DNA from: Pseudomonas sp. LRP2-20
GTDB lineage: Bacteria; Pseudomonadota; Gammaproteobacteria; Pseudomonadales; Pseudomonadaceae
Length of the DNA stretch: 64,000 bases
Assembly: GCF_024349685.1 (NCBI RefSeq)
Contig: NZ_AP025944.1
Span: 2,300,001 to 2,364,000 of the forward strand
Direction of reading: 5' to 3'
Part shown: positions 1 to 64,000 of the stretch, one piece after another
How the letters are laid out: each line of letters begins with the position of its first letter
How positions within the stretch are numbered: position 1 is the stretch's first letter
The notes under the pieces: generated by a model
Databases searched by the model: none
Told to the model about the DNA's origin: nothing
Seen by the model: only the letters and a program-made list of their open reading frames with translations
Made by a program: the position numbers and the translations under genes

Positions 1-166
1 TTGCTGGATTGTCTTGACAAATAGGAGCAGAGCTAATGGAGGTAGTGCCCAAGATTTTGAAAATTTCACGCCCGTAAAAACATCCATGTTTAAATGCCAT
101 GCGTTTAAGTATGCTGGTGGGGCTTTCTTCCGCTTGTGGGATAGGAATAAATAGTAAGTTATTCAT
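1..166 (-). CDS. tniQ: TniQ/TnsD-family transposition target selector, N-terminal part only
   Basis: The minus strand opens with ATG at 166 and stays open to the window edge (about 55 codons). The start of the protein, MNNLLFIPIPQAEESPTS, followed by an SILKRMAFKHG-like stretch, has the hydrophobic-then-ESP(T/S)S pattern that opens TniQ proteins, which choose the insertion target for Tn7-like elements. The start codon overlaps the stop of the upstream tnsC (ATGAATAA), so the two are translationally coupled. The rest, including the zinc-binding and target-recognition parts, lies outside the window, so the target type cannot be told. Confidence 0.75.
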   Translation of the reverse strand, partial: MNNLLFIPIPQAEESPTSILKRMAFKHGCFYGREIFKILGTTSISSAPICQDNPA

Positions 167-1106
167 CAGGGTCTCCATCTTTTTCGTTTATTATTTCTTT
201 GAGCTCCGAGTAACTGAGTGTGAAAGGGTTGGTCGCGCTTAGGCGTTCGGGCAGATCAATATATTCAGTGGCGATTAGGAAGTCATTTGCAGTAAGGGAC
301 TTGGTTCCGTTACGATTGAGGCAATATTTTAGGGCGTCGCTGATAATAAGGCGCAGTGTCCCGATGTTACCATTGGTGGCAACGTATAACGCCGATGCAA
401 TAGCTCGGTCGTTCAGATGCGCCCCAAGACCGAGCGGTGTTAGCTGGTACATGCTGGAGTCAAGTTTTTGGAGCATCGAATAAAACTCAGAATCCGGCCC
501 TTCTGAGTAAAGGAAGTTATTCAACTCTACTAGGTATGGATAACGGCGTGCAAAAGCTCTGTTGTTGTCACGAATATTTATGCACTCTTCGGTGCCCGAA
601 AGAATAATTGGAATCCGGAGTGTATTCAAAAGAGAAACTATCCATGCTAACGAGTCAACCCGAACGTTTTCCCCTGCGGTGACGCACAGGCGTTGAATTT
701 CGTCGAGAAAAATGACTTTGACGCCTGCTGTGATCAAGCACGTGACGAGTTGGTGCGTCAGCTTTTCTCGTGTGCCCCCAGGGGTCCGATTGATCAACAT
801 GCGCAAGATATTAGTTATAAGGCCTTTGACGGTTGCTTGGGCAGGGACTTCGCAGTAGATTACTGGCATCCGTGTGTAGACACCGTCCTCCCTAACATCG
901 TCGGGTTGGTGAAGGGTGCGAAAATAGTTGAGCAGCGTCGACTTTCCAAGCCCGCTAGGGGCAGAAAGTAAAGCGCAAACTGGCCTCCCCAATGTTTGTG
1001 TGTTTTCAATCGCGCTCTGGATTTGCGAAAACGCTCGGCGAAAGCTTGGGTAGAAAATGATGGTTTTATCAAATGCAAGCAAAGCACTGGCCATGTCCGG
1101 TGTCAT
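159..1106 (-). CDS. tnsC: TnsC/TniB-like AAA+ ATPase of a Tn7-like transposon
   Basis: Regulator ATPase that links the target selector to the transposase. The Walker A is SAPSGLGKSTLL and the Walker B is KVIFLDEIQRL, both typical of TnsC/TniB. A longer frame begins at 1226, but the ATG at 1106 has a strong GGAGG seven bases upstream and gives 315 residues, close to the usual TniB size; the upstream extension would overlap the end of tnsB. It follows tnsB on the same strand and overlaps the tniQ start by a few bases, so it belongs to the operon tnsA-tnsB-tnsC-tniQ. Confidence 0.88.
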   Translation of the reverse strand: MTPDMASALLAFDKTIIFYPSFRRAFSQIQSAIENTQTLGRPVCALLSAPSGLGKSTLLNYFRTLHQPDDVREDGVYTRMPVIYCEVPAQATVKGLITNILRMLINRTPGGTREKLTHQLVTCLITAGVKVIFLDEIQRLCVTAGENVRVDSLAWIVSLLNTLRIPIILSGTEECINIRDNNRAFARRYPYLVELNNFLYSEGPDSEFYSMLQKLDSSMYQLTPLGLGAHLNDRAIASALYVATNGNIGTLRLIISDALKYCLNRNGTKSLTANDFLIATEYIDLPERLSATNPFTLSYSELKEIINEKDGDPDE

Positions 1107-1200
1107 TATGACCTCCAAGGATATCTGGCCCCTCACTGATCCACTGAGAGGTAGTGAAGGTAAATACAGGTGTTTTTCCCTTGATTTGATTCCTGCTGCG

Positions 1201-3081
1201 TTAAATTCCAGGTGCCGAGTAATCATCTGGTGTATCTTGATGATAGGGGTAATCCACTACAGGTTCCGTGCGTTGTATCAACTTGCTTTTCTTCGGCTTC
1301 AGTTGCATTCCCTGTTTGCATTCTTCAATACGATGACGTTTTAGCCGGTTTTTCTTGTTCTTAATGTCGGAGATCTCACGCAGGATTTTGACCCTGGCTC
1401 TGCGTGCTACGCGAGAGTTAAACGTCTGCCGGTCTTCGCGCAGGCGTTTTTGTATGAGCTTATGCAGATGCAAAGTAAGGCCGTCTTGATAGTCAGCGTC
1501 TACCGCTTCTAATTCGAATAACTCCTCGCGGTGATCAGGGTGGCAGACCCAAGCTTTTCCTAAATTACTACGGTCGTAATAAACCAGTAGTTTCTTCTCT
1601 GTGGAATACTGTTTAGCAAGGTAGCCGACCGCTGGGCCTGTCCAAAACAGCGAATCAAAGCGTAACCTTCCTTGGTTTGGCGTCGCTCTGAATGCTTGCC
1701 AAAAGTGTTTATTTAGCTCATCCGATGAATATCGTTTTGGTTGAAAAAGCGCGTTGCTGTATTTCTCCCAGGCTTGCCGGGGTGAAATTCCGATGGCGCT
1801 GTGCCTCCGTTCAGAGTAAACTTCTGAAATCCACCGGCCGATGAATCCATTTAACTCGTCAAGTTGCAACATTGCGCGCTCCTCGGAGTCATAGTCGCCG
1901 CGATCAGCAGGCGCGGCAAAAGTCGTCCCTGGCATCAGGTGAATAAGTTCTTTGGAAAGAGTTCCGAAAAAAGCTTCTATGTGGGGCTTTTGGTTGGGTG
2001 AGCCTGGCTCGCAGTAGCAGATTTCTCCACCCAGCATCAGGATAATTCGTTGTAAGTTTTCAGCTATGTACTCGGGTCCACCGTCAAAAACGTAACGTTG
2101 GCCTAAACCGCCATATGGGTTGTCGCTAGACAAGGACAATCGAAGCGCTCGTAGTGTGGTGTCTAAAGAGGGAGGATTGAATGATACAGACCATGCGCAG
2201 ATCATGCGGGTGCAAACGTCCATGAAGGCGGTCAAGTATGGCCGGCCAATTACCTCGCCAAACTGATCGACTATTATCACGTGCAGCATTTGGGTGTCTG
2301 CTTCCATCAGCTGCAAGACATGCGTTGCCCTAGTGTGCTTCACGGACCAATGGTGCTGCCGACGGGCATACTTGACCCCCTTCTGTGCGAGATCTTTTTC
2401 ATAACTATCGACTTCCCGCAAGATTCGATTCAAGGTTGAGCTGGACGGGACTTTTAACTTGTCGCAGTCAGGGCGCGTCTCATTAACTTCGTCGAGTGTC
2501 TCGATAATCGTGTCGATCACTTCGGTTTTTCGGGCGGGCTCCGCGTTTAAGTAGTGAAGCTTAATTTCCGCTTCAATGATTTGTTGTACCTCTTGAGGCT
2601 GATTGTCTATTCGTTGCTTGAGTCTGGTTCGGGTCTTCGGCAACAAGCTAATATAACGTTCTCCGCCGAGGCGCAATTTGCGAACCCATCCTCGTACGGT
2701 ATTCAGGCTGGGTGCGCTGATATCATTGATTTGTTGGGCAAGTTTGCGAATCAATGCTTGGGTCAGGACACTAGGCAGTCTACCTGGAAAGCGATCATTG
2801 ACCGGCTTCGTATAATGCTGACGACGGTTATATGCTTCTGCAATGCGCTTGGGTAATCCAGCGAGAACGGCTGTAGGTTCATGTTGGATAGGTGCTTCTT
2901 GAACTTTGACCAGTCGACCGCTTTTCCATGCTCCATAAAGCAGGGGCAAGGTGTTCCGAAGTATTGTTTTTGAACCTTCGGTCGCTCGCAATTGAACGTG
3001 TTCACCGCGAATCTGTGTAATTTCGTAGCGGCAACCGCGGTACTGGTAGCGCTCCCCGACCTTCATTTCGAACGTGTTCAT
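1201..3081 (-). CDS. tnsB: TnsB-like DDE transposase (Mu/retroviral integrase fold)
   Basis: Recombinase that joins transposon 3' ends to target DNA. It is about 626 residues from the ATG at 3081, chosen because ATGA overlaps the tnsA stop and GGAGG lies just upstream. N-terminal winged-helix segments precede an integrase core with the DDE residues in recognisable settings: EADTQ (first D), YVFDGGPEYI (second D) and QKPHIEAFFGT (catalytic E). The C-terminus is basic (KKNRLKRHR), as in the TnsC-interacting tail of TnsB proteins. It appears intact. A partial older copy of its catalytic core lies at 4090-4345. Confidence 0.9.
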   Translation of the reverse strand: MNTFEMKVGERYQYRGCRYEITQIRGEHVQLRATEGSKTILRNTLPLLYGAWKSGRLVKVQEAPIQHEPTAVLAGLPKRIAEAYNRRQHYTKPVNDRFPGRLPSVLTQALIRKLAQQINDISAPSLNTVRGWVRKLRLGGERYISLLPKTRTRLKQRIDNQPQEVQQIIEAEIKLHYLNAEPARKTEVIDTIIETLDEVNETRPDCDKLKVPSSSTLNRILREVDSYEKDLAQKGVKYARRQHHWSVKHTRATHVLQLMEADTQMLHVIIVDQFGEVIGRPYLTAFMDVCTRMICAWSVSFNPPSLDTTLRALRLSLSSDNPYGGLGQRYVFDGGPEYIAENLQRIILMLGGEICYCEPGSPNQKPHIEAFFGTLSKELIHLMPGTTFAAPADRGDYDSEERAMLQLDELNGFIGRWISEVYSERRHSAIGISPRQAWEKYSNALFQPKRYSSDELNKHFWQAFRATPNQGRLRFDSLFWTGPAVGYLAKQYSTEKKLLVYYDRSNLGKAWVCHPDHREELFELEAVDADYQDGLTLHLHKLIQKRLREDRQTFNSRVARRARVKILREISDIKNKKNRLKRHRIEECKQGMQLKPKKSKLIQRTEPVVDYPYHQDTPDDYSAPGI

Positions 3082-3713
3082 GATTGCCTCCAAATGCGGG
3101 TCGACATTGTCAACTTTTGATTGAGGTTGACCGACAGATAGCCTTGGAAAATCGCGTAACAGATATCCGAGGTGGCCACATCCATGCCTATAAGGGTCTG
3201 TAGGTCCGTTTGGTTGGTTTGTACGTCACTCACCAATTGGCGTAAACGCTGTGCAGAGCTTTCACTTCCAGCCAAGCTATGGTGGTAGAGGTACTGCAGG
3301 TTTTGGGTAATGAGTGAATTGGGAAGTTGAGCATGCTCAACCCAGTGAAAGAAGCAGCCGCTATCCAGTACCATGGTCTCCACTGCATTCATCGCTTGCT
3401 GCGCGTAAGGCGCTTCACGAAAATGCGGACTCAGCGATTTGTAATACACGCTTGATCCCGTTTTAAGATGAACCAGGAAGTCCGCATTGAACACGGTTGT
3501 GCCTTGGCAAAGGGTGGGCGGACGGCACTCGTAGGCGATGACGTCCTTACGGTACTCGAGGTAGATGCACTGCTCGGCTTGCAGAACGTTGGCGCAGGCC
3601 ACTGTGGTGTCGTTCTTACGCGAATAAAACAAGGTCACTCGCTTCCCATGACAGCCCTTGCGCAGCTCCTTACGAGGCACATACTTGATTGCACTTTCGG
3701 CGGAGGTAATCAT
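3078..3713 (-). CDS. tnsA: TnsA-like transposon endonuclease subunit
   Basis: In Tn7-like elements TnsA cuts the 5' ends so that transposition is cut-and-paste. This 211-residue protein has a restriction-endonuclease-like pattern: a glutamate in YLEYRKDV, an aspartate in FNADFLV, then a lysine in VYYKS. The residue two before the lysine is Tyr where Glu or Gln is usual, so activity is plausible but not certain. The ATG at 3713 was chosen over an upstream frame because it has GGAG seven bases before it and the same context is kept in the duplicated relic at 4363. First gene of the tns operon, overlapping tnsB by ATGA. Confidence 0.75.
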   Translation of the reverse strand: MITSAESAIKYVPRKELRKGCHGKRVTLFYSRKNDTTVACANVLQAEQCIYLEYRKDVIAYECRPPTLCQGTTVFNADFLVHLKTGSSVYYKSLSPHFREAPYAQQAMNAVETMVLDSGCFFHWVEHAQLPNSLITQNLQYLYHHSLAGSESSAQRLRQLVSDVQTNQTDLQTLIGMDVATSDICYAIFQGYLSVNLNQKLTMSTRIWRQS

Positions 3714-3744
3714 TGCTTGCTCCATTTGAGTGCGATGACTCAAA

Positions 3745-3960
3745 TCAATTCAGGGAAGCCGGCTGTGATGGCTGGTTTGCCAACGCAGCGGCTACAGAGG
3801 GGACTGTGGTGTGTCCCTGTAGCGGGTAGGGCATCTCTACATTGCTGTTAAAGCAGACGTGGCAGAGCCCTAGAAGTCGGTGAACTTCTGGATCGTACAT
3901 CTGTTCACGCGTTGTCAACTGATAGCGCCGACCAGTCACCTCAATTCGTCAAGCAAAGTC
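3745..3960 (-). pseudogene. Relic of the degenerate TnsA-like gene (fragment)
   Basis: A short leftward frame contains YQLTTREQMYDPEVHRLL, almost identical to YQLTTREQRYDPEVRSLL in the TnsA-like gene at 4543-5244. The rest of that gene is absent here: the match stops after about 30 residues on the C-terminal side and decays upstream. It sits directly before intact tnsA, in the same relative position the full copy has to the older tnsA/tnsB relic. I read it as the deleted second copy of that upstream gene. Confidence 0.65.
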
Positions 3961-4089
3961 GCTTGGTTACACAATGAGTTACTGTCCGGCGAAAAGTAAA
4001 CCAAACCGGTGGCAGTTGATTTGGCGGCCAGGCGTAATCACCTTTAGCGGTGCCTGGAGGCGCGTGATCTGCGCATGGACTGCATCATT

Positions 4090-4380
4090 CATAGTCGACG
4101 CGATCGGCAGGGGCTAAAAATTTGACTTGTCACCAGGTCCACTAGTTCTTTGCGCAGGATGCAAAAAATAATTCTACGTAAGGCTTATGGTTGGGTGGAG
4201 CTGGTGCGCAGTAGCAGATTTCTCGACCCAGCATCATGATCAGTTCTTGTATGTAACCAGGTACATATTCAGCTGCTCCATCGACTATGTAATGTTGAGG
4301 TACACCACCATCTGGGTGATCGCGCGGTACAAACTTTAATACACGTCCAGAAGAGATAATCATTATTTGCTCCTTTTGAC
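4090..4380 (-). pseudogene. Relic of tnsA start fused to tnsB catalytic core
   Basis: From ATG 4363 the protein begins MIISSGRVLKFVPR, resembling the tnsA start MITSAESAIKYVPR, then jumps to the tnsB core: VDGAAEYV, IMMLGREICYCAPAPPN and KPYVELFF match FDGGPEYI, ILMLGGEICYCEPGSPN and KPHIEAFF. DNA similarity to tnsB continues to about 4090 (compare 1888-2130), and similarity to the tnsA leader with its GGAG continues to about 4390. An internal deletion of an older tns operon copy explains this. The product would not be a working transposase. Confidence 0.75.
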
Positions 4381-4542
4381 TGTGTCGATTCACATTAATT
4401 TTGAGGCAGGCGGCTGCAATAGCCGCTGCGCCTCCGCCATGGCCGGAGTCGGCTCTGAGGTGCGCCCCAAAAGGGATACAGTTGCTCGCGATCGTAGAAC
4501 GTTTCAATTAACGCCCGCGTCCATCAGGTCAAGCCAGCCCCG

Positions 4543-5244
4543 TTAGGCTGCGCTCGACAGCAAAGGGGCATCGCTAGCAGGCGAGCCAATGGGGAGGTGA
4601 GGCGGCATAGCTCTAGCTGTTGCGATTTCAGTGTCCGCTGTCAGTGGTCGGACCAGGTCTGCAGCCAGGTAACCATGGAAGAGACCGTAGGCGACATCGT
4701 TTTTTTGCATGCCCTGATGGAGCAGATAGTGAAGCGTCGCCCGACCATGGGGTTGCTCTTTCAGCAATTGCTGAATGGCCGGGATCTGTGACGCGGAACC
4801 GAGCGTGGCTTCGTGGTACAGGCGACGAAGTGTAGGGCAGTCGAAGTCGACATCGACTTGTTTCAAGACGAGTCCAACATCGGCAAAACAGATGCGGCAC
4901 CGCCGCAGAAGGCTGCGAACTTCGGGATCGTACCTCTGCTCACGCGTCGTCAATTGATAATGCAAACAGGTCCCATCAGTCAGGCAAGCAATGTAGGTTG
5001 GATACACGGTGTACTGCTGGTCGGTGAAGTGGAAAGCAAACGGGCGGTTGGTATAGGCGTTTATTCGCCTGTCAAATTCGAGGCGGATACAGAAGGAGGT
5101 ATGCCTTGGGTTGCAGGACATGATCATCCCATTTTTCATGGATCGGAAAAGCGCGAGGCGTTGTGTAGAAAGAATGCTCTTCCGAGAGGGGGGTTGAGTT
5201 ACCGACACACCGTTTGGAAGCATGCTGAAAGGATAAGTGAACAT
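4543..5244 (-). CDS. TnsA-like paralog, probably catalytically inactive
   Basis: About 233 residues from the ATG at 5244, which has AGGAGG nine bases upstream. It aligns along its whole length with the intact TnsA-like protein: LFRSMKN, RLEFDRRINAY, a YTVYPTYI block, LYHEATLGS near residue 145 and a DVAYGLFHGYL block near the C-terminus, against DICYAIFQGYL in TnsA. The glutamate (LEFD) is kept, but the aspartate of ADFLV is replaced (YPTYI) and the lysine of YYK is replaced (YQL), so it should not cut DNA. A regulatory or heteromeric partner of TnsA is possible, which is inference. It could also be decaying, although the frame is intact. Confidence 0.65.
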   Translation of the reverse strand: MFTYPFSMLPNGVSVTQPPSRKSILSTQRLALFRSMKNGMIMSCNPRHTSFCIRLEFDRRINAYTNRPFAFHFTDQQYTVYPTYIACLTDGTCLHYQLTTREQRYDPEVRSLLRRCRICFADVGLVLKQVDVDFDCPTLRRLYHEATLGSASQIPAIQQLLKEQPHGRATLHYLLHQGMQKNDVAYGLFHGYLAADLVRPLTADTEIATARAMPPHLPIGSPASDAPLLSSAA

Positions 5245-5391
5245 AGCTACCTCCTGATTCTTACGCACCAATCAATGTTGGTCGGTCGTTGTATGAAAGG
5301 GATCACCGCAATGAGCAGGACTGACCATAGAGGAGTTTGCTCCAAGGCTCATCGCAGGGTCCCTATGCGCTTTTGCATAGACTTCGCGTCT

Positions 5392-5973
5392 TTAGGAGAA
5401 CGAGAGCATGTGGGTCCTTCGCCACACGGTCAGAGCGGAAAAAATCATGCGGCGCCGAGTAGCCGTTAGGGCTATGCACCCATCGGCGTCGGCATACGAC
5501 CTGCCTACTTGCAACCGCGCCCACTTACGGAAGTGGGAAGGGAACGCGGGCATGGGCCTAATAAGGAGGCAGGGAGCGCTAAGTGAGGAGCCGATTACGA
5601 GAGAATTGAATGAGTAATGTTTCTTAGAATAGCTACGTACTCGGCGCTGCATGAGACAACGGGGGTCAACGACCCAAGGAGTCTTTCTCAAAGTTGCGAG
5701 TGTTTCTGCGAAGCGATAGGCCCAGATCACGCGTGAGCGTGCATCCCAAGCAATTTGGGATGCGTAACAATCGGTGCTCGTTTCATCCCCTATCACCAGC
5801 TCTGCTCCAATTTGGTTCCGCTCCCAAAGGAAAGCTGCCTCAAATTGCGTTGCGGACGCCTTGGCGGTGGTTTGAGACGCTTTAAAGGAGCAACGGCGCT
5901 CAGGAACACCCTGCCGGTGGCAAGCAGTTTTCCGGAGTGCAGGCGTGTACAGGATCTTGTGGCGGCGCACCAT
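5392..5973 (-). CDS. Hypothetical protein upstream of the Tn7-like genes
   Basis: A 193-residue leftward frame with GGAG eight bases before the ATG at 5973, which supports real translation. The N-terminus is basic (MVRRHKILYTPALRK). I recognise no domain, signal peptide or membrane segment. The C-terminal third is unusually rich in Arg, Ser and Cys, which could mean that only the first 110-130 residues come from a real gene and the rest is decayed. It lies between the TnsA-like paralog and a rightward hypothetical gene, so it may be transposon cargo. Confidence 0.35.
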   Translation of the reverse strand: MVRRHKILYTPALRKTACHRQGVPERRCSFKASQTTAKASATQFEAAFLWERNQIGAELVIGDETSTDCYASQIAWDARSRVIWAYRFAETLATLRKTPWVVDPRCLMQRRVRSYSKKHYSFNSLVIGSSLSAPCLLIRPMPAFPSHFRKWARLQVGRSYADADGCIALTATRRRMIFSALTVWRRTHMLSFS

Positions 5974-6274
5974 GATGGTTCTCCAGGTTGGTCAAGTTAG
6001 GGTCGGTTTCCGCTTCGGATTCGTATTGTGGCTCACCGTGCTGGAGGTTTCGTAACGCAATATTTAGGAATTTTGCGAAATCTTTTGCGTAGAAATGCCC
6101 GTATGATCGGGTTATGCTGTTTAGATATATGTGACAAGCATTTTATTTTTAATTATTTTTACCAGTTTTGTATTAATTTTTCTGGCCTTCATTACTTGGC
6201 TCTATCGATACTCGGCTCTATCAATCGCCTCAAAAAGGTGTTTAATAAAGTGAACATCTAGTAGGGGCGACGTC

Positions 6275-7423
6275 GTGAAGGCTACTGAGGGTGACGGCTT
6301 ACCTTCCAACCTGCGAGGCACGATCAGAAGCATTTACGCGCGCGTAGTGGCTCAAGCACTGGCCAGCGCAGCGGATATCGTTGCGGCTCCAGCGCCATAC
6401 GACGCCTTTGGGGAATATGGGAAGAAATTTGAAACGGTAGTTTTTGGCTTTGCCAGTGAAGGCTGTCGTGGCAAGTGGTCTCGCTTTTGCAGTGGCGTGA
6501 TGATGTCGCTAAGGGTGCGTGAAGCGGCCTGCCGTGCCTTTCCCATCGTGTTGATGACACTGGCTAGCCCGTTGTGGTCTGTGCTGCTACATCTGGAGCA
6601 GGCAGCGCGGCTGCTAGATGCCTTGGGAAGAGGGAAGCGGCGGCGGAGTCGCCGACACCTTATCAAGATGGTTAATCAGCCATTACGCCGGCTGTACATT
6701 AACCAGCGACCTTTTCTTGAAGCTTCGCCAACAGTCCGTCAGCGGTTGATGCTCCTTGGCGAGTGGCCGGTACTGTCCATCCAACTCGCCGTACTGGCGA
6801 GTCGGGCGCCTCAATACCAAACAACGCGGTGCTGGCTTGCTCGGCGATTCGCACTCGTTTTCTTACTGCACTGCCTGCATCCGAATTTGAGTTCAAGTGC
6901 CACTGCGTTATTTCTGGTGATCGATCAGTTGACGCGCCGCGGTGTTATATGGCCGGTACCGGGGTGGCCGCAAGATGTGAAAGAATTTGAGGGCCGCCTG
7001 GCTCGCTTGGCCACATTAGAAGCGCAACTGCGTCTAGAGCATTGCTTGAGCGAAGCTGCAGCGTTGCGCACGCTGCGCTTGATGTTTCATGATTTGAGTA
7101 TCTTCAACAACCCCAAACCAGGCCAGCATTGTTGCGTACCGTTCGTTTCAGACTTGGCTCTGTTTAGTGCAGAGGGTGTGGAAGACTTAGTGGCTCCCGC
7201 TGTCGACGAATTGCTTGCGCGATGCGCGCGGCAACGACGATGGCGAGCTGACGCCGTCTTTACTTTCAAACGGTTGGCCTACACGACGGCATTTACACGC
7301 GTGCTGGAATACTGGCTGGAGCATGATGCATTAGCCCGGCCGGTGGATTGGAGTCAGCTGCGCCCTGGGGGTAAACGACGTCGCAGCGGCCCTCGACTCG
7401 TTGATGGTCAGGGCCCACCTTGA
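6275..7423 (+). CDS. Hypothetical 382-residue protein, possible transposon cargo
   Basis: Long rightward frame from GTG 6275 with AGGGGC just upstream. It is rich in Arg, Leu and Ala and has no clear signal peptide. Two hydrophobic stretches occur (FPIVLMTLASPLWSVLL and LARRFALVFLLHCL), but the protein looks helical and soluble rather than multi-membrane. It has basic patches (GKRRRSRRH, GGKRRRSGPR) that could touch nucleic acid. I do not recognise the family. It is preceded by about 270 bp of AT-rich non-coding DNA that could hold its promoter. Confidence 0.55.
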   Translation: MKATEGDGLPSNLRGTIRSIYARVVAQALASAADIVAAPAPYDAFGEYGKKFETVVFGFASEGCRGKWSRFCSGVMMSLRVREAACRAFPIVLMTLASPLWSVLLHLEQAARLLDALGRGKRRRSRRHLIKMVNQPLRRLYINQRPFLEASPTVRQRLMLLGEWPVLSIQLAVLASRAPQYQTTRCWLARRFALVFLLHCLHPNLSSSATALFLVIDQLTRRGVIWPVPGWPQDVKEFEGRLARLATLEAQLRLEHCLSEAAALRTLRLMFHDLSIFNNPKPGQHCCVPFVSDLALFSAEGVEDLVAPAVDELLARCARQRRWRADAVFTFKRLAYTTAFTRVLEYWLEHDALARPVDWSQLRPGGKRRRSGPRLVDGQGPP

Positions 7424-7717
7424 TTAGGCGCGATACGTATATCAATGCGGGTGCAGAGTGCACATTTTTTCGCGCACCTTTCCAGCCCTTATCGTTCAAC
7501 ACCGGTGGGCCTTTCATGGCTTCGCTAGGGATGCATTGTGACAGGATTCTGCACATTTTTTTGCAGATACGTTCACACCGCTATAGGGAGCACCCGGCAG
7601 TCAACTATTAGGCCTAGAAGATTCACCATCCCGGTGATCGGACTCGGACGGGCGCAGACCTTGCCAGCTTTTGAAAACCGATCAGGAGTGCACAGCGATC
7701 AGGATTGCTTCGCCAGT
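7424..7717. other. Non-coding stretch with two T-tract repeats
   Basis: No supported gene. The sequence TGCACATTTTTT occurs twice, near 7458 and near 7550, about 92 bp apart in the same direction. Two copies are too few to call transposase binding sites at a transposon end, but the stretch does lie between cargo-like genes and a separate mobile-element relic. Confidence 0.3.
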
Positions 7718-8620
7718 TATGAAATCACCGCTGCCCAGGAGCCGTGCTTTGCCCTTCTCCAGCATGGCCGCTTCACGCGAAAGGGTGGGGCGTTTAGACA
7801 TGGATATCCGTCCTGGGATCAATGGCCACCCGCCGCCCATTTGAAGTGATCTGTATATCCACAATCGGCCTATGCGGGCAGAGTCCAGCGGCGAGCCTAA
7901 GGATCGCCAGCTGGCTATTGCAGGCGAAATGTTGGAGTGAGGTTAGGCTATCCGGGAATTTTCCGTTTAGACGGGCCCGGTCGACAGATTTTTCTTAAGC
8001 GACCTATGAAAATCTTAATTTTCGGCGTTTTTCTCCAATTTTTCTTCATTTTCCTGTCCCAGCATGCGCTGAGGCATCCACCGATGTTTGTGTGAGGCGT
8101 ATGACTCCGCGTTAGGTTTGAACCCTTATGGAGGAGTTGGACTATTGGGTGACCTCGGCTCGGCTAATCCTTGCAGCCGTGCCAGTTGCTGCGCTTGCAC
8201 ATGCAGGAGACGCTGGTCATGGCGGTGGGTGAGAAGGTCAGACCTGGACTTTCTCGCGTAGCAAGGTGATCTCACTCGCCATTATTTGTTCCTGCTGATG
8301 CGCCTGGTTCACGAGCAGCTTTTCGGCCGCCAAGTGCTGCTGCGCGGCGCTCAACTCACGCTCGAGCTGACGGAACTGTTGCTGCTGGTAGCCCTGCATA
8401 CTGTTCGCGCGTTCCAAGTCCCGGTACAACTGCGTCAGCTCTTCTTGGCGCACGGCGAGTTGTTCACGCAGCCCCCACACCTCGGCTTGTAACTGACTGA
8501 ACTGCTGACCATGCCGCTGCAGTTCTTCCTGGCGTTGCACCTGATGCAGTTGGCGAAAGTGCTCCAGCGATTCACGCGCCTGCTGGTGTTTGGCCTCGAG
8601 CGATCGGACCGTCGTCGTCC
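7718..8620 (-). pseudogene. Truncated, frameshifted duplicate of the tnpT region
   Basis: This stretch repeats 15024-15913 in the same orientation. It holds the first 30 or so residues of the antitoxin-like gene (MSKRPTLSREAAMLEKGKA), the intervening non-coding DNA, and the C-terminal coiled coil of a TnpT/KfrA-like protein (RQEELTQLYRDLER is identical in both). One extra A in GAGAAAGTCC (GAGAAGTCC in the full copy) shifts the frame and creates a stop after LLREKVQV. The N-terminal DNA-binding domain is gone: similarity ends near 8620. Confidence 0.8.
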
Positions 8621-8785
8621 GCTAGGATTTTTGAGGGGCCGCGATGAGTGCAGTTTCCTAGCCCTTGACCAAGTCACCGCGTTTCATTGCGTGCGCCAAA
8701 ATTTCAACGGTCTGGCGAAGAACGAAACTTGGCGGCACATGCATTTAGCACAACCAGCGGTTTCACCTCAGGTTTCGGGGCCTCT

Positions 8786-8793
8786 GCTTCAAG
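8786..8793. repeat. Left 8-bp target duplication of the IS66 element
   Basis: GCTTCAAG lies immediately outside the left inverted end at 8794 and is repeated exactly outside the right end at 12823-12830. Eight base pairs is the usual IS66-family duplication. Confidence 0.9.
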
Positions 8794-8819
8794 GTAAGCG
8801 TCCGACGAACACACCTTCA
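8794..8819. repeat. Left inverted repeat of the IS66 element
   Basis: Begins GTAAGCG and pairs with the reverse complement of 12797-12822. Over the first 26 positions there are three differences, at positions 8, 11 and 12. It begins with the GTAA typical of IS66-family ends. Confidence 0.88.
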
Positions 8820-8965
8820 AAATCCTACAATCATGGCAAGCGTTTGATTAAAGCGCTGTGGTTTGCAATCCGCGCTGAGAAAACTTAATGGCTGGTGGCT
8901 TTGGAGCATCTGAGACCTCGCAGCTATTCAGTAGGTCAACTCCCTGCGCGGAAACGCTCGTTCGG

Positions 8966-9922
8966 CTACTGCACTTGCGCTGAAGAGGTTGCCAGATTTG
9001 CCCGGGCCCACTCCTCAGCGGTCGTGACCTGAATCGATTGCTGCGCGTTGAACGTGCCTGCTTTAGGCCAGGCCACACCTCTGCCCTGAGCGAACACAGC
9101 GCGGTACTTCTTGATGTGATGCGTTGGGTCTTTCTCCAATTCTTGGAGCAAGTACGGAACAGTCCACACGTTACGTTTGAACGGGCGGCCCAGTACACGT
9201 TCGAGGAGGCTCGCAACCTCTCCGTACGTCACAGTGTCTCCCGAGAGGTACACAATCTGATTGCGGAAGCGAGGTTCGAAGAAAACGATTTCCGCTGTCA
9301 ACGCACCAATGTCGTCTGGAGTCGTAAGCGTCACGCTGGTCTCAAGACTGCCAAGCGCGTTCACGGTATCGTTTTCGAAGTCAACCACCTCGAATACTGG
9401 CTCGAACAGAAAGCTGGTGAACATACCCGTCGAGATGATTACCCATTCAGTTTTATCCTGGGCACGAAGCAATTCGCGTACATCAAGCTGAGCATCGAAC
9501 AGATCCTGAGGACTGCCCCGACCGATTACCTCGAAGTCGACACCAAACTGCCACGGGAAGTAGCGCTTCACACCGGACTTCAGAGCAGCGGTAGCCAGCT
9601 TCATTGGTGTTTCCCGGCCTGCAACCATGCCTGCACAGCCTATTACGGTATCGAAACGTGCGAATACTTCAGCCAGCTGATCGATTGAGTCATTCACAAG
9701 GTCTGCGGCCACCATCTGGATGCCGAGGCCCCGAAGCTCATCGATTTCGACCTTTTTCTCGGGCACTTGAGTGTTGATGGTCGAATCCCTGAGCAGGACG
9801 CTGATTGTGGAACCGGGCGCGCGCTTTGCTACTCGCGCAAGATTGCGCAAAACCGGTAGCCCAAGCTCACCGGCGCCTAGAACGAGAATAGATTGGGGGG
9901 GAAACTGGGTCACTTCGGTCAT
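8966..9922 (-). CDS. NmrA/isoflavone-reductase-like NAD(P)-binding protein (IS66 passenger)
   Basis: A 318-residue atypical short-chain reductase. The N-terminal nucleotide-binding loop is ILVLGAGELGLPVLRNLA, near residue 13, followed by a Rossmann core with FDTVIGCAG. Later GVKRYFPWQFGVD matches the NmrA/isoflavone reductase pattern. CAGGAG lies just upstream of the ATG at 9922. Such proteins either reduce small aromatic or quinone-like compounds or sense the NADP redox state; the substrate cannot be told. It is divergent from an HxlR regulator with 78 bp between them, a classic regulator-target pair. It lies inside the IS66 ends and so would move with the element. Confidence 0.8.
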   Translation of the reverse strand: MTEVTQFPPQSILVLGAGELGLPVLRNLARVAKRAPGSTISVLLRDSTINTQVPEKKVEIDELRGLGIQMVAADLVNDSIDQLAEVFARFDTVIGCAGMVAGRETPMKLATAALKSGVKRYFPWQFGVDFEVIGRGSPQDLFDAQLDVRELLRAQDKTEWVIISTGMFTSFLFEPVFEVVDFENDTVNALGSLETSVTLTTPDDIGALTAEIVFFEPRFRNQIVYLSGDTVTYGEVASLLERVLGRPFKRNVWTVPYLLQELEKDPTHHIKKYRAVFAQGRGVAWPKAGTFNAQQSIQVTTAEEWARANLATSSAQVQ

Positions 9923-10000
9923 GATTTCTCCTGAGACCTATTGTCTGTAAGATGAACAAATGCTTGCACGATTTGGCAACACTCGTAAGAAGGCACACCT
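9923..10000. promoter_or_regulatory. Divergent promoter region between reductase and HxlR genes
   Basis: A 78-bp spacer between the two divergent start codons. GTAAG occurs twice in it, 38 bp apart. By analogy with other HxlR pairs this is where the regulator would bind to control both genes, but no strong palindrome is visible. Confidence 0.45.
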
Positions 10001-10477
10001 GTGATACCAAAGAGAGAAATGACCGATCAGGAGGTTCTCAGCCAGGCAGAGACAATCTGCCGAACGCTTAGAGAAGACGATGATGGCGTCAGGCGGGAAG
10101 TGCTTGCTCACGCAGGCAACCGCTGGTCGTTGGGTATCCTGCATGCCCTGGGGGTGTACGGCACGATGCGTCATGCCGAAATAAAGAGGCAGATGACTGG
10201 GGTGACTCAGCGGATGTTGACCAAGACACTACGCTCCATGGAGAGGGATGGCCTAGTGGATCGGCGGGAGTTCGGTGAAATCCCCCCACGTGTCGAGTAT
10301 GAGCTGACGCCGCTTGGTATGGGACTGTTGATCCGCATGTCCCCTATCTGGACTTGGGTTGTCGAGAACGTTGAGGATTTCCGCAAGGCGCGGCGTATTT
10401 TCGACAGCCAGGGTGACAAAAAACCCGCATGGCAAATACCTACATCGACACCATTAGGCTCAGAAGCGTCTGACTAA
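10001..10477 (+). CDS. HxlR-family winged-helix regulator (IS66 passenger)
   Basis: 158 residues from GTG 10001; an ATG at 10019 is an equally good start (152 residues). The HxlR signature runs from GNRWSLGILHAL, near residue 45, through MRHAEIKRQMTGVTQRMLTKTLRSMERDGLV, a helix-turn-helix with recognition helix, to the wing PPRVEYELTPLG. There is no cysteine in the N-terminal part, unlike the redox-sensing QorR/YodB type. It probably controls the divergent NmrA-like gene. Its 3' end is only 17 bp from the tnpC stop, with the genes convergent. Confidence 0.85.
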   Translation: MIPKREMTDQEVLSQAETICRTLREDDDGVRREVLAHAGNRWSLGILHALGVYGTMRHAEIKRQMTGVTQRMLTKTLRSMERDGLVDRREFGEIPPRVEYELTPLGMGLLIRMSPIWTWVVENVEDFRKARRIFDSQGDKKPAWQIPTSTPLGSEASD

Positions 10478-10494
10478 ATGTAGCTCTCAGCGTA

Positions 10495-12024
10495 TTAGGA
10501 GCCCTGTGCCCATTGATGCGGTAGTAATTGGCCAATCGCACTGGCCCTCTGTGTCGGCAACCGCGTCAGTACATCCTTGAGATACGCGAACGGATCATGC
10601 CCGTTCATGCGTGCCGATTGAATCAAACTCATAATTGCCGCCGCTCGTTTACCGCTACGCAATGATCCGGCGAAGAGCCAATTCGAACGGCCAAGGGCCC
10701 ATGGCCGGATTGTATTTTCGACCCGGTTGTTGTCGATGGGCACAGCACCATCATCGAGGTAGCGCGTCAGTGCTGCCCAGCGTTTCAGGCTGTAATCCAG
10801 AGCCTTGGCCGTGGCCGTGCCCTCGGGCACAAGTGCGCGCTGAGCCAGCATCCACTCATGCAACTTCTCCGCGATGGGCATCGCCATTTCTTGGCGTAAT
10901 CGCCAGCGATCCTCATCGCTCATCTCTTTGGCCTTCCGTTCGACCTCGTATAGGCCTCCGATTGAGTGCAGCGCCTGTTCGGCCAGTTGGCTTTTGTTCG
11001 CCACATGCAGGTCAAAGAACTTGCGGCGAGCATGGGCCATGCAGCCAATTTCGGTGATGCCCCGTTCGAAGCCGGCCTTGTAGCCCGCGAAGTCATCGCA
11101 GACCAGCTTGCCATTCCACGAGCCCAAGAAGTTACGCGCGTGTTCGCCAGCACGGCTCCGGCTGAAGTCGTAGACCACCGCCTTCAGTGCAGAGAATGGT
11201 GTCGTGCAGTAGGCCCAGACATACGCTCGGTGCGTTTTCTTTTCACCCGGTGCCAGCATCTGGACGGGTGTTTCATCGGCATGGACGACTTGCTGGGCCA
11301 GCACTGCCTCGTGCAGTGCATCCACGAGCGGTTGCAGTTGTACGCCGGTTTGGCCCACCCATTGCGCCAAGGTGGATCTAGGGATGGCCAGGCCGGCACG
11401 GCCAAAGATCTTTTCCTGCCGGTACAGCGGAAGATGGTCAGCGAACTTGGCCACGATTACGTGGGCCAACAAGCCGGCGGTGGGGATGCCCTTGTCAATC
11501 ACCTGTGCCGGTACCGGCGCCTGGGTCAGGGTTTCGCACTGGCGACAAACCCACTTCCCACGCACATGTTGCTCAACGGTGAACACGCCCGGTGTGTAAT
11601 CCAGCTTCTCGCTGACGTCTTCACCGATGCGCTGAAGTTGGCAGCCGCAAGCGCACCGAGTGCTTTCCGGCTCATGACGGATTACGGTACGTGGGAACTG
11701 CGCAGGCAACGGAGCACGCTTGGGCTGCTGACGGGGTTTGTCCGGTGCCAGGGCGGGACGAAGTGCTTTCAACTCGGCGTCGATGGCTTCGAGGTCGGTG
11801 TTGAGCAAGTCATCCAGCAAGCTGCCTTGCGCCGGGCTTATTTGCTCGCTGCGCTTGGCAAACTTGTGGCGTTTGAGGATCGCGATTTCGTGAGAAAGCT
11901 GCTCGATGATCCTCTCGTCACGATGGATCTTTCGGCCCATGGTGTCGACCTTCAACAGCAACTGCGCAGCGAGGGCGCGCAGTTCTTCAGGCGTCATCTG
12001 GTCGAGATTGGGCGAGGAAGTCAT
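10495..12024 (-). CDS. tnpC: IS66-family transposase TnpC
   Basis: The DDE transposase of the element, about 509 residues from ATG 12024; an earlier in-frame start at 12051 is less likely. The order is an N-terminal leucine-zipper-like helix, a CACGCQLQRIGEDV zinc-finger-like segment, the IS66 core with HADETPVQML (D), VCDDFAGYKAG (D) and the late IDNNRVENTIRPWALGR (E), and the SGKRAAAIMSLIQSAR tail. All core blocks are present with no frameshift, so it should be active. Confidence 0.95.
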   Translation of the reverse strand: MTSSPNLDQMTPEELRALAAQLLLKVDTMGRKIHRDERIIEQLSHEIAILKRHKFAKRSEQISPAQGSLLDDLLNTDLEAIDAELKALRPALAPDKPRQQPKRAPLPAQFPRTVIRHEPESTRCACGCQLQRIGEDVSEKLDYTPGVFTVEQHVRGKWVCRQCETLTQAPVPAQVIDKGIPTAGLLAHVIVAKFADHLPLYRQEKIFGRAGLAIPRSTLAQWVGQTGVQLQPLVDALHEAVLAQQVVHADETPVQMLAPGEKKTHRAYVWAYCTTPFSALKAVVYDFSRSRAGEHARNFLGSWNGKLVCDDFAGYKAGFERGITEIGCMAHARRKFFDLHVANKSQLAEQALHSIGGLYEVERKAKEMSDEDRWRLRQEMAMPIAEKLHEWMLAQRALVPEGTATAKALDYSLKRWAALTRYLDDGAVPIDNNRVENTIRPWALGRSNWLFAGSLRSGKRAAAIMSLIQSARMNGHDPFAYLKDVLTRLPTQRASAIGQLLPHQWAQGS

Positions 12025-12073
12025 GCCGTGGATTTTACCAAAGCAGCCCACCTGCCACAGCTGAAAGGCGAGG

Positions 12074-12409
12074 CTAAATCAGTGTAATTGCGCCGTTAGA
12101 ACCAATCCGCTGCCATGGTAAACCAAGCACCAGCGCTTGTAGTTGTTCGGCATCGAGTTCGACTTCCAGACCGCGATGAGTACCAGGCCAATGGAATTTC
12201 CCTTGGTTCAATCTCCTTGCTGCAAGCCAGATGCCCACACCATCGTGCACCAGCACTTTCATCCGGTTGGCGCGTCGGTTGGCAAACAGATAGGCGCAGT
12301 GCGGCTTCGCCGCACCAAATACCGCGACCACGCGGGCCAGCGCCGTGTCGGTGCCAGCGCGCATATCCATGGGCTCGGTGGCGAGCCAGATGGCGTCGAT
12401 GCGGATCAT
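12074..12409 (-). CDS. tnpB: IS66 accessory protein TnpB
   Basis: A 111-residue protein of the IS66 Orf2 family, recognised by IWLATEPMDMRAGTDT, then HCAYLFANRRANRMKVLVHDG and the C-terminal LDAEQLQALVLGLPW. It is needed together with TnpA for IS66 movement, although its role is not settled. Its start overlaps the tnpA stop by four bases (ATGA). Confidence 0.93.
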   Translation of the reverse strand: MIRIDAIWLATEPMDMRAGTDTALARVVAVFGAAKPHCAYLFANRRANRMKVLVHDGVGIWLAARRLNQGKFHWPGTHRGLEVELDAEQLQALVLGLPWQRIGSNGAITLI

Positions 12410-12723
12410 TGCGAGAGGCTGCGGATAAAACGTGCGCAGCCGTCAGGGTCGGAGCTGGGCCATTTGACCGTGATAGATTTGTCGCCCAGCGGCAGTACGA
12501 TGACAGCTGCTTCGTCAGCGCGCTGTTTAGGCATCGTTTGCAGCGGTACAAACGCGGGAAGTGGCACGACGGCCTGGTTGCGGTATATCGGCAGCCACTT
12601 GCGAATTACGTTGGCATTGATGCCATGGCAGATGGCGACGCTGGAAACTGAGGCACCGGGTTGCAGGCATTCCTGCACGATCTGCGCCTTGAAAGATTTG
12701 GGGTAAGAGCTTCGTTGGCGCAT
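12406..12723 (-). CDS. tnpA: IS66 accessory protein TnpA (helix-turn-helix)
   Basis: A 105-residue protein starting MRQRSSYPKSFKAQIVQECL, with the helix-turn-helix GASVSSVAICHGINANVIRKW found at the start of IS66 and IS3-type elements. It is the first gene of tnpA-tnpB-tnpC. The right inverted end of the element lies about 75 bp upstream of its start, the usual distance, and that gap must hold the promoter. Confidence 0.92.
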   Translation of the reverse strand: MRQRSSYPKSFKAQIVQECLQPGASVSSVAICHGINANVIRKWLPIYRNQAVVPLPAFVPLQTMPKQRADEAAVIVLPLGDKSITVKWPSSDPDGCARFIRSLSQ

Positions 12724-12796
12724 GGGATCCTGGCGATAAGGGTGATCGCGTCCGCTTAAAAATAGGCGGACACCATCACCCCTAATTCCGGATTTC

Positions 12797-12822
12797 TGAA
12801 GGTGTGTTCGCTGGCCGCTTAC
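12797..12822. repeat. Right inverted repeat of the IS66 element
   Basis: Reading outward-in on the minus strand from 12822 it begins GTAAGCGGCC and mirrors the left end at 8794 with three mismatches in 26. Confidence 0.88.
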
Positions 12823-12830
12823 GCTTCAAG
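12823..12830. repeat. Right 8-bp target duplication of the IS66 element
   Basis: GCTTCAAG, an exact copy of 8786-8793. An unmutated duplication suggests that the insertion is fairly recent. Confidence 0.9.
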
Positions 12831-12858
12831 GGGCGTTTGAGGTGAAGTTAATACGCGG

Positions 12859-13065
12859 TCATCCATGCTCGTTTTGTCCGTCGTGACTAGAAATGCTGGA
12901 CGCTTTGACTGCTGCGTGAGCAGCCCTGAGGAGTTGTCGAAAATGTACAAGGTGCTCCACCACTGCCCGAGTTAGCGCGGCAGCAGGTCCACTGGCGACA
13001 CACAAGGTGAGAGAGTTACCGCCTTCTAGGCCCATGAACCCAAGCAGCACCGAAGCGGTCCGCAC
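12859..13065 (-). CDS. Small hypothetical protein, doubtful
   Basis: A 68-codon leftward frame just beyond the IS66 element. Its middle, SLTLCVASGPAAALTRAVVEHL, is faintly like the small DUF3077-type proteins common in Pseudomonas, but key positions differ. No convincing ribosome site is visible. Non-coding is an equally fair reading. Confidence 0.25.
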   Translation of the reverse strand: MRTASVLLGFMGLEGGNSLTLCVASGPAAALTRAVVEHLVHFRQLLRAAHAAVKASSISSHDGQNEHG

Positions 13066-13351
13066 GTCTTAGAGTGCAATGCATGACCTTGACTTGATCA
13101 CCATTTAGGCTCCAATTTCCTAAATTCTCGCATCTATGGCATATAACCGCTATTAGAGGTGAAATCTCGGTCGGCTGATCACGGTACGGTAGACGCTACA
13201 GAACGTGCGGGCGCTACCTGGCGCGGCAGACCAAGAATCAGGATCGGGTTGATGAGTGGGAAATTTGGAGACGGAATAAGACGCTTTTGGTGGGCACTGG
13301 TATAGGGTGCCTGAAACATACCCATTGACTTCTGCAGACTACTGAATGCCA

Positions 13352-13381
13352 ACTGTCCACATTCCATGGAATGTGGACAGT
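13352..13381. repeat. Perfect 30-bp palindrome
   Basis: The left half ACTGTCCACATTCCA is followed directly by its exact reverse complement, with no spacer. A 15-bp-arm perfect palindrome is far beyond chance in 64 kb. It could be a protein-binding or recombination site, or a fold-back of an ancient insertion. It lies 28 bp before another long inverted repeat. Confidence 0.85.
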
Positions 13382-13409
13382 AGATTTATCGAGATTTCAC
13401 GATAGTCAA

Positions 13410-13472
13410 GGTATCCGTCCGGCCAACACTTCCTGACGCCTCCGCCGAAGGTGTGTTGGCCGGACGGATACC
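13410..13472. repeat. 20-bp perfect inverted repeat with 23-bp loop
   Basis: Arms GGTATCCGTCCGGCCAACAC (13410-13429) and its exact reverse complement (13453-13472). It is GC-rich, so RNA or single-stranded DNA would fold stably. No T-tract follows the right arm, so it is not a simple rightward terminator. No gene lies within 130 bp. Confidence 0.85.
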
Positions 13473-13599
13473 GAGAGCCAACCGCTAGCCCAGCAGGCCG
13501 TGGTTACCTGGAGACGTTACCTTGAAGCCTTGGCTGCTGGCATCCCAGATTAGGAAGTTGTGTCGTCACAGCGTTAGCTGTTCAATGGCGTAATAGGAA

Positions 13600-13996
13600 T
13601 TTAGAGATTAGCGATCAAAATTTGCCCCAGAGCTCCGGTGATGCAACGCTCGTTTACCACTTTTGTTATGCAACTGTGCTCAAAGCGGCGGATATGCGAT
13701 ACGACGTCCGTGGCTATCTATTATCGGAGCTAGTCAGCCTTTGTTTAGGCAATCGCGCTACCGTGCCTCTGGCCTATCGCGCCCGTTACGAACGCAGCGT
13801 GCAAAGCGAGGCTATTGCGTTCGTGGAATCGTGCACCGCTCAGTTGCTATTTGGCTCGGGACGATTCTCTCCTCATGAATACAGTTACGGGGTAAAAGGA
13901 CCGGCAGCCCCTATGAGACATCACCATCGCCAATCAGATTTCCCCGATGCAGTTCGGGTTTACCACTCGGGCGTTATGCAGCATGACCGTATTTAG
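13600..13996 (+). pseudogene. Decayed copy of a small island-associated protein gene
   Basis: The frame contains YATVLKAADMRYDVRG and SEAIAFVESCTAQLLFG, clearly paralogous to YRTVLKAIDERYDVRG and QEALAFLECFTERLLFG in the gene at 29923-30243. Similarity begins upstream of the first possible start (TTG 13622) at a TTA codon where the other copy has ATG, so the original start is probably lost. After the HEYSYGVK block the sequences diverge and the frame runs into unrelated residues to 13996. The family is unknown to me. The two copies face each other across the 13.6-30.2 kb segment. Confidence 0.55.
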
Positions 13997-14039
13997 AATC
14001 CTCATACTCGGCTCGCCATTTCCTGACAGGTGTTGGAGC

Positions 14040-14246
14040 CTAAAGCACCGCTGTTTCAGGAGACGCCGCGAACAAATTTTGATGGCAGCTGAGCAAGTGT
14101 TGGGCAACTCTGAGCTGGCTGAAGCATGGCTCACCAAGCAGGCGATTGGACTTGGCCGGCGTCTGCCGTGCATGCTCTTGGAAACTGATCAGGGGTACAT
14201 GGAGGTTGTGGATTTCCTGGTACGGCTCGATTACGGTGTCTGTTGA
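14040..14246 (+). pseudogene. Xre/MbcA/ParS antitoxin C-terminal domain remnant
   Basis: From about codon 40 of the local frame the sequence reads REQILMAAEQVLGNSELAEAWL, then GLGRRLPCMLLETDQGYMEVV and VRLDYGVC, the C-terminal toxin-binding domain (DUF2384) of antitoxins that pair with RES-domain NAD-degrading toxins. The N-terminal helix-turn-helix is missing, and the upstream frame is unrelated. The toxin gene that normally follows is not present downstream. It is a broken toxin-antitoxin locus. Confidence 0.65.
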
Positions 14247-14249
14247 TCG

Positions 14250-14675
14250 CCACGTATACTCTAGGTAGCAGTTGCTGCCTGCCCCGATGCTGCCCCATTC
14301 GGGTAGGAGACGACGAAGCGCTTGGGCAGGGTCGCTGAGCGTAATACTATCCACCGAAATGTCATGACACGCGGGGTGCCCATGAAGCAGCTCAAACAAG
14401 AACCCAAGCCTCTGATGACCGCCCGTTTTCAAGCAGAAGCACGCCAAACACTGGCCAAGCGCAGCAACCAAAGTCGCTTTCTCGACATTGCTGCCTCCAA
14501 AGACCGGAGTTGGGAGCCTGTAGGGCGTCTGGCAGGTTAAGTCTATCTGCGGACTTTCCCGGGTCCAGTGCTGAGCCTGTGGTGTCAGCTTTTGACCTCG
14601 CTCACGGGGGTAACGTATCGCGATTTGGTACGTCTACGACTTTGGCCAAACCTAGGTAAATGGTGAGGCAACCCA
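14250..14675. other. Mostly non-coding; one doubtful small reading frame
   Basis: The only candidate is a 52-codon rightward frame from ATG 14382 (MKQLKQEPKPLMTARFQAEA), basic, with no recognisable domain and only a weak GGGG upstream. It follows the antitoxin remnant but does not look like a RES toxin. Nothing else is supported. Confidence 0.3.
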
Positions 14676-15104
14676 TCAACCCTGTAGCGCCCCGTACCTC
14701 TCACTTCGGGCAGCATCCAGTACCCGCGCCGGGTCGTCCACCATCACATCTTTTGGCATCTGCCCCCCTAGGTAGCTATTGGATGAGCCGAACCAGAGCG
14801 CCACAGCCCAGTCTGGCTTGCTGGAACCGAGCGCCGTGATGATGACTGCCATTGACGAAAATGGGCGGAAGTTGGAAGCGGGGTCAAAGGCATAGAGGGG
14901 AAAGTATTCCTTGTCCTCCTGAGCCAGCGAGAAGATGTTGCCCGCGCGTTTCCACTCCTTGAGTTCAGCTCTGGATTGCTCCGTGCTTAGCTGTGCCACC
15001 ACTGCAAACGCATCGACACTCAAGAAATCACCGCTTCTCAGGAGGCGTGCTTTGCCCTTCTCCAGCATGGCCGTTTCACGGGAAAGGGTAGGGCGCAGGG
15101 ACAT
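14676..15104 (-). CDS. Antitoxin-like protein linked to tnpT
   Basis: About 142 residues from ATG 15104, which has GGAG six bases upstream and matches the start kept in the truncated duplicate at 7.8 kb (SLRPTLSRETAMLEKGKA against SKRPTLSREAAMLEKGKA). The C-terminal PDWAVALWFGSSNSYLGG, followed by QMPKDVMVDDPARVLDAA, resembles the MbcA/ParS/Xre antitoxin C-terminal domain. The middle, GNIFSLAQEDKEYFPLYAFD, is typical of small island proteins with that fold. It lies downstream of tnpT on the same strand, and its conservation in both copies suggests that it is part of that transposon module. No matching toxin is adjacent. Confidence 0.6.
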   Translation of the reverse strand: MSLRPTLSRETAMLEKGKARLLRSGDFLSVDAFAVVAQLSTEQSRAELKEWKRAGNIFSLAQEDKEYFPLYAFDPASNFRPFSSMAVIITALGSSKPDWAVALWFGSSNSYLGGQMPKDVMVDDPARVLDAARSERYGALQG

Positions 15105-15913
15105 GGATCTCCGTCCGGTGATCAGTGGCCGCCTACCACCCAATTTTATGATGTGGCTAGTAAGCTCACATCCGGCCGGTGCGGGCGGACCAGGGTCGTG
15201 AGTAGGGACTGCCAGGTCGCTGTGGCAGGCTAGCTTAGTGCTGGAGTGGTATGAGGCTATCCGGGAATTTTCTGTTCAGAAAGACTCGGGCGTCAGCTTT
15301 TTCTTAAGCGGCCCATGAAAATCTTCAGTTTTGGCGTTTTGCTGCATTTTTTCTTAACTTTCCTGCCCGCATGCGCTGAGGCACACCGCGACGCTCGCGT
15401 GTGGAGGGACGACTCCGCGCCAGGCTCAATTCGTCATTGAATTGGGCTGTCGGATGATCCCGGCTCGACCAAGCCTTGCAGGCGTGCCAATTGTTGCGCC
15501 TGCGCCCGTAGGAGGCGCTGGTCATGTCGGTGGGCCAAGAGGTAAGACCTGGACTTCTCGCGTAGCAAGGTGATCTCGCCCGCCATTATTTCTTCCTGCT
15601 GATGCGCTTGTTTCATGTGCAGCTTCTCGGCCGCCAATTGCTGCTGCGCGGCGTTCAACTCACGCTCAAACTGACGGAGCTGTTGCTGCTGGTAACCCTG
15701 CGTGCTGGTCGAACGTTCCAGGTCTCGGTAGAGCTGTGTCAGCTCTTCCTGGCGAACGGCCAGTTGTTCACGCAATCCCCGCACCTCAGCTTGCAACTGA
15801 CTTAACTGCTGATCATGCCGTTGCAGTTCTTCCTGGCGTTGTAACTGATGCTGTTGACGAAAGTGCTCCAGGGATTCACGCGCCTGTTGGTGTTTGGTCT
15901 CGAGCGAGTGGAT
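15024..15913. repeat. Imperfect direct repeat of 7718-8620
   Basis: About 0.9 kb, same orientation, separated by about 7.3 kb. Coding and non-coding parts both match, for example CAGCATGGCCGYTTCACG and GCATGCGCTGAGGCA in both. The copy at 15.0-15.9 kb is the intact one. Confidence 0.8.
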
Positions 15914-16408
15914 CGTCGCCGCACGCTCCTCGAGCAGCTGGAGCTGCTGTCGGCACGCCTCCTCAAGACGCCGTCGCTCACCTTCGGCCAGCTGCAGTTG
16001 GCCCGTGAGCTGCACTTCACGCAGACGCAACTGCCGATGGGCCTCCATCTCTGCGGTGTGTGCCACCTGCAACTGCTCGAACCGCGCGGCCTCCACCGCT
16101 CGCTGCTGCTGGTAGGCCGCTTGTTGCCGCTCCAGGCGGGCCCGGTCGACGGCGACCGTGGCCTGCGCTTCGTTGGCCAAACGCTCAGCTAGACTCAGCA
16201 GCAGCGCCTGTAATTCTTCCGACAGATTCACCTGTGGTGGATGGGGTTCAGCCACGGCTAGCTCACGGAGGAAACGAAGGATGGTGGTCTTTGAACCCGT
16301 GTGACCGAGCTCTGCTCGCACGGCCTCAATGCTGGGTGACAGACCCCGGGCGAGGAGGGCATCCCGTGCACGCTGCACGAGGGCTTTGTTGATACCAGCG
16401 CGGGCCAT
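15434..16408 (-). CDS. tnpT: TnpT, KfrA-like cointegrate resolution protein
   Basis: 324 residues. The N-terminal 80 form a KfrA-type DNA-binding domain (ARDALLARGLSPSIEAVRAE, then GSKTTILRFLREL). The rest, about residues 85-310, is an almost continuous glutamine-rich coiled coil (QQQLRQFERELNAAQQQL). It is divergent from a tyrosine recombinase with 140 bp between, exactly the arrangement of tnpT and tnpS in Tn4651/Tn5041-type Tn3-family transposons, where TnpT assists TnpS at the resolution site. Plasmid KfrA is the alternative reading, but the partner makes TnpT much more likely. No Tn3-type transposase gene is present in this window. Confidence 0.82.
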   Translation of the reverse strand: MARAGINKALVQRARDALLARGLSPSIEAVRAELGHTGSKTTILRFLRELAVAEPHPPQVNLSEELQALLLSLAERLANEAQATVAVDRARLERQQAAYQQQRAVEAARFEQLQVAHTAEMEAHRQLRLREVQLTGQLQLAEGERRRLEEACRQQLQLLEERAATIHSLETKHQQARESLEHFRQQHQLQRQEELQRHDQQLSQLQAEVRGLREQLAVRQEELTQLYRDLERSTSTQGYQQQQLRQFERELNAAQQQLAAEKLHMKQAHQQEEIMAGEITLLREKSRSYLLAHRHDQRLLRAQAQQLARLQGLVEPGSSDSPIQ

Positions 16409-16548
16409 GGGTCTGCTCCCACTTTTTCGTACTGTTCAATCAGTATGGAAGTACACGTGTACAAGCGCCTGATCCGGTACCAATAATCGGACAGACTGAC
16501 GTTTGAGAAGCCAAGTTTCTCGCACGTGATAGCGCGTTTAGCGGTGAT
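16409..16548. other. Candidate resolution site between tnpT and tnpS
   Basis: A 140-bp spacer between the divergent resolution genes, where Tn4651-type elements place their recombination site. It contains the perfect palindrome GTACACGTGTAC at 16451-16462 and a GAGAA/TTCTC inverted pair near 16512-16528. Which of these is the crossover core cannot be told from the sequence alone. Confidence 0.6.
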
Positions 16549-17490
16549 TTGCCGCTTGCGGGGGTACAGACGGAGGCGGTGGTGGACACTTCGCCCGATC
16601 GTTATCTCCAGGCCGCGCGTCGCGCCAGTACCGAGCGGCGCTACGCCCAGGCCATTGCGCACTTCGAGACGGAGTGGGGTGGGTTGCTGCCCGCCTCCAG
16701 TGAAAGTGTGGTGCGCTACCTCACGCATTACGGCGACCAACTGACGAGCCGAACCCTGCGGGTGCACCTGGCCGCCTTGGCGCGCTGGCACCAGCAATTG
16801 GGCTTTGCCGATCCCACCAAATCCTATCGGGTGCGCGATACGCTGAAGGGGATTCAGGCGCTGCATCCGCAGCCGGTGAAGCAGGCCGAGGCCCTAGCGC
16901 TCCACGAGTTGGAGCTCTGCATCAATCAATTGGCTGAAGAGCTTGCGGATCCGCTGCCAGTGGTGAGGCTGCGTGCAGCCCGTGATCAGGCACTGATCCT
17001 GCTAGGGTTCTGGCGGGCATTTCGCAGCGACGAGTTGAGCCGGTTGCGTATCGAGAACATCCAGTGGCGCAAAGCTCAGGGGTTGGAGCTGTTCCTACCA
17101 AATAGCAAAACTGACCGCAGCAACCGCGGCCGGTTGGTCAAAGTTCCGGCACTTAAGCGCTTGTGCCCAGTCGCGGCTTATGAGGTGTGGTTGAATGAGA
17201 GTGAGCTTACCGAGGGCGCGCTGTTTCGCTCCATTGATCGCTGGGGGCATATCGGTGAGCAGGCCCTCAACGCCAACAGCGTATCCCGACTACTGCGTCA
17301 AGTTTTTCTACGTAGCGGCGTCGACCCGGAAGGCTATTCGGGACACTCCCTGCGCCGAGGCTTCGCCACGTGGGCTAGTGCGAATCAATGGAGTCATAAA
17401 GCTTTGATGGATTACGTCGGCTGGCGTGATGTGCAGTCAGCTATACGCTACATAGACAGTGATGGACCGTTTGGTAATTGGGCTTTGTAA
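16549..17490 (+). CDS. tnpS: TnpS tyrosine recombinase (cointegrate resolvase)
   Basis: 313 residues from TTG 16549; a GTG near 16579 is another possible start. The N-terminal SAM-like core-binding domain covers residues 15-110. The catalytic domain has Arg in FWRAFRSDELSRL, the HxxR in GHSLRRGFATW, His in WSHKALMDYVGW and the nucleophile Tyr in AIRYIDSD. All catalytic residues are present. Paired divergently with tnpT, it should resolve transposon cointegrates. A decayed relative of its C-terminal half lies at 35285-35663. Confidence 0.88.
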   Translation: MPLAGVQTEAVVDTSPDRYLQAARRASTERRYAQAIAHFETEWGGLLPASSESVVRYLTHYGDQLTSRTLRVHLAALARWHQQLGFADPTKSYRVRDTLKGIQALHPQPVKQAEALALHELELCINQLAEELADPLPVVRLRAARDQALILLGFWRAFRSDELSRLRIENIQWRKAQGLELFLPNSKTDRSNRGRLVKVPALKRLCPVAAYEVWLNESELTEGALFRSIDRWGHIGEQALNANSVSRLLRQVFLRSGVDPEGYSGHSLRRGFATWASANQWSHKALMDYVGWRDVQSAIRYIDSDGPFGNWAL

Positions 17491-17525
17491 TATTATTAAC
17501 GAAATAATCAGCTGTATTATGGGGC

Positions 17526-17702
17526 TTAGAATTGCGAGAGGTGAGTTATTTGAAGAGGGTTACTGTACACAGGTGTGGATCGCTGCTCCCGCAGGCTTTC
17601 CTGCAAGTTGATGGTTTTCTCGCGAAAAAACTTTCGGTCAACAATAGGGACTGTTTGCCAAGCGGTCGGGTTATCTTGACTTTTTGGTGTTTGTTCGGTC
17701 AT
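17526..17702 (-). CDS. Small hypothetical protein downstream of the metallopeptidase-like gene
   Basis: A 58-codon frame from ATG 17702 (MTEQTPKSQDNPTAWQTVPI), lying 86 bp after the stop of the 444-residue gene on the same strand. No ribosome site or known domain is visible. It is included because it would be the last member of the leftward cluster if real. Confidence 0.25.
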   Translation of the reverse strand: MTEQTPKSQDNPTAWQTVPIVDRKFFREKTINLQESLREQRSTPVYSNPLQITHLSQF

Positions 17703-17788
17703 TGCTGATCGTGTGCATGCAGCATATGTTAAGGCGGTTAATGCTCCGCGAAAGCTGTACTCCGCGGAGCGAATCAATTATTTTTTAT

Positions 17789-19123
17789 CTAGTCGTTGGT
17801 TCGAGCACAACCTATTGTATTCAGCACCGCTCTACCGAAGAAACACATGTTGTTTAGGTGTAAATATTGGCTGATCCACGGTCGTTTTTTACAGGTGTCC
17901 GAGCTACCCATCCTTAATGTATTTGTACAGCTAGTATAAAATGGACAAATCAGAGCGTCGGGGTGTTTTATTTCTTTTGGGTCCAATTTTAGGAAGCTAA
18001 ACGTATAGAGGAATGACGCTTGTGCCATCCGACGGCCTGCAGATAGCTCTGGATCGAGTTGGTCGGCTAAGGATATGTCGTACATTAAATCCTTTTGCGG
18101 CTTATCACTTTCACCAGCTCTTTCTTGGACCAAGAAGCCAGTTCCGTACTTCTCCAGAGAATGGAATAATGCTGCTGCGCCTTCAGATGCAAATGTGTCA
18201 ACTAAAGATATTTCGAAAAAAGGATCGCTTAGTCGGTGGTCGAGATTCTCACGCATTTTTTTTGTGGCGTACTTCACGGCCCTTGCAACCGGTTCATCGG
18301 CAGGGAATAAGCTGTCAATAAAGTCAATATTTCTGGCAATTGCATCTGCATTGAGCTTAAGATGTTCTAAAGCTGCTTTGATAATTAATTGATCGGGGTC
18401 AATGCCTTGTTCACTGGCTATTTGCGCACGTTCAAGCAGTTTCGGCAACCATTCCGGTGGGTCGAGGTGTTGAAGTGAAAGGATACCGCATTTCAACACT
18501 GTCTCAGCAGCCAAGTCGGGCGCGATAAAAGATGCTAGTTTACTGACTAAGTGATAGGGATAAACATTTGCAGAGGCAAGCTCTTTGTTTTTAATAAGGT
18601 ATCGTTCTTCGAGTAAAAAGGCTACGGACTCGACAATCTCATGGCAACCGATAAGGGTTTCGATGTGTTCCTTGCCGTCAATGACTGTGTCGCACACTAT
18701 TTCAGTGCACTTGTAATTTATATCATCGTCAATTGACCAGCTCCGTAGTGAGTATGATAAGAGTTTTACGCTGCTGCTTGGTGTGTTGTGCGGTATTCTG
18801 TTGGCCTTAGGAGAGCGAGCGTTGAGCCTGTAATTAAGCTGTCTGTGGATGTTGTTAAAGTGCTGAGGGTCGGGTGCTGTAGGACTGTCATAAACATAAG
18901 TGCGGACATTCGACCAAAGCAATACGGTGTGAGAATACGCGACTATGCCGTGATATGTGGATATATTGTGCAGGAAGTGTAGCCATTCATGAATGAAGAA
19001 GCCTGATTCTTGGGGGGTTTCAAAGCCCCGTAGGTTTTCAGGATCGGCAAATGGTTGGAAGGCAGATTTAAATTTAATTACTTGGTAGTCTGGGAGGTAG
19101 GTGGCTGCCGCTTCACTAATCAT
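17789..19123 (-). CDS. HExxH zinc-metallopeptidase-like protein, island gene
   Basis: 444 residues, AT-rich. Near the N-terminus FFIHEWLHFLHN gives HExxH at residues 45-49, and about 112 residues later GCHEIVESVAFLLEE supplies the glutamate-bearing helix expected of a gluzincin. There is no signal peptide, so it should act in the cytoplasm. The C-terminal part has several cysteines (CPFYTSCTN, SSDTCKK), perhaps a second metal site. The family is not known to me. It is the most downstream large gene of a four-gene leftward cluster whose other members look like nuclease-type defence proteins, so a protease effector is a reasonable inference. Confidence 0.65.
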   Translation of the reverse strand: MISEAAATYLPDYQVIKFKSAFQPFADPENLRGFETPQESGFFIHEWLHFLHNISTYHGIVAYSHTVLLWSNVRTYVYDSPTAPDPQHFNNIHRQLNYRLNARSPKANRIPHNTPSSSVKLLSYSLRSWSIDDDINYKCTEIVCDTVIDGKEHIETLIGCHEIVESVAFLLEERYLIKNKELASANVYPYHLVSKLASFIAPDLAAETVLKCGILSLQHLDPPEWLPKLLERAQIASEQGIDPDQLIIKAALEHLKLNADAIARNIDFIDSLFPADEPVARAVKYATKKMRENLDHRLSDPFFEISLVDTFASEGAAALFHSLEKYGTGFLVQERAGESDKPQKDLMYDISLADQLDPELSAGRRMAQASFLYTFSFLKLDPKEIKHPDALICPFYTSCTNTLRMGSSDTCKKRPWISQYLHLNNMCFFGRAVLNTIGCARTND

Positions 19124-19197
19124 GGTTGAAATCCAGTGGTTGTCGGTTTTTTGTCATCACGCCCGATGCGTTATGGCGCTTGGGGAGACTATTTAAA

Positions 19198-19815
19198 TCA
19201 CGCAGAAGGAAAAAGCCCCATTGGTATGTGGGATATGCCAGCGGAGCTACATTTCTTTAATATTTGCTCCGCTTCTTCATGGATTTTGTTTAAATCTACC
19301 TTATTGCCCATGTTGTAGAATTTCTTTTCTGATACCACGTATAGCTTTATTGGGAGGAGTTTTGGTTCGTAAATGTCCCAGTCGGAAATGGTTAAATTGT
19401 ATGCAATTGGGGGCGGGTCGAAAGGATCGTTAGAAAGTCTGAGATTAAGTCGATCTAGATGCTCGTCGAAGTGCTCTACTGAATTGCGTACTGTTCTATT
19501 CTGGATTTCTGTTATGTCAATGGATTCTAAAAAAGCATTGATTGTTTCTGCTCTATTTGTGCGCAGTGCGAATAAAGGTGCGGTTTCACTTTTGCTTTTT
19601 TTCTTGGGAAGGGAGATTAGTCTTGAAATTCCTGCTGCATCATTCAGCAGTGAGGTTATTATGCTATGTGTTTCTGGGTCATTTTGTATGAAAGCGCCCG
19701 GGAAAAGTGGCTGGGTGTTATCGAAGACTAACTTGCATTTTTTGTCAATTTGGTAAGCTAGGTAATGTAGTTCGTGGTAGTAATATTTATTTAGTTTTGT
19801 GGTTTCGAATTTCAT
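19198..19815 (-). CDS. HEPN-motif protein (putative RNase), island gene
   Basis: 205 residues, AT-rich, mostly helical by composition. The motif VRNSVEHFDEHLDR gives R110-N-x3-H115, the Rx4H signature (RN form) of HEPN ribonucleases found in abortive-infection and toxin systems. No other domain is recognised. It lies 74 bp upstream of the metallopeptidase-like gene and 124 bp downstream of the PD-(D/E)XK-like gene, all leftward. The motif is short, so the HEPN call rests on motif, helical content and context together. Confidence 0.55.
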   Translation of the reverse strand: MKFETTKLNKYYYHELHYLAYQIDKKCKLVFDNTQPLFPGAFIQNDPETHSIITSLLNDAAGISRLISLPKKKSKSETAPLFALRTNRAETINAFLESIDITEIQNRTVRNSVEHFDEHLDRLNLRLSNDPFDPPPIAYNLTISDWDIYEPKLLPIKLYVVSEKKFYNMGNKVDLNKIHEEAEQILKKCSSAGISHIPMGLFPSA

Positions 19816-19939
19816 TGTGCGTCCGTTCGGGGCTTTTCAATGATTATTATTTATCATAGGCTTGTATATTGGTGTGCAATTTTTGAATAGTCTGCTCAAA
19901 TCTGGCGACCCGTATTAATGGGTCGCCAGGCTTAACTGG

Positions 19940-21046
19940 TTATGCGGAGGATCTGAGGTCATTGAAATCCTCTTCCAAATGGACTGAAAATTCACGCGGG
20001 ATCTTCAGTGACTCTACTAGGTAGCGTGACATGTTCATGCTGAATTGCCTGATTCTTTTGTTGGACTGAATGGCCTGAGAGATGTACTCGTCTTTATGTG
20101 CTTCCTTTGTGGATATTTTCATTAGAGCAAGCTCCCTGAGTGGAAGTATGCACTTTTGTATGTCCGTGGGGGAATTCAAGAGTTTTCGAGTTAACTCCAT
20201 GAAGCCTGACCAGTCTTTGAGCTCGGGATCTTGTGGGGCTGCGCCTTCACGCTGCGCGGTAAAGAGTTCAGTAAGCCTGCTGCGCAGCGTGTAACTGTCT
20301 CTGCCTCCCCAAATATAGAACTTTAGAATGCTCTCGAATTGCTTTTCTTCTGCATCAAACTCAACTATGTTGCGGAGGTCGTGTATCACTTGCGCCATTA
20401 GGAAGGCGAATATTGAAAGCGAGTATAAGAAAAGGCTTTTGTGTTTGTCCTTTGCCGGATCAAGCTCACCTTTTATTTTTGAAAGTGCGGATAAAAATTT
20501 GCGTAAAGCTTTAACTGCATCTTTTTCGATTGGTGCTTCACTGTGAAGAAAAGCTGAAAATTTAGCAAGAGCTGGTTCATTAAGGGTGATATCATAAAGT
20601 TTAGTCCAGTTTTCAATGGAGGTTGAGTAGCAATAGTCGATGCTGAAGTCAAGCGAGCAAGAATTTGCATAATTTTGAAACTGAGTTTCGTCAAATAAAT
20701 GCACTTTGATTTGTTTTGCGGACAGGCGATGTGCTTCAGATGCTTTTTTTCTCAAGATGATAAATGCTTCATCGCAACCACTAAATGTCATCAAGCCCCC
20801 GGCCCAAAACGCTCGATTGATTGGGCTGGTTTTACCTAAAGTTTTGCAATCAAATAGTACTCGTCGTGGCCGACCAGTAGAATCAATCTTGACCCCTAAG
20901 ACGTCCATGTCGGTAATAATCGTGCTGGTCGTTGAAAGCTCTCTGAAATTTTGAATGTCGACTTCAGGGAAAGGAATCATGTCGTTGACCAAGCAGAAGC
21001 GAATCGCCATTTCTTTTTGATGTATATCTTTATCTAGATTGGCCAT
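19940..21046 (-). CDS. PD-(D/E)XK restriction-endonuclease-like protein, island gene
   Basis: 368 residues from ATG 21046, which lies one base after the stop of the upstream gene; a TTG 15 bases earlier is less likely. Near residue 45, TDMDVLGVKID is followed by RRVLFDCKTLGKTSP, the D-x(17)-D-x-K pattern of a restriction-endonuclease fold. SPINRAFWAGGLMTF continues the core. The remaining 250 residues are helical and unknown. Tight coupling to the winged-helix-like gene upstream suggests that they work together. Confidence 0.65.
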   Translation of the reverse strand: MANLDKDIHQKEMAIRFCLVNDMIPFPEVDIQNFRELSTTSTIITDMDVLGVKIDSTGRPRRVLFDCKTLGKTSPINRAFWAGGLMTFSGCDEAFIILRKKASEAHRLSAKQIKVHLFDETQFQNYANSCSLDFSIDYCYSTSIENWTKLYDITLNEPALAKFSAFLHSEAPIEKDAVKALRKFLSALSKIKGELDPAKDKHKSLFLYSLSIFAFLMAQVIHDLRNIVEFDAEEKQFESILKFYIWGGRDSYTLRSRLTELFTAQREGAAPQDPELKDWSGFMELTRKLLNSPTDIQKCILPLRELALMKISTKEAHKDEYISQAIQSNKRIRQFSMNMSRYLVESLKIPREFSVHLEEDFNDLRSSA

Positions 21047-21047
21047 G

Positions 21048-22325
21048 TCATTCGTACGCAAGGATTAGTTGTTCGAATTGTTCCGCAGACTCACCATGAA
21101 GTGTAACTTGACTTCGCCCTTTTAGCTCGGCAGCAGAAATGATTGACTGGATATATTTCTCATCCTTAGATAAAGCAATTCTGGCTTCTTGCTTTACATC
21201 TAAGTTTGCCAATTCTCCAGTTCGTAGGAGATTGATGGCTAAATCCAGGGCGGCTTTGTTTTCTGGTTCGGGATTTAAGTGAAATTGATACCTGTCGCCA
21301 GCGATATGCTTCAGGTGCCCGACACGGAGGAAAACTAAGTTTCTATATTGGCTGGCCGCCTCAGAGTTCGAACCAATATAACCTTGGTCACGAAGTACTT
21401 CAAGGATCCTGATTGGCATTTTGATTCTGAACTGCTCTGCTAGGAGTTGACCTTTTCGGACGCAAGCGACTAAGGCCATTGCACGTTCATAGATTTCTCT
21501 GTTCGAAGAGTCAAGCCGGCTTTTGCCTGGCTTAGGGGTGAAGACAAAAGTCTCCTTGGAGTTCTTGAACTCAATGGAGGGAGGCTTCAGTATTCCCTCT
21601 GAGCATAAATGGATCAATAGTTGCATCTGCTGATTGGTGAGCTTTTTGCCGCCAAGTTCGGCACGCTTTTGGATTAATGAAAGTGGCCAGCCCTGATTGC
21701 TTTTTATGACGTCAAGGACTATGGATATGTCATCTGCACCAACCTTCGCCGTAAGGTCGGCTAGCTCACCTAAATTGTCCGAGAAGTAAAATGGGCTCGC
21801 GATTATGTTGCGTCCTCGCGCTCGGAATTCTTTAAAATAATTTCCTGTTTCGCCGATGTTGACGCAGCGCTCCATTAATTTGTGATCAATGCCAATGTTA
21901 GATACTAAGCGGTCACGATTTTCAGGTTTCTGTTGAAGCTCCGACAGGATTAGTAGCGTCCCTTGTTCATGCTCATTGAGCTCGGAGAAACTGAAATAAT
22001 CGCCCACTCGCTCATAGATATCTTTGAAGTGGGGTATGTCAGGTATTATCGATAATATTTTACCGTCTTTTTTCACTATGCCTACATATTCTATTTCTCC
22101 CAGTATCTCGATTACTTCTCTTAAGGCATATGACGGTATTGAAAAGAAATGATCGCTAACTTTTCTGAGGACTTCGAATTCGATTTCCTGAAGGCCTCTC
22201 AGGTGTATTGCCAAGGTCGCGGCCATGCCCATTGTTCGGAGGCGGTCAAAATCAGGCACATCTATACGACCCAGCCCTGCTTGCACGTCGTATGAGAGTT
22301 CAATAAGTTTTCGGCCTTTTAACAT
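21048..22325 (-). CDS. Winged-helix-like protein of unknown function, first gene of the leftward cluster
   Basis: 425 residues, AT-rich. Segments such as LREVIEILGEIEYVGIVKKDG, DDISIVLDVIKSNQGWP and MPIRILEVLRDQGYIGSN read like successive winged-helix units, and there is no enzyme motif. It is the promoter-proximal gene of the four-gene cluster, and its stop is one base from the next start. It may be the sensor or DNA-binding component; that is inference from position and fold only. Confidence 0.55.
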   Translation of the reverse strand: MLKGRKLIELSYDVQAGLGRIDVPDFDRLRTMGMAATLAIHLRGLQEIEFEVLRKVSDHFFSIPSYALREVIEILGEIEYVGIVKKDGKILSIIPDIPHFKDIYERVGDYFSFSELNEHEQGTLLILSELQQKPENRDRLVSNIGIDHKLMERCVNIGETGNYFKEFRARGRNIIASPFYFSDNLGELADLTAKVGADDISIVLDVIKSNQGWPLSLIQKRAELGGKKLTNQQMQLLIHLCSEGILKPPSIEFKNSKETFVFTPKPGKSRLDSSNREIYERAMALVACVRKGQLLAEQFRIKMPIRILEVLRDQGYIGSNSEAASQYRNLVFLRVGHLKHIAGDRYQFHLNPEPENKAALDLAINLLRTGELANLDVKQEARIALSKDEKYIQSIISAAELKGRSQVTLHGESAEQFEQLILAYE

Positions 22326-23300
22326 AGTTTGCTCTTTTGTCTTTGTCTGGATGGTTGTTTGGCTTTATTGTTGATTGTGTGCTTTGTAAACGGATTTCGA
22401 ACATGATCGTATGGTGCAAAGTTAATTTTTATATTTGATGCTCAGTAGGGAGTGCCCCGGCTTCTGTTCAGTACTGATGTGTCCATGGATTTTCCGGTGC
22501 GCGGCATGCCCGAGTTATCTAGGTAAACTATTTTATCTTCAGTGCGCGCCGCGGATAGGCCAATTTGGGCCAGTGGAAAAAACTTCGGTTGTTGGGACTT
22601 TTGGGGGTATTGCTGAGCGTCTGCAATATGCCTCGCGCAGCTATTTGATTCTGGTTGTCGTATGCGGGTAAATGGCCCGCGAAGACTCTTGATGGCTGGA
22701 GTGTCGATTGAAGTCTTCTAGGAGGAGCATGATGTTGCGTACCCAGTGCACGTTTTCCCCACAGATCCCCCTCGAATCTGATCTCTTGGGTACAAAACCG
22801 CGGAAGCGCGGCCTGGACCCATGGTGGGGCCTCCGAACACAGCAGAGTTTCTCCATCAATATCCATACCTTAGCTCTCTATCCCTGATAGCGATGAATGC
22901 AGGATGCTATCATACCGCCATCACTAGGCAGATCGTCCATCTGTCTGATGCCAGTTTCCCGTAAAATCACGCCGAGGCAGCTCAGTGCTGCTCAGTGATC
23001 ATTATGCTCGGTGCCCTGAAGTGCTTTGCTATGTGGCCGTCGGCAAATCGACCGCCAGGGCTGTCCCAGCCAGTTCATAGGTCTGATCTGACTACTCTTA
23101 GGCATTCCTGCTATGCACGGAGCCACAGTAGCCTGGTTGGGGTTGCATCCAGGCTGTGCGAACCATCGTAAGGGTGACCCGTGGTGGCCAAAAAGGGTAC
23201 TATCGCCGGTCATCTTATTAGCGGACGACCTGCCTGGCCTGGCCATTGTCTTGGGGCAATCGGGCACCGCAGTTGCCACATTTTAAAGCGAGAAATACCA
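22326..23300. other. Long divergent intergenic region of the island
   Basis: About 970 bp between the leftward cluster and the methyltransferase gene. It is AT-rich near 22330-22540 and GC-richer after. A TGATAGC/GCTATCA inverted pair with a 14-base loop lies near 22886-22913. Several short frames on both strands have no ribosome site or family resemblance and were not called. Both arms of the island must be transcribed from here. Confidence 0.5.
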
Positions 23301-25385
23301 GTGGGTGATGTAAGCACTCCAAATCCTGCGTTGGCGTCGCCCGCGCCAGCTAAGCAACGTTTGACCATCCCTGCGTTAACCCTTGCGGAAGCTGACGAAA
23401 TTCCGGTTGAGACACTGATCCGTTTTGCTTTGCGAGACGGTCGGCGCCCACGTCCGATCTATACTGCCCATAAGTGGTTTGCTCGTCGCCTTCCGTCAGT
23501 ATTCCGAAGCTTGCTAATCGGGGTGACCACCGTGCCCGGGGCTGATTTCGAGTCGCTTTATTACGGTGATGCCGACTTAAACGGGCTCACCGTCCTGGAT
23601 CCGTTCGTAGGCGGCGGTACTTCGGTATTTGAAGCCTTTCGCTTAGGCGCTAACGTCCACGGCTGCGACGTTGATCCAGTGGCTTGTGCGGTCAGCCAGC
23701 TCGAACTCGATGCCGCCACAATGCCGGATTTGCAACCGGCTTTGGAGCAGCTCAAAGAGCGGGTTGGACAAAAGGTGCTCCAATTCCACCGCTCAGGTGA
23801 CGATCTCGTACTGCATCATTTCTGGGTGCAGCATGTCAGTTGTCAGCAGTGTTCGGCTGACTTCGATGCTCACCCCAGCTACATCCTCGCCGACGACGGA
23901 AAGGTGCGTCATGCTGTGTGCGCATACTGTAATGAGGTCGCAACACTTGCCTCCGGCACGCGAGCGTTTGATTGTGCCGCCTGCGGTCAGCACACGGTCT
24001 GTGACGAAGGTCCAGGGAAGGGGGGGCGAGCTGCATGCCCTAGCTGCGGACATGCGGAGCCGTTGATAGACCGCGGCCGCCGCAGCGGTGTCCCCGCATG
24101 GCGGCTTTTTGCCGTCGAGACGATTCCCCGCACCGATGACCGTCGGGTAGTGCCAATAGCCAATCGCGTATTCAGACGCGCCACTGACGATGACCGCCAG
24201 CAGTTCGCGGAGGCTTCAGTGTTGTTGCATCGCGGACTGGCCGAGGGCAGTCTCACGTTACCGACAGACCCGATAGAGGCTGACGGGTGGTCGGACGAAC
24301 GCCTGACCGCGTACGGGTATCGTTATTGGTCAGAGCTGTTCAATGATCGGCAACTTTTGCACTTGGCGTGGCTAATGAAGGAAATAGCCACATTGCCGGA
24401 GCCGGTTCGATCATTCATATCCATGGCATTCAGCGACCATCTTACGACCAATTGCATGATGGCTTCCTATGCTTATGGGTGGCGTCGTCTGACGCCGCTA
24501 TTTTCGCTCCGCGCGTTTCGCCATATTCAGCGGCCGGTGGAGTTGAACCCATGGATCGAGCGGACGGGGCGAGGGAGCTTCCCAAACACGGTACGCAAGC
24601 TAGGGCAGGCCGCTGCCTATGCGCGGTCTCCCAAGGAGCCAAGGGCGGCTGCAGAATTCGTTCCTGTCGCGCGTCGAATATCTAAGCGCCCAGGACGCAT
24701 CCACCTCGGCAGCGCACGTACGCTGAGCTTTCTAAAGAGTGGCTCTGTCGACGTGGTCATGACAGACCCGCCTTACTTCGACAATATTGCGTATTCCGAG
24801 CTTGCTCAGTTCTTCACGCCATGGTTGAAAGCTCTAGGGGTGATCGGCAGCTTGCCCCGTGATCATGTCATGAGCGAGAGTTTGGTCGCACGCAAGCACC
24901 AGCCGCAGAGTGTTCAGCACTTTATCTCTGGGCTGGGAGAGGCGTTTGTGGAGGTTGAACGAGTACTGCGGCCTAAAGGAGTGGTAGCATTTAGCTATCG
25001 GCATACTGAAGCCCCTGCATGGTTGGCGTTAGCGGAGGCCATTGCCGCTACCGGCTTACATGTTACTCGTGTTCTGCCGATGCCTGGTGAAGTAGGTATG
25101 GGCTTGCATGGACAAGGAGAGCGTGGCCTGTGGGATGCCATCTTTATCCTGCGACGTGGCCGGCGTCTTGTGGGTCAGGCGCGAGAACTCTTCGTCTCCC
25201 CGGCCGATATCCTGGCCGCAGATGAGGCGGTCGCTGAATGGCGCGAGCGATATGGTTGCCTGTCGATAGCCTTCAATGCGATCGACGCGATTGCTCTGAG
25301 GAGGGCCTTCCTTGTGGGGCAAGCCTTGGCCAAGAATAAAATAATCGGGCTTGATCACGTACCGCTCAAGGAGGCGCTGCGTTAA
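23301..25385 (+). CDS. Adenine-type DNA methyltransferase with inserted zinc ribbons
   Basis: About 694 residues from GTG 23301; a longer frame from 23181 adds 40 residues unlike protein. It begins with RRPRPIYTAHKWFARRLPS, then the SAM-binding motif I LDPFVGGGTSVFEA (near residue 100). A long insert carries four CxxC pairs (CQQCSADF, CAYCNEVA, CAACGQHT, CPSCGHAE), two zinc ribbons. The catalytic TDPPYFDNIAYS is near residue 488 and GVVAFSYRH follows. The order FxGxG then DPPY fits a beta-class-like amino-methylating enzyme of the kind found in defence islands. The next gene starts 24 bp later, so the pair forms an operon. Confidence 0.85.
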   Translation: MGDVSTPNPALASPAPAKQRLTIPALTLAEADEIPVETLIRFALRDGRRPRPIYTAHKWFARRLPSVFRSLLIGVTTVPGADFESLYYGDADLNGLTVLDPFVGGGTSVFEAFRLGANVHGCDVDPVACAVSQLELDAATMPDLQPALEQLKERVGQKVLQFHRSGDDLVLHHFWVQHVSCQQCSADFDAHPSYILADDGKVRHAVCAYCNEVATLASGTRAFDCAACGQHTVCDEGPGKGGRAACPSCGHAEPLIDRGRRSGVPAWRLFAVETIPRTDDRRVVPIANRVFRRATDDDRQQFAEASVLLHRGLAEGSLTLPTDPIEADGWSDERLTAYGYRYWSELFNDRQLLHLAWLMKEIATLPEPVRSFISMAFSDHLTTNCMMASYAYGWRRLTPLFSLRAFRHIQRPVELNPWIERTGRGSFPNTVRKLGQAAAYARSPKEPRAAAEFVPVARRISKRPGRIHLGSARTLSFLKSGSVDVVMTDPPYFDNIAYSELAQFFTPWLKALGVIGSLPRDHVMSESLVARKHQPQSVQHFISGLGEAFVEVERVLRPKGVVAFSYRHTEAPAWLALAEAIAATGLHVTRVLPMPGEVGMGLHGQGERGLWDAIFILRRGRRLVGQARELFVSPADILAADEAVAEWRERYGCLSIAFNAIDAIALRRAFLVGQALAKNKIIGLDHVPLKEALR

Positions 25386-25409
25386 ACAGCCAAATTGAAG
25401 TGGAAGGGA

Positions 25410-28400
25410 ATGCCAGTGCCTTATCTGAGTAAGCGGGTTATCAGTAACTATTTTCGAACCGATTGTCCGCGCCAGCTGGCGTTGATGCTCTACCCCCACA
25501 ACAAGCAGTACGAGCCTGCGCGCAGCGCACTTGAAATGCCGCCCAAAGCAGTGGGGCGTACAGGTATGAATGCACTGACTGAAGAAGGAGGGCGCTGGGA
25601 GCAGGCCAAACTTCATGATCTGGAGGTTACCTTCGGAGCCGAAGCGGTGCTTGGAATGAAAACCAAGCTCGACTACCAAGACCAAAAGCTGTCGGCGGTC
25701 ATCCCTCGCGCATTGCCCGGCATGTTCCTCGTCAGGCCTGAGTACCAAGTTGGTGAGACGTTCATGCGAGCGTTGACCATTGACGAGATGAGCACCGCTT
25801 ACAAGCTCGCATTCGCCAACCTCATTCCCGATCTGATCCAGGTGATTGCACCGGAGGACATTGAGCGGATCGTTCACGCTGACGGCACTGTGCACCCTGC
25901 CGATGGACGAGTAGGGCTTCGGGTCATCGACATCAAAATGACGGCTGAGCCCAGCGCATCGTATTTTGCCGAGATTACCTACTACTCACTTGCGCTCGCC
26001 GGTTGGCTGCAAGATCAGGGTTTTGCCGAGCGATTCGCTGTGGTTGCTGAAGCAGCGATCTGGCCCGGCTCGCACGATGCAGCTGAGATCGTCAAGCTAC
26101 AAGCGGCTAGGCGCGAGGAGGGGCGGCAAGCCTCGGATGCGGAGTTGCGAGCAGCTCTGAAGCTGGACATTGAAACGCTTGAAATCGAAGTATTCGCACC
26201 ACGGCTGCGTTATTTTTTCAACGTTGAACTGCGTGCCGCCCTTGAGAAACCTTGGCGCGACCAGGACTATCACGTCAGTACCGCTTGCAGTGGTTGTGAA
26301 TATTTGGGCTATAGCTGGAGCCCAGATGTTGTGCCTCATGCTGAGCATTGCATGCCGCGCGCCGCAAAGGATGGCCACCTTAGTTCGATTGCTTTCTTGC
26401 CTCGGGGGGCACGACGGGCTTTGGGGGATCGCGCGGTGATCCAGGCAGAAACCCTGGCGGGTCTATCTGCAGATGATGAGGCGTTTGATTGCCACCCACG
26501 GTTACGAGCAGCGCGCACGGTCGTGGCGGGCAGAGCACAGGCTCTCTCTACCAAGGTCAGCAGTATCCCTTCAGGCTCGGGTACCTCTGCAGTGCTGCCC
26601 AATTGGTCGGACCTCAGCCTCTTCCTCTCCGCAGACTTTGATGTCGGAAGTGGTTTGACGCTAGCGTTCGGCATAGCCGGTTTCTCGAGGATTAATGGCG
26701 AGACCGAACGCGTCGATGCGCAGGTGTTTGTGAATGACACTCGCAGTATTGAGAGCGAACGCCGAGAGCTGCTGAATTTCCTGACTTACCTAAGTAAAGC
26801 GTTGAGCGCAACGCTGAAGGCAGAGCCCAAGGCCACTGTACAAATCTACCTCTGGGACTCAGTGACATATGAGCACTTGATCCGGGTAATTGGCCGCCAC
26901 CTTCAATACATCATGGCCGATAGCAATCTTAAAAAGCTGGCCTGGCTGTTCCCTGCCGACGAGTTGATCGAAAACGCAAGCTACCGCTCCGCAGATGCGC
27001 CCATCACCATCGTGCGAAACGCGGTGCAAGCGTTGGTCGCGGCCCCGATTCCCCATTACTACTCATTATTGGCTCTAGCGCGCGAGTTCCGGCCGCCGGT
27101 TAAGCCTGACCGTACGCCCTTTGATTTCCGAGTGCCGACTATTTTTGAGGATCCGTTGTCCGACCAGGTGCCTTCAGAGCGGGCTCATGAAATCTGGACC
27201 CGGATGGGGGCACCGCGTCCGTGGAGCCAGCAGGTCTCCCAGCTCAGATCGACAGTGACCACGAAGTTGCGCGCGACGGCCTCGATTGTCTATCGCTTAC
27301 GCTTGGAGCTGAAAGGGGAGCTGCGTAGCACATCGCCGAAGATCGCCAACATCAAGGCTCCGTCTATGTTAGACAAGGTCAGCGCTGATGGGCAGGTCTG
27401 GTTTGCCTACGCCAAGCTGAATGCCAAAGTGGCGGCACTTGAACAAGCTATCACCATGGCCACTCCGGTACATGAGCGAGAGGCGCGCTATCTGGCTGCC
27501 CGACTTGAGCGCGAGCTGATGGGGGCTGAGGCCAATCTAGCAGCTGTGTCGCTGGGGATCGCTCGAGAACCTGGTGTAAGATTTTACCAGCTTGGTCAAC
27601 ATTCTCTGGAAGCGAAGTTCGAACCGGGGGACTTCCTTTGTGCGCTGTCACCGGCATCCATGGCTGATTTTCATATGCAGCAGGTGAGGGATGTAATCGG
27701 CAGTCAAGCGTTGCCGTCTGAGATCAAGCTAAGTCCCTACGTTTACGCAACATCGTTAACCAAGGTCACGGTTTTGGCGATTGATCGGGAGAAGCGTTGC
27801 ATTGCAGTGTACCTGGATCCGGCCATTGACGACTTCCTGCGTTTGATCGAGGGTGACCTGGACCTGAGTCGAGACGTTGTATTGGACAAGTTGGTGACCG
27901 ACTTCATGACCAAGCGTTTGGAAAAGGCCTTGAAGGCAATTGGCAATCCCCCGCTCGCCGTAAAGGCGGGTGTTTCGACGTCGCAGGTATTGGGCAAGCC
28001 CGCCGTCAAGAAAGTCAGCGCTTCGGTTCCGGTCGAAGAAGTGCTGTGGAATACCGCAGCACTTGCACATACTCCGACGCAGCGAAGCGTAAGCAGAATT
28101 CGACCTCGCCTGGAAGGCTACGGTATCAGTTTGAATGACAGCCAGTGGGATGCATTGCGTCAGGCAGTGGAGCAGCGCCTAGCGTTAATCTGGGGGCCTC
28201 CGGGTACAGGAAAATCCGAGACGCTGCGGGCCATTCTGCTCGGCCTGCTGGTGGACTCACATCAAAATGAGAGTCCGATACGCATTCTAGTCACTAGCAA
28301 CACCTACGACGCGACTGACAACGTTGTGGTGAAGGGTTTCCAAAATATCTTGGCGTTGGGAGCAAAAGAGACTGGGCCAGTGCAGTTGGTGCGCTTGCGT

Positions 28401-29624
28401 TCTGGTTCCAAGGCATCATCAAAGGATCTGGCAGCGGAGATTAACCTGCTGAATGATCCAATGGATCCCAAGGTTCGCGAGCTTCACGCGACGCTGCGGG
28501 CGAAGCTCTGCAGCGTCATCGTGTCGGCACCGCCGCAGCAAGTTACTAAGTTTGCTGTTCTAAACGGTAATGCGGCAGAACCTTTGTTCGATGTTGTGCT
28601 GATTGACGAAGCGTCGCAAATGGACATGGCGAATGCCGTCCTGGCCCTGGCTCCCATTGCAGCCAATGGCGCCACAATTGTGGTGGGTGACCCTAAGCAA
28701 CTGCCCCCTATCCAGCAAGTCGAGCCGCCCGTTGGTCTTGAGAAACTGGTAGGTTCGGTTTATGACTTTGTAGCGGATCATCGCGGTGTTAAGCCGGTTA
28801 GTTTGCTGGAAAACTACCGTTCCAATGCTGATATTGTGGGGTTCAGCCGCTTTGCGGGGTACCCGGTAGAATTGACTGCATTCTTCCCTGATTTGCGGAT
28901 CGCCACAGACGTGCCGCTGCCGAAGGTCCGCCCTCTGGATTGGCCGCAGAGTTTAGAGTTTGCCGAGGAATTGTCGATCCTGTTGGATCCGGCGCAACCT
29001 ATTTCCGCGTTTATTTATCCTGAGGGTAGAAGCAGTCAATGGAATGACTTCGAGGCACAAACGGTCGCGTCATTGCTTGTGTTGCTGCGGCGCCACCTCA
29101 TGAAAAATTTAACCAACCTACCAGGTGCTGTAGGAAACGATCTGCATGACGCTGAAAGCTTTTGGAAGAGCGGAGTCGGCGTGGTCACTCCGCACCGGGC
29201 GCACAAGGCACTGGTGGTCTCTCGTTTGCAGGCACTGTTCGGACCAATGGGTGACGATGCTCAGTTGATTCGTGATGCCGTCAACACCGTCGAACGTTTC
29301 CAAGGTCAGCAGCGGGATGTCATCATTGCCAGCTATGCATTGGGAGACCCCGATGCCATTGCCGATGAAGACGAATTTCTGCTGTCGCTCAATCGCTTTA
29401 ACGTCATGTCGTCCCGGCCCCGAGCGAAACTGATTGTGCTGGCTAGTCAGGAGGTCATCAACCATCTGCCGGGTGATATCAAGATCATGCGCGACTCTCG
29501 CTTGCTCAAGTATTTTGCCGAAACATTCCTCGATAGCCGTACGGAGATATCGATCCCGTTTAAAGCAGAAGGGAATATCAGCCGACGCCAAGGCTCGTAC
29601 CGCTGTAAGCAGCTTCAGACGTAA
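25410..29624 (+). CDS. Cas4/Dna2-like nuclease fused to SF1 helicase
   Basis: About 1,404 residues from ATG 25410, which has AAGGGA upstream; a TTG 15 bases earlier is possible. The N-terminal nuclease domain has Asp in LIPDLIQV (near 139) and LRVIDIKMTAE (near 175), a first cysteine in TDCPRQLAL (near 19), and a cysteine cluster CSGCEYLG plus HAEHC (near 291-314), the Cas4/AddB-type 4Fe-4S arrangement. The C-terminal UPF1/Dna2-type SF1 helicase has GPPGTGKSET (near 932), VLIDEASQMD, VVGDPKQLPPI, LLENYRSNADI, VVTPHRAHK and VERFQGQQRDV. A 600-residue middle is unassigned. Paired with the methyltransferase, it looks like the effector of a restriction-type system. Confidence 0.88.
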   Translation: MPVPYLSKRVISNYFRTDCPRQLALMLYPHNKQYEPARSALEMPPKAVGRTGMNALTEEGGRWEQAKLHDLEVTFGAEAVLGMKTKLDYQDQKLSAVIPRALPGMFLVRPEYQVGETFMRALTIDEMSTAYKLAFANLIPDLIQVIAPEDIERIVHADGTVHPADGRVGLRVIDIKMTAEPSASYFAEITYYSLALAGWLQDQGFAERFAVVAEAAIWPGSHDAAEIVKLQAARREEGRQASDAELRAALKLDIETLEIEVFAPRLRYFFNVELRAALEKPWRDQDYHVSTACSGCEYLGYSWSPDVVPHAEHCMPRAAKDGHLSSIAFLPRGARRALGDRAVIQAETLAGLSADDEAFDCHPRLRAARTVVAGRAQALSTKVSSIPSGSGTSAVLPNWSDLSLFLSADFDVGSGLTLAFGIAGFSRINGETERVDAQVFVNDTRSIESERRELLNFLTYLSKALSATLKAEPKATVQIYLWDSVTYEHLIRVIGRHLQYIMADSNLKKLAWLFPADELIENASYRSADAPITIVRNAVQALVAAPIPHYYSLLALAREFRPPVKPDRTPFDFRVPTIFEDPLSDQVPSERAHEIWTRMGAPRPWSQQVSQLRSTVTTKLRATASIVYRLRLELKGELRSTSPKIANIKAPSMLDKVSADGQVWFAYAKLNAKVAALEQAITMATPVHEREARYLAARLERELMGAEANLAAVSLGIAREPGVRFYQLGQHSLEAKFEPGDFLCALSPASMADFHMQQVRDVIGSQALPSEIKLSPYVYATSLTKVTVLAIDREKRCIAVYLDPAIDDFLRLIEGDLDLSRDVVLDKLVTDFMTKRLEKALKAIGNPPLAVKAGVSTSQVLGKPAVKKVSASVPVEEVLWNTAALAHTPTQRSVSRIRPRLEGYGISLNDSQWDALRQAVEQRLALIWGPPGTGKSETLRAILLGLLVDSHQNESPIRILVTSNTYDATDNVVVKGFQNILALGAKETGPVQLVRLRSGSKASSKDLAAEINLLNDPMDPKVRELHATLRAKLCSVIVSAPPQQVTKFAVLNGNAAEPLFDVVLIDEASQMDMANAVLALAPIAANGATIVVGDPKQLPPIQQVEPPVGLEKLVGSVYDFVADHRGVKPVSLLENYRSNADIVGFSRFAGYPVELTAFFPDLRIATDVPLPKVRPLDWPQSLEFAEELSILLDPAQPISAFIYPEGRSSQWNDFEAQTVASLLVLLRRHLMKNLTNLPGAVGNDLHDAESFWKSGVGVVTPHRAHKALVVSRLQALFGPMGDDAQLIRDAVNTVERFQGQQRDVIIASYALGDPDAIADEDEFLLSLNRFNVMSSRPRAKLIVLASQEVINHLPGDIKIMRDSRLLKYFAETFLDSRTEISIPFKAEGNISRRQGSYRCKQLQT

Positions 29625-29922
29625 TTTCATGTGGTGGGCGGAATCATGCTCCGCCTGTCGCTCTGGTAAGTACGGTAACGGGATGTGCGCCATTAACACA
29701 TTAATGGCGTTGGCTGCTGGGTCTGTTTGCCAGTCATGAGACCGTTTAAGAACGGGGCTGCACGTTACGGGTTGTTGGCTCAGTATGTGTGCTGAGCAGC
29801 CTTTAGCTGTAAATCCAATATCTCCCTTGCTACTTTGATGATCTAGACTCCAGGTCCTTGTTCGTCGTCTCGGTAAATTGCTCTATAAGTTCCGGTCTCA
29901 CTTATTTCGCTAGATATTGGAG
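29625..29922. other. Intergenic gap, nothing recognised
   Basis: 298 bp after the helicase gene. No convincing frame, terminator hairpin with T-tract or repeat was seen, apart from a short ACACATTAATGGCG near 29696. Confidence 0.4.
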
Positions 29923-30243
29923 CTAGGCTTCATCCGAGTTTGATGAGAGTTTCACCAAGTAACGGTACTCATGGAGCGAAAGCCTGCCATCTGGGCCGAA
30001 CAATAAGCGTTCTGTAAAACACTCGAGGAACGCCAGCGCCTCTTGCTGCATGTGACGATTGTAATAGGCACGCTGTGAAGGCGAGGGCCTACCTCGATTC
30101 TCTAAGCACGACCTCACCAGCTCTGCCAAAGTAGAGCCGCGTACGTCGTAGCGTTCGTCGATAGCCTTGAGGACGGTACGATAGCAATACCAAAAAACAA
30201 GCCCCTGAGTTTGACTACTCAGGGACACGTTCTGAATGCGCAT
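29923..30243 (-). CDS. Small island-associated hypothetical protein
   Basis: 106 residues from ATG 30243, with GAGG eight bases upstream. The frame stays open further upstream, but this start has the ribosome site. Characteristic blocks are YCYRTVLKAIDERYDVRG, LAELVRSCLENRG and QEALAFLECFTERLLFG. It is the intact member of a pair whose decayed partner is at 13.6 kb in the opposite orientation. No domain is recognised and there is no signal peptide. It may be an accessory gene of a mobile element that surrounds the island. Confidence 0.6.
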   Translation of the reverse strand: MRIQNVSLSSQTQGLVFWYCYRTVLKAIDERYDVRGSTLAELVRSCLENRGRPSPSQRAYYNRHMQQEALAFLECFTERLLFGPDGRLSLHEYRYLVKLSSNSDEA

Positions 30244-30267
30244 CTTTTTACCTCTATAATTTTGCAA

Positions 30268-30536
30268 GGCTCAACTACTTCGCAGTCTATGGTATGTAGA
30301 AAACGATCAAACCGAACGTAGGCGGCATTCGTAACTGATGAAAAATCTTGGACGTATACCGATTGTGATAATTTTATGCGGGCAGTTAATAAAAAAAGCA
30401 GCGGTGGTGAGACCACGCCAAGATTGCGCATTGTCAACATCGGCGCGGTTGCTGGAGCGTCCTTACCAAGGAACCCTGGAAATTTCCAAGCATCAAGCGC
30501 CTGAGCCGATTCCGCCCAGCTCTCGCAGGTGAAATT
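30268..30536. other. Non-coding gap before the IS3 relic
   Basis: No supported gene. Frames on both strands lack ribosome sites and family resemblance. Confidence 0.35.
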
Positions 30537-30640
30537 TCGATAGCCGCGTACACCTCCACTCTCCAGCCAAACATGCTTGATCAAGCCAAGTAGCCGCTGG
30601 TCTTCTTGGGCTCTGCCAGACTGCGGTTCCGCCGGCCTGA
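30537..30640 (-). pseudogene. IS3-family transposase (OrfB) fragment
   Basis: On the minus strand the sequence translates as RAQEDQRLLGLIKHVWLESG, then GVRGYRN, then after a frameshift LRELG. This is the well-conserved start of IS407/IS51-group OrfB (family pattern DxRLLxLIKxxWLESGxVYGYRK...LRxLGE). Both sides run out within about 100 bp, so only a scar of the element remains. Confidence 0.7.
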
Positions 30641-30799
30641 ACGGCCGGCCTTACGATTGTCGAAGCCACCATTCCCTGCACGCTACAAAGCAGTGATGTC
30701 GGATCGGACCAAGGCCAACACGTGGGTAGGCTCGGGGGAACACCTGTAAACGTGTTATGGAACCATGCTCCACACTGACCGCCAAAATGATAGGCAGGA

Positions 30800-31609
30800 T
30801 CAAGGTAGCTGTCCCTCTTGGTGCAGTGGTTCAAGGCCACCTTGTTTGAAAGCTTTATGGACGTTGGATGAAAGCAGGTACTCAAGAACAGCATTCGCTT
30901 CAGTTGTATGTGCGCTGCCTCTCACGACTGCTCCGGAGTATATAACCATTTTCTGAATTTCATCAGGTATCAATCCGACAATGGAAATTCCGGGTAGCGA
31001 CTTCAGCTTGCTCAACTGCTCCAGACCGATTTGAGCCGTGCCTCGTGCGATCACATCGGCCACGCGTTGATGACTGAAGGTTTTGCTTTTGAGCGAGAAA
31101 TCGTTGCAGAGATGCAATGTTTGAAATAGCCAATGCGCAAGGTAGCGTCCACTCGGGCTGTCTGAGGATGCCATCGACTTCGCCTGCAATAGTGTTTCAC
31201 GTAACCTAGGTACTGTCGAAATGTCCGGCAGTGGTGCACCTTCACGCACTGCCATTGCGATGAACGAACGCGCCAGATCGATGCGCGTCGATTTTTCGAT
31301 CTGATTCAGATAGAGCAAGCGGTCCATGATAGAGCGTTCGGTCAGTACCACATCTGCCGGTAGAGGATGCACGGCGTTGACAGCAGGCTTCAGTTGGCTG
31401 GAGCTGATGAACTGGACATCAAGGTGTACACCGCTTGCCTTTTCATACTTCGGCGCAACCATCTTCAACGTTTGTGCAAATCCGCTGGAACTCAAGACCG
31501 TCAGCGTTATGCGACTCCGGTTGAGTTTGACACTGGCATGACAGGCAAGAGTGGCAGATAGCATGCCACCAAGCATTAGCGCAATGAAAATGGGGCGCAA
31601 AACAGCCAT
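30800..31609 (-). CDS. Periplasmic type-2 binding protein, ModA-like
   Basis: 269 residues from ATG 31609; an upstream GTG at 31633 is possible. A signal peptide, MAVLRPIFIALMLGGMLSAT, ends near LACHA. The mature part, ITLTVLSSSGFAQTLKMVAP, PADVVLTERSIMD and SSDSPSGRYLAHWLF, has the layout of ModA-type extracytoplasmic binding proteins, in which substrate residues follow the first strand. No ABC permease or ATPase lies beside it. It is divergent from a two-component system with which it shares a promoter region, so it may sense a ligand for that system rather than transport one. Confidence 0.7.
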   Translation of the reverse strand: MAVLRPIFIALMLGGMLSATLACHASVKLNRSRITLTVLSSSGFAQTLKMVAPKYEKASGVHLDVQFISSSQLKPAVNAVHPLPADVVLTERSIMDRLLYLNQIEKSTRIDLARSFIAMAVREGAPLPDISTVPRLRETLLQAKSMASSDSPSGRYLAHWLFQTLHLCNDFSLKSKTFSHQRVADVIARGTAQIGLEQLSKLKSLPGISIVGLIPDEIQKMVIYSGAVVRGSAHTTEANAVLEYLLSSNVHKAFKQGGLEPLHQEGQLP

Positions 31610-31662
31610 AGATTTTTCCGGAAAAGCAGTCACGCTAAGGCTGTTCTTCGCTTGCCTTCACC

Positions 31663-31681
31663 TTACGTCGCATTAAGAAAT
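31663..31681 (-). promoter_or_regulatory. Candidate response-regulator operator upstream of the two-component genes
   Basis: On the minus strand the site reads ATTTCTTAATGCGACGTAA. It closely matches ATTTCTTAACGCCACTTAA at 33818-33836 before the carboxypeptidase gene. Both are CTTAA-N5-C(K)TAA direct half-sites ten bases apart, the spacing bound by OmpR/PmrA-type regulators. It lies between the divergent binding-protein and response-regulator genes. Confidence 0.55.
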
Positions 31682-31759
31682 CTTCATATCCGGCTCTCAG
31701 GCATCAGTTCGCACGCTCATTGCCCTTAGACTAGAAGCCCTTATGTCAGGAGGTTAAAA

Positions 31760-32437
31760 ATGAGTCGTGCATTGGTAATTGAGGACGACGAGGTCACCGC
31801 GAATGCCATCATTACTGAATTGGAGGCCCATGGATTCAGCACCGAATGGGCCAACAATGGGCGAGATGGCTTGACGCAGGCCATCGCTGAAAAGCACGAC
31901 GTGATCACCCTTGACCGCATGCTGCCGGGTTTTGATGGGCTAACGATCGTCAGTACGCTTCGCCAACTGGCTATTCAGACACCGGTGCTTATGATCAGCG
32001 CCTTGTCTGATGTGGACGAGCGAGTGCGAGGATTGCGCTCAGGTGGGGACGATTACCTCACGAAACCATTTTCAATGGTGGAAATGATCGCTCGCCTAGA
32101 AGTGTTGTTGCGTGATAAAGCGTTCGGTGAAACGAATCACTGCATCAGTTTCGATGGTTTACAGGTGAACTTGATTACTCAAACGGCGACGCTAAAAGGA
32201 GCCGCGATTCCACTGTTGCCAACCGAGTTCAAGCTATTGACTTATCTAATTCGTAATGCGGGAAAGCTGGTTACACGTACCATGCTGTTCCAGGAGGTCT
32301 GGGGCTATCACTTCGACCCTGGGACAAACATCATTGATGTCCATTTGGCACGCCTCAGAAAAAAGATTGCTGAACCAGAGGCTCCTGTGATTCAGACGAT
32401 ACGCGGGTCGGGATATGTTCTTGTCGAAAAAAACTGA
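31760..32437 (+). CDS. OmpR-family response regulator
   Basis: 225 residues. The receiver domain has the acidic pocket IEDDE, the phosphate acceptor in ITLDRMLPGFDG (near D53), a Thr/Ser switch in LMISALSD and Lys in YLTKPF. The OmpR-type winged helix covers about residues 130-225 (LLPTEFKLLTYLI, then IIDVHLARLRKKI). It overlaps the downstream kinase gene by 23 bp. Closest in style to CopR/QseB/PmrA-type regulators. It probably binds the paired CTTAA sites at 31663 and 33818. Confidence 0.92.
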   Translation: MSRALVIEDDEVTANAIITELEAHGFSTEWANNGRDGLTQAIAEKHDVITLDRMLPGFDGLTIVSTLRQLAIQTPVLMISALSDVDERVRGLRSGGDDYLTKPFSMVEMIARLEVLLRDKAFGETNHCISFDGLQVNLITQTATLKGAAIPLLPTEFKLLTYLIRNAGKLVTRTMLFQEVWGYHFDPGTNIIDVHLARLRKKIAEPEAPVIQTIRGSGYVLVEKN

Positions 32438-33815
32438 TCGCTGGCGTTCAAGCGGAAGCCGACTGATCGGCTTGTACGCTTTATTTTTTGTCGCCTGGGG
32501 GGCAATGTTCACTGGTGTGTTGTATTGGGAAATTTCGCGCTACCTTGGCTCCGTGGCCGAGCGCACCCTGATGCAGCGCGCTCATTATTACCAGAAAGTC
32601 AGTGACGAGGCGCTGATCTCAGAGCTGGCTGAAGGTGAGAGTTATTCAACACCAGGTCTTGATGCCTACGGCTTGTTCGAGGCCGACGGCCGTCATCTGA
32701 CTGGTAATCTTCGAAAATTGCGCGCCAACCTCCCCGATGATGGCCGGGTGCATTACCTGGAACGGGGGTTACATATTCCCCTGCTGCATGAGGAGAACCG
32801 GAGCAGCTACGCGCTGCGAGTTAATCGCCCAGACGGCAGGATCTTGGTGCTATCGCGTGACGGTGGATCGATCATGGCTGTCGGAGGGATCATTGGCCAA
32901 GCCTTTTTCTGGGGGTTATCGTTGACGCTTGTACCAGGCCTGATAGGTTGGAGCCTACTCCGCCGGCGGCCAATCCGCCGGGTTGAACGATTACAACGCA
33001 CAACGGAAAGCATCGTTTCGGGAAACCTGGGGGAGCGCCTGCCACTCTCAACCAGGCGAGACGAATTAGATATGCTCGCCAATGCGGTAAACATGATGCT
33101 GGAGCGCATCGAGCAATTGATGCTCGAAGTCAAAGGCGTGTGCGATGGAATTGCTCATGATCTGCGAACGCCCCTTACGAGGCTACACACTCGGCTTTAT
33201 CAACTTCAGAAGCTGCCCTTGGAGCCTGTTGATGCCGAGAGCCTGAGCATGGCGTTGGAAGAAAGCGACTCGATCATGTCACGCTTCCAGGGGCTTTTGC
33301 GCATTGCTGAGCTTGAAGACACGCGCCGTCGCTCGGCTTTTGTGCACTTCCACCCCGAGGTGCTACTGGCTCAGGCACACGAGTTCTATGAGCCGCTAGC
33401 TCAGGAGAAAAGCCAGCAACTCGTGCTGGAGGTGAACGGGGACTGCCCATCGCTGCTAGGCGACGAATCATTGCTCTTCGAGGCGTTGGTGAATTTGATT
33501 GACAACGCCATCAAGTTCACACCGCCCGGAGGTATCATTCATTTAACCTGCCTGCTTGGCGAGAATAGTGTGAACATTGAGGTTACGGATAACGGCCCAG
33601 GTATCCCAGAGAGTGATCGCAAGCGCGTGACCCGCAGACTTTATCGTGGCGACGGGACAAGACAGCAGCCAGGAAGCGGTTTGGGACTTTCGCTTGTGGC
33701 TGCGGTTGCCGATTTGCACCGTTTTTGTCTGGAAATCGATGCGGGACCGGGGGGGTGTGGAGCACGAATCATCCTGATTTGTCCACTCCAACAGGTGCAG
33801 GAGGGCTCAGCCTAA
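32415..33815 (+). CDS. Membrane sensor histidine kinase
   Basis: 466 residues. Two transmembrane segments (about 19-40, LYALFFVAWGAMFTGVL, and about 160-180, GQAFFWGLSLTLVPGLIGWS) flank a periplasmic sensor domain of about 115 residues. HAMP follows. The dimerisation helix has the H-box IAHDLRTPLTRL, and the ATPase part has NLIDNAIKFTPP, DNGPGIP and GSGLGLSLV. All kinase motifs are present. It is the partner of the overlapping response regulator; the stimulus is unknown. Confidence 0.92.
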   Translation: MFLSKKTDRWRSSGSRLIGLYALFFVAWGAMFTGVLYWEISRYLGSVAERTLMQRAHYYQKVSDEALISELAEGESYSTPGLDAYGLFEADGRHLTGNLRKLRANLPDDGRVHYLERGLHIPLLHEENRSSYALRVNRPDGRILVLSRDGGSIMAVGGIIGQAFFWGLSLTLVPGLIGWSLLRRRPIRRVERLQRTTESIVSGNLGERLPLSTRRDELDMLANAVNMMLERIEQLMLEVKGVCDGIAHDLRTPLTRLHTRLYQLQKLPLEPVDAESLSMALEESDSIMSRFQGLLRIAELEDTRRRSAFVHFHPEVLLAQAHEFYEPLAQEKSQQLVLEVNGDCPSLLGDESLLFEALVNLIDNAIKFTPPGGIIHLTCLLGENSVNIEVTDNGPGIPESDRKRVTRRLYRGDGTRQQPGSGLGLSLVAAVADLHRFCLEIDAGPGGCGARIILICPLQQVQEGSA

Positions 33816-33817
33816 AC

Positions 33818-33836
33818 ATTTCTTAACGCCACTTAA
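33818..33836 (+). promoter_or_regulatory. Candidate response-regulator operator before the carboxypeptidase gene
   Basis: ATTTCTTAACGCCACTTAA lies between the kinase stop and the carboxypeptidase start and repeats the motif at 31663. It suggests that the carboxypeptidase belongs to the regulon of the adjacent two-component system. Confidence 0.55.
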
Positions 33837-33900
33837 TTTGAGGGCCTTGATCCCCTGACCTAAGTTTGGGCCCTCCACGCTGAACCAAGGCCTTAAGTTT

Positions 33901-35091
33901 GTGACTGATCTGATTTTGCGCCTCGCGATTATTTCGTGCATTACCTTGAATACAGCATTTGCTGCGACGGCACCCTCCATGCCAATTCCTTCTCCACCAC
34001 AACTATCCGCAAAATCCTGGGTGCTTATGGATGCAGCGAGCGGGGATGTGATCACCAGTCATGAGCCTCAGAAGCGCTTACCACCCGCCAGCTTAACGAA
34101 GCTGATGACTGTTTATCTTGCCACCACTGAGATACAAGGTGGAAGGCTGAAGCCTGACGATAGGGTCGTTGTGAGCGAGCATGCCTGGCGCACTCAAGGA
34201 TCGCGTATGTTTCTCGATCCCCGGAGCAACGTCTCAGTGCATGATCTGCTGCGGGGGATCGTGATTGATTCGGGCAATGATGCCAGTGTCGCGCTCGCTG
34301 AACATATTGCCGGTAGCGAGGATGTCTTCGCTGGCATGATGAATGTTACTGCGAAGCGGTTGGGGCTGCAGAACACCCACTTCATGAACCCGACCGGCCT
34401 TCCAGACCCTGAGCATTATTCCTCAGCAATGGATATGGCAACGCTCGCGAGGGCCATCATCAACGATGAGTCAGACTACTATGCACTATATAAGGAAAAG
34501 TATCTGACTTGGAACGGCATACGACAGCCGAACCGCAACCTATTGCTATGGCGCGACAAGTCAGTCGATGGCCTCAAAACCGGGCATACCGAGGCAGCTG
34601 GCTTCTGCATGGTCACATCGGCCATTCGAAACGGACGCCGGCTGATCACCGCTGTGCTCGGGTCCAGTTCGATGGAGAATCGCGCAGCCGATACTCAGAA
34701 ATTGCTGACCTATGGTTATAGGTTCTCTGAAACCCGTACCTACGCAAAGGCGGCTCATGAACTGGCCCGTCCACAGCTCTGGAAAGGTGAGGAGCATACC
34801 CTGCCAGTAGGCGTTCTGGACAATCTCAGCCTGACCCTTCCAAAAAATGGATTTCGTCACGTCCAGACTAGGATGCAGTTCGAAGAGCCTATCGTGGCGC
34901 CAGTCACCAAGGGCGATATCGTAGGCAAGTTGACCCTACTGGAGGGTGATCACGCGCTGGTTACGCGACCCTTGGTTGCCCTTGAAACGGAGGCCGCTGG
35001 GCCGTGGTGGTGGCGAGCGTGGGATACGGTGAAGTTGTTTATCCAAAACCTATGCAAGGATGCCTTCGATGCTCAGTCCTCGACGACCTGA
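33901..35091 (+). CDS. dacC: D-alanyl-D-alanine carboxypeptidase (PBP5/6 type)
   Basis: 396 residues from GTG 33901, starting with a signal peptide (LILRLAIISCITLNTAFA). It trims the terminal D-Ala from peptidoglycan stem peptides in the periplasm. The active-site SxxK is in PPASLTKLMT, the SxN in DSGNDASVALAEH, and the KTG in DGLKTGHTEAAG. The C-terminal PBP5 domain follows, and an amphipathic anchor is suggested by PWWWRAWDTVKLFIQ near the end. Linkage to a two-component system and a shared operator suggest induction by an envelope signal. Confidence 0.92.
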   Translation: MTDLILRLAIISCITLNTAFAATAPSMPIPSPPQLSAKSWVLMDAASGDVITSHEPQKRLPPASLTKLMTVYLATTEIQGGRLKPDDRVVVSEHAWRTQGSRMFLDPRSNVSVHDLLRGIVIDSGNDASVALAEHIAGSEDVFAGMMNVTAKRLGLQNTHFMNPTGLPDPEHYSSAMDMATLARAIINDESDYYALYKEKYLTWNGIRQPNRNLLLWRDKSVDGLKTGHTEAAGFCMVTSAIRNGRRLITAVLGSSSMENRAADTQKLLTYGYRFSETRTYAKAAHELARPQLWKGEEHTLPVGVLDNLSLTLPKNGFRHVQTRMQFEEPIVAPVTKGDIVGKLTLLEGDHALVTRPLVALETEAAGPWWWRAWDTVKLFIQNLCKDAFDAQSSTT

Positions 35092-35284
35092 GCAATCCCC
35101 TTCTTAGAGCTGATCTTCGAGGTAGCGGTGATCGACTCGACCTGGCTGCGAACTCAGAATAACGGCTAGTTGCCGGCTGCGGAGTAGATCATGACCGCGT
35201 CGACTAAGCAGGGCTGTCATGGATATCGATCTATTCAACTCAGAAGTTCACCGCTAATCCACCCACGGCCTGCGCTGCGGTGAC
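35092..35284. other. Gap after the carboxypeptidase gene
   Basis: No gene or clear terminator is seen. It leads directly into a decayed recombinase. Confidence 0.35.
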
Positions 35285-35663
35285 GGCTCATGGCTTTTTT
35301 TGGCCAACAGCAAGTATGACCGCAGTAATAGTAGCCGTCAGCTTAGTGCGGCAGTCCTGAAGCATCTGTGCCTCGGTGGGGCATGTGCGCAATCTTTTCA
35401 GCTTAGCGTCGTGGAGCGAGGCCGGCGCGCTTCGCGGGCTTGATCGGCGCGGATATCTCAGCGCACCGTAACTAAACGGAGTGTGGCGTCTGTGGTGCCG
35501 GCCGCTGCTCCACAGCGGACCTGTTGCGGTGCAGTTTCGCCACTTCGTCCTGCCGCAATTAGCGGCGCAGTCCGGTGCTGATGGCCTCTGTCGGGGAGGC
35601 GATCTTCAATCTATCTTCCGCTGCATCGAAGCCCATGCAGCATTTAGCGATCTTGCGTTATGA
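35285..35663 (+). pseudogene. Decayed TnpS-like tyrosine recombinase, C-terminal half
   Basis: Translation in shifting frames gives LFLANSKYDRSN (TnpS: LFLPNSKTDRSN), LKHLC (LKRLC), GALRGLDRRGYLS (GALFRSIDRWGHIG), a broken version of the GHSLRRGFAT catalytic block near 35510-35545, and GGDLQSIFRCIEAHAAF (GWRDVQSAIRYID...PF). Several frameshifts and the Tyr-to-Cys change at the nucleophile show that it is dead. It resembles tnpS at 16549 but is diverged enough to come from a different, older element. Confidence 0.75.
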
Positions 35664-35817
35664 ACACGTCAGCGAGGTAGGTCTACAGCTGCTCGATCGA
35701 CACCCCGATCTCATAACCCTCCCAAGACCCTCCATCCGGGCTGGGGAGAGTATGCTAGGTACATCCAGTCTTTACATGTTCATGCGTTTCTGCGATCAGA
35801 TTGGCGATCGTCTCAGC

Positions 35818-36129
35818 TCAGTGGATTGTTCGCGAATTGCAGCCTAATGCTCTTAACTGATACTCGCGGACTGCATAAAATTGTGATACTGCGATTTGGC
35901 GCAATCGCTCGATCTCTTCTGCGGGAGCCCCTGAGGTTTGCGACTCATGGTATCTCTTCATCGCGTGCACTGCGTCTGCTTGCATGGGATGATCCAGGTA
36001 GAGGGCTGGTGACCGCCTTAGTGTAATTGGTTGCAACGCCTCATTAACAGGCAGCTTGCCTGTATGAGCAAATGTAAACCAACCATTGCTTAAAATTGGA
36101 TGATTGTACAAGTACTCTTGTTTCATCAT
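35818..36129 (-). CDS. Hypothetical protein, 103 residues
   Basis: Leftward frame with two possible starts (36129, 36126). It is soluble and protein-like in composition (WFTFAHTGKLPVNEAL, PAEEIERLRQIAVSQFYAV), with a helical C-terminal half. No domain is recognised and the ribosome site is weak. It lies at the border between the mobile region and the catabolic genes. Confidence 0.45.
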   Translation of the reverse strand: MMKQEYLYNHPILSNGWFTFAHTGKLPVNEALQPITLRRSPALYLDHPMQADAVHAMKRYHESQTSGAPAEEIERLRQIAVSQFYAVREYQLRALGCNSRTIH

Positions 36130-36206
36130 TACACTGATGGCTTACCTCTGGCACGCAACAAAAGCATCTAATCACCTTGCGTTTCTAGCTAGCCAAGTTA
36201 TTAGAA

Positions 36207-36986
36207 CTAGTGCTCCAGCATGCCCTGTGTTCCCACCAGTGTCCTCAAATCACCTTGCATCTCTTCGCCGCAGCGAATGAAGACAAAGCCATCGAGGTGG
36301 TTACTTCTGAGAATTTTTGAATCCCCCCCTAATTGATTTGTAAGTATAATCGCTTCCTCAATGACATTTGTGACAAGTTTCTGAATGCCGTCAGCTGAGG
36401 CTCGGTAGATCGGGACTGACACTCCGATTGCGCCCAACAGTCTCGGTCCGTGGCCAAAAACGGGAGCCGCTACCGTAGCCAGATCCGGATCGTTATCAGC
36501 GAAGGTGATGATGACGCCGGCAGACTCAGTTACGGTGTCGTCCTCGTAGCGGGTTAGTACCCTGCCAAAGGCACCGCGAGGCAGCGGAACCCGGTCGCCA
36601 ACCTGGGTTTGAGCCCGAACGCGATGCTGCGAGTCTACTCGGAATAGGCATACCCGATGGTCGGCTTCCCGCCTATAAAACGCAGCACTCTCCCCGCTTT
36701 GGAAAGCAAGTCGTTCAAGGCTGGGTTGTACGTATTCTTCCAGGTTCAGCGCTGAGTTATACACATGTGCAAGACCGATTACGGCGCCACCGAGCCGATA
36801 GCCGCCTGAAGGAAGGCGATCAACGAACCGCGCCTGCTCGAGGGTCGCAAGCAGACGCATGGCAGTCATCTTGTTCAGTTCTGCCCGTCGAGCGATTTCC
36901 GAAAGGGTGAGGGCCTTGTCGTCACTTTTGAAGGTTTGAAGTATCGAGAGGGCGCGCGCCACAGCTCGAACCGTATCTTCGCTCAT
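36207..36986 (-). CDS. IclR-family transcriptional regulator
   Basis: 259 residues. The N-terminal winged helix is typical (VRAVARALSILQTF, LTLSEIARRAELNKMTAMRLLATLE). The effector-binding domain has GESAAFYRREADHRVCLFRV and ends with the family motif GAIGVSVP. It lies just upstream, in transcription order downstream, of the hydratase and MFS genes, all leftward. Regulators of this family typically control aromatic-acid genes; it probably regulates this locus, perhaps through the inverted repeat at 39381. Confidence 0.9.
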   Translation of the reverse strand: MSEDTVRAVARALSILQTFKSDDKALTLSEIARRAELNKMTAMRLLATLEQARFVDRLPSGGYRLGGAVIGLAHVYNSALNLEEYVQPSLERLAFQSGESAAFYRREADHRVCLFRVDSQHRVRAQTQVGDRVPLPRGAFGRVLTRYEDDTVTESAGVIITFADNDPDLATVAAPVFGHGPRLLGAIGVSVPIYRASADGIQKLVTNVIEEAIILTNQLGGDSKILRSNHLDGFVFIRCGEEMQGDLRTLVGTQGMLEH

Positions 36987-37041
36987 ACGTACTCTTCAAG
37001 TAGAAAGTGGCCGCACAGTATGCGACCACCCCGAAGCTACG

Positions 37042-38037
37042 TCACCCAATTTCCACTCGGCTAAACACACGCTTGGCATTGCCACCCAAGATCAGATCCC
37101 GATCTTGGTCGCTAAGCCAGTCGATGCCACGTACCAGCGCCAAGGTGTCATCGAAAGGCTTGCCAGTATGGACGTTGCAGCACTTAGCCGTGCCGAACAT
37201 CTCGCTTGAATAGAGCACTCGATCTGCGCCCACGCGACGAATCAGCATTTCCATGGAGTCTTGATCATAGATGGCTAGATCGAAATACAGGTGGCGGATC
37301 TGTTCTTCGAATGGGAGCGCACCCCAATTAATGTTCAACGCCCTGTGCCGGCTGAACTGATAAGGAACCGAACCACCTCCGTGAGGGATGATCAGCTTCA
37401 GGGTGGGGAAGTCCTGAAACACGCGGGAGCGACACAGTTCAACTACTGCTGCGGTGTCCATGTTCACGTAATGGCAGCCATTGACATCAAGCGCCGGGTT
37501 GAGGGTAGAGCTGGCGTGGATCATACCTGGTACGTCCAACTCTACCATCTTCTCCCACAGCGGGTACCACCACTCGCTGCCTAATCCGGGCGTGAAAGGT
37601 TCTACACTGCCCGATACATCCGGGTTGATGTTGCAGCCAACAAATCCCAGCTCGTTGACGCAGCGTTCCAGTTCTTCGAGGCAGTTTACGGGGCTGACGC
37701 CTGGTGTCTGGGGTAGCTGGCACACAGGTGAGAATTGCTCTGGAAACAAGCCACACACTTGGGCAATCAGGTCATTGTTCACTTCAGTCCAGTAACGGCT
37801 GATCAGCTCATCCCCGAAGTCGTGGCCCATCCCCGAAGCGCGTGGTGAAAACATCAAGTGATCGATGCCGCGTTCACGCATCTGGCGAATATTTGGTAAC
37901 AGAGACGCTGTGACCTCCTCATCGCTAAAGCTCAACTTTCCCTTAGTTGGCCGGTTACGTCGGGTAATCTGCTGGCCGCGGTAAGCATCCAGCTTCGAGG
38001 GAGCCTGAGTGTAATGCGCATGGATATCAATGATCAT
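37042..38037 (-). CDS. ligJ: LigJ-like 4-oxalomesaconate hydratase (amidohydrolase superfamily)
   Basis: 331 residues from ATG 38037. It opens MIIDIHAHYTQAPSKLDAYR, very close to the MIIDCHGHYTTAPKAL start of LigJ, and shares FSPRASGMGHDFGD, LPQTPGVSP, HGGGSVPYQF and YSSEMFGT with that family. LigJ hydrates 4-oxalomesaconate to 4-carboxy-4-hydroxy-2-oxoadipate in the protocatechuate 4,5-cleavage and gallate pathways. Metal ligands appear to be the HAH near the start, later His residues and an acidic residue. It lies ten bases downstream of the MFS gene, an operon. A decarboxylase of the same superfamily is the main alternative. Confidence 0.75.
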   Translation of the reverse strand: MIIDIHAHYTQAPSKLDAYRGQQITRRNRPTKGKLSFSDEEVTASLLPNIRQMRERGIDHLMFSPRASGMGHDFGDELISRYWTEVNNDLIAQVCGLFPEQFSPVCQLPQTPGVSPVNCLEELERCVNELGFVGCNINPDVSGSVEPFTPGLGSEWWYPLWEKMVELDVPGMIHASSTLNPALDVNGCHYVNMDTAAVVELCRSRVFQDFPTLKLIIPHGGGSVPYQFSRHRALNINWGALPFEEQIRHLYFDLAIYDQDSMEMLIRRVGADRVLYSSEMFGTAKCCNVHTGKPFDDTLALVRGIDWLSDQDRDLILGGNAKRVFSRVEIG

Positions 38038-38047
38038 GTAATACCCC

Positions 38048-39361
38048 TTAGTGGTTTGGTTGTTCGGAGGCGGAATTTGGATTGCTTTTTGTGCCTGTAC
38101 CCAGATCGTTAGCGTTGGCCTGGCTCGCCATGTCGACCCCCGTTGCATCTGGCAAGATCGAAGCGGCAATGAAACCTACGGCGTAGGCGCAGATGGCGCA
38201 TAAGCCCATGGCCGAACCTAACGGCATGTTGGTGGACAGAATTCCGACCAGGGCTGGGACGATTGAACCAATCCCACGACCGAAGCTTGTGCAGAAGCCT
38301 GCTCCGCTGGCTCTGATGGCTGTTGGATAGAGCTCGGCAAATGTAGGCGTCAACCCCGACGCCAAACCGGCTTGTAGCAGCCCCAACAGGAATCCAAGAG
38401 TCAGCGTCACGGAAGGGTTGAGTGGGTAGAAAATGTAGACGGACACATTTATGGCTTGCAGAAGCAGAAACAACATAAAGCATTTTCCACGACCTACGCG
38501 GTCGCTAAGCAGGCCATAGATGAAGGGGCCTGCCAGAGAACCTAGGATGTTTACGGCGAGGTACCCGGCAGTGGATGCCATGGGCAAGCCAAGCGACATT
38601 CGAAGATAGGTCGGTAACCAGGTGATCATGACATACGCACCGCCCAGGACACCGCTGGCGAGCAGCGTGCTGGTCACGGTCACGCGTAACAGGGGACCAC
38701 GGAAAATGGCCCTGAAGTCGGGTGCGTCCTGCCTTACGGAGACGGTCTTTCGCGATTCCTGGAATACGTCGGATTCGACCACCAAGCGACGAATGATCCA
38801 GACGAATAGCGCAGGCAGCACGCCGATCGCGAAGAAAAAACGCCATGCCAGGTGTTCGGGCGCTAAGGCGAAGATAAGCGGCATCGCCATTACCGATACG
38901 CCATATCCCACGGCATAGCCACTCTGTACCGATGCGGCGACTCGGCCACGAAGTCTGGGCACTACCGTTTCACTGATCAGTACGGCACCGACCGCTGCTT
39001 CCCCCCCGTAGCCGATCCCTTGCAGTGCTCGAACGATGAAGAATTGCCAGAACTCGGAGCAAGCACCGGCCATCAGCGTGGAGAATGCGACCCACAGCAC
39101 TGTAGTTTGCAACAGGCGTACGCGCCCGTAGCGGTCAGCCAGCATTCCGGCACCCCATCCACCGATCGCGCTGCCAACTAAAGCAACCGATCCAAGAATG
39201 CCCGCTTCACCTTGGGTGATACCTAAGGTGACGATCAAAACCGGCATCACCAGCGCAAAAATTGTCGAGTCCATCGAGTCAAGTGCTAGCCCACCGAAGC
39301 ACGCCCAATAGGTCCGCCGCTCCCGGCTATTAAGCTCTGAATACCATCCCAGCTTCTTCAT
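38048..39361 (-). CDS. MFS transporter, aromatic acid/sugar-type
   Basis: 437 residues, twelve predicted membrane segments. The loop after TM2 is GMLADRYGRVRLLQ and the equivalent after TM8 is GLLSDRVGRGKCFM, the major facilitator signatures. The sequence DSMDSTIFALVMPVL in TM1 is typical of the aromatic acid:H+ symporters (PcaK/BenK/GalT type). It is followed by a hydratase gene of protocatechuate or gallate metabolism, so import of a related aromatic acid is likely. Confidence 0.85.
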   Translation of the reverse strand: MKKLGWYSELNSRERRTYWACFGGLALDSMDSTIFALVMPVLIVTLGITQGEAGILGSVALVGSAIGGWGAGMLADRYGRVRLLQTTVLWVAFSTLMAGACSEFWQFFIVRALQGIGYGGEAAVGAVLISETVVPRLRGRVAASVQSGYAVGYGVSVMAMPLIFALAPEHLAWRFFFAIGVLPALFVWIIRRLVVESDVFQESRKTVSVRQDAPDFRAIFRGPLLRVTVTSTLLASGVLGGAYVMITWLPTYLRMSLGLPMASTAGYLAVNILGSLAGPFIYGLLSDRVGRGKCFMLFLLLQAINVSVYIFYPLNPSVTLTLGFLLGLLQAGLASGLTPTFAELYPTAIRASGAGFCTSFGRGIGSIVPALVGILSTNMPLGSAMGLCAICAYAVGFIAASILPDATGVDMASQANANDLGTGTKSNPNSASEQPNH

Positions 39362-39380
39362 CCAATTCTCCGCCTTGCTT

Positions 39381-39429
39381 GTATTTGTAACGTCTGGCGA
39401 TACACAATATCGTCATGCGTTACAAATAC
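39381..39429. promoter_or_regulatory. Inverted repeat operator upstream of the MFS gene
   Basis: GTATTTGTAACG (39381-39392) and its exact reverse complement CGTTACAAATAC (39418-39429), 25 bp apart, begin 20 bp upstream of the MFS start. Two long arms in a promoter suggest a dimer-of-dimers site or looped operator; the adjacent IclR-type regulator is the natural candidate. Confidence 0.6.
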
Positions 39430-40464
39430 TAGGATCGTAGCTTTTCACTTTGCAAGTGAAATGAGCAGTGTTCAGCTAGGGGTAACTGGAGGGAGGGTTC
39501 CGTCCTGACGAACGGAGATGGGAGCCGTTCAGCACATGCGATGGGCGCAGATGATGTCACCCGCTTGACCCGCCAGGAGTGGAGGAAGCGTATTTGTGCC
39601 TTGTAGACATCGCTGAGTAAGGGGTTTTTTAGGCGTCAGACCAAGACGGCGCGGCCTAGGGGGCATCGATGGCGGTGACTCAAAAAATCTCAGCGTTTGA
39701 CAGGCGGTACCTGGTTTTCTGGGTTTTGTACAGTCCTACGGAAACTATCAATCCGTTCAAGCGTTGTTGGGGCAGAAACTTCGCATTTTGTCAGGCGTCT
39801 GACATTGAATACACAAAATATGCTCCGGTTGGTAGGAGGTACCGTAGGTTAGTGGCGGTCATGCCTAAGTAATAAATGACTAGATACCCGTATTTCTTAC
39901 TAGAAATATTATTAATTCAAGCCAGTAGCCTAGTGAGGTAGACGTAAATCTAAATGCTATTGCATTGTTGAGCCTGAAATTAAGGTGGTGTAAATGGTTA
40001 GAAATTTTCAAGTCGCTTTGTGAAAGTTCACTTATTTATGATTCGACGGCACCTAGCGATTTGGTCGGGAAAACCAATTTTGCGAAGGGCACAGTCTTGG
40101 TCATGTGTAGACGCGTTAATCACATTTCACTATTGACTAAAAAAAAGTCATTTTTCGCATGTGATTATGGCCTTAAGGATGCAGGTGTGCACTAGAAGCA
40201 GCTTCGCGCACCATTTATAATGGAGTCAAATAAAAATTCATTAAAGTGTTTCGTTTGGTATTCGTGGCTGAAAGGATGCCAATATCATTGAAGAGATAAA
40301 TATACTGTCTGTCCTTGTGTGCGTTGATCTGGTCAAGCATAGTCGCAAGTGGGTTATGTTTGTATCATATCGCAGAGGCTAAAGGGCGAAGATAAAAGTG
40401 ACGGCGGCATGCTTTGCTTCGGCCTGTCAGAACAGTGCAATATACTAATCGATGGGGGTGGGTT
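39430..40464. other. About 1 kb without a supported gene
   Basis: GC-richer to about 39700, then clearly AT-rich up to the chemoreceptor gene. Short rightward frames near 39669 and 39965 lack ribosome sites and known domains. The AT-rich part presumably holds the chemoreceptor promoter. Confidence 0.4.
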
Positions 40465-42087
40465 ATGTGGTTGAGAAACTTGGGTGTCGGTCGAAGGTCT
40501 GCGCTGTCTTTTTCATTGCTGGCGGGGCTTCTTCTAGTTCTAGGTGCTGTAGCCCTCTATCAGATGAATCAAATGGATGATCGAAGTGAAGAAATCGACG
40601 GAAAATGGTTGCCTGCAATCATGGCGGTTAATGACATGACCGCGGCAAGTTCGAGGGTGCGCTCGATGACCTTACGATACGCGGTGGTAGAAGGTACATA
40701 CCGAGACAGCACTCTTGAAAGTTTGAACAGGGCAGTAAGTGCACTTGCGAATTCCGAGTTGATGTATAAGGAGATGATTGCCTCCCCAGAAGAGGAGAAG
40801 CTTTTTCACTCTTACAAAATAGCTAAAGATAACTACTTGGAGGATTCGGAGAAAGCTATCTCGTTAGTTCAATCCGGTAAGATAGGTGCGGCTAGGGAAA
40901 TAATAGAAGAGAGACTTGGGACCAACGCGGAAATTTTAGCTGACGCCCTAATGAAATTGGCAGAATTTAATAGTAAGTCCGCAAATGCCTCATCTATAGC
41001 AAGTGATGAGACATTCGCTAACGCTGTTCAGTTCATTCTAGGTATGGTTGGCATTGCAATAGTACTTACATTGGTGTTGGCATTGACATTTACACGAACC
41101 ATAACGGTGCCTCTCTCTCAAGCGATCGAAGCGTCGAAAATTGTTGCCTCTGGAGATCTGACCTATAGCTTTGATATTCAAGGGTGCGACGAGCCTGCGC
41201 AATTGCTTAAGTCGCTGTCAGATATGCGGAGTAATTTGCGTGAAACTATCGAGCAAATCGCTAATTCATCGACCCAACTCGCTTCTGCTTCTGAAGAGCT
41301 TCATGCAGTAACCGAAGATTCGACTAGAGGATTGCATCAACAGAACGCAGAAATCGAGCTGGCCGCTACTGCTGTTAATGAAATGACAAGTGCCGTTGAG
41401 GAGGTAGCACATAATGCCTTATCAACTTCAGACGCATCGGTCAAGGCTAATCAAACAGCGCGGAGCGGACGAGATCGGGTAGAACATACGGTAACGTCTA
41501 TTGCCCAGCTTGTAGGAGAAATGGGCGGAACTTCGGTTAAAGTAGAGGAGCTCGCAAATAATGTTCGTGACATCGGTCAAGTTTTGTCGGTAATTCGCGC
41601 CATCGCAGAGCAGACGAATCTCCTGGCTTTGAATGCGGCAATTGAAGCAGCTCGAGCGGGAGAGCAAGGGAGGGGCTTTGCTGTCGTTGCAGATGAAGTT
41701 CGAGCGTTAGCGCACCGTACACAACAGTCTACACAAGAAATTGAACAAATGATTAATACGATTCAGGAGGGTGCAACAACTGCTGTCGCTTCGATGCGGT
41801 CAAGTCGGGATCGTGTGGATCATACTTTAGAGGTCGCACGTGCTGCTGGGGCTGCACTCGATGAAATAGCGCAGGCTATTTCGTCGATAAACGAGCGGAA
41901 TCTTGTGATAGCCAGCGCGTCTGAAGAGCAAGCAAACGTCGCGCGTGAAGTGGATCGTAACTTGCTAAATATTAAAGATCTTTCTCTGCAAACGTCTGCG
42001 GGGGCGGATCAAACGAGCTCTGCCAGCCAAGAGCTTTCACGTTTAGCTGTCGATCTAAACGGCATAGTAAGAAGGTTTAATATTTAG
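40465..42087 (+). CDS. Methyl-accepting chemotaxis protein
   Basis: About 540 residues from ATG 40465, with GGGGG upstream; earlier in-frame codons add non-protein-like residues. TM1 is about residues 13-32, then a helical periplasmic sensor of about 150 residues (four-helix-bundle size), TM2 near 190-210, HAMP, and the signalling domain whose tip is RAIAEQTNLLALNAAIEAAR followed by AGEQGRGFAVVADEVRALA. It has no C-terminal methylation-enzyme pentapeptide. The size and form fit the PcaY/NahY-like receptors for aromatic acids, in line with the neighbouring catabolic genes, but the ligand is inference. Confidence 0.9.
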   Translation: MWLRNLGVGRRSALSFSLLAGLLLVLGAVALYQMNQMDDRSEEIDGKWLPAIMAVNDMTAASSRVRSMTLRYAVVEGTYRDSTLESLNRAVSALANSELMYKEMIASPEEEKLFHSYKIAKDNYLEDSEKAISLVQSGKIGAAREIIEERLGTNAEILADALMKLAEFNSKSANASSIASDETFANAVQFILGMVGIAIVLTLVLALTFTRTITVPLSQAIEASKIVASGDLTYSFDIQGCDEPAQLLKSLSDMRSNLRETIEQIANSSTQLASASEELHAVTEDSTRGLHQQNAEIELAATAVNEMTSAVEEVAHNALSTSDASVKANQTARSGRDRVEHTVTSIAQLVGEMGGTSVKVEELANNVRDIGQVLSVIRAIAEQTNLLALNAAIEAARAGEQGRGFAVVADEVRALAHRTQQSTQEIEQMINTIQEGATTAVASMRSSRDRVDHTLEVARAAGAALDEIAQAISSINERNLVIASASEEQANVAREVDRNLLNIKDLSLQTSAGADQTSSASQELSRLAVDLNGIVRRFNI

Positions 42088-42096
42088 TTAGCTTTT

Positions 42097-42126
42097 AACG
42101 TCACCGCCTCATTAGGCGGTGACGTT
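42097..42126. terminator. Hairpin between convergent genes
   Basis: Perfect 13-bp stem (AACGTCACCGCCT and its complement) with loop CATT, nine bases after the chemoreceptor stop and four before the end of the convergent regulator gene. The T-tract is weak, but the position between two convergent genes fits a shared terminator. Confidence 0.75.
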
Positions 42127-42130
42127 AGGG

Positions 42131-43087
42131 TTATTGGCGGAATTTTTTTCGATATTTTGCCGGCGACAATCCTACCCGTTGCACGAACAGGCGGCGGAAG
42201 GAGTTGCTGTCTTCATAGCCAATTTTATTAATTATTGCATCTATACTCGCTTCCGTCATTTCCAATAGTCGTTTGGCTTCTTCAATTCGAAGTAGTTGAA
42301 GATAGGAGAGGGGAGGGAAGCCTGTTGCATCCAAGAATCTGCGCTTGAAATTTCTTTCGCCAAATCCAAATTTCTGGCAAATTTCTGCAATAACTATTTT
42401 CCGAGCTAGATTAGCTTCCATCCAATCCTGTATTTGCAGTATTGCGCGGTCACCATGCTGTTTTGGTAGAGCCCAAAAAGGATGTTCAGATTGTTGAGCT
42501 TTTGGTGGGTGAGCGTAAAAATACTCACTGCAGCGCAAGGCGACTTCTAAGGACATAAACTTTCTTACTATATGTAGTAATAAATCTACTGCGGCATTTG
42601 CGCCTGCGGAAGTGGCAATTCGATTGTGTTCGTATACCATGCGCCCTTCGTTAATGCACACCCCGGGATAATTTCTCTTCAGTTTTGATAAAAATGCCCA
42701 GTGAGTTGTGGCCTCAATTTCATTAAGCAGGCCTGCTTCTGCGAGCATGAAAGCAGATGTACACATAGATGCCAGAAATGCGCCTTGCGCATGCTGCGTT
42801 TTCAACCATTCGCTATATTGATTAAAGCTGGGCTGTGCTTCAGTTAGACTGAAAACATAGCCTGGAATGAGTACAATGTCAGTATGTTTTATGTCTTTTA
42901 GCGCTGCATCGGTTTTTAATTCTCGCCCACTAGAGTTATATACTGGTTTGCCGTTTAGAGACGCTATAGTTATGGTGAATTTGCGTGTGGTCTGGCTTGC
43001 TATAAGGTTAGCTGCTTCTAGGAAGTCTAGGGCTAAATGCGCTGAAGTGAATGAGCATAGATCTGTAACTAGTATTGTAGTATGCAT
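42131..43087 (-). CDS. GlxA-type AraC-family regulator with DJ-1/PfpI domain
   Basis: 318 residues. The N-terminal DJ-1/PfpI-like domain spans about 1-190 (TDIVLIPGYVF, then AFLASMCTSAFMLAEAGLL, with Cys at the nucleophile elbow, and ATTHWAF). The C-terminal AraC domain has two helix-turn-helices (VIAEICQKFGFGERNFKRRF and IDAIINKIGYEDSNSFRRLF). Relatives control amino-acid, carnitine or choline use. AT-rich compared with flanks. Confidence 0.9.
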   Translation of the reverse strand: MHTTILVTDLCSFTSAHLALDFLEAANLIASQTTRKFTITIASLNGKPVYNSSGRELKTDAALKDIKHTDIVLIPGYVFSLTEAQPSFNQYSEWLKTQHAQGAFLASMCTSAFMLAEAGLLNEIEATTHWAFLSKLKRNYPGVCINEGRMVYEHNRIATSAGANAAVDLLLHIVRKFMSLEVALRCSEYFYAHPPKAQQSEHPFWALPKQHGDRAILQIQDWMEANLARKIVIAEICQKFGFGERNFKRRFLDATGFPPLSYLQLLRIEEAKRLLEMTEASIDAIINKIGYEDSNSFRRLFVQRVGLSPAKYRKKFRQ

Positions 43088-43117
43088 GCTGCCTATTTCA
43101 CCTAAAAAAAATCACGA

Positions 43118-43146
43118 TTCACACTACTCTGGCAAGGTAGTGTGAA
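43118..43146. promoter_or_regulatory. Inverted repeat upstream of the GlxA-type regulator
   Basis: TTCACACTAC and its exact reverse complement GTAGTGTGAA, separated by nine bases, lie 30 bp before the regulator start and just before a rightward small frame. A likely operator, possibly autoregulatory. Confidence 0.55.
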
Positions 43147-43154
43147 ATATAGTC

Positions 43155-43409
43155 ATGCGTGAATCAAGCATGCGCTTTCATGGGTGCTGCAAGGCCTTAT
43201 ACGAGTTGTCGAGTGCGAGACATGATGTGAAAAGGAAAAACCAAGCAATTCGACAGTGGCGCAAAGTTTATCTTGATTCGCGGTGCCTATCTGAGGAACA
43301 GTATGCTGAGGCGATACGTATTGCATCAATGCTGGCGCTTGATGGGAAGGTTAGTTCTTCTGAATGGCGGCGTATGATTAGATCTGCTAACAGATATTTG
43401 TTGAAGTAG
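43155..43409 (+). CDS. Small hypothetical protein
   Basis: 84 residues, strongly basic N-terminal half and a helical C-terminal half (LSEEQYAEAIRIASMLALDG, then SSSEWRRMIRSANRYLLK) that reads like a real protein. The ribosome site is poor. No family is recognised. Confidence 0.45.
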   Translation: MRESSMRFHGCCKALYELSSARHDVKRKNQAIRQWRKVYLDSRCLSEEQYAEAIRIASMLALDGKVSSSEWRRMIRSANRYLLK

Positions 43410-44043
43410 AACCTTGTTCTATCTATCCATTGCTTATCACCTTTCATCGCTTAGTGGCCTGGCTATGCCCTGTTGGGGACATTGCCGAGGTTCTAACCTC
43501 TCGATGTCCAATTTTTTTCAAACATTGAGCGTGCTCGCCAATATCGGCTGTAAATTGGGGCGTTCGTTAACTCCGTGCACCAATTGCTGGCACGGATCTC
43601 AAGCTTAATTTACTTTGTGGGAATTCATTCGCGACTTCTTCTCTGGTCGTCTATATCGAAAGCTCTTTCAGTTTGTCCATCCCCTGTCGCATGAAGATAT
43701 CGATCTTACCTCCAAAATGCAATTGCCTGATTGGGGTCATAAGCTTTCATTATATTGGGAGTTGGAACGATTTGAGTAAGGCCGACGACTCTCATGTGAT
43801 GATGTTGGCGTTAATCTCGTGCATGCCGGGCAATGGCTATGTAGTGTTCGAGCGACCCTCTCCAAAAATGCACTGAGCCTGTGCCTCTCTGCTGGATTCG
43901 GGGACGGAGAGGTTAGGAAACCATCGATTTTTCTGTGTCCATAAGTATATCTTATGGTTCTACATAGAATCGCTCTTGGCGCGAGCCAAAACCTTCCAGA
44001 TACAGTTGCCCATATCCGCAACCCATGCGTATAGGGCAACTGA
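43410..44043. other. Intergenic region before the carboxylase genes
   Basis: 634 bp. Short frames here have no support. The promoter for the carrier protein and biotin carboxylase genes must lie in its right part, which is AT-rich around 43930-43970. Confidence 0.4.
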
Positions 44044-44505
44044 ATGGATCCGCAACGTATTAAAGAATTCATCGACCTGGTCAAGGCATCCGATCTGACC
44101 GATCTTTCGTTCCGTGAAGGCGGAAGCACACTTCACCTGAAGCGATACGTCCGCTCGGCGCTCGCCGTGTGTGACCACGCCGAGCCACATTCATCTGCGC
44201 AAGAACCGTCATCTAGTCGAGAAACTGTGCGACGTGTCCAAGAAGATCCCGGCGCTGGGCCGCTGGCGCGAGAAGTTCGCTCACCGCTATTCGGTGTTTT
44301 GCATCTGACACCTTCACCCGAGGAGCCTGAATTCGTGACCCTGGGAAGTGAAGTTCAGGCAGGCCAGGCACTATGCATCATTGAAGCGATGAAGATGTTC
44401 CATACGGTGCGAGCGGAGAAGGGTGGCATCGTTGAGGTGGTCTGTGCTCGTTCAGGAGACGAGGTTGATAGTGGACAAGTGCTCTTCAAGCTTACGGAGG
44501 TCTGA
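44044..44505 (+). CDS. accB: Biotin carboxyl carrier protein (AccB-like)
   Basis: 153 residues. The N-terminal DPQRIKEFIDLVKASDLTDL is the usual AccB helix. A variable linker (about 60-90) follows, then the biotinyl domain with the biotinylation motif CIIEAMKMFHTV and the second half GIVEVVCARSGDEVDSGQ. This is not the housekeeping accB neighbourhood: it is followed by accC-like and degenerate carrier genes and lies beside 5-oxoprolinase genes, as in the dedicated carboxylase clusters of Pseudomonas. The accC start follows its stop immediately. Confidence 0.85.
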   Translation: MDPQRIKEFIDLVKASDLTDLSFREGGSTLHLKRYVRSALAVCDHAEPHSSAQEPSSSRETVRRVQEDPGAGPLAREVRSPLFGVLHLTPSPEEPEFVTLGSEVQAGQALCIIEAMKMFHTVRAEKGGIVEVVCARSGDEVDSGQVLFKLTEV

Positions 44506-45867
44506 ATGCCCATGTTTGACACTGTTCTAATCGCCAATCGGGGCGAAATTGCCGTCCGAATACAACGGGCCTGTGAGCATCTAGGATTGAAGACCGTGAT
44601 GGTGTATTCCCAAGGAGATGCAGGCGCTGCTTACTTAGAATACGCAGACAGGGCGGTGTGCATCGGCCCAGCAGCTCCAGGACAAAGCTATCTCGACAAG
44701 ACGGCCGTCCTATGTGCCGCATTGGCTTCTGGTGCTCAGGCGATCCATCCTGGCTACGGCTTTCTTTCAGAGAATGGTGAGTTCAGTCAGGCGGTGACCG
44801 ATGCCGGTTTGACCTTTATTGGCCCGAGCGCCGACTGCATCAGACGTATGGGAGACAAGGTCGCGGCTAAGCAAGCGATGCGGGACGCGGGAGTACCTTG
44901 TGTGCCAGGTCCCCTGGGAGCCTTGCCCGATGACAAGCAGGAAGTTTTAAAGATCGCTGCCGAGATTGGTTATCCGGTCATTATTAAAGCTGCTGGAGGA
45001 GGTGGTGGACGTGGCATGCGCGTGGTGACACAACACAGTGAGTTGATTCAAGCGGTGAACGTCACACGCGAGGAGGCACGTCGAGCGTTTGGCAATCCTG
45101 AGCTGTATATGGAGAAATTTCTCGGCCAACCTCGGCATGTCGAAATCCAGGTACTGTGCGATCAACATGGAAATGGCATCTGGCTAGGAAGCCGTGACTG
45201 CTCATTGCAACGGCGACATCAGAAGGTGCTGGAAGAGGCGCCTGCCCCTGGCATTGATGCTGGACTGATGGAGCGTGTCGGGGTGCGATGTGTAGAGGCT
45301 TGCATGCACATCGGTTATCACGGGGTTGGCACGTTTGAGTTTCTTTACGAGGACGGCGAGTTCTACTTCATAGAGATGAACACGCGTCTGCAGGTAGAGC
45401 ATCCCGTGACCGAGATGACAACCGGAATCGATATCGTTGAGCAGCAACTGCGAGTCGCCTTAGGAGAGCGTTTGTCGATCCAGCAGAGCGATGTTCGCTC
45501 GCTAGGGCATGCGCTCGAGTGCCGTATTAACGCAGAGTGTGCTGAGACGTTCATCCCGAACGCTGGGACAGTAACACGGTGGGATCTACCAGGTGGAATT
45601 GGCGTGCGCGTCGATACGCATGTAAGAGCGGGCTACAAGATACCCGCGTATTACGATTCCATGATTGCCAAGGTCATCACGCACGGGGCCACGCGAGATC
45701 AGGCTTTGGTACGAATGCGGACCGCGCTCGCTCAGTTTCATGTCGAAGGTGTTTCTACCAACTTGCCGCTGCACCTGCAGATTCTCGAGGATAGTGCATT
45801 CAAGAATGGCGCCGTTGATATCCATCACCTAGAAGCTTGGCTGAAGCTCAAGCAAGGAAGGAGCTGA
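44506..45867 (+). CDS. accC: Biotin carboxylase (AccC-like)
   Basis: 453 residues with ACGGAGG just upstream. ATP-grasp enzyme that carboxylates biotin on the carrier protein. Motifs: FDTVLIANRGEIAVRI, HPGYGFLSEN, the glycine-rich KAAGGGGGRGMRVV, MEKFLGQPRHVEIQV, RDCSLQRRHQKVLEEAPAP, EFLYEDGEFYFIEMNTRLQV and EHPVTEMTTGID. Full length for the family. No AccA/AccD-type transferase is nearby; the carboxyltransferase-like PxpC across the convergent border may serve instead, which is inference. Confidence 0.93.
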   Translation: MPMFDTVLIANRGEIAVRIQRACEHLGLKTVMVYSQGDAGAAYLEYADRAVCIGPAAPGQSYLDKTAVLCAALASGAQAIHPGYGFLSENGEFSQAVTDAGLTFIGPSADCIRRMGDKVAAKQAMRDAGVPCVPGPLGALPDDKQEVLKIAAEIGYPVIIKAAGGGGGRGMRVVTQHSELIQAVNVTREEARRAFGNPELYMEKFLGQPRHVEIQVLCDQHGNGIWLGSRDCSLQRRHQKVLEEAPAPGIDAGLMERVGVRCVEACMHIGYHGVGTFEFLYEDGEFYFIEMNTRLQVEHPVTEMTTGIDIVEQQLRVALGERLSIQQSDVRSLGHALECRINAECAETFIPNAGTVTRWDLPGGIGVRVDTHVRAGYKIPAYYDSMIAKVITHGATRDQALVRMRTALAQFHVEGVSTNLPLHLQILEDSAFKNGAVDIHHLEAWLKLKQGRS

Positions 45868-45870
45868 TAT

Positions 45871-46290
45871 ATGCAAATTGAAGAGCTGCGCCAGCTGGCT
45901 GATTGGATGAGGGAAGCCGAACTCTCCGAGCTGAACCTCACCGGCAGCACCGTTGAAGTACGGATGCATCGTGCGGTGCACAATTTATCTTCTGTTGAGC
46001 TCCCACCAGCACTGGCCATCGCTCCCCCGACAGTAGAGATTGTGGCCTCATCATTCTGTGGGCATTTTTACCGGCGACCCCCGCGGGGTGCCGACCCTAT
46101 GATCGCTGATGAGCGGTTGGTAGTGGTTGGCGATCCAATCGGAATCATTGAGGTGGGTGAATTGTCGCTACCTGTCGTTTCAGGGGCATGTGGGGTGGCG
46201 CAAGGCTACTTGGTGGAGGATGGTCAATTGGTCGAATATGGGACGCCACTGCTTGCTATACAAGCAAAGGACGGCGAAGTTTCAAGTTGA
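45871..46290 (+). CDS. Carrier-protein-like protein lacking the biotin lysine
   Basis: 139 residues, AAGGAGG upstream, three bases after accC. The N-terminal MQIEELRQLADWMREAELSE and the GSTVEVRMHR block are AccB-like. The C-terminal lipoyl/biotinyl-like fold is visible (PIGIIEVGELSLPVVSGACG, then YLVEDGQLVEYGTPLLAI), but where AccB has EAMKM this protein has EVGEL, so lysine is replaced by glutamate and biotin cannot be attached. It is probably a structural or regulatory subunit. Its stop is 18 bp from the convergent LysR gene. Confidence 0.75.
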   Translation: MQIEELRQLADWMREAELSELNLTGSTVEVRMHRAVHNLSSVELPPALAIAPPTVEIVASSFCGHFYRRPPRGADPMIADERLVVVGDPIGIIEVGELSLPVVSGACGVAQGYLVEDGQLVEYGTPLLAIQAKDGEVSS

Positions 46291-46307
46291 TTGTTTATAT
46301 TAAGAAT

Positions 46308-47249
46308 TCAGGGCGCGCCACCGGCATTAGGCTCAACTTCGTCGAGCGTGTCCTGAATGATGAATTTTGTGAAGTCGCAGGACTGCTGTGCGATGTGGAC
46401 GATCCCCTCCATGAAAATGTCCGTCGCCGGACTACGGTGAATGGCCACGTACTGAACTCTGGGTAATGGCGGCGTGACCTCCAAGGCAACCAGAAGCCTT
46501 CTATCCTGCAGGGCGCCAAGGCAGTGTTTTGGCAGGTACGCGGTTGCCAAGCCCGACACCGCGAGTCCGATTTGCGCTAGTAGATTGCTGCAGACTATGG
46601 AACGTGATAGGTCCGCGCCCTGTGCCTTGAACCACTGTCCGTAAGCCTTGCCCATCCCCGAAAGCACGCCCTGAACGATCAGCATGCGTCCGGTGAGTTC
46701 ATCCAAGGTAAAATGCTTCTGCTCTCCTGCCAGACTTGGCGCACACATCCAAACATTTTCCACTTTTCCCAACGGCTGCGTCGTGTAGCGATTGTCGTCA
46801 AAAATGTCGGGCACAATGATCAGATCAATGGAGTTGCTTTGCAGACGGTCGTGCAATGTCACACTGAGGTCGACTACAGGAATGATCTCCACAAGTGGGT
46901 AGGTCGCCTTTATTCCTCGAACCAAATCGGGTAGCCAGGTGAGGGCGGTCAACTCGGTCACGCCTAGACGCAGCTTCCGCCGCAAGGTTGCCGGGCTTTC
47001 TAAGCGTTGCAGAATCGCATCGCGCTGATCGAGTAAGGGCAGCGCCAGACTGACAATCTGCTCGCCCAGGGGGGTCAGTTGAGAACTGCGCCGGCTGCGG
47101 TCAAACAAGGGTTGGCCGTAGCGGGACTCCAGATCCTGCACACGTTTGGAGACTGCAGATTGTGTCGTGTTGAGAAAGTCGGCAGCTGCCTCGAAACTGC
47201 CGAGACGAGCGACCCAATAGATGGCTTCGATTTGTTTGAATGTGATCAA
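46308..47249 (-). CDS. LysR-family regulator, paralog of the one at 57211
   Basis: 313 residues. Helix-turn-helix LGSFEAAADFLNTTQSAVSKRVQDLE; effector domain from LRLGVTELTALTWLPDLV. It is very similar along its length to the regulator at 57211-58137 (for example LLAQIGLAVSGLATAYLP against LLAQIGLAVSGLGISYLP). It lies downstream of pxpA in the same direction, so it may be co-transcribed or use the operator at 47268. It is the likely regulator of the pxp and carboxylase genes. Confidence 0.92.
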   Translation of the reverse strand: MITFKQIEAIYWVARLGSFEAAADFLNTTQSAVSKRVQDLESRYGQPLFDRSRRSSQLTPLGEQIVSLALPLLDQRDAILQRLESPATLRRKLRLGVTELTALTWLPDLVRGIKATYPLVEIIPVVDLSVTLHDRLQSNSIDLIIVPDIFDDNRYTTQPLGKVENVWMCAPSLAGEQKHFTLDELTGRMLIVQGVLSGMGKAYGQWFKAQGADLSRSIVCSNLLAQIGLAVSGLATAYLPKHCLGALQDRRLLVALEVTPPLPRVQYVAIHRSPATDIFMEGIVHIAQQSCDFTKFIIQDTLDEVEPNAGGAP

Positions 47250-47267
47250 CGGCTACTCCTCGAGTCC

Positions 47268-47289
47268 GCGATGTTAACGAGAACATCGC
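47268..47289. promoter_or_regulatory. LysR-type operator candidate
   Basis: GCGATGTT and its exact reverse complement AACATCGC, six bases apart, lie 18 bp upstream of the LysR start. Size and position fit an autoregulatory LysR site. Confidence 0.55.
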
Positions 47290-47417
47290 TAGGTCGGCTC
47301 AGGTTGGACAATGGTGCCCTTTAGGCGTCGCTCAATCCTAGCATGCAGTTGCTTCAAGCCGAGGCAGATATAGCTTGAAATGCCGCCAGCCTTGCGCTGC
47401 CGGCTTTACAGTGGTTT

Positions 47418-48182
47418 CTAGCGCATGGCAGACAATGGGGTGATTACACCGCCACCATTCTCAATAAGAACGCGAAGCTTTTGTGCAATTTCGACTGCGT
47501 TCGGGCCATCGCCGTGCACCATGATGACCGAAGCGTTGATCCGTATAGAGTTACCTGTGATCGTTGTCACGGTGCCAGAGTCTAGTAGCTGCGTTACCCG
47601 TCGTGCCGCCTCCTCGGGATCTTTGATCGTTGCCCCGGGATTGCCTCGGGGGACTAGCATGCCGTCATCACCGTAAGCCCTATCAGAGAAAAATTTGTTA
47701 TGTGTTCGCATGCCGTATCGCATAGCCGCACGGGCAACTGCGCCGTTGGGCACTACAGGAAATATCAGTTCTGAATCAAACCTGTGGACAGTCTTGACAA
47801 GAATGTCGGCGAGCTCTTCGTCTCGGAAAAGTCTATTGCCGAGCGCACCATGGAAGCTCAGATGGGTAAGCTTATGCCCTGCATCCCTGGTGATCGCCGA
47901 GAGGGCGCCCAGTTGGTAGAGCAGCTCACTCCGCAGTTCGGATGGTTCAAGCGGCAGTTGTCGACGTCCAAAATGCCTAAGGTCATGGAAGCCGGGATGG
48001 GCCCCAATATCGACCCCATTTTTAGCTGCTAGTGCGACGGTGCGCGTCATGATCAAAGGATCGCCGGCATGGAAACCACAAGCGATGTTTGCGGAGGAAA
48101 CGATACGCAGCAGTCCTTCATCGTCGCCCATTGAGTATGGCCCAAAGCCTTCCCCCATATCGCAGTTCAAGTCAATTTGCAT
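47418..48182 (-). CDS. pxpA: 5-oxoprolinase subunit A (LamB/YcsF family)
   Basis: 254 residues from ATG 48182 (MQIDLNCDMGEGFGPY), chosen over an upstream frame by family start and AGGA upstream. The motifs IACGFHAGDP, IGAHPGFHDL, HLSFHGALGN, FFSDRAYGDDGMLVPR and MVHGDGPNAV are those of LamB/YcsF. With PxpB and PxpC it opens 5-oxoproline (pyroglutamate) using ATP, or acts on a related lactam. Its start overlaps the pxpC stop by 11 bp. Confidence 0.93.
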   Translation of the reverse strand: MQIDLNCDMGEGFGPYSMGDDEGLLRIVSSANIACGFHAGDPLIMTRTVALAAKNGVDIGAHPGFHDLRHFGRRQLPLEPSELRSELLYQLGALSAITRDAGHKLTHLSFHGALGNRLFRDEELADILVKTVHRFDSELIFPVVPNGAVARAAMRYGMRTHNKFFSDRAYGDDGMLVPRGNPGATIKDPEEAARRVTQLLDSGTVTTITGNSIRINASVIMVHGDGPNAVEIAQKLRVLIENGGGVITPLSAMR

Positions 48183-49164
48183 GGGTATGTCCTGGCTGAG
48201 TCCGGGATATGTAGCGCCGGGCGAATTCGATGTTCTTTTGAGTACTAGAGATTCGCTCTTGCAGCGCACGCTCCATTTCGAGGGCGTCGGTGTAGTCGAT
48301 TGGTGCGAAGCGGATCTTGGTACCGATGGGCATCTGAGCCAGGCGCCAAAGGTCAGCCCTTATCACAGCGCCAATCTTAGGGTAGCCGCCGGTAACATTG
48401 GCGTCGGCCATTTGTACAACCGGCAAGCCATTTGGTGGAACTTGAATCACACCCGGAATGATTCCATGGGATTTCATTTCGACTGGCTGCTTGAAAATCA
48501 GTGGATCGCCGTTGAGACGAAAACCCATCCTGTTACTCTGGTTAGAGATCGTCCAGGACGATTGGTAAAACCGGCAGACGCTTTCGTCGGTGAAGAGCTC
48601 TGCATCCCCAGCTGCCACTACATGAACCGGGCATGCGGCCATATCAGTCAGATACTCCCTTGGCGCGCGAATACCGAAGGGTGCATTTTGACTGTCGGTG
48701 CATAAGCCAATCTGGAGTTGATCGCCCTCACGCAAATAGCGACCTTCAAAACCGCCCAGCGAACCTCGGTTCTGCGTGCTTCTGGACCCAAGTACGGACG
48801 GCACGTCGATGCCTCCCGAAATGCAGAGGTAGGATCGCGCTCCGTGCGCTATGGCTGACAGGTTCAATATCTGCCCAGCCGTTGCGCAGTAACAGGTCCA
48901 CGGGAGGATGACAGTGTCATTCAGTCGTGCGGCAACATGCGCGCCGGTGAGGCAGAAACTTGCGGTCTGTTGAAACTTGATCGTCAAAGGGGCCATGCAC
49001 AGTTCGATGGCTGCTGCCCCCGCTTCATTACCGACCAGGGCATTGCCGAGCTGGATTGCGACAGGGTCCATTGCACCTGCTTGGCCGACGCCATACTGGC
49101 GATATCCACTGCGCCCCAAGTCTTGGACTGTTGCCAAGGGCGCTGCGCGCTGGATCTGGATCAT
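48172..49164 (-). CDS. pxpC: 5-oxoprolinase subunit C (KipA/AHS2, carboxyltransferase-like)
   Basis: 330 residues. Starts MIQIQRAAPLATVQDLGRSG with GAMDPVAIQLGNALVGN, then GSRSTQNRGSLGGFEGR, FYQSSWTISNQSNRMGFRL and NVTGGYPKIGAVI, all hallmarks of the KipA/allophanate-hydrolase subunit 2 domain found in urea carboxylase. It overlaps the pxpB stop by four bases. Confidence 0.93.
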   Translation of the reverse strand: MIQIQRAAPLATVQDLGRSGYRQYGVGQAGAMDPVAIQLGNALVGNEAGAAAIELCMAPLTIKFQQTASFCLTGAHVAARLNDTVILPWTCYCATAGQILNLSAIAHGARSYLCISGGIDVPSVLGSRSTQNRGSLGGFEGRYLREGDQLQIGLCTDSQNAPFGIRAPREYLTDMAACPVHVVAAGDAELFTDESVCRFYQSSWTISNQSNRMGFRLNGDPLIFKQPVEMKSHGIIPGVIQVPPNGLPVVQMADANVTGGYPKIGAVIRADLWRLAQMPIGTKIRFAPIDYTDALEMERALQERISSTQKNIEFARRYISRTQPGHTHAN

Positions 49165-49811
49165 GTGATTACCTTATCGATTACAAAGCGGACAGTGTCG
49201 CCAGGCAAAAAGTACGAGGGTGGGGTTTGATGGACATCAAATACTGGCGTCAGGGGGACGCCTATCGAATACCAGCCTGTCGGTCCAGCAGCAGCACGGA
49301 CCCCGGTCTGTTCTCCTGCGATCATTACGGATAGGGCTGGCGCGTCTAGTAATGGCTCTTTGCGCCTTGGAATTATGAGCTGCTCGGGGATGCCGGCGAG
49401 ATAGGCGAAACCGGGGGAACTGCCGAGAGCGAAAACCGTGTAGGTGGCGCTGGCGTGGAGTTCCGCCACCTCTACAGGGGACAAACCAGTGCGCTCAGCA
49501 ACGTAGAGAAGGTCCGGGCCGCCGTAGGAAACTGGCATTTCCTTTAGGCAATGGTGTTCTCGATGCCTGATGTCGTGATTTGTCCACGCTCGAGTGACCC
49601 GTTCGCTAAACGCAAGAAAGTCAAAGGTGAGCGGATCATGAACAAACAACAGGTTGTTCATCCCTTGCAGGACTTCTCGAATACCAGGCCAGTCGACAGC
49701 AATCTCGTGCAATCCCCAGATCTTTCTTTGAGTTTCCAGAGACATAGGGCCGGGAACTTCCAGTAGTAGAGCTGACTCACCTAAGAGGCTAAGTCTTGGA
49801 GTGAAGGTCAT
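49161..49811 (-). CDS. pxpB: 5-oxoprolinase subunit B (KipI/AHS1)
   Basis: 216 residues. Family motifs PVSYGGPDLLYVAERTGLSP, ALGSSPGFAYLAGIPE, PRRKEPLLDAPALSVMIAGE and AAGPTGWYSIG. First gene of pxpB-pxpC-pxpA. The binding-protein gene 50 bp before the window-right side of it reads the same way and may share the promoter upstream of 50693. Confidence 0.93.
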   Translation of the reverse strand: MTFTPRLSLLGESALLLEVPGPMSLETQRKIWGLHEIAVDWPGIREVLQGMNNLLFVHDPLTFDFLAFSERVTRAWTNHDIRHREHHCLKEMPVSYGGPDLLYVAERTGLSPVEVAELHASATYTVFALGSSPGFAYLAGIPEQLIIPRRKEPLLDAPALSVMIAGEQTGVRAAAGPTGWYSIGVPLTPVFDVHQTPPSYFLPGDTVRFVIDKVIT

Positions 49812-49862
49812 GAATCATGTGTCTCCGACGCCCCCGTGAACATGCGAGGGATGCTATGAGGA

Positions 49863-50693
49863 CTAAATGTCAGGGTTGATGGCAATGTCTTCTAATGGAG
49901 TAACTTTGTCTTTTCGTTCAAGGCCATAATAGGTTGTGGGTCCGACCCAATGATTCCAGATGGATGTTAGGGTGCCCTCATCTTCCAAGGCGATGAGTGC
50001 TTTATTCACCTCGTCGGTAAGCTGGGGTTGGTCTTTGCGAATGCCTACGCCGATTGGCTCTATTGCCAGCGGCTGTTTGATGATGGCCAGTTTCTTATCT
50101 GAATCCTGAGATTTATGGACGTAGTATTTGGCCGTAATGTTTGAAGTTACGAAACCTGCTGCTTTATTCTGCATCACGGATAGGTAGGAGGACGCAGTAT
50201 CGTGAAACGCGATCGTTGATATTGAGTTGCTCTTGGCCGCACTTTCTGAAGTGGAGCCTGTTGGCGTCGCCAGCTTCAGCCCTCTGAAGTCTGCAATGGT
50301 GAGGTGTTTGCGCTCCTCAGGCGTTACGATAACTTCGCTGGTGATATAGTAAGCATGGCTGAATTGGATCTGCTTGGCCCGCACACTGGTATACGCCAGG
50401 TTTGCGACAGCTAAATCCACTTTGCCGGAGATCAGCTCAGCAACTCGAGCTTCAGTGGCTACCGGTTTAATTATGGCTTTTACGCCAATTTTTTCAGCGA
50501 TGGCACGGCAAAGGTCGACATCGTGACCACTGGGGTTACGGGTTTGCGGATCAATGAATCCGAAAGGCGGAGTGCTCGACTGGACCGCACAGGTCAGAGA
50601 CTTACGGCTCTGGATGTCTGCAAGTTGATCCGCTTGAACGCTCATTGATGCAAGGCTTGCGGCTGCACTCAAACCAATAAATAATGTACGCAT
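49863..50693 (-). CDS. Amino-acid ABC transporter periplasmic binding protein
   Basis: 276 residues from ATG 50693, giving a clean signal peptide (MRTLFIGLSAAASLASMSVQA). A longer frame from 50756 would bury it. The family-3 binding-protein pattern is SLTCAVQSSTPPFGFIDP, GHDVDLCRAIAEKIG and LISGKVDLAVANLAYT. No permease lies next to it. Transcribed toward pxpB, so it may deliver an amino-acid or pyroglutamate-like ligand for that pathway. Confidence 0.88.
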   Translation of the reverse strand: MRTLFIGLSAAASLASMSVQADQLADIQSRKSLTCAVQSSTPPFGFIDPQTRNPSGHDVDLCRAIAEKIGVKAIIKPVATEARVAELISGKVDLAVANLAYTSVRAKQIQFSHAYYITSEVIVTPEERKHLTIADFRGLKLATPTGSTSESAAKSNSISTIAFHDTASSYLSVMQNKAAGFVTSNITAKYYVHKSQDSDKKLAIIKQPLAIEPIGVGIRKDQPQLTDEVNKALIALEDEGTLTSIWNHWVGPTTYYGLERKDKVTPLEDIAINPDI

Positions 50694-50861
50694 ATCTAAA
50701 TCCGCCTCGCTATGGGTTGTGAGTTTTTGTAGGGCAGACGTAAAGAGATGATGCAACCGGATGCAGAGTCAGTAAGTTTTTGGGTTTTATTATCTGGCTG
50801 CATTTCCAGAGTACACAGTTCAGGCGTTGCAAAGAAATATCACGGGCCTATGCAGATATAA

Positions 50862-51809
50862 TTATTGCTTATGGTGATCCCGCATCGTGTGGACGTGTCG
50901 TTCGAGAACCTCCAACAGCACTTGACGGGCGGCCTGCACTGCTTGGGTTGGCTGGATGCGTTCTGCTTCGCACAAGGCTAGATGTGCGATAACAGGAGCC
51001 TCGATGGGATGACAGCTGATGCTGGGCATCTCAGAGCGTAAATGCATGGCTACGGAGCGGGGGAGGACAGATGAGCCGAGGCCGGAAGCGATGGCTTCTC
51101 CTAGTGTCGATGTTTTGCAGATTTCGGCAACCACCTTCGGTTGCCTGTTCATGCGTTGAAACGCATCCTCGACAATGCGTCGCAAGAAGTGCTCTGTGTT
51201 TGCCAGGATGTAGTAGTCATCAAGGATGTCAGCAAGTTTGATCGGACCTTCGGGGATATCCCTTCGCGCCGAGAGGTAGTACAGCGGTTCTTCAAAGACC
51301 GGGGTGAAACGAATGCCATATGGTATGCCGGCGGTATACAGGCTTGTGCCCAGAATAGCCAAGTCAATACGGCCGCTCATGACCAACTCACTTTGGCGCA
51401 ATCCTGAGTTCTGGTTCAGGTCCAAAACAATTCCAGGATGTCGGTCGCGTATCTGATGTAGTAATGGCATTGCTAATAGCTCGGCCATCGAGCTTTGGGC
51501 CAGAGCGATGCGAACTTTGCCTGAGATGTCCCCGGCAACCGAGTGGACCTCCGATTGGGCTTGCTCGCACTGCCGAATGATCAGCAGCGCATGCCTATAG
51601 AGGGCGGCTCCGGCCGGGGTGGGGGCTACACCGCGTTTGGTACGAATCAACAGCGTCTGCTTCAGTTCGCTCTCGAGCACGGCCAACTGTTGGCTCAAAG
51701 CTGGTTGAGCAATGTAGAGAACCTCCGCTGCCTGTGTGAGGCTGCCAATCTCAACGCTTTTCACGAAGTACATCAGCCGCCGAAGGTTCAGTGGTCGAGT
51801 CGAGATCAT
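50862..51809 (-). CDS. LysR-family regulator
   Basis: 315 residues. Helix-turn-helix GSLTQAAEVLYIAQPALSQQLAVLE; effector part begins GKVRIALAQSSMAELLAMPL. The form is like the Nac/Cbl/CatR-type regulators that open with LRRLMYFVKSVEIGS. It lies upstream of the binding-protein gene in the same direction and downstream of the SMP-30 gene. Not closely related to the other two LysR proteins here. Confidence 0.92.
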   Translation of the reverse strand: MISTRPLNLRRLMYFVKSVEIGSLTQAAEVLYIAQPALSQQLAVLESELKQTLLIRTKRGVAPTPAGAALYRHALLIIRQCEQAQSEVHSVAGDISGKVRIALAQSSMAELLAMPLLHQIRDRHPGIVLDLNQNSGLRQSELVMSGRIDLAILGTSLYTAGIPYGIRFTPVFEEPLYYLSARRDIPEGPIKLADILDDYYILANTEHFLRRIVEDAFQRMNRQPKVVAEICKTSTLGEAIASGLGSSVLPRSVAMHLRSEMPSISCHPIEAPVIAHLALCEAERIQPTQAVQAARQVLLEVLERHVHTMRDHHKQ

Positions 51810-51888
51810 GCCTCACCTCATTCGTTGACCCTGTCTTCCGTGTGGCTGCGGAGCCGCTCGCAAGAGAGGGGCTGGATCTGGAGAGGGA

Positions 51889-52821
51889 TTAGCCTGCTAC
51901 ATGCGAGAACATGAACTTGCCTGGGTAAGGCGCTTTGGCCTTAACGATGTGGCCCGTTGCAGACTCAACGATGAAGAGCAAGTTATTGTTAGGGCCACCA
52001 AACGCCAAGTTGGTCACTGTCCGCCCTGGCGTACAGGATGCTATGCGATAGAGTGGTACGGCGTCGCGGTCGAAAACCCAAACACAGCCATTTCCGGCAT
52101 CACATGCATAGAGATTCCCGCGTTCGTCCAAGGCCAAGCCGTCTGCGCCTGATGCGCCGCCTGCCATGGCGGTGAAGATGCCTACTTTGCTGGTCGTGCC
52201 GTCTTTCTGAATGGGCATCCTCCAGATTGCATTGCCACGAGTCATGGCCACGAAAAGGTTGTTCTCACTCAGGTCCATCACCAGGCCATTCGGGCTAGGG
52301 CAGTTATCTACTAGGCACTCGAGCCGGTGCCTCTCGACATCATAGCGATAGACACGACCTGAAGGGTCATGCATGCCTGTCTGTCCTTGGTCGGTGAAAA
52401 ATAGATTGCCTGACATATCAAAAAAAAGGTCATTGACCCCTTTGAAAGCTTCACTTTTGCGATGCGTTAGGAAGGGCTCAACTTTCCCGTTGAGAGGGTC
52501 GATCACCAGGATGCCGTACTTATAATCTGCTACAAACAACCTGCCATCTTTGTGGATCTTCAAGCCATTGGGCCATCCATCATATTCGACCACTAAGGAC
52601 CACTCACCGTCTGGGTTGATCCTGAAAATTCGTCCATAGGGGATGTCGGTCACATACAGATTACCGTCTCGATCAAAAGATGGGCCCTCCAAGAAGGAAG
52701 TCACCTTCTTGCCAGGCTTGTTGGCTCGAACCCAATCTGAATCGCCATTCTTCCAGAACTCCCGCGGCAGACTGGTGAATAGATCCGTTGAGATGGGGGC
52801 GGGTGGCGAGTAAAAGCTCAT
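51889..52821 (-). CDS. SMP-30/gluconolactonase-family lactonase
   Basis: 310 residues, six-bladed propeller. Repeated blades GPSFDRDGNLYVTDI, GLKIHKDGRLFVADY, GVNDLFFDMSGNLFFTD, NGLVMDLSENNLFVA, DGLALDERGNLYACD. The ligands for divalent metal typical of the family (Glu in FLEGPSFD, Asn in SPNGLV, Asp in GADGLALDE) are present. No signal peptide, so it is cytoplasmic. It probably opens a lactone intermediate in the local pathway. Confidence 0.88.
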   Translation of the reverse strand: MSFYSPPAPISTDLFTSLPREFWKNGDSDWVRANKPGKKVTSFLEGPSFDRDGNLYVTDIPYGRIFRINPDGEWSLVVEYDGWPNGLKIHKDGRLFVADYKYGILVIDPLNGKVEPFLTHRKSEAFKGVNDLFFDMSGNLFFTDQGQTGMHDPSGRVYRYDVERHRLECLVDNCPSPNGLVMDLSENNLFVAMTRGNAIWRMPIQKDGTTSKVGIFTAMAGGASGADGLALDERGNLYACDAGNGCVWVFDRDAVPLYRIASCTPGRTVTNLAFGGPNNNLLFIVESATGHIVKAKAPYPGKFMFSHVAG

Positions 52822-52935
52822 GATGTGTCCGTTTGCCGTCTGGTCTTGGAAAGGTGCAGTTGTACTAGACGAGCTGCAACAGCGAGGCTCGACACCGGCT
52901 GAAAGTGGACGGAGTCGAGCTCGCGACGATGAGGT

Positions 52936-54291
52936 CTAGTTGAAGGTGTACGAGTAGTTCACGAAGAAGCGGGTTTGGTCGACGTCATAACCGCCTTGTG
53001 CATCGGGGACGCCGGTCCGGTAGTTCGCGCGGCGCAGCGAGAAATTAAGGTTTTTGGCTGGGCCAGACTGAATGGTGTAATCGAGGCGATAATCACGCTC
53101 CCACTCCTTGTAGGTCTTGCCGTTACCGGTAGCGTCCTTGATCGAGTCACCGTGCAGATAAGTCACGGATGCTTTCAATCCAGGGACGCCCAAGCCAGCA
53201 AAGTCGTAGGCATACTGCCCAAAGGACGTGTTCTCGCCAGCTCTTACAAATGCGTTGATCATTGAGTCTGTGAACAGGTAGTAGCTGGAACCGCCTTCGC
53301 CTTCAGGCCGGCCGCGGCCATCTCGGACGCTGCCATTGTTGACGGATGCCATGCCGCCGTCGTCACTGACCTGTTGATGACCGAGCAGGAATGAATGAGC
53401 ACCCAATGCATAGGTGAACATGGCCGACCAAGTGTTGTTGTCGACTTCGCCTGGGTTCTTCGCGTAGCCACTATTATTATTGAACAGGTAGCCGGTTTGG
53501 CCGTTGCGACCATCCGACCGGCTATTGAAGAAACGCAAGTCGGTTTTGAGTGATTGGTTAGAGGCAATCGGGTATGTGTGCACCAGTCCCAGGAAGTTCT
53601 GCTTGTAGTAATCTTGGAGGTTTGCGTAGTAATACTGCACCAGCAGATTCTTGTTAATCCGCCAGTCCGCGCCGCCATACCAAAATGCGTCCGCACCGCG
53701 TGTACCGCCGTTCGCTGCGATACCTGCCCAGTTGCTGGAGGCGCGGCCGATCTCGCGGTCCAGGCGACCGGCGTTGAGGGTCACCGAATCGAATTCGTTC
53801 GAGGTGAAAAGGGTGCCGTTGTAAGCGGCAGGCAGCACGCGCCCATCGTTGGACATCAGGACTGGGACTTGCGGTTGCAAACTGTTGCCCACCTTGACTT
53901 CTGTTTTGGAGATGCGCATTTTCGCCGCCCCTCGCAGACTGGACCATGCATCAACGGGGGTGCCGTCGGTTGTGACTGGGGAGACGGTGTTCACGGTGCT
54001 GGCCGAATGGTTGTCCGTGCCGCCACCCAGCGTTGCTGCTCCGACAGCTTGCAGATCCAAGCCGAACCCAACGGGGCCATTGGTGTAACCGGAAATAAAG
54101 TCAAGCTTAAGGCCGGTCACTGTCTGCCTTTGATCGGCATCTTGCTCACGGGCGTTGCTATCAAAGTAAAGGGTGCGTGAACTAATGACTGACTTACTGT
54201 CTTTGAGAAAGTCAGCATGTGCATTATTCGATAGGAGTACAGATACGCCAAAGCCCATCAGTGCAGTCGACGCTGAAATCGAGAGTTTCAT
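52936..54291 (-). CDS. OprD-family outer-membrane porin
   Basis: 451 residues from ATG 54291, with a signal peptide (MKLSISASTALMGFGVSVLL) ending near NNAHA. Starts DFLKDSKSVISSRTLYFDSN and ends VNYSYTFN with a terminal aromatic, as OprD/OpdK porins do. The basic ladder and the loop with SLRGAAKMRISKTEVKVGN and PVLMSNDGRVLPA are typical. OprD proteins admit basic amino acids or aromatic acids. It lies upstream of the SMP-30 gene in the same direction. Confidence 0.93.
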   Translation of the reverse strand: MKLSISASTALMGFGVSVLLSNNAHADFLKDSKSVISSRTLYFDSNAREQDADQRQTVTGLKLDFISGYTNGPVGFGLDLQAVGAATLGGGTDNHSASTVNTVSPVTTDGTPVDAWSSLRGAAKMRISKTEVKVGNSLQPQVPVLMSNDGRVLPAAYNGTLFTSNEFDSVTLNAGRLDREIGRASSNWAGIAANGGTRGADAFWYGGADWRINKNLLVQYYYANLQDYYKQNFLGLVHTYPIASNQSLKTDLRFFNSRSDGRNGQTGYLFNNNSGYAKNPGEVDNNTWSAMFTYALGAHSFLLGHQQVSDDGGMASVNNGSVRDGRGRPEGEGGSSYYLFTDSMINAFVRAGENTSFGQYAYDFAGLGVPGLKASVTYLHGDSIKDATGNGKTYKEWERDYRLDYTIQSGPAKNLNFSLRRANYRTGVPDAQGGYDVDQTRFFVNYSYTFN

Positions 54292-54426
54292 TGATGCTCC
54301 TGTTACATTTCTTATAGCCGGCACTATTTGGTCAGCCGCGTATTGTGGCTGAAAGGTCGTCAGTGCTCGGTGATACAAGCTTCAGCGATCGCTGGAGCTC
54401 GATCAAGTGGTGGCGGGGAGAAAGCT

Positions 54427-55233
54427 TTATTCGAAGTCTGCGATCTGGGTCAGTTTCTTTTGACGGATCATTTTGTACTCAGTGTGATCGCCATACCATT
54501 TGTCCCAGATGGACTGAAGTTCACCACTTTTTTCCATGTCTTGGAGAGCGCCGTCCAGCGCGGCCAGCAGGGAGGTTTCACCCTTCTTGACCCCCAGGCA
54601 GTTGGGCTCGAAATGCAGATTTTGATCTAGGAAATGCATACCGGAGGTACGCGCGTGGAATCGGATTGCCGCAGGTTCGGACATAGCCAGCCCCTGCACT
54701 TTTCCTTGCTCCAGTGCTACAAAAGCCGCGGGCGCATCTTCAAAGCCAATGACTTTTGAGTCGGGTAGTTGTTGTCGAGCATACAATTCTGGAGTTGAAC
54801 TTTTTACAGAGCTGACTCGCTTGCCTGCCAGATCGGCGAAAGACTTGATTCCACTGCTATCTTTAACGAGGATCTTGATGGGGGTTTGGTAATACGCAGC
54901 AGTAAAGTCGATTTGGGTTGCCCGATCCTTAGTGTATCCAAGGGCGGCAGCTACGACATCGGCGCGCCCGGCAATCAGCGTAGGGATTCGGGCGCTTACT
55001 GCGATTCCTTGATGTTCTAAAGTTACTCCGAGATGCTTGGCCAAACTTTTGCATAGATCTACGTCAAGGCCAACAATTTCTCGAGTTTTCGGATCTTGAT
55101 AGCCCAAGGGCACGCTGTCTGTGAGCGTTGCGCATCGCAGCGTGCCTCGATCTTTAATGTCTTGCAGTGCGTCAGCCATTGCATGGCAGGATATCAAGCC
55201 AAATGCCAGAGCGATCAAAGGAATCTTTTTCAT
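54427..55233 (-). CDS. Amino-acid ABC binding protein, orphan paralog of the one at 59527
   Basis: 268 residues with signal peptide (MKKIPLIALAFGLISCHAMA). It is nearly the same protein as the one at 59527-60330: both read RCATLTDSVPLGYQDP, VAVSARIP..., DVVAAALGYTKDRA/DLVAAALGYTEARA and KSSTPELYARQQ. No permease or ATPase lies beside this copy, so it may use the transporter at 60.4-62.5 kb with another ligand. Confidence 0.9.
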   Translation of the reverse strand: MKKIPLIALAFGLISCHAMADALQDIKDRGTLRCATLTDSVPLGYQDPKTREIVGLDVDLCKSLAKHLGVTLEHQGIAVSARIPTLIAGRADVVAAALGYTKDRATQIDFTAAYYQTPIKILVKDSSGIKSFADLAGKRVSSVKSSTPELYARQQLPDSKVIGFEDAPAAFVALEQGKVQGLAMSEPAAIRFHARTSGMHFLDQNLHFEPNCLGVKKGETSLLAALDGALQDMEKSGELQSIWDKWYGDHTEYKMIRQKKLTQIADFE

Positions 55234-55985
55234 GAGTGTCTCTCGTTAACAGATAGGGCAGTTTTTATAAAAATTTGTATTGCATTCTGTTATTCGCTCC
55301 ATGCAGCCCGGCTCTATATTTTTCAGAGATTAGGAGTGGTCGAGCTCAGTGTCCTTACAGCCTATCGAACGCCTAAAATTGCGGGGAGTCCGCATTGTCG
55401 TCGCATCGATGGAGGCAGCCTATGAGCCATCTGAAATGAAGAAAAGCGAGTTTTTTTCCATTCTATTCATCGTATTTTTTCCGCAACGTGCCCCTAAGAC
55501 GGCTTGAGCTTTTTGCGCATTCGAGCCTTATCGAACAGTTGAGAACGAGATTCTCACTGGCTAGCCAGGTCAATTTCTGTCGTTTTACCTAGGGTGGATA
55601 GGTGTCCCAGGCTCTAGGAAGCTATTCAGGGGCTGATGATACGAGTTCGTCCAGGCCGCTCAGCGGCGGTGTAGCAGGTTTTCCCCAGTCCGGCTGAGCT
55701 GGCAGTCAGGAGGAGGGGGCGGTCAAGCGTTGCTTAATTTTTCATAACGCGGTTATGATTGGTCCTGTTAATGCATTCCATGCTCCATGAAAATCCAAGC
55801 GTCGGCCTTCGTTATCGTTAGTGACCGCAGGGAAGCTCCTCTTCTCATTTTAGGAATAGCCTATCAAGCTCCGATGCGAACAAGCTCTTTGGCTGCAGCC
55901 ATGCGTCGAGGCGTGACCTGAGCCCAGCTTGGGGCTGGCGTGAACCTACGGTTGTCAAGCAGCATTGCTGCGATAGGAATATGAT
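55234..55985. other. Intergenic region with a palindromic operator
   Basis: About 750 bp between the divergent binding-protein and MFS genes. It includes the 17-bp palindrome at 55742. No gene is supported. Confidence 0.45.
55742..55758. promoter_or_regulatory. Small palindrome, possible operator
   Basis: TCATAAC-GCG-GTTATGA, perfect seven-base arms, in the region between divergent transport genes, 228 bp before the MFS start. Confidence 0.4.
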
Positions 55986-57227
55986 TTGCAATCTACCAGT
56001 ATCAGCTCGTGGCCCACGCCGATCCGTGCCCTGCGCCACCGTGAGTTCCGGTTCTATTTCTTTGGGCAGGCGTTTTCGCACTTAGGCAAATGGATCCAGC
56101 AGGTGGGCCTTTCGTGGTTGGTTTATCACCTGACGTCTTCTGCGACGTTGCTTGGTATCGCTACGTTCTGTTCGTTGGCGCCCCAGCTTATAGTCGGTCC
56201 AGCTGCTGGTGCTTGGGCCGATAAGGTCAACAAGCGTTTTCTTTTGATTGTGGTGCTGGCACTGCTAGCGATTCAAGCGTTGACCCTGGCAGTGCTGACA
56301 GCGCTAGAGCTGGTCACACCTATCGTGATCATATTGATGTCGCTGCTGCTCGGTGTGCTCAACGCTATTGAGAACCCATTAAGGCAGGCCATGATCTCGG
56401 GTTTTATCGGTCATAAGGATGACATCCCTAATGGTCTAGCTTTGAATGCCATGTTATTCAACGCCTCGCGTTTCATCGGTCCACCTCTTGCTGGGTTGCT
56501 TGTAGCCTTGACTGGAGAGGCGGCATGCTTCGCGTTGAACTCATTGGCATTCATTGCGCCGCTGATCGCCATAGTGCTGATTCCAGGTCGGCCACAGCCA
56601 GCTGTGCAGTCCTCGCTGCTGAACGCCTTCAAGGAAGGGCTGAGTTACTCGTTTTCAACGCCGATTATTCGAGTGCTAATGCTCTCGGTTGTTGTAGTTA
56701 ATGTTACGGCAGCCAGTTATGCAGTGCTTTTGCCTATTGTCACCAAAGACATGCTGGATGGTGATTCTAAAACACTAGGCGGGCTGTGGGGGGCAGCGGG
56801 TTTTGGCGCATTGGCAGCTACGATTCTCTTGTCAGCCCTGAGTAATACTTCCCACTTGAAACGTATCATTGCGGCGGCATTGATCGTCAGCTGCGGTGGC
56901 ATGTTCCTGCTTAGTAGCTTTTCTGAATTTAACCTCAGCCTTTTAGCATTATGCATGATGGGATTTGGCATCAGTTGCACGAATGTGAGTTCCAATATTC
57001 TATTGCAGACTTATTCGCCCGATCACATGCGGGGGCGTGTCGTTTCATTGTATATATCGTTACGCTCAGGGTTCGAGGCTGTTGGTGGGTTAGTGGCTGG
57101 TTGGTTGGCCAGCTACTACGGTGCGAAGGTTACTTTCGGCGTTGAAGGATCAATACTTGCCATATTGGCGATCGGGCTTTATTTCCAGTTCGCTCGAGCC
57201 AAGCAGTCGTCTATGAGCGAGTCATGA
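55986..57227 (+). CDS. MFS transporter (MFS_3/enterobactin-exporter type)
   Basis: 413 residues from TTG 55986, with AGGA about eight bases upstream. RALRHREFRFYFFGQAFSHLG is the usual start of this exporter family; GPAAGAWADKVNKRFLL is the TM2-3 loop and GRVVSLYISLRSGFEAVGGLV is near the end. Twelve membrane segments. An efflux or metabolite exporter. Its 3' end overlaps that of the convergent LysR gene by 17 bp. Confidence 0.88.
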   Translation: MQSTSISSWPTPIRALRHREFRFYFFGQAFSHLGKWIQQVGLSWLVYHLTSSATLLGIATFCSLAPQLIVGPAAGAWADKVNKRFLLIVVLALLAIQALTLAVLTALELVTPIVIILMSLLLGVLNAIENPLRQAMISGFIGHKDDIPNGLALNAMLFNASRFIGPPLAGLLVALTGEAACFALNSLAFIAPLIAIVLIPGRPQPAVQSSLLNAFKEGLSYSFSTPIIRVLMLSVVVVNVTAASYAVLLPIVTKDMLDGDSKTLGGLWGAAGFGALAATILLSALSNTSHLKRIIAAALIVSCGGMFLLSSFSEFNLSLLALCMMGFGISCTNVSSNILLQTYSPDHMRGRVVSLYISLRSGFEAVGGLVAGWLASYYGAKVTFGVEGSILAILAIGLYFQFARAKQSSMSES

Positions 57228-58137
57228 TGACGGGTTGTGGCTGAGTTACGTACGAGCCGAAGTCGCAAGTTTTTTTGGCGATGGCCAAAAGATCCTGCAT
57301 AAAGAGATCATTGGCATCATTACGATGCAGTGCTCGGTATTTGATGCGTGGTAGAAGTGGTTGGACATCGAGGCGAACGAGCGTTCCGCTGTCCAAAAGT
57401 GCGCCTAGGTAATGTAGCGGCAGGTAGGAGATGCCTAGGCCAGACACCGCTAGACCGATCTGTGCTAACAGGTTGCTACAGATGATTGGTTTGTTAATGT
57501 GAAGGCCAAGCTGTTTGAACCATTGTCCATACGCCACTCCCATGCCAGAAGTAGTGCCTTGGACAATCAAGGGCAAATCGGCCAGTTCTTCAAGGGATTG
57601 GATCTGCTTGTCCCCAATCAGGGTAGGTGAGCCCATCCAGGCATTTTCGACGTCGCTTAGAAGTTCAGATTCAAATCGGTTGTCAGGGAAAATGTCGGGA
57701 ATAATGATGAGATCAATTGTATTGCTACTTAGGCGCTCAAGAAGATTCGGGCTGAGATCGACCTCGGGGATGATTTCAACTTGAGGGTATCGCTCACGCA
57801 GGGCGCTTACCATGATCGGCAGCCAGGTCAAGGCGGTGAGCTCGGTAACGCCAAGACGCAATTTGCGTTTGAGCGTATCGGGCCGCTCAAGCTGCTGAAC
57901 GATGGCGTCTCGCTGGCCAAGCAGCTTGGTGGTGAGTTCCACCACCTCTTCGCCGAGCGGAGTGAGCTGGGAGCTGCGGCGAGTTCGATCGAGGAGGGCT
58001 TGGCCATACCGTGCCTCGAGGTCTTGAATACGCTTGGATATGGCGGATTGCGTTGTATTCAGGTAATCGGCCGCGGCTTCAAAGCTACCTAGGCGGGCTA
58101 CCCAGTAGAGCGCTTCGATCTGCTTGAGAGTAATCAT
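57211..58137 (-). CDS. LysR-family regulator divergent from the aminotransferase operon
   Basis: 308 residues. Helix-turn-helix LGSFEAAADYLNTTQSAISKRIQDLE. Close paralog of the LysR at 46308. It is divergent from the aminotransferase gene with 114 bp between, so it most likely controls that gene and the ABC transporter after it. Confidence 0.93.
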   Translation of the reverse strand: MITLKQIEALYWVARLGSFEAAADYLNTTQSAISKRIQDLEARYGQALLDRTRRSSQLTPLGEEVVELTTKLLGQRDAIVQQLERPDTLKRKLRLGVTELTALTWLPIMVSALRERYPQVEIIPEVDLSPNLLERLSSNTIDLIIIPDIFPDNRFESELLSDVENAWMGSPTLIGDKQIQSLEELADLPLIVQGTTSGMGVAYGQWFKQLGLHINKPIICSNLLAQIGLAVSGLGISYLPLHYLGALLDSGTLVRLDVQPLLPRIKYRALHRNDANDLFMQDLLAIAKKTCDFGSYVTQPQPVIMTRS

Positions 58138-58251
58138 AGTGAAAAACCTTTCATCGTATTTTGCGATTTTATTCTAGGTGAAAAATTCGCTTTTTGTCCA
58201 TCTCGACGGACCTTAAGCTCCAGTGACTCGCACACAAAAAGGTCGAAGGTC
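58138..58251. promoter_or_regulatory. Divergent promoter with LysR-box-like sequence
   Basis: The spacer between LysR and aminotransferase starts contains GCGATTTTATT, eight bases, then AAAATTCGC, an imperfect inverted pair of the size LysR regulators bind (around 58163-58190). Confidence 0.45.
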
Positions 58252-59454
58252 ATGTATCCGCTGTCTGAACGTCTCAACCGTTTTTCTCCATCTGCAAGCG
58301 TCAGTGCTAAAGCCCGCGTGACTGAGCTTGAAGCTCAGGGCAAAAGAATCCTTGACTTCTGCGTCGGTGAACCGGATTTCGTGACGGCAAGCAATATCAG
58401 CGAAGCTGCGTTTGCGGCGGCCTTGCGCGGCGAAACTCGCTATACACCGACCACTGGTACTCGGCCGATGAAGCTGGCAGTCATCAATAAGTTCAAGTCC
58501 GAGAATGGACTTGACTTCGATCCGGCAGAGATCGTTGTTGGGTCGGGAGCGAAGCAACTGATCTTCACGGCCTTCACCTGCACCGTGGACGACGGTGACG
58601 AAGTTATTGTTCCAGCACCTTACTGGGTGTCGTACCCGGACATTGTTAAGCTCAACGGCGGTGTGCCGGTGGTAGTCGAATGCCCGGATACCCAGGGGTT
58701 CAAGCTCACCGCGGAGCAGCTCGAGGCGGCGATTACCCCGCGTACTAAATGGCTGGTGCTGAACACGCCAAATAACCCAAGTGGCGCTGTCTACAGCGAG
58801 GCAGAAATCAAAGCGCTCGGCGAGGTACTGGTACGTCATAACCACGTCTGGCTGTTGACTGATGAGATCTATGAGCACTTCAACTACGGTGGTGTTTCCC
58901 AAGTAGCGATCACTAACCTGTATCCGGAACTTCGTGATCGCACGCTGATCATCAATGGTGTCTCTAAGGCTTATGCCATGACTGGCTGGCGTATCGGCTA
59001 CGCCGGCGGCCCGCAGAGCTTGACCAAGGCAATGGACAAGTTCATGTCGCAAAGCATCGGCGGCGCCTGCTCTATCAGCCAGGCTGCAGCCATCGAGGCG
59101 CTGACCAATTCCAAGCCTTTCGTCGACGAGGCCGCTCGAGTGTTCGGTGCTCGCCGCGACCTGGTCGTCAAAATGCTCAACGAAGTTCCAGGTCTAACCT
59201 GCACCCAGGTAGAGGGTGCCTTCTACGCCTACCCGAACTGCGGTGGACTGATCGGCAAACGAACCCCGTCGGGCGAGATCCTGGAGACTGATACTGATGT
59301 TCGTAACTACCTACTCGAGGAGGCCAATGTCGCAGTCCTAGACGGCGGAGCATACGGGCTTTCCCCGTATCTGCGACTGTCATTCGCTACCTCGACTGAG
59401 ATCATTGAGGAAGGCTGTAAGCAGATCAAGGAAGCATGCAGCAAGCTGGTGTGA
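58252..59454 (+). CDS. Pyridoxal-phosphate aminotransferase, class I (AspC family)
   Basis: 400 residues. The PLP lysine is in NGVSKAYAMTGWRIGYAGG; other family blocks are NTPNNPSGAVYSEAEI, DEIYEHFNYGG and LRLSFATS with the substrate-binding Arg. It resembles the bacterial aspartate/aromatic aminotransferase of type Ib. As first gene of a transport-catabolism operon it probably removes the amino group of the imported amino acid. Confidence 0.92.
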   Translation: MYPLSERLNRFSPSASVSAKARVTELEAQGKRILDFCVGEPDFVTASNISEAAFAAALRGETRYTPTTGTRPMKLAVINKFKSENGLDFDPAEIVVGSGAKQLIFTAFTCTVDDGDEVIVPAPYWVSYPDIVKLNGGVPVVVECPDTQGFKLTAEQLEAAITPRTKWLVLNTPNNPSGAVYSEAEIKALGEVLVRHNHVWLLTDEIYEHFNYGGVSQVAITNLYPELRDRTLIINGVSKAYAMTGWRIGYAGGPQSLTKAMDKFMSQSIGGACSISQAAAIEALTNSKPFVDEAARVFGARRDLVVKMLNEVPGLTCTQVEGAFYAYPNCGGLIGKRTPSGEILETDTDVRNYLLEEANVAVLDGGAYGLSPYLRLSFATSTEIIEEGCKQIKEACSKLV

Positions 59455-59526
59455 GATTTCCGCTGGCCAGAATAATTAAATAAAACAAAATGGCTTTGAC
59501 CTGCCGTAACTTTTGAGTGGTATCGC

Positions 59527-60330
59527 ATGAAAAGTATAATTTTTATCGCTCTTGGTCTTATCGCATCGAGTGTTGTACACGCCGATGCTTTGAGTGACAT
59601 CAAGGCACGTGGATCGATTCGCTGTGCAACACTCACCGACAGCGTGCCCTTGGGTTACCAGGATCCGACCAGTCGTCAGCTGGTTGGTTTGGATGTTGAT
59701 GTCTGCAAAGGCGTTGCAAAGCATCTTGGCGTGAAAGCTGATATTCAAGGAGTAGCCGTCAGCGCACGGATTCCCAGTCTCATGACCGGTCGAGTTGACT
59801 TGGTCGCTGCAGCGTTGGGTTATACCGAGGCCCGTGCTTCGCAGATCGACTTCAGCTCGGCTTATTATCAAATTCCCGTAAAGATTCTGGTCAGAAAAGA
59901 CTCCAACGTCAGCGAGTTCTCTGACTTAAATGGCAAACGAATCAGCGCTATAAAGAGCTCTACTCCTGAACTGTACGCGCGGCAGCAGATTCCAGGTGCC
60001 AAGGTAATTGGCTTCGAGGATGCGCCGGGAGCATTCATGGCGTTGGAGCAGAACAAGGTTCAAGGGATGGCAATGACTGAGCCGGCAGCCATTCGATTCC
60101 ATACTCGAACTGAAAGTATGCACTTCCTGGCTCAAAGCCTTCATTTTGAACCGAGCTGCATCGGTATCAAGAAGGGGGAAACCTCTCTGACGGCAGCGGT
60201 AGATGGGGCGCTAAAGGCCATGGAGGATTCAGGAGAGCTGCAGGCCATCTGGGACCACTGGTACGGTCCAGAAACGGAATACAAGCTGGCCAGAGAGAAG
60301 AAGCTCACGGCTGTTACCGAGTTTCGTTAA
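59527..60330 (+). CDS. Polar amino-acid ABC transporter binding protein
   Basis: 267 residues with signal peptide (MKSIIFIALGLIASSVVHA). Family-3 binding protein: RCATLTDSVPLGYQD, GLDVDVCKGVAKHLG, GRVDLVAAALGYT. Directly followed by two permeases and an ATPase, so it is the main binding subunit of that transporter. Paralog of the orphan at 54427. Confidence 0.92.
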   Translation: MKSIIFIALGLIASSVVHADALSDIKARGSIRCATLTDSVPLGYQDPTSRQLVGLDVDVCKGVAKHLGVKADIQGVAVSARIPSLMTGRVDLVAAALGYTEARASQIDFSSAYYQIPVKILVRKDSNVSEFSDLNGKRISAIKSSTPELYARQQIPGAKVIGFEDAPGAFMALEQNKVQGMAMTEPAAIRFHTRTESMHFLAQSLHFEPSCIGIKKGETSLTAAVDGALKAMEDSGELQAIWDHWYGPETEYKLAREKKLTAVTEFR

Positions 60331-60360
60331 TTGACAGTTGCGGCTTTTGGAGGCGCATAA

Positions 60361-61062
60361 ATGGCAATCTTCTCTGGATTTAGCTCCCTCCTGACGGGAA
60401 GCTATCTCGACTTGTTCTTACAAGGTATAGCCCTGACGGCCCAGCTTTTTGTGGTCTCGCTCATTGCTGCCTTACTGCTGGGTTGCATCTTGATGATGAT
60501 CCGGCTCACCCCAGGGCGCATCGGTGATTCACTGGTTACGGTGTATGTTGAATACCACCGCAACGTGCCCAGCCTGGTTCAGCTGTTTGTATGGTACTTT
60601 GGGGTGCCGCAGCTTTTGCCGCAAACCACCCAGGACTGGATTAACGTGCACGGCGGTGAGGTGTTCTTTGCCATCGTGTCGCTCACCCTCAACGCGGCTG
60701 CTTACATCTCCGAGGATCTCAGAAGTGGCTTCCGCTCGCTGCCTACCGGGCAAACGGAAGCTGCGCGTGCGCTGGGCATCAACTACTTCCAGACACTGCG
60801 CAAGATCCTGATCCCTCAAGCGATCCGTGCGGCAGCTCCTGCACTGGTTAACCAGACTTTAGGCCTGTTCAAGACTACCGCGCTGGCGATGGCGATCGGT
60901 ACTGCGGAAGTCATGTATATGACGCGGCAGATTGAGGGCGAGACCTACATGACGTTCCAGACCTATGCGGTAGCCAGCATCATTTACCTGATTGGCTCTT
61001 GGACCATCATGGCATTGGGTGGCATCTGGCAGCGCCGTATTCAAATTCAAGGGTCGAGGTGA
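60361..61062 (+). CDS. Amino-acid ABC transporter permease (HisM/GltJ type)
   Basis: 233 residues, five membrane segments. The permease signature is [20 protein letters not shown], followed by LIPQAIRAAAPALVNQ. GGAG precedes the start. Confidence 0.93.
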   Translation: MAIFSGFSSLLTGSYLDLFLQGIALTAQLFVVSLIAALLLGCILMMIRLTPGRIGDSLVTVYVEYHRNVPSLVQLFVWYFGVPQLLPQTTQDWINVHGGEVFFAIVSLTLNAAAYISEDLRSGFRSLPTGQTEAARALGINYFQTLRKILIPQAIRAAAPALVNQTLGLFKTTALAMAIGTAEVMYMTRQIEGETYMTFQTYAVASIIYLIGSWTIMALGGIWQRRIQIQGSR

Positions 61063-61065
61063 GAA

Positions 61066-61809
61066 ATGATCGACATCATTAATGAATATGGCGTGATGCT
61101 GATGGTCGGCCAGTTTCCCAACGGCCCGCTCGGCGGTTTGGCGCTTACCATTGTTCTTGCTGTGACCAGTTTGCTCGTGTCGTTCCCGTTGGCGATCTGC
61201 ATCGGCCTTGCACGAACCTCGAAGATCAAGGCGATTTATCAAGTTGCCGCAGCCTACACCTACGTGGTTCGAGCCGTTCCATTGGTACTTCTGGTGTTCT
61301 GGGCCTACTTTGTCGTCCCCTTGGTAACTGGCTACAACATCTCTGGTTTCGTCACCATGGTGGTAGCGCTTGTTCTTTACGAGGGCGCATACCTCGGAGA
61401 GGTGATCCGTGCTGGCATCGATTCGGTGAACAAAGGACAGACCGAGGCTGCCCGCGCCTTGGGAATGACCTATTGGCAATGCATGCGAAAGATCATTCTG
61501 CCGCAGGCGCTCTTCAACATGATACCGAGCATTCTCAACCAGTTTGTTCTGATCACCAAAAATACCTCACTGGCCTACCTCATTGGTACTCAGGAGGTTA
61601 CGTTCGCGGCTTATCAGATCAACAACCAACTGCTCACCAAACCGTTCCAGGTCTACATCCTGCTAGCTCTATGCTACTTCGTCCTCTGCTTCTCGCTGAG
61701 CCGCATGGCCAAGTGGCTTGAAGGCTATATCGGCCGTAAGCGTTCGGGCGTAGGTCGCCAGTCCCAAAACAATATTGATACGCCAGTGCACCTGGAGGCC
61801 TCGAAATGA
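61066..61809 (+). CDS. Amino-acid ABC transporter permease (HisQ/GltK type)
   Basis: 247 residues, five membrane segments. Signature [20 protein letters not shown]. Three bases after the first permease; its stop overlaps the ATPase start by four bases. Confidence 0.93.
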
Positions 61810-62534
61810 TCGAATTTAAAAATGTAAACAAGTGGTACGGCGATTATCACGCGCTCAACAGCATCACCGAAACCGTCGAGAAAGGGGAGGTTGTGGTGGT
61901 CTGCGGTCCTTCGGGGTCTGGCAAGTCGACGTTAATTCGTACAGTCAATCGCCTGGAAGAGATTCAGGACGGGAGCATCGTAGTCTGCGGCTCTGAAGTG
62001 CATGCTCACAAAACGCAGTTGAACGCCATTCGTAGCCGCATTGGTTTCGTCTTCCAGTCGTTCAACTTATTCCCGCACATGAGCGTGCTCGATAACGTCA
62101 TGATCGGCCCGCTGACGGTTCTCAAAGCCGATCGCAAAGAGATTAAGGACAAAGCCCTGGCGTTGCTGGCCAAGGTGGGTCTTGCGCACAAGGCCGACGC
62201 CATGCCTCCCCAGCTCTCGGGCGGTCAGCAGCAGCGCGTCGCGATTGCCCGAGCATTGGCGATGGATCCGCCGGTCATGCTTTTTGATGAGCCGACCAGC
62301 GCGCTTGACCCCGAGATGGTAGGGGAGGTGCTGCAGGTCATGAAGGACTTGGCATCGGAAGGTATGACCATGATTTGCGTCACCCACGAGATGGGCTTCG
62401 CCCGCGAAGTGGCGGATCGTATCTGGTTCATGGATGCCGGCACAGTGTTGGAGCGCGGGACCCCGGAGGACTTCTTCACCGCGCCGAAGCATCCGCGAGC
62501 GGCGAAGTTCATTTCGGACATCCGGGCCCACTGA
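61806..62534 (+). CDS. Amino-acid ABC transporter ATPase (GlnQ type)
   Basis: 242 residues. Walker [14 protein letters not shown]-loop [12 protein letters not shown], signature [15 protein letters not shown], Walker [16 protein letters not shown], switch His in CVTHEMGF. Its stop and the next start overlap by one base (TGATG). Confidence 0.95.
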
Positions 62535-63598
62535 TGAACACTGCAGCTCGCTCGCCACACATCGCTGTTCGGGAGGAATGGTTGGCATTGCATCAGGAGG
62601 AGGCTCTTGATGCAGACCTGCCGATCGTTGATGCTCATCACCACCTTTGGGATCGGCCGAGCGGTCGTTACCTATTTGACGAACTCCGAGCGGATACATC
62701 CGGTAAGCACAACATCATTGCGTCGGTTTACGTTCAGTGTCGTTCGATGTTCCAGGAAGGGCGAGTGGACCCATTCAAGACTGTGGGAGAAGTTGAGTTC
62801 GCCAACGGCATTGCGGCCCTCTCTGCTAGCGGACTGTACGGTCATGCCAGGCTCTGCGCAGGCATCGTGGCCGGAGCCGACTTGAGCCTGGGGGACGCGG
62901 TGCGGCGGGTGTTGGCTGAAATGCAGGAGCGAGCCGGCCCCCGGCTTTGCGGCGTGAGGAACACGACGGCATGGCACAGGGATTCTGAAATTGTCTCGAA
63001 CCCCAACCCCCCACCCGCTGGGTTGTTGAGCAGTTCAAAGTTTCGGCAAGGCGTTCGCGCGTTGAAGGACTATGGCCTCGTGCTCGATGTATGGGCGTAC
63101 CACACCCAGTTGGCAGAAGTTCTGGATCTCGCGCTAGCAAATCCAGAGGTGGTGATTGTACTGGATCATGTCGGGGGGCCACTGGGCGTTCGCGAGTACG
63201 CTAACAACCGAGGGCTGGTTTTCAACGAGTGGCGGGCAAGTCTAGCCAGACTTGCAGAGCTTCCGAATGTCCGAGTCAAATTGGGCGGCCTGGGCATGAG
63301 TATCGGTGGCTTCGATTACCATCTCAGACAAAAACCGCCTTCGTCTGAAACTTTGGCTATGGATTGGGCGCCATACATCCTTACCGTGATCGAGCTGTTT
63401 GGTGTTGAGCGCTGTATGTTTGAAAGCAATTTTCCTGTTGATAAGGGAATGTTCTCGTACAGTGTCTTGTGGAATAGCTTTAAACGACTTGTTTCCGATT
63501 TTAATTCTGATGAGCGTACGTTGCTCTTCAGTAAGAATGCGATAGATACTTACAAGCTCAGCTTTCAATCGTTTCCTAAACCGCAACAACAGTTCTAA
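62534..63598 (+). CDS. Amidohydrolase-2-family hydrolase (lactonase-like)
   Basis: 354 residues from ATG 62534. Metal motif IVDAHHHLWDRPSG near residue 31, IVLDHVGGPLG mid-protein, and MFESNFPVDK with the catalytic-type Asp near the C-terminus. These are features of the cytoplasmic lactone/dicarboxylate hydrolases related to the 2-pyrone-4,6-dicarboxylate lactonase LigI and L-fucono/rhamnono-lactonases. In an operon with the transporter and an RraA-type aldolase, it probably hydrolyses a lactone or amide of the imported compound. Confidence 0.82.
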   Translation: MNTAARSPHIAVREEWLALHQEEALDADLPIVDAHHHLWDRPSGRYLFDELRADTSGKHNIIASVYVQCRSMFQEGRVDPFKTVGEVEFANGIAALSASGLYGHARLCAGIVAGADLSLGDAVRRVLAEMQERAGPRLCGVRNTTAWHRDSEIVSNPNPPPAGLLSSSKFRQGVRALKDYGLVLDVWAYHTQLAEVLDLALANPEVVIVLDHVGGPLGVREYANNRGLVFNEWRASLARLAELPNVRVKLGGLGMSIGGFDYHLRQKPPSSETLAMDWAPYILTVIELFGVERCMFESNFPVDKGMFSYSVLWNSFKRLVSDFNSDERTLLFSKNAIDTYKLSFQSFPKPQQQF

Positions 63599-63621
63599 GG
63601 CAGACTGGCCGAGGAGATAAT

Positions 63622-64000
63622 ATGTCGACTGGATTTCGTGTTCTTAAAAGAAAACAAGTTGCTTCGGATGAACTGGTAGCTGCCTTCCGTGAAGTACCGG
63701 TTGCCAACATCAGTGATTCCATCAATCGTATGTTTGCAGGTGGTGCCGACCTTCGACCGTTGCATGACGGTACAGTGCTGGCCGGTCCTGCTTTGACGGT
63801 AAAGTGTCGCCCAGGTGACAACCTGATGCTGCACTACGCGCTCGATATCGCACAGCCAGGCGATGTGATCGTTGTCGATGCTGGTGGGGATCTGACCAAC
63901 GCCTTGACCGGCGAGTTGATGATTACTTATGCGATCAAGAAAAAAGTCGCTGGTTTTGTCATCAACGGTGCCGTTCGTGATTCTGCAGCGATCCGTAAAG
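63622..64000 (+). CDS. RraA-like aldolase (4-carboxy-4-hydroxy-2-oxoadipate aldolase type), 5' part
   Basis: Starts at ATG 63622 after GAGGAG and runs off the window. The first 126 residues show the family: VPVANISDSINRMF, LAGPALTVKCRPGDNLMLHYA, QPGDVIVVDAGGD and KKVAGFVINGAVRD with the Arg-Asp pair of the active site (GAVRD). Enzymes of this family cleave 4-carboxy-4-hydroxy-2-oxoadipate to pyruvate and oxaloacetate (GalC/LigK/ProA); RraA itself is the other branch, but catabolic context supports the aldolase. Confidence 0.8.
   Translation, partial: MSTGFRVLKRKQVASDELVAAFREVPVANISDSINRMFAGGADLRPLHDGTVLAGPALTVKCRPGDNLMLHYALDIAQPGDVIVVDAGGDLTNALTGELMITYAIKKKVAGFVINGAVRDSAAIRK

Follow-up and report, generated by a model that had tools for sequence, protein, structure and literature searches.

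Two adjacent gene pairs in a low-GC cluster of Pseudomonas sp. LRP2-20: a co-inherited pair with a candidate PD-(D/E)XK nuclease, and a rare HExxH protein beside it

Introduction

The described systems that come closest to the locus considered here are the restriction-type nucleases of the PD-(D/E)XK superfamily, the HEPN proteins, the PADLOC candidate PDC-M64C, and phrog_15354, a family without assigned function. In the DefensePredictor study, PD-(D/E)XK nuclease domains are present in 13 of 31 additional validated E. coli systems (PMC13092281). One of the four genes described below, W2, likewise encodes a PD-(D/E)XK-type candidate. An earlier note on this DNA had read the four genes as a single antiphage system that could not be matched to a named one. 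Our analysis indicates that the locus most likely consists of two adjacent gene pairs, namely W1-W2 and a separate, rare W3-W4.

Locus organization and motifs

Four leftward open reading frames (ORFs), W1 to W4, occupy 17789..22325 of the window, by which we mean the whole stretch of 64,000 nucleotides that was analysed, within a genome that consists of a single contig of 6.03 Mb (Table 1). The sequence contains the ORFs and the named motifs, with the spacing that had been described. Coordinates and base composition agree with the AT-rich leftward cluster first described, with GC at 0.448 in W1, 0.427 in W2, 0.395 in W3, and 0.447 in W4 versus 0.528 for the window, and with the ATG of W2, at 21046, lying one base past the W1 stop. 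The genes had also been called closely spaced, which is strictly true for W1-W2 only because the 1-base gap there compares with 124 bases between W2 and W3 and 74 bases between W3 and W4.

Table 1. Genes and predicted hairpins of the cluster (window coordinates)
Feature	Position	Strand	Description
W1	21048..22325	-	425 aa; opens the two-gene module; may bind DNA
W2	19940..21046	-	368 aa; PD-(D/E)XK-type nuclease candidate (E28, D46, D48, D66, C67, K68)
W3	19198..19815	-	205 aa; HEPN-like RN-x3-H-FDE motif (R110, H115)
W4	17789..19123	-	444 aa; HExxH metallopeptidase candidate; four invariant cysteines near C terminus
Hairpin after W2	19896..19935	-	-23.4 kcal/mol, z -4.45; perfect 10-bp core stem extended by 5 outer pairs; T run absent
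Hairpin after W4	17743..17770	-	-19.2 kcal/mol, z -3.67; no T run after stem

The motif residues that the earlier note had named in three of the proteins are in place: D48-x17-D66-C-K68 in W2, R110-N-x3-H115 in W3, and H45-E46-x2-H49 in W4. Taken alone, each motif is weak evidence; among 5000 composition shuffles, the motif was contained in 568 for W2, 481 for W3 (with the looser pattern R[NHD]x3-5H), and 169 for W4. The motifs of W2 and W4 go beyond chance because they are conserved in 45/45 (one with R for K) and 20/20 aligned rows, respectively. In profile searches of Pfam, PADLOC, and NCBIfam, none of W1-W4 gave a match with E < 0.001, which agrees with the initial failure to assign the cluster to a named system. 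Against PADLOC 2023 and NCBIfam 2026, the only matches were PDC-M64C, with W2, and unrelated sub-threshold ones.

The alignment of W2 has D46, D48, D66, and C67 in all 45 rows, K68 in 44 (R in the remaining one), and E28 in 43 (D in two), as well as R78, W81, G84, and H202 in all 45. We take the residues D46-x-D48...D66-C-K68 to be the PD-(D/E)XK pattern, and the nuclease-type D-x17-D-x-K spacing noticed at first inspection is a family-wide feature. The reading of W2 as a PD-(D/E)XK nuclease candidate is well supported by sequence because this D...(D/E)-x-K catalytic pattern is kept throughout the 45 rows. While W2 resembles the superfamily in keeping E28, D46-x-D48, the x17 spacing, and D66-C-K68, it differs in having no sequence match to a known or solved member and in always being coupled to W1; sequence searches of Pfam, PADLOC, NCBIfam, and solved structures found no relative. 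The weak PDC-M64C match (residues 104-160, E about 0.0045) is likely due to chance; it was obtained for 1 of 45 W2 relatives, and the matched stretch misses the catalytic motif.

For W1, the best profile match was to MarR (MarR/NmtR, E 0.022), and the best matches against single members were to TrmB (E 0.01) and IclR (E 0.019), all of them sub-threshold, such that a winged helix in W1 is a hint at most. No relative among solved structures was significant. We also considered an arrangement of W1 as tandem winged helices and rejected it, as profile comparison of four segments gave a probability of at most 3.1% and no internal repeats. W1 relatives form at least 569 clusters in a large protein set, a lower bound obtained with 8000 candidates scored. 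Among the best 120 of these clusters, no Pfam domain was listed for any, and those with a name are called 'hypothetical' or 'uncharacterized' protein. Both W1 and W2 are nameless in four family libraries.

Inheritance and spread of the W1-W2 pair

We collected 50 W1 loci outside the window, comprising 40 genome-contig loci, 3 viral-contig loci, and 7 plasmid loci. These include near-duplicates (L019/L021, L024/L025, L049/L050, and L006/L042); tblastn of W1 against plasmids matched 10 records, and the loci of three (H10, H13, and H16) were left out of the 50. W2 lies directly after W1 in 48 of the 50 loci, on plasmids, viral contigs, and genomes of 11 phyla, the two exceptions being a contig that ends in W1 (L057) and a W1 without W2 (L009). 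The co-occurrence in other genomes that had been proposed as a check is therefore found for the first two genes.

Moreover, the distances of W1 and W2 correlate across 44 loci including the window (Mantel r 0.918), with 0 of 2000 permutations as high. This test was run without L001, L009, L021, L025, L027, L050, L057, L061, and L063, and short matches and duplicates were left out of the underlying alignments A5 and A6. The nearest genome relative (L023) shares 85% amino-acid identity with the window in W1 and 80% in W2, with dN of 0.105 and 0.119, respectively, and saturated dS; both genes are therefore kept by selection. W1-W2 is a real, co-inherited two-gene operon.

The W1 tree spans ten phyla, to which the plasmid records add Actinomycetota as an eleventh, and groups the window's W1 with Pseudomonas putida, a cyanobacterium, and Methylophaga in a 100/100 set. 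W1 is present in 6 of 348 Pseudomonas genomes and in 2 of 398 genomes drawn over the phylum (one of them the window's own), and the pair was found by DNA match in 6 of 5426 E. coli genomes. No W1 match was obtained in 50,697 phage records. The pair was not found in the literature searched, the supplementary tables of PMC13092281, which could contain it, having fallen outside that search. Overall, W1-W2 is widespread, mobile between very different bacteria, and unnamed in the four libraries, and it may defend its hosts.

Boundary between the two gene pairs

The four-gene unit proposed at the outset was not recovered outside this strain. Relatives of W3 or W4 occur in none of the 50 W1 loci, where at least 5 kb is present upstream in 41 and downstream in 35, and none of the 18 loci that carry a W4 relative has W1, W2, or W3; together, these counts largely refute the four genes as one antiphage unit. 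In addition, W1 and W4, each present in 6 of 348 Pseudomonas genomes, are shared by only two of them, the window's own and G190, in which W4 is broken and lies about 100 kb from W1. The hairpin 3' of W2 possibly marks the boundary between the two modules. A second hairpin follows W4, and the W3-W4 gap contains none. A simple terminator scan, in which a T run is required, lists neither hairpin, and its number of sites was not above that of shuffles.

Genomic setting

The ORFs neighbouring W1-W2 are rich in defence genes. A scan that covered 42 of 44 loci (without L015, L021, L025, L034, L037, L050, L057, and the window) and 108 of the 163 ORFs chosen matched 169 PADLOC models at E <= 1e-15, many of them redundant, and the 25 matches listed include type I restriction and methylation, IetA, LmuB, AriA, AbiLi, HEC-01A, and PD-Lambda-1. 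The same scan of 108 control ORFs at fixed positions in Pseudomonas genomes, drawn from 18 of 20 regions, matched 2 models, a contrast that is indicative only because this control came from other taxa with a different mobile-element content. Any mobile-island gene would show defence-rich neighbours of this kind. Of the antiphage reading in the earlier note, a defence-rich setting is supported for the relatives of W1-W2, and the joining of all four genes into one system is not.

Integrases and transposases are also common neighbours, and no third gene family lies beside W1-W2 in more than 5 of 51 loci. As regards restriction-modification, this includes methyltransferases, none of which recurs as a neighbour beyond that number, and neither W1 nor W2 gave a methyltransferase match in Pfam, PADLOC, or NCBIfam. 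In three E. coli records, nadC and ppdD flank an island of about 9.5 kb that contains the pair along with two genes for recombinases and one annotated as type III restriction R subunit, and both W1 and W2 are annotated as 'hypothetical protein'.

Several individual loci have features of their own. In one E. coli locus (L090, 14439-24478), a short prepilin-type ORF lies on one side of the island and ppdD on the other, and the far end carries a large recombinase gene, as if the island had been inserted at ppdD. On a Mycolicibacterium plasmid (L007, 10731-17176), genes annotated as ThiF-family adenylyltransferase, multiubiquitin protein, ImmA/IrrE metallopeptidase, and S8 peptidase stand beside W1-W2. 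A single Jeotgalibacillus contig carries two copies of the pair with equal match scores, about 83 kb apart (L049 and L050).

In the window itself, the plus strand at 23181-29624 encodes a 734-aa DNA methylase, the best NCBIfam match of which is DUF1156_antiphage (91 bits versus a cut-off of 1000), and, after it, a 1409-aa SF1-type helicase that is DpdJ-like in part; these genes possibly form a second defence pair. On the other side, genes for a KfrA_N protein and a tyrosine recombinase adjoin W4 (15434-17490, with 7707-8550 also noted), and about 7.3 kb upstream, parts of the module's KfrA_N end occur again with 82-87% identity. The two genes have no Tn3 partner here, since no Tn3-type transposase (PF01526) was found in the window's genome.

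The W3 and W4 proteins

We found three relatives of W3 (P0002, L022, and a Kocuria relative), all of which have RN-x3-H-FDE: one is another protein cluster (64%), one is on a Kocuria plasmid (24%), and one is a 36% stretch at the end of a viral contig. Among 348 Pseudomonas genomes, W3 was present in the window's own only. The HEPN motif first seen in W3 is therefore shared, and the conserved R-x4-6-H pattern of HEPN proteins is found in W3 and its relatives, a set of only four sequences. Unlike known HEPN proteins, W3 matches no HEPN family, and P0002 and L022 are likewise without a match in Pfam, HEPN families included. W3 appears to be a near-orphan HEPN-motif protein and is a possible RNase.

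In W4, the residues H45, E46, H49, E165, E172, C393, C399, C411, and C427 are invariant in 20/20 rows. This bears out the HExxH...E arrangement described before, in which an HExxH motif is followed by a conserved downstream Glu as in gluzincins (either E165 or E172 being a candidate ligand), and adds to it the four cysteines. W4 has no Pfam or solved-structure match; its residues 6-438 match phrog_15354 (E 4e-65), and this match says nothing on W1-W3. Its relatives comprise 15 other proteins in the large set, 7 plasmid records, and 6 viral loci from one scan, with viral scans using single W4 relatives adding one new locus (L078); phage records gave no match. W4 was found in 6 of the 348 Pseudomonas genomes, two of these with stops or fragments, and in 1 of 369 genomes of the class, the window's own. 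W4 can be described as a rare, mobile HExxH family with four invariant cysteines, putatively a metallopeptidase.

The neighbours of W4 vary, and many W4 relatives have no clear partner. On three Cupriavidus plasmids, the gene of a 235-aa protein with RNFIAH overlaps the W4 relative by 4 bases, and one of the copies matches HEPN_Swt1 weakly (E 0.0099). On two viral contigs that share one gene (L014, 3868-6318, and L015), a DUF4062 gene ends 12 bases upstream of the W4 relative. The occurrence of HEPN-motif genes beside W4 in two settings is suggestive, with the Cupriavidus copies being close relatives of one another. We observed further that on one Cupriavidus plasmid (L010, 8297-13151) genes for nucleoside 2-deoxyribosyltransferase and 7-cyano-7-deazaguanine synthase come after the HEPN-motif gene and the W4 relative, and that in a Pseudomonas genome (G232; L070, 7707-8132) a 141-aa ORF without a Pfam match, nuclease-like by eye, overlaps the end of the W4 relative.

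Discussion

We favour, with a probability of roughly 55%, a locus of two neighbouring modules, in which W1-W2 is a mobile nuclease-based defence-type cassette and W3-W4 an unrelated neighbour. In such a cassette, W1 would bind DNA or an invader's signal and hold or aim W2, which would cut DNA in the presence of a phage or another mobile element. Because the pair has neither a methyltransferase nor a recognised ATPase, the nuclease is presumably gated, either by W1 or by a DNA feature that is missing from the resting host. The adjacent module would combine a near-orphan HEPN-motif protein with a rare phage- and plasmid-borne HExxH protein that has a four-cysteine region. W4 might process or gate a neighbouring effector, such partners being seen in few loci and many W4 relatives having none.

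A more far-reaching interpretation, which we offer tentatively and regard as rather doubtful, is that W1-W2, widespread (seen in 11 phyla) and without a name, constitutes a defence system of two components. Its large protein, a sensor or DNA-binding protein, would gate the PD-(D/E)XK nuclease with no ATPase or methyltransferase involved. In the same interpretation, W4 would represent a separate mobile class, with an HExxH metallopeptidase and four-cysteine region working with exchangeable effectors such as HEPN proteins.

The coupling of two genes on plasmids and islands, with the putative DNA-binding protein coming first, would also suit a toxin-antitoxin or addiction module that keeps mobile elements stable, with W1 as DNA-binding antitoxin and autoregulator and W2 as toxic nuclease. 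We consider this unlikely. Usual antitoxins are smaller than the 425 aa of W1, and antitoxins usually vary more than their toxins, whereas in the same four loci W1 is more conserved than W2 (51, 48, 43, and 40% versus 36, 33, 37, and 26%).

Marginally less probable still is that W1-W2 works not in defence but for its mobile elements, through DNA processing, repair, or replication, for instance. An overlap of W1 with a MobF relaxase gene, seen in Roseomonas and one relative, and the integrases and transposases beside the pair fit such a role, but the pair keeps to no constant element type or partner and many of its neighbours are defence genes. That all four genes form one antiphage operon, as their shared strand, similar low GC, and contiguity had suggested, is largely refuted and now very improbable given their separate distribution in the W1 loci, the W4 loci, and the Pseudomonas genomes, as well as the strong hairpin between W2 and W3.

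W1-W2 is a compact pair, unnamed in the four libraries, with a range that takes in Pseudomonas, E. coli, cyanobacteria, Bacillota, and Actinomycetota, and it offers an easy target for tests with phages or of plasmid entry. Separating W1-W2 from W3-W4 avoids the cloning of a wrong four-gene construct and shows which two genes should be tested jointly.
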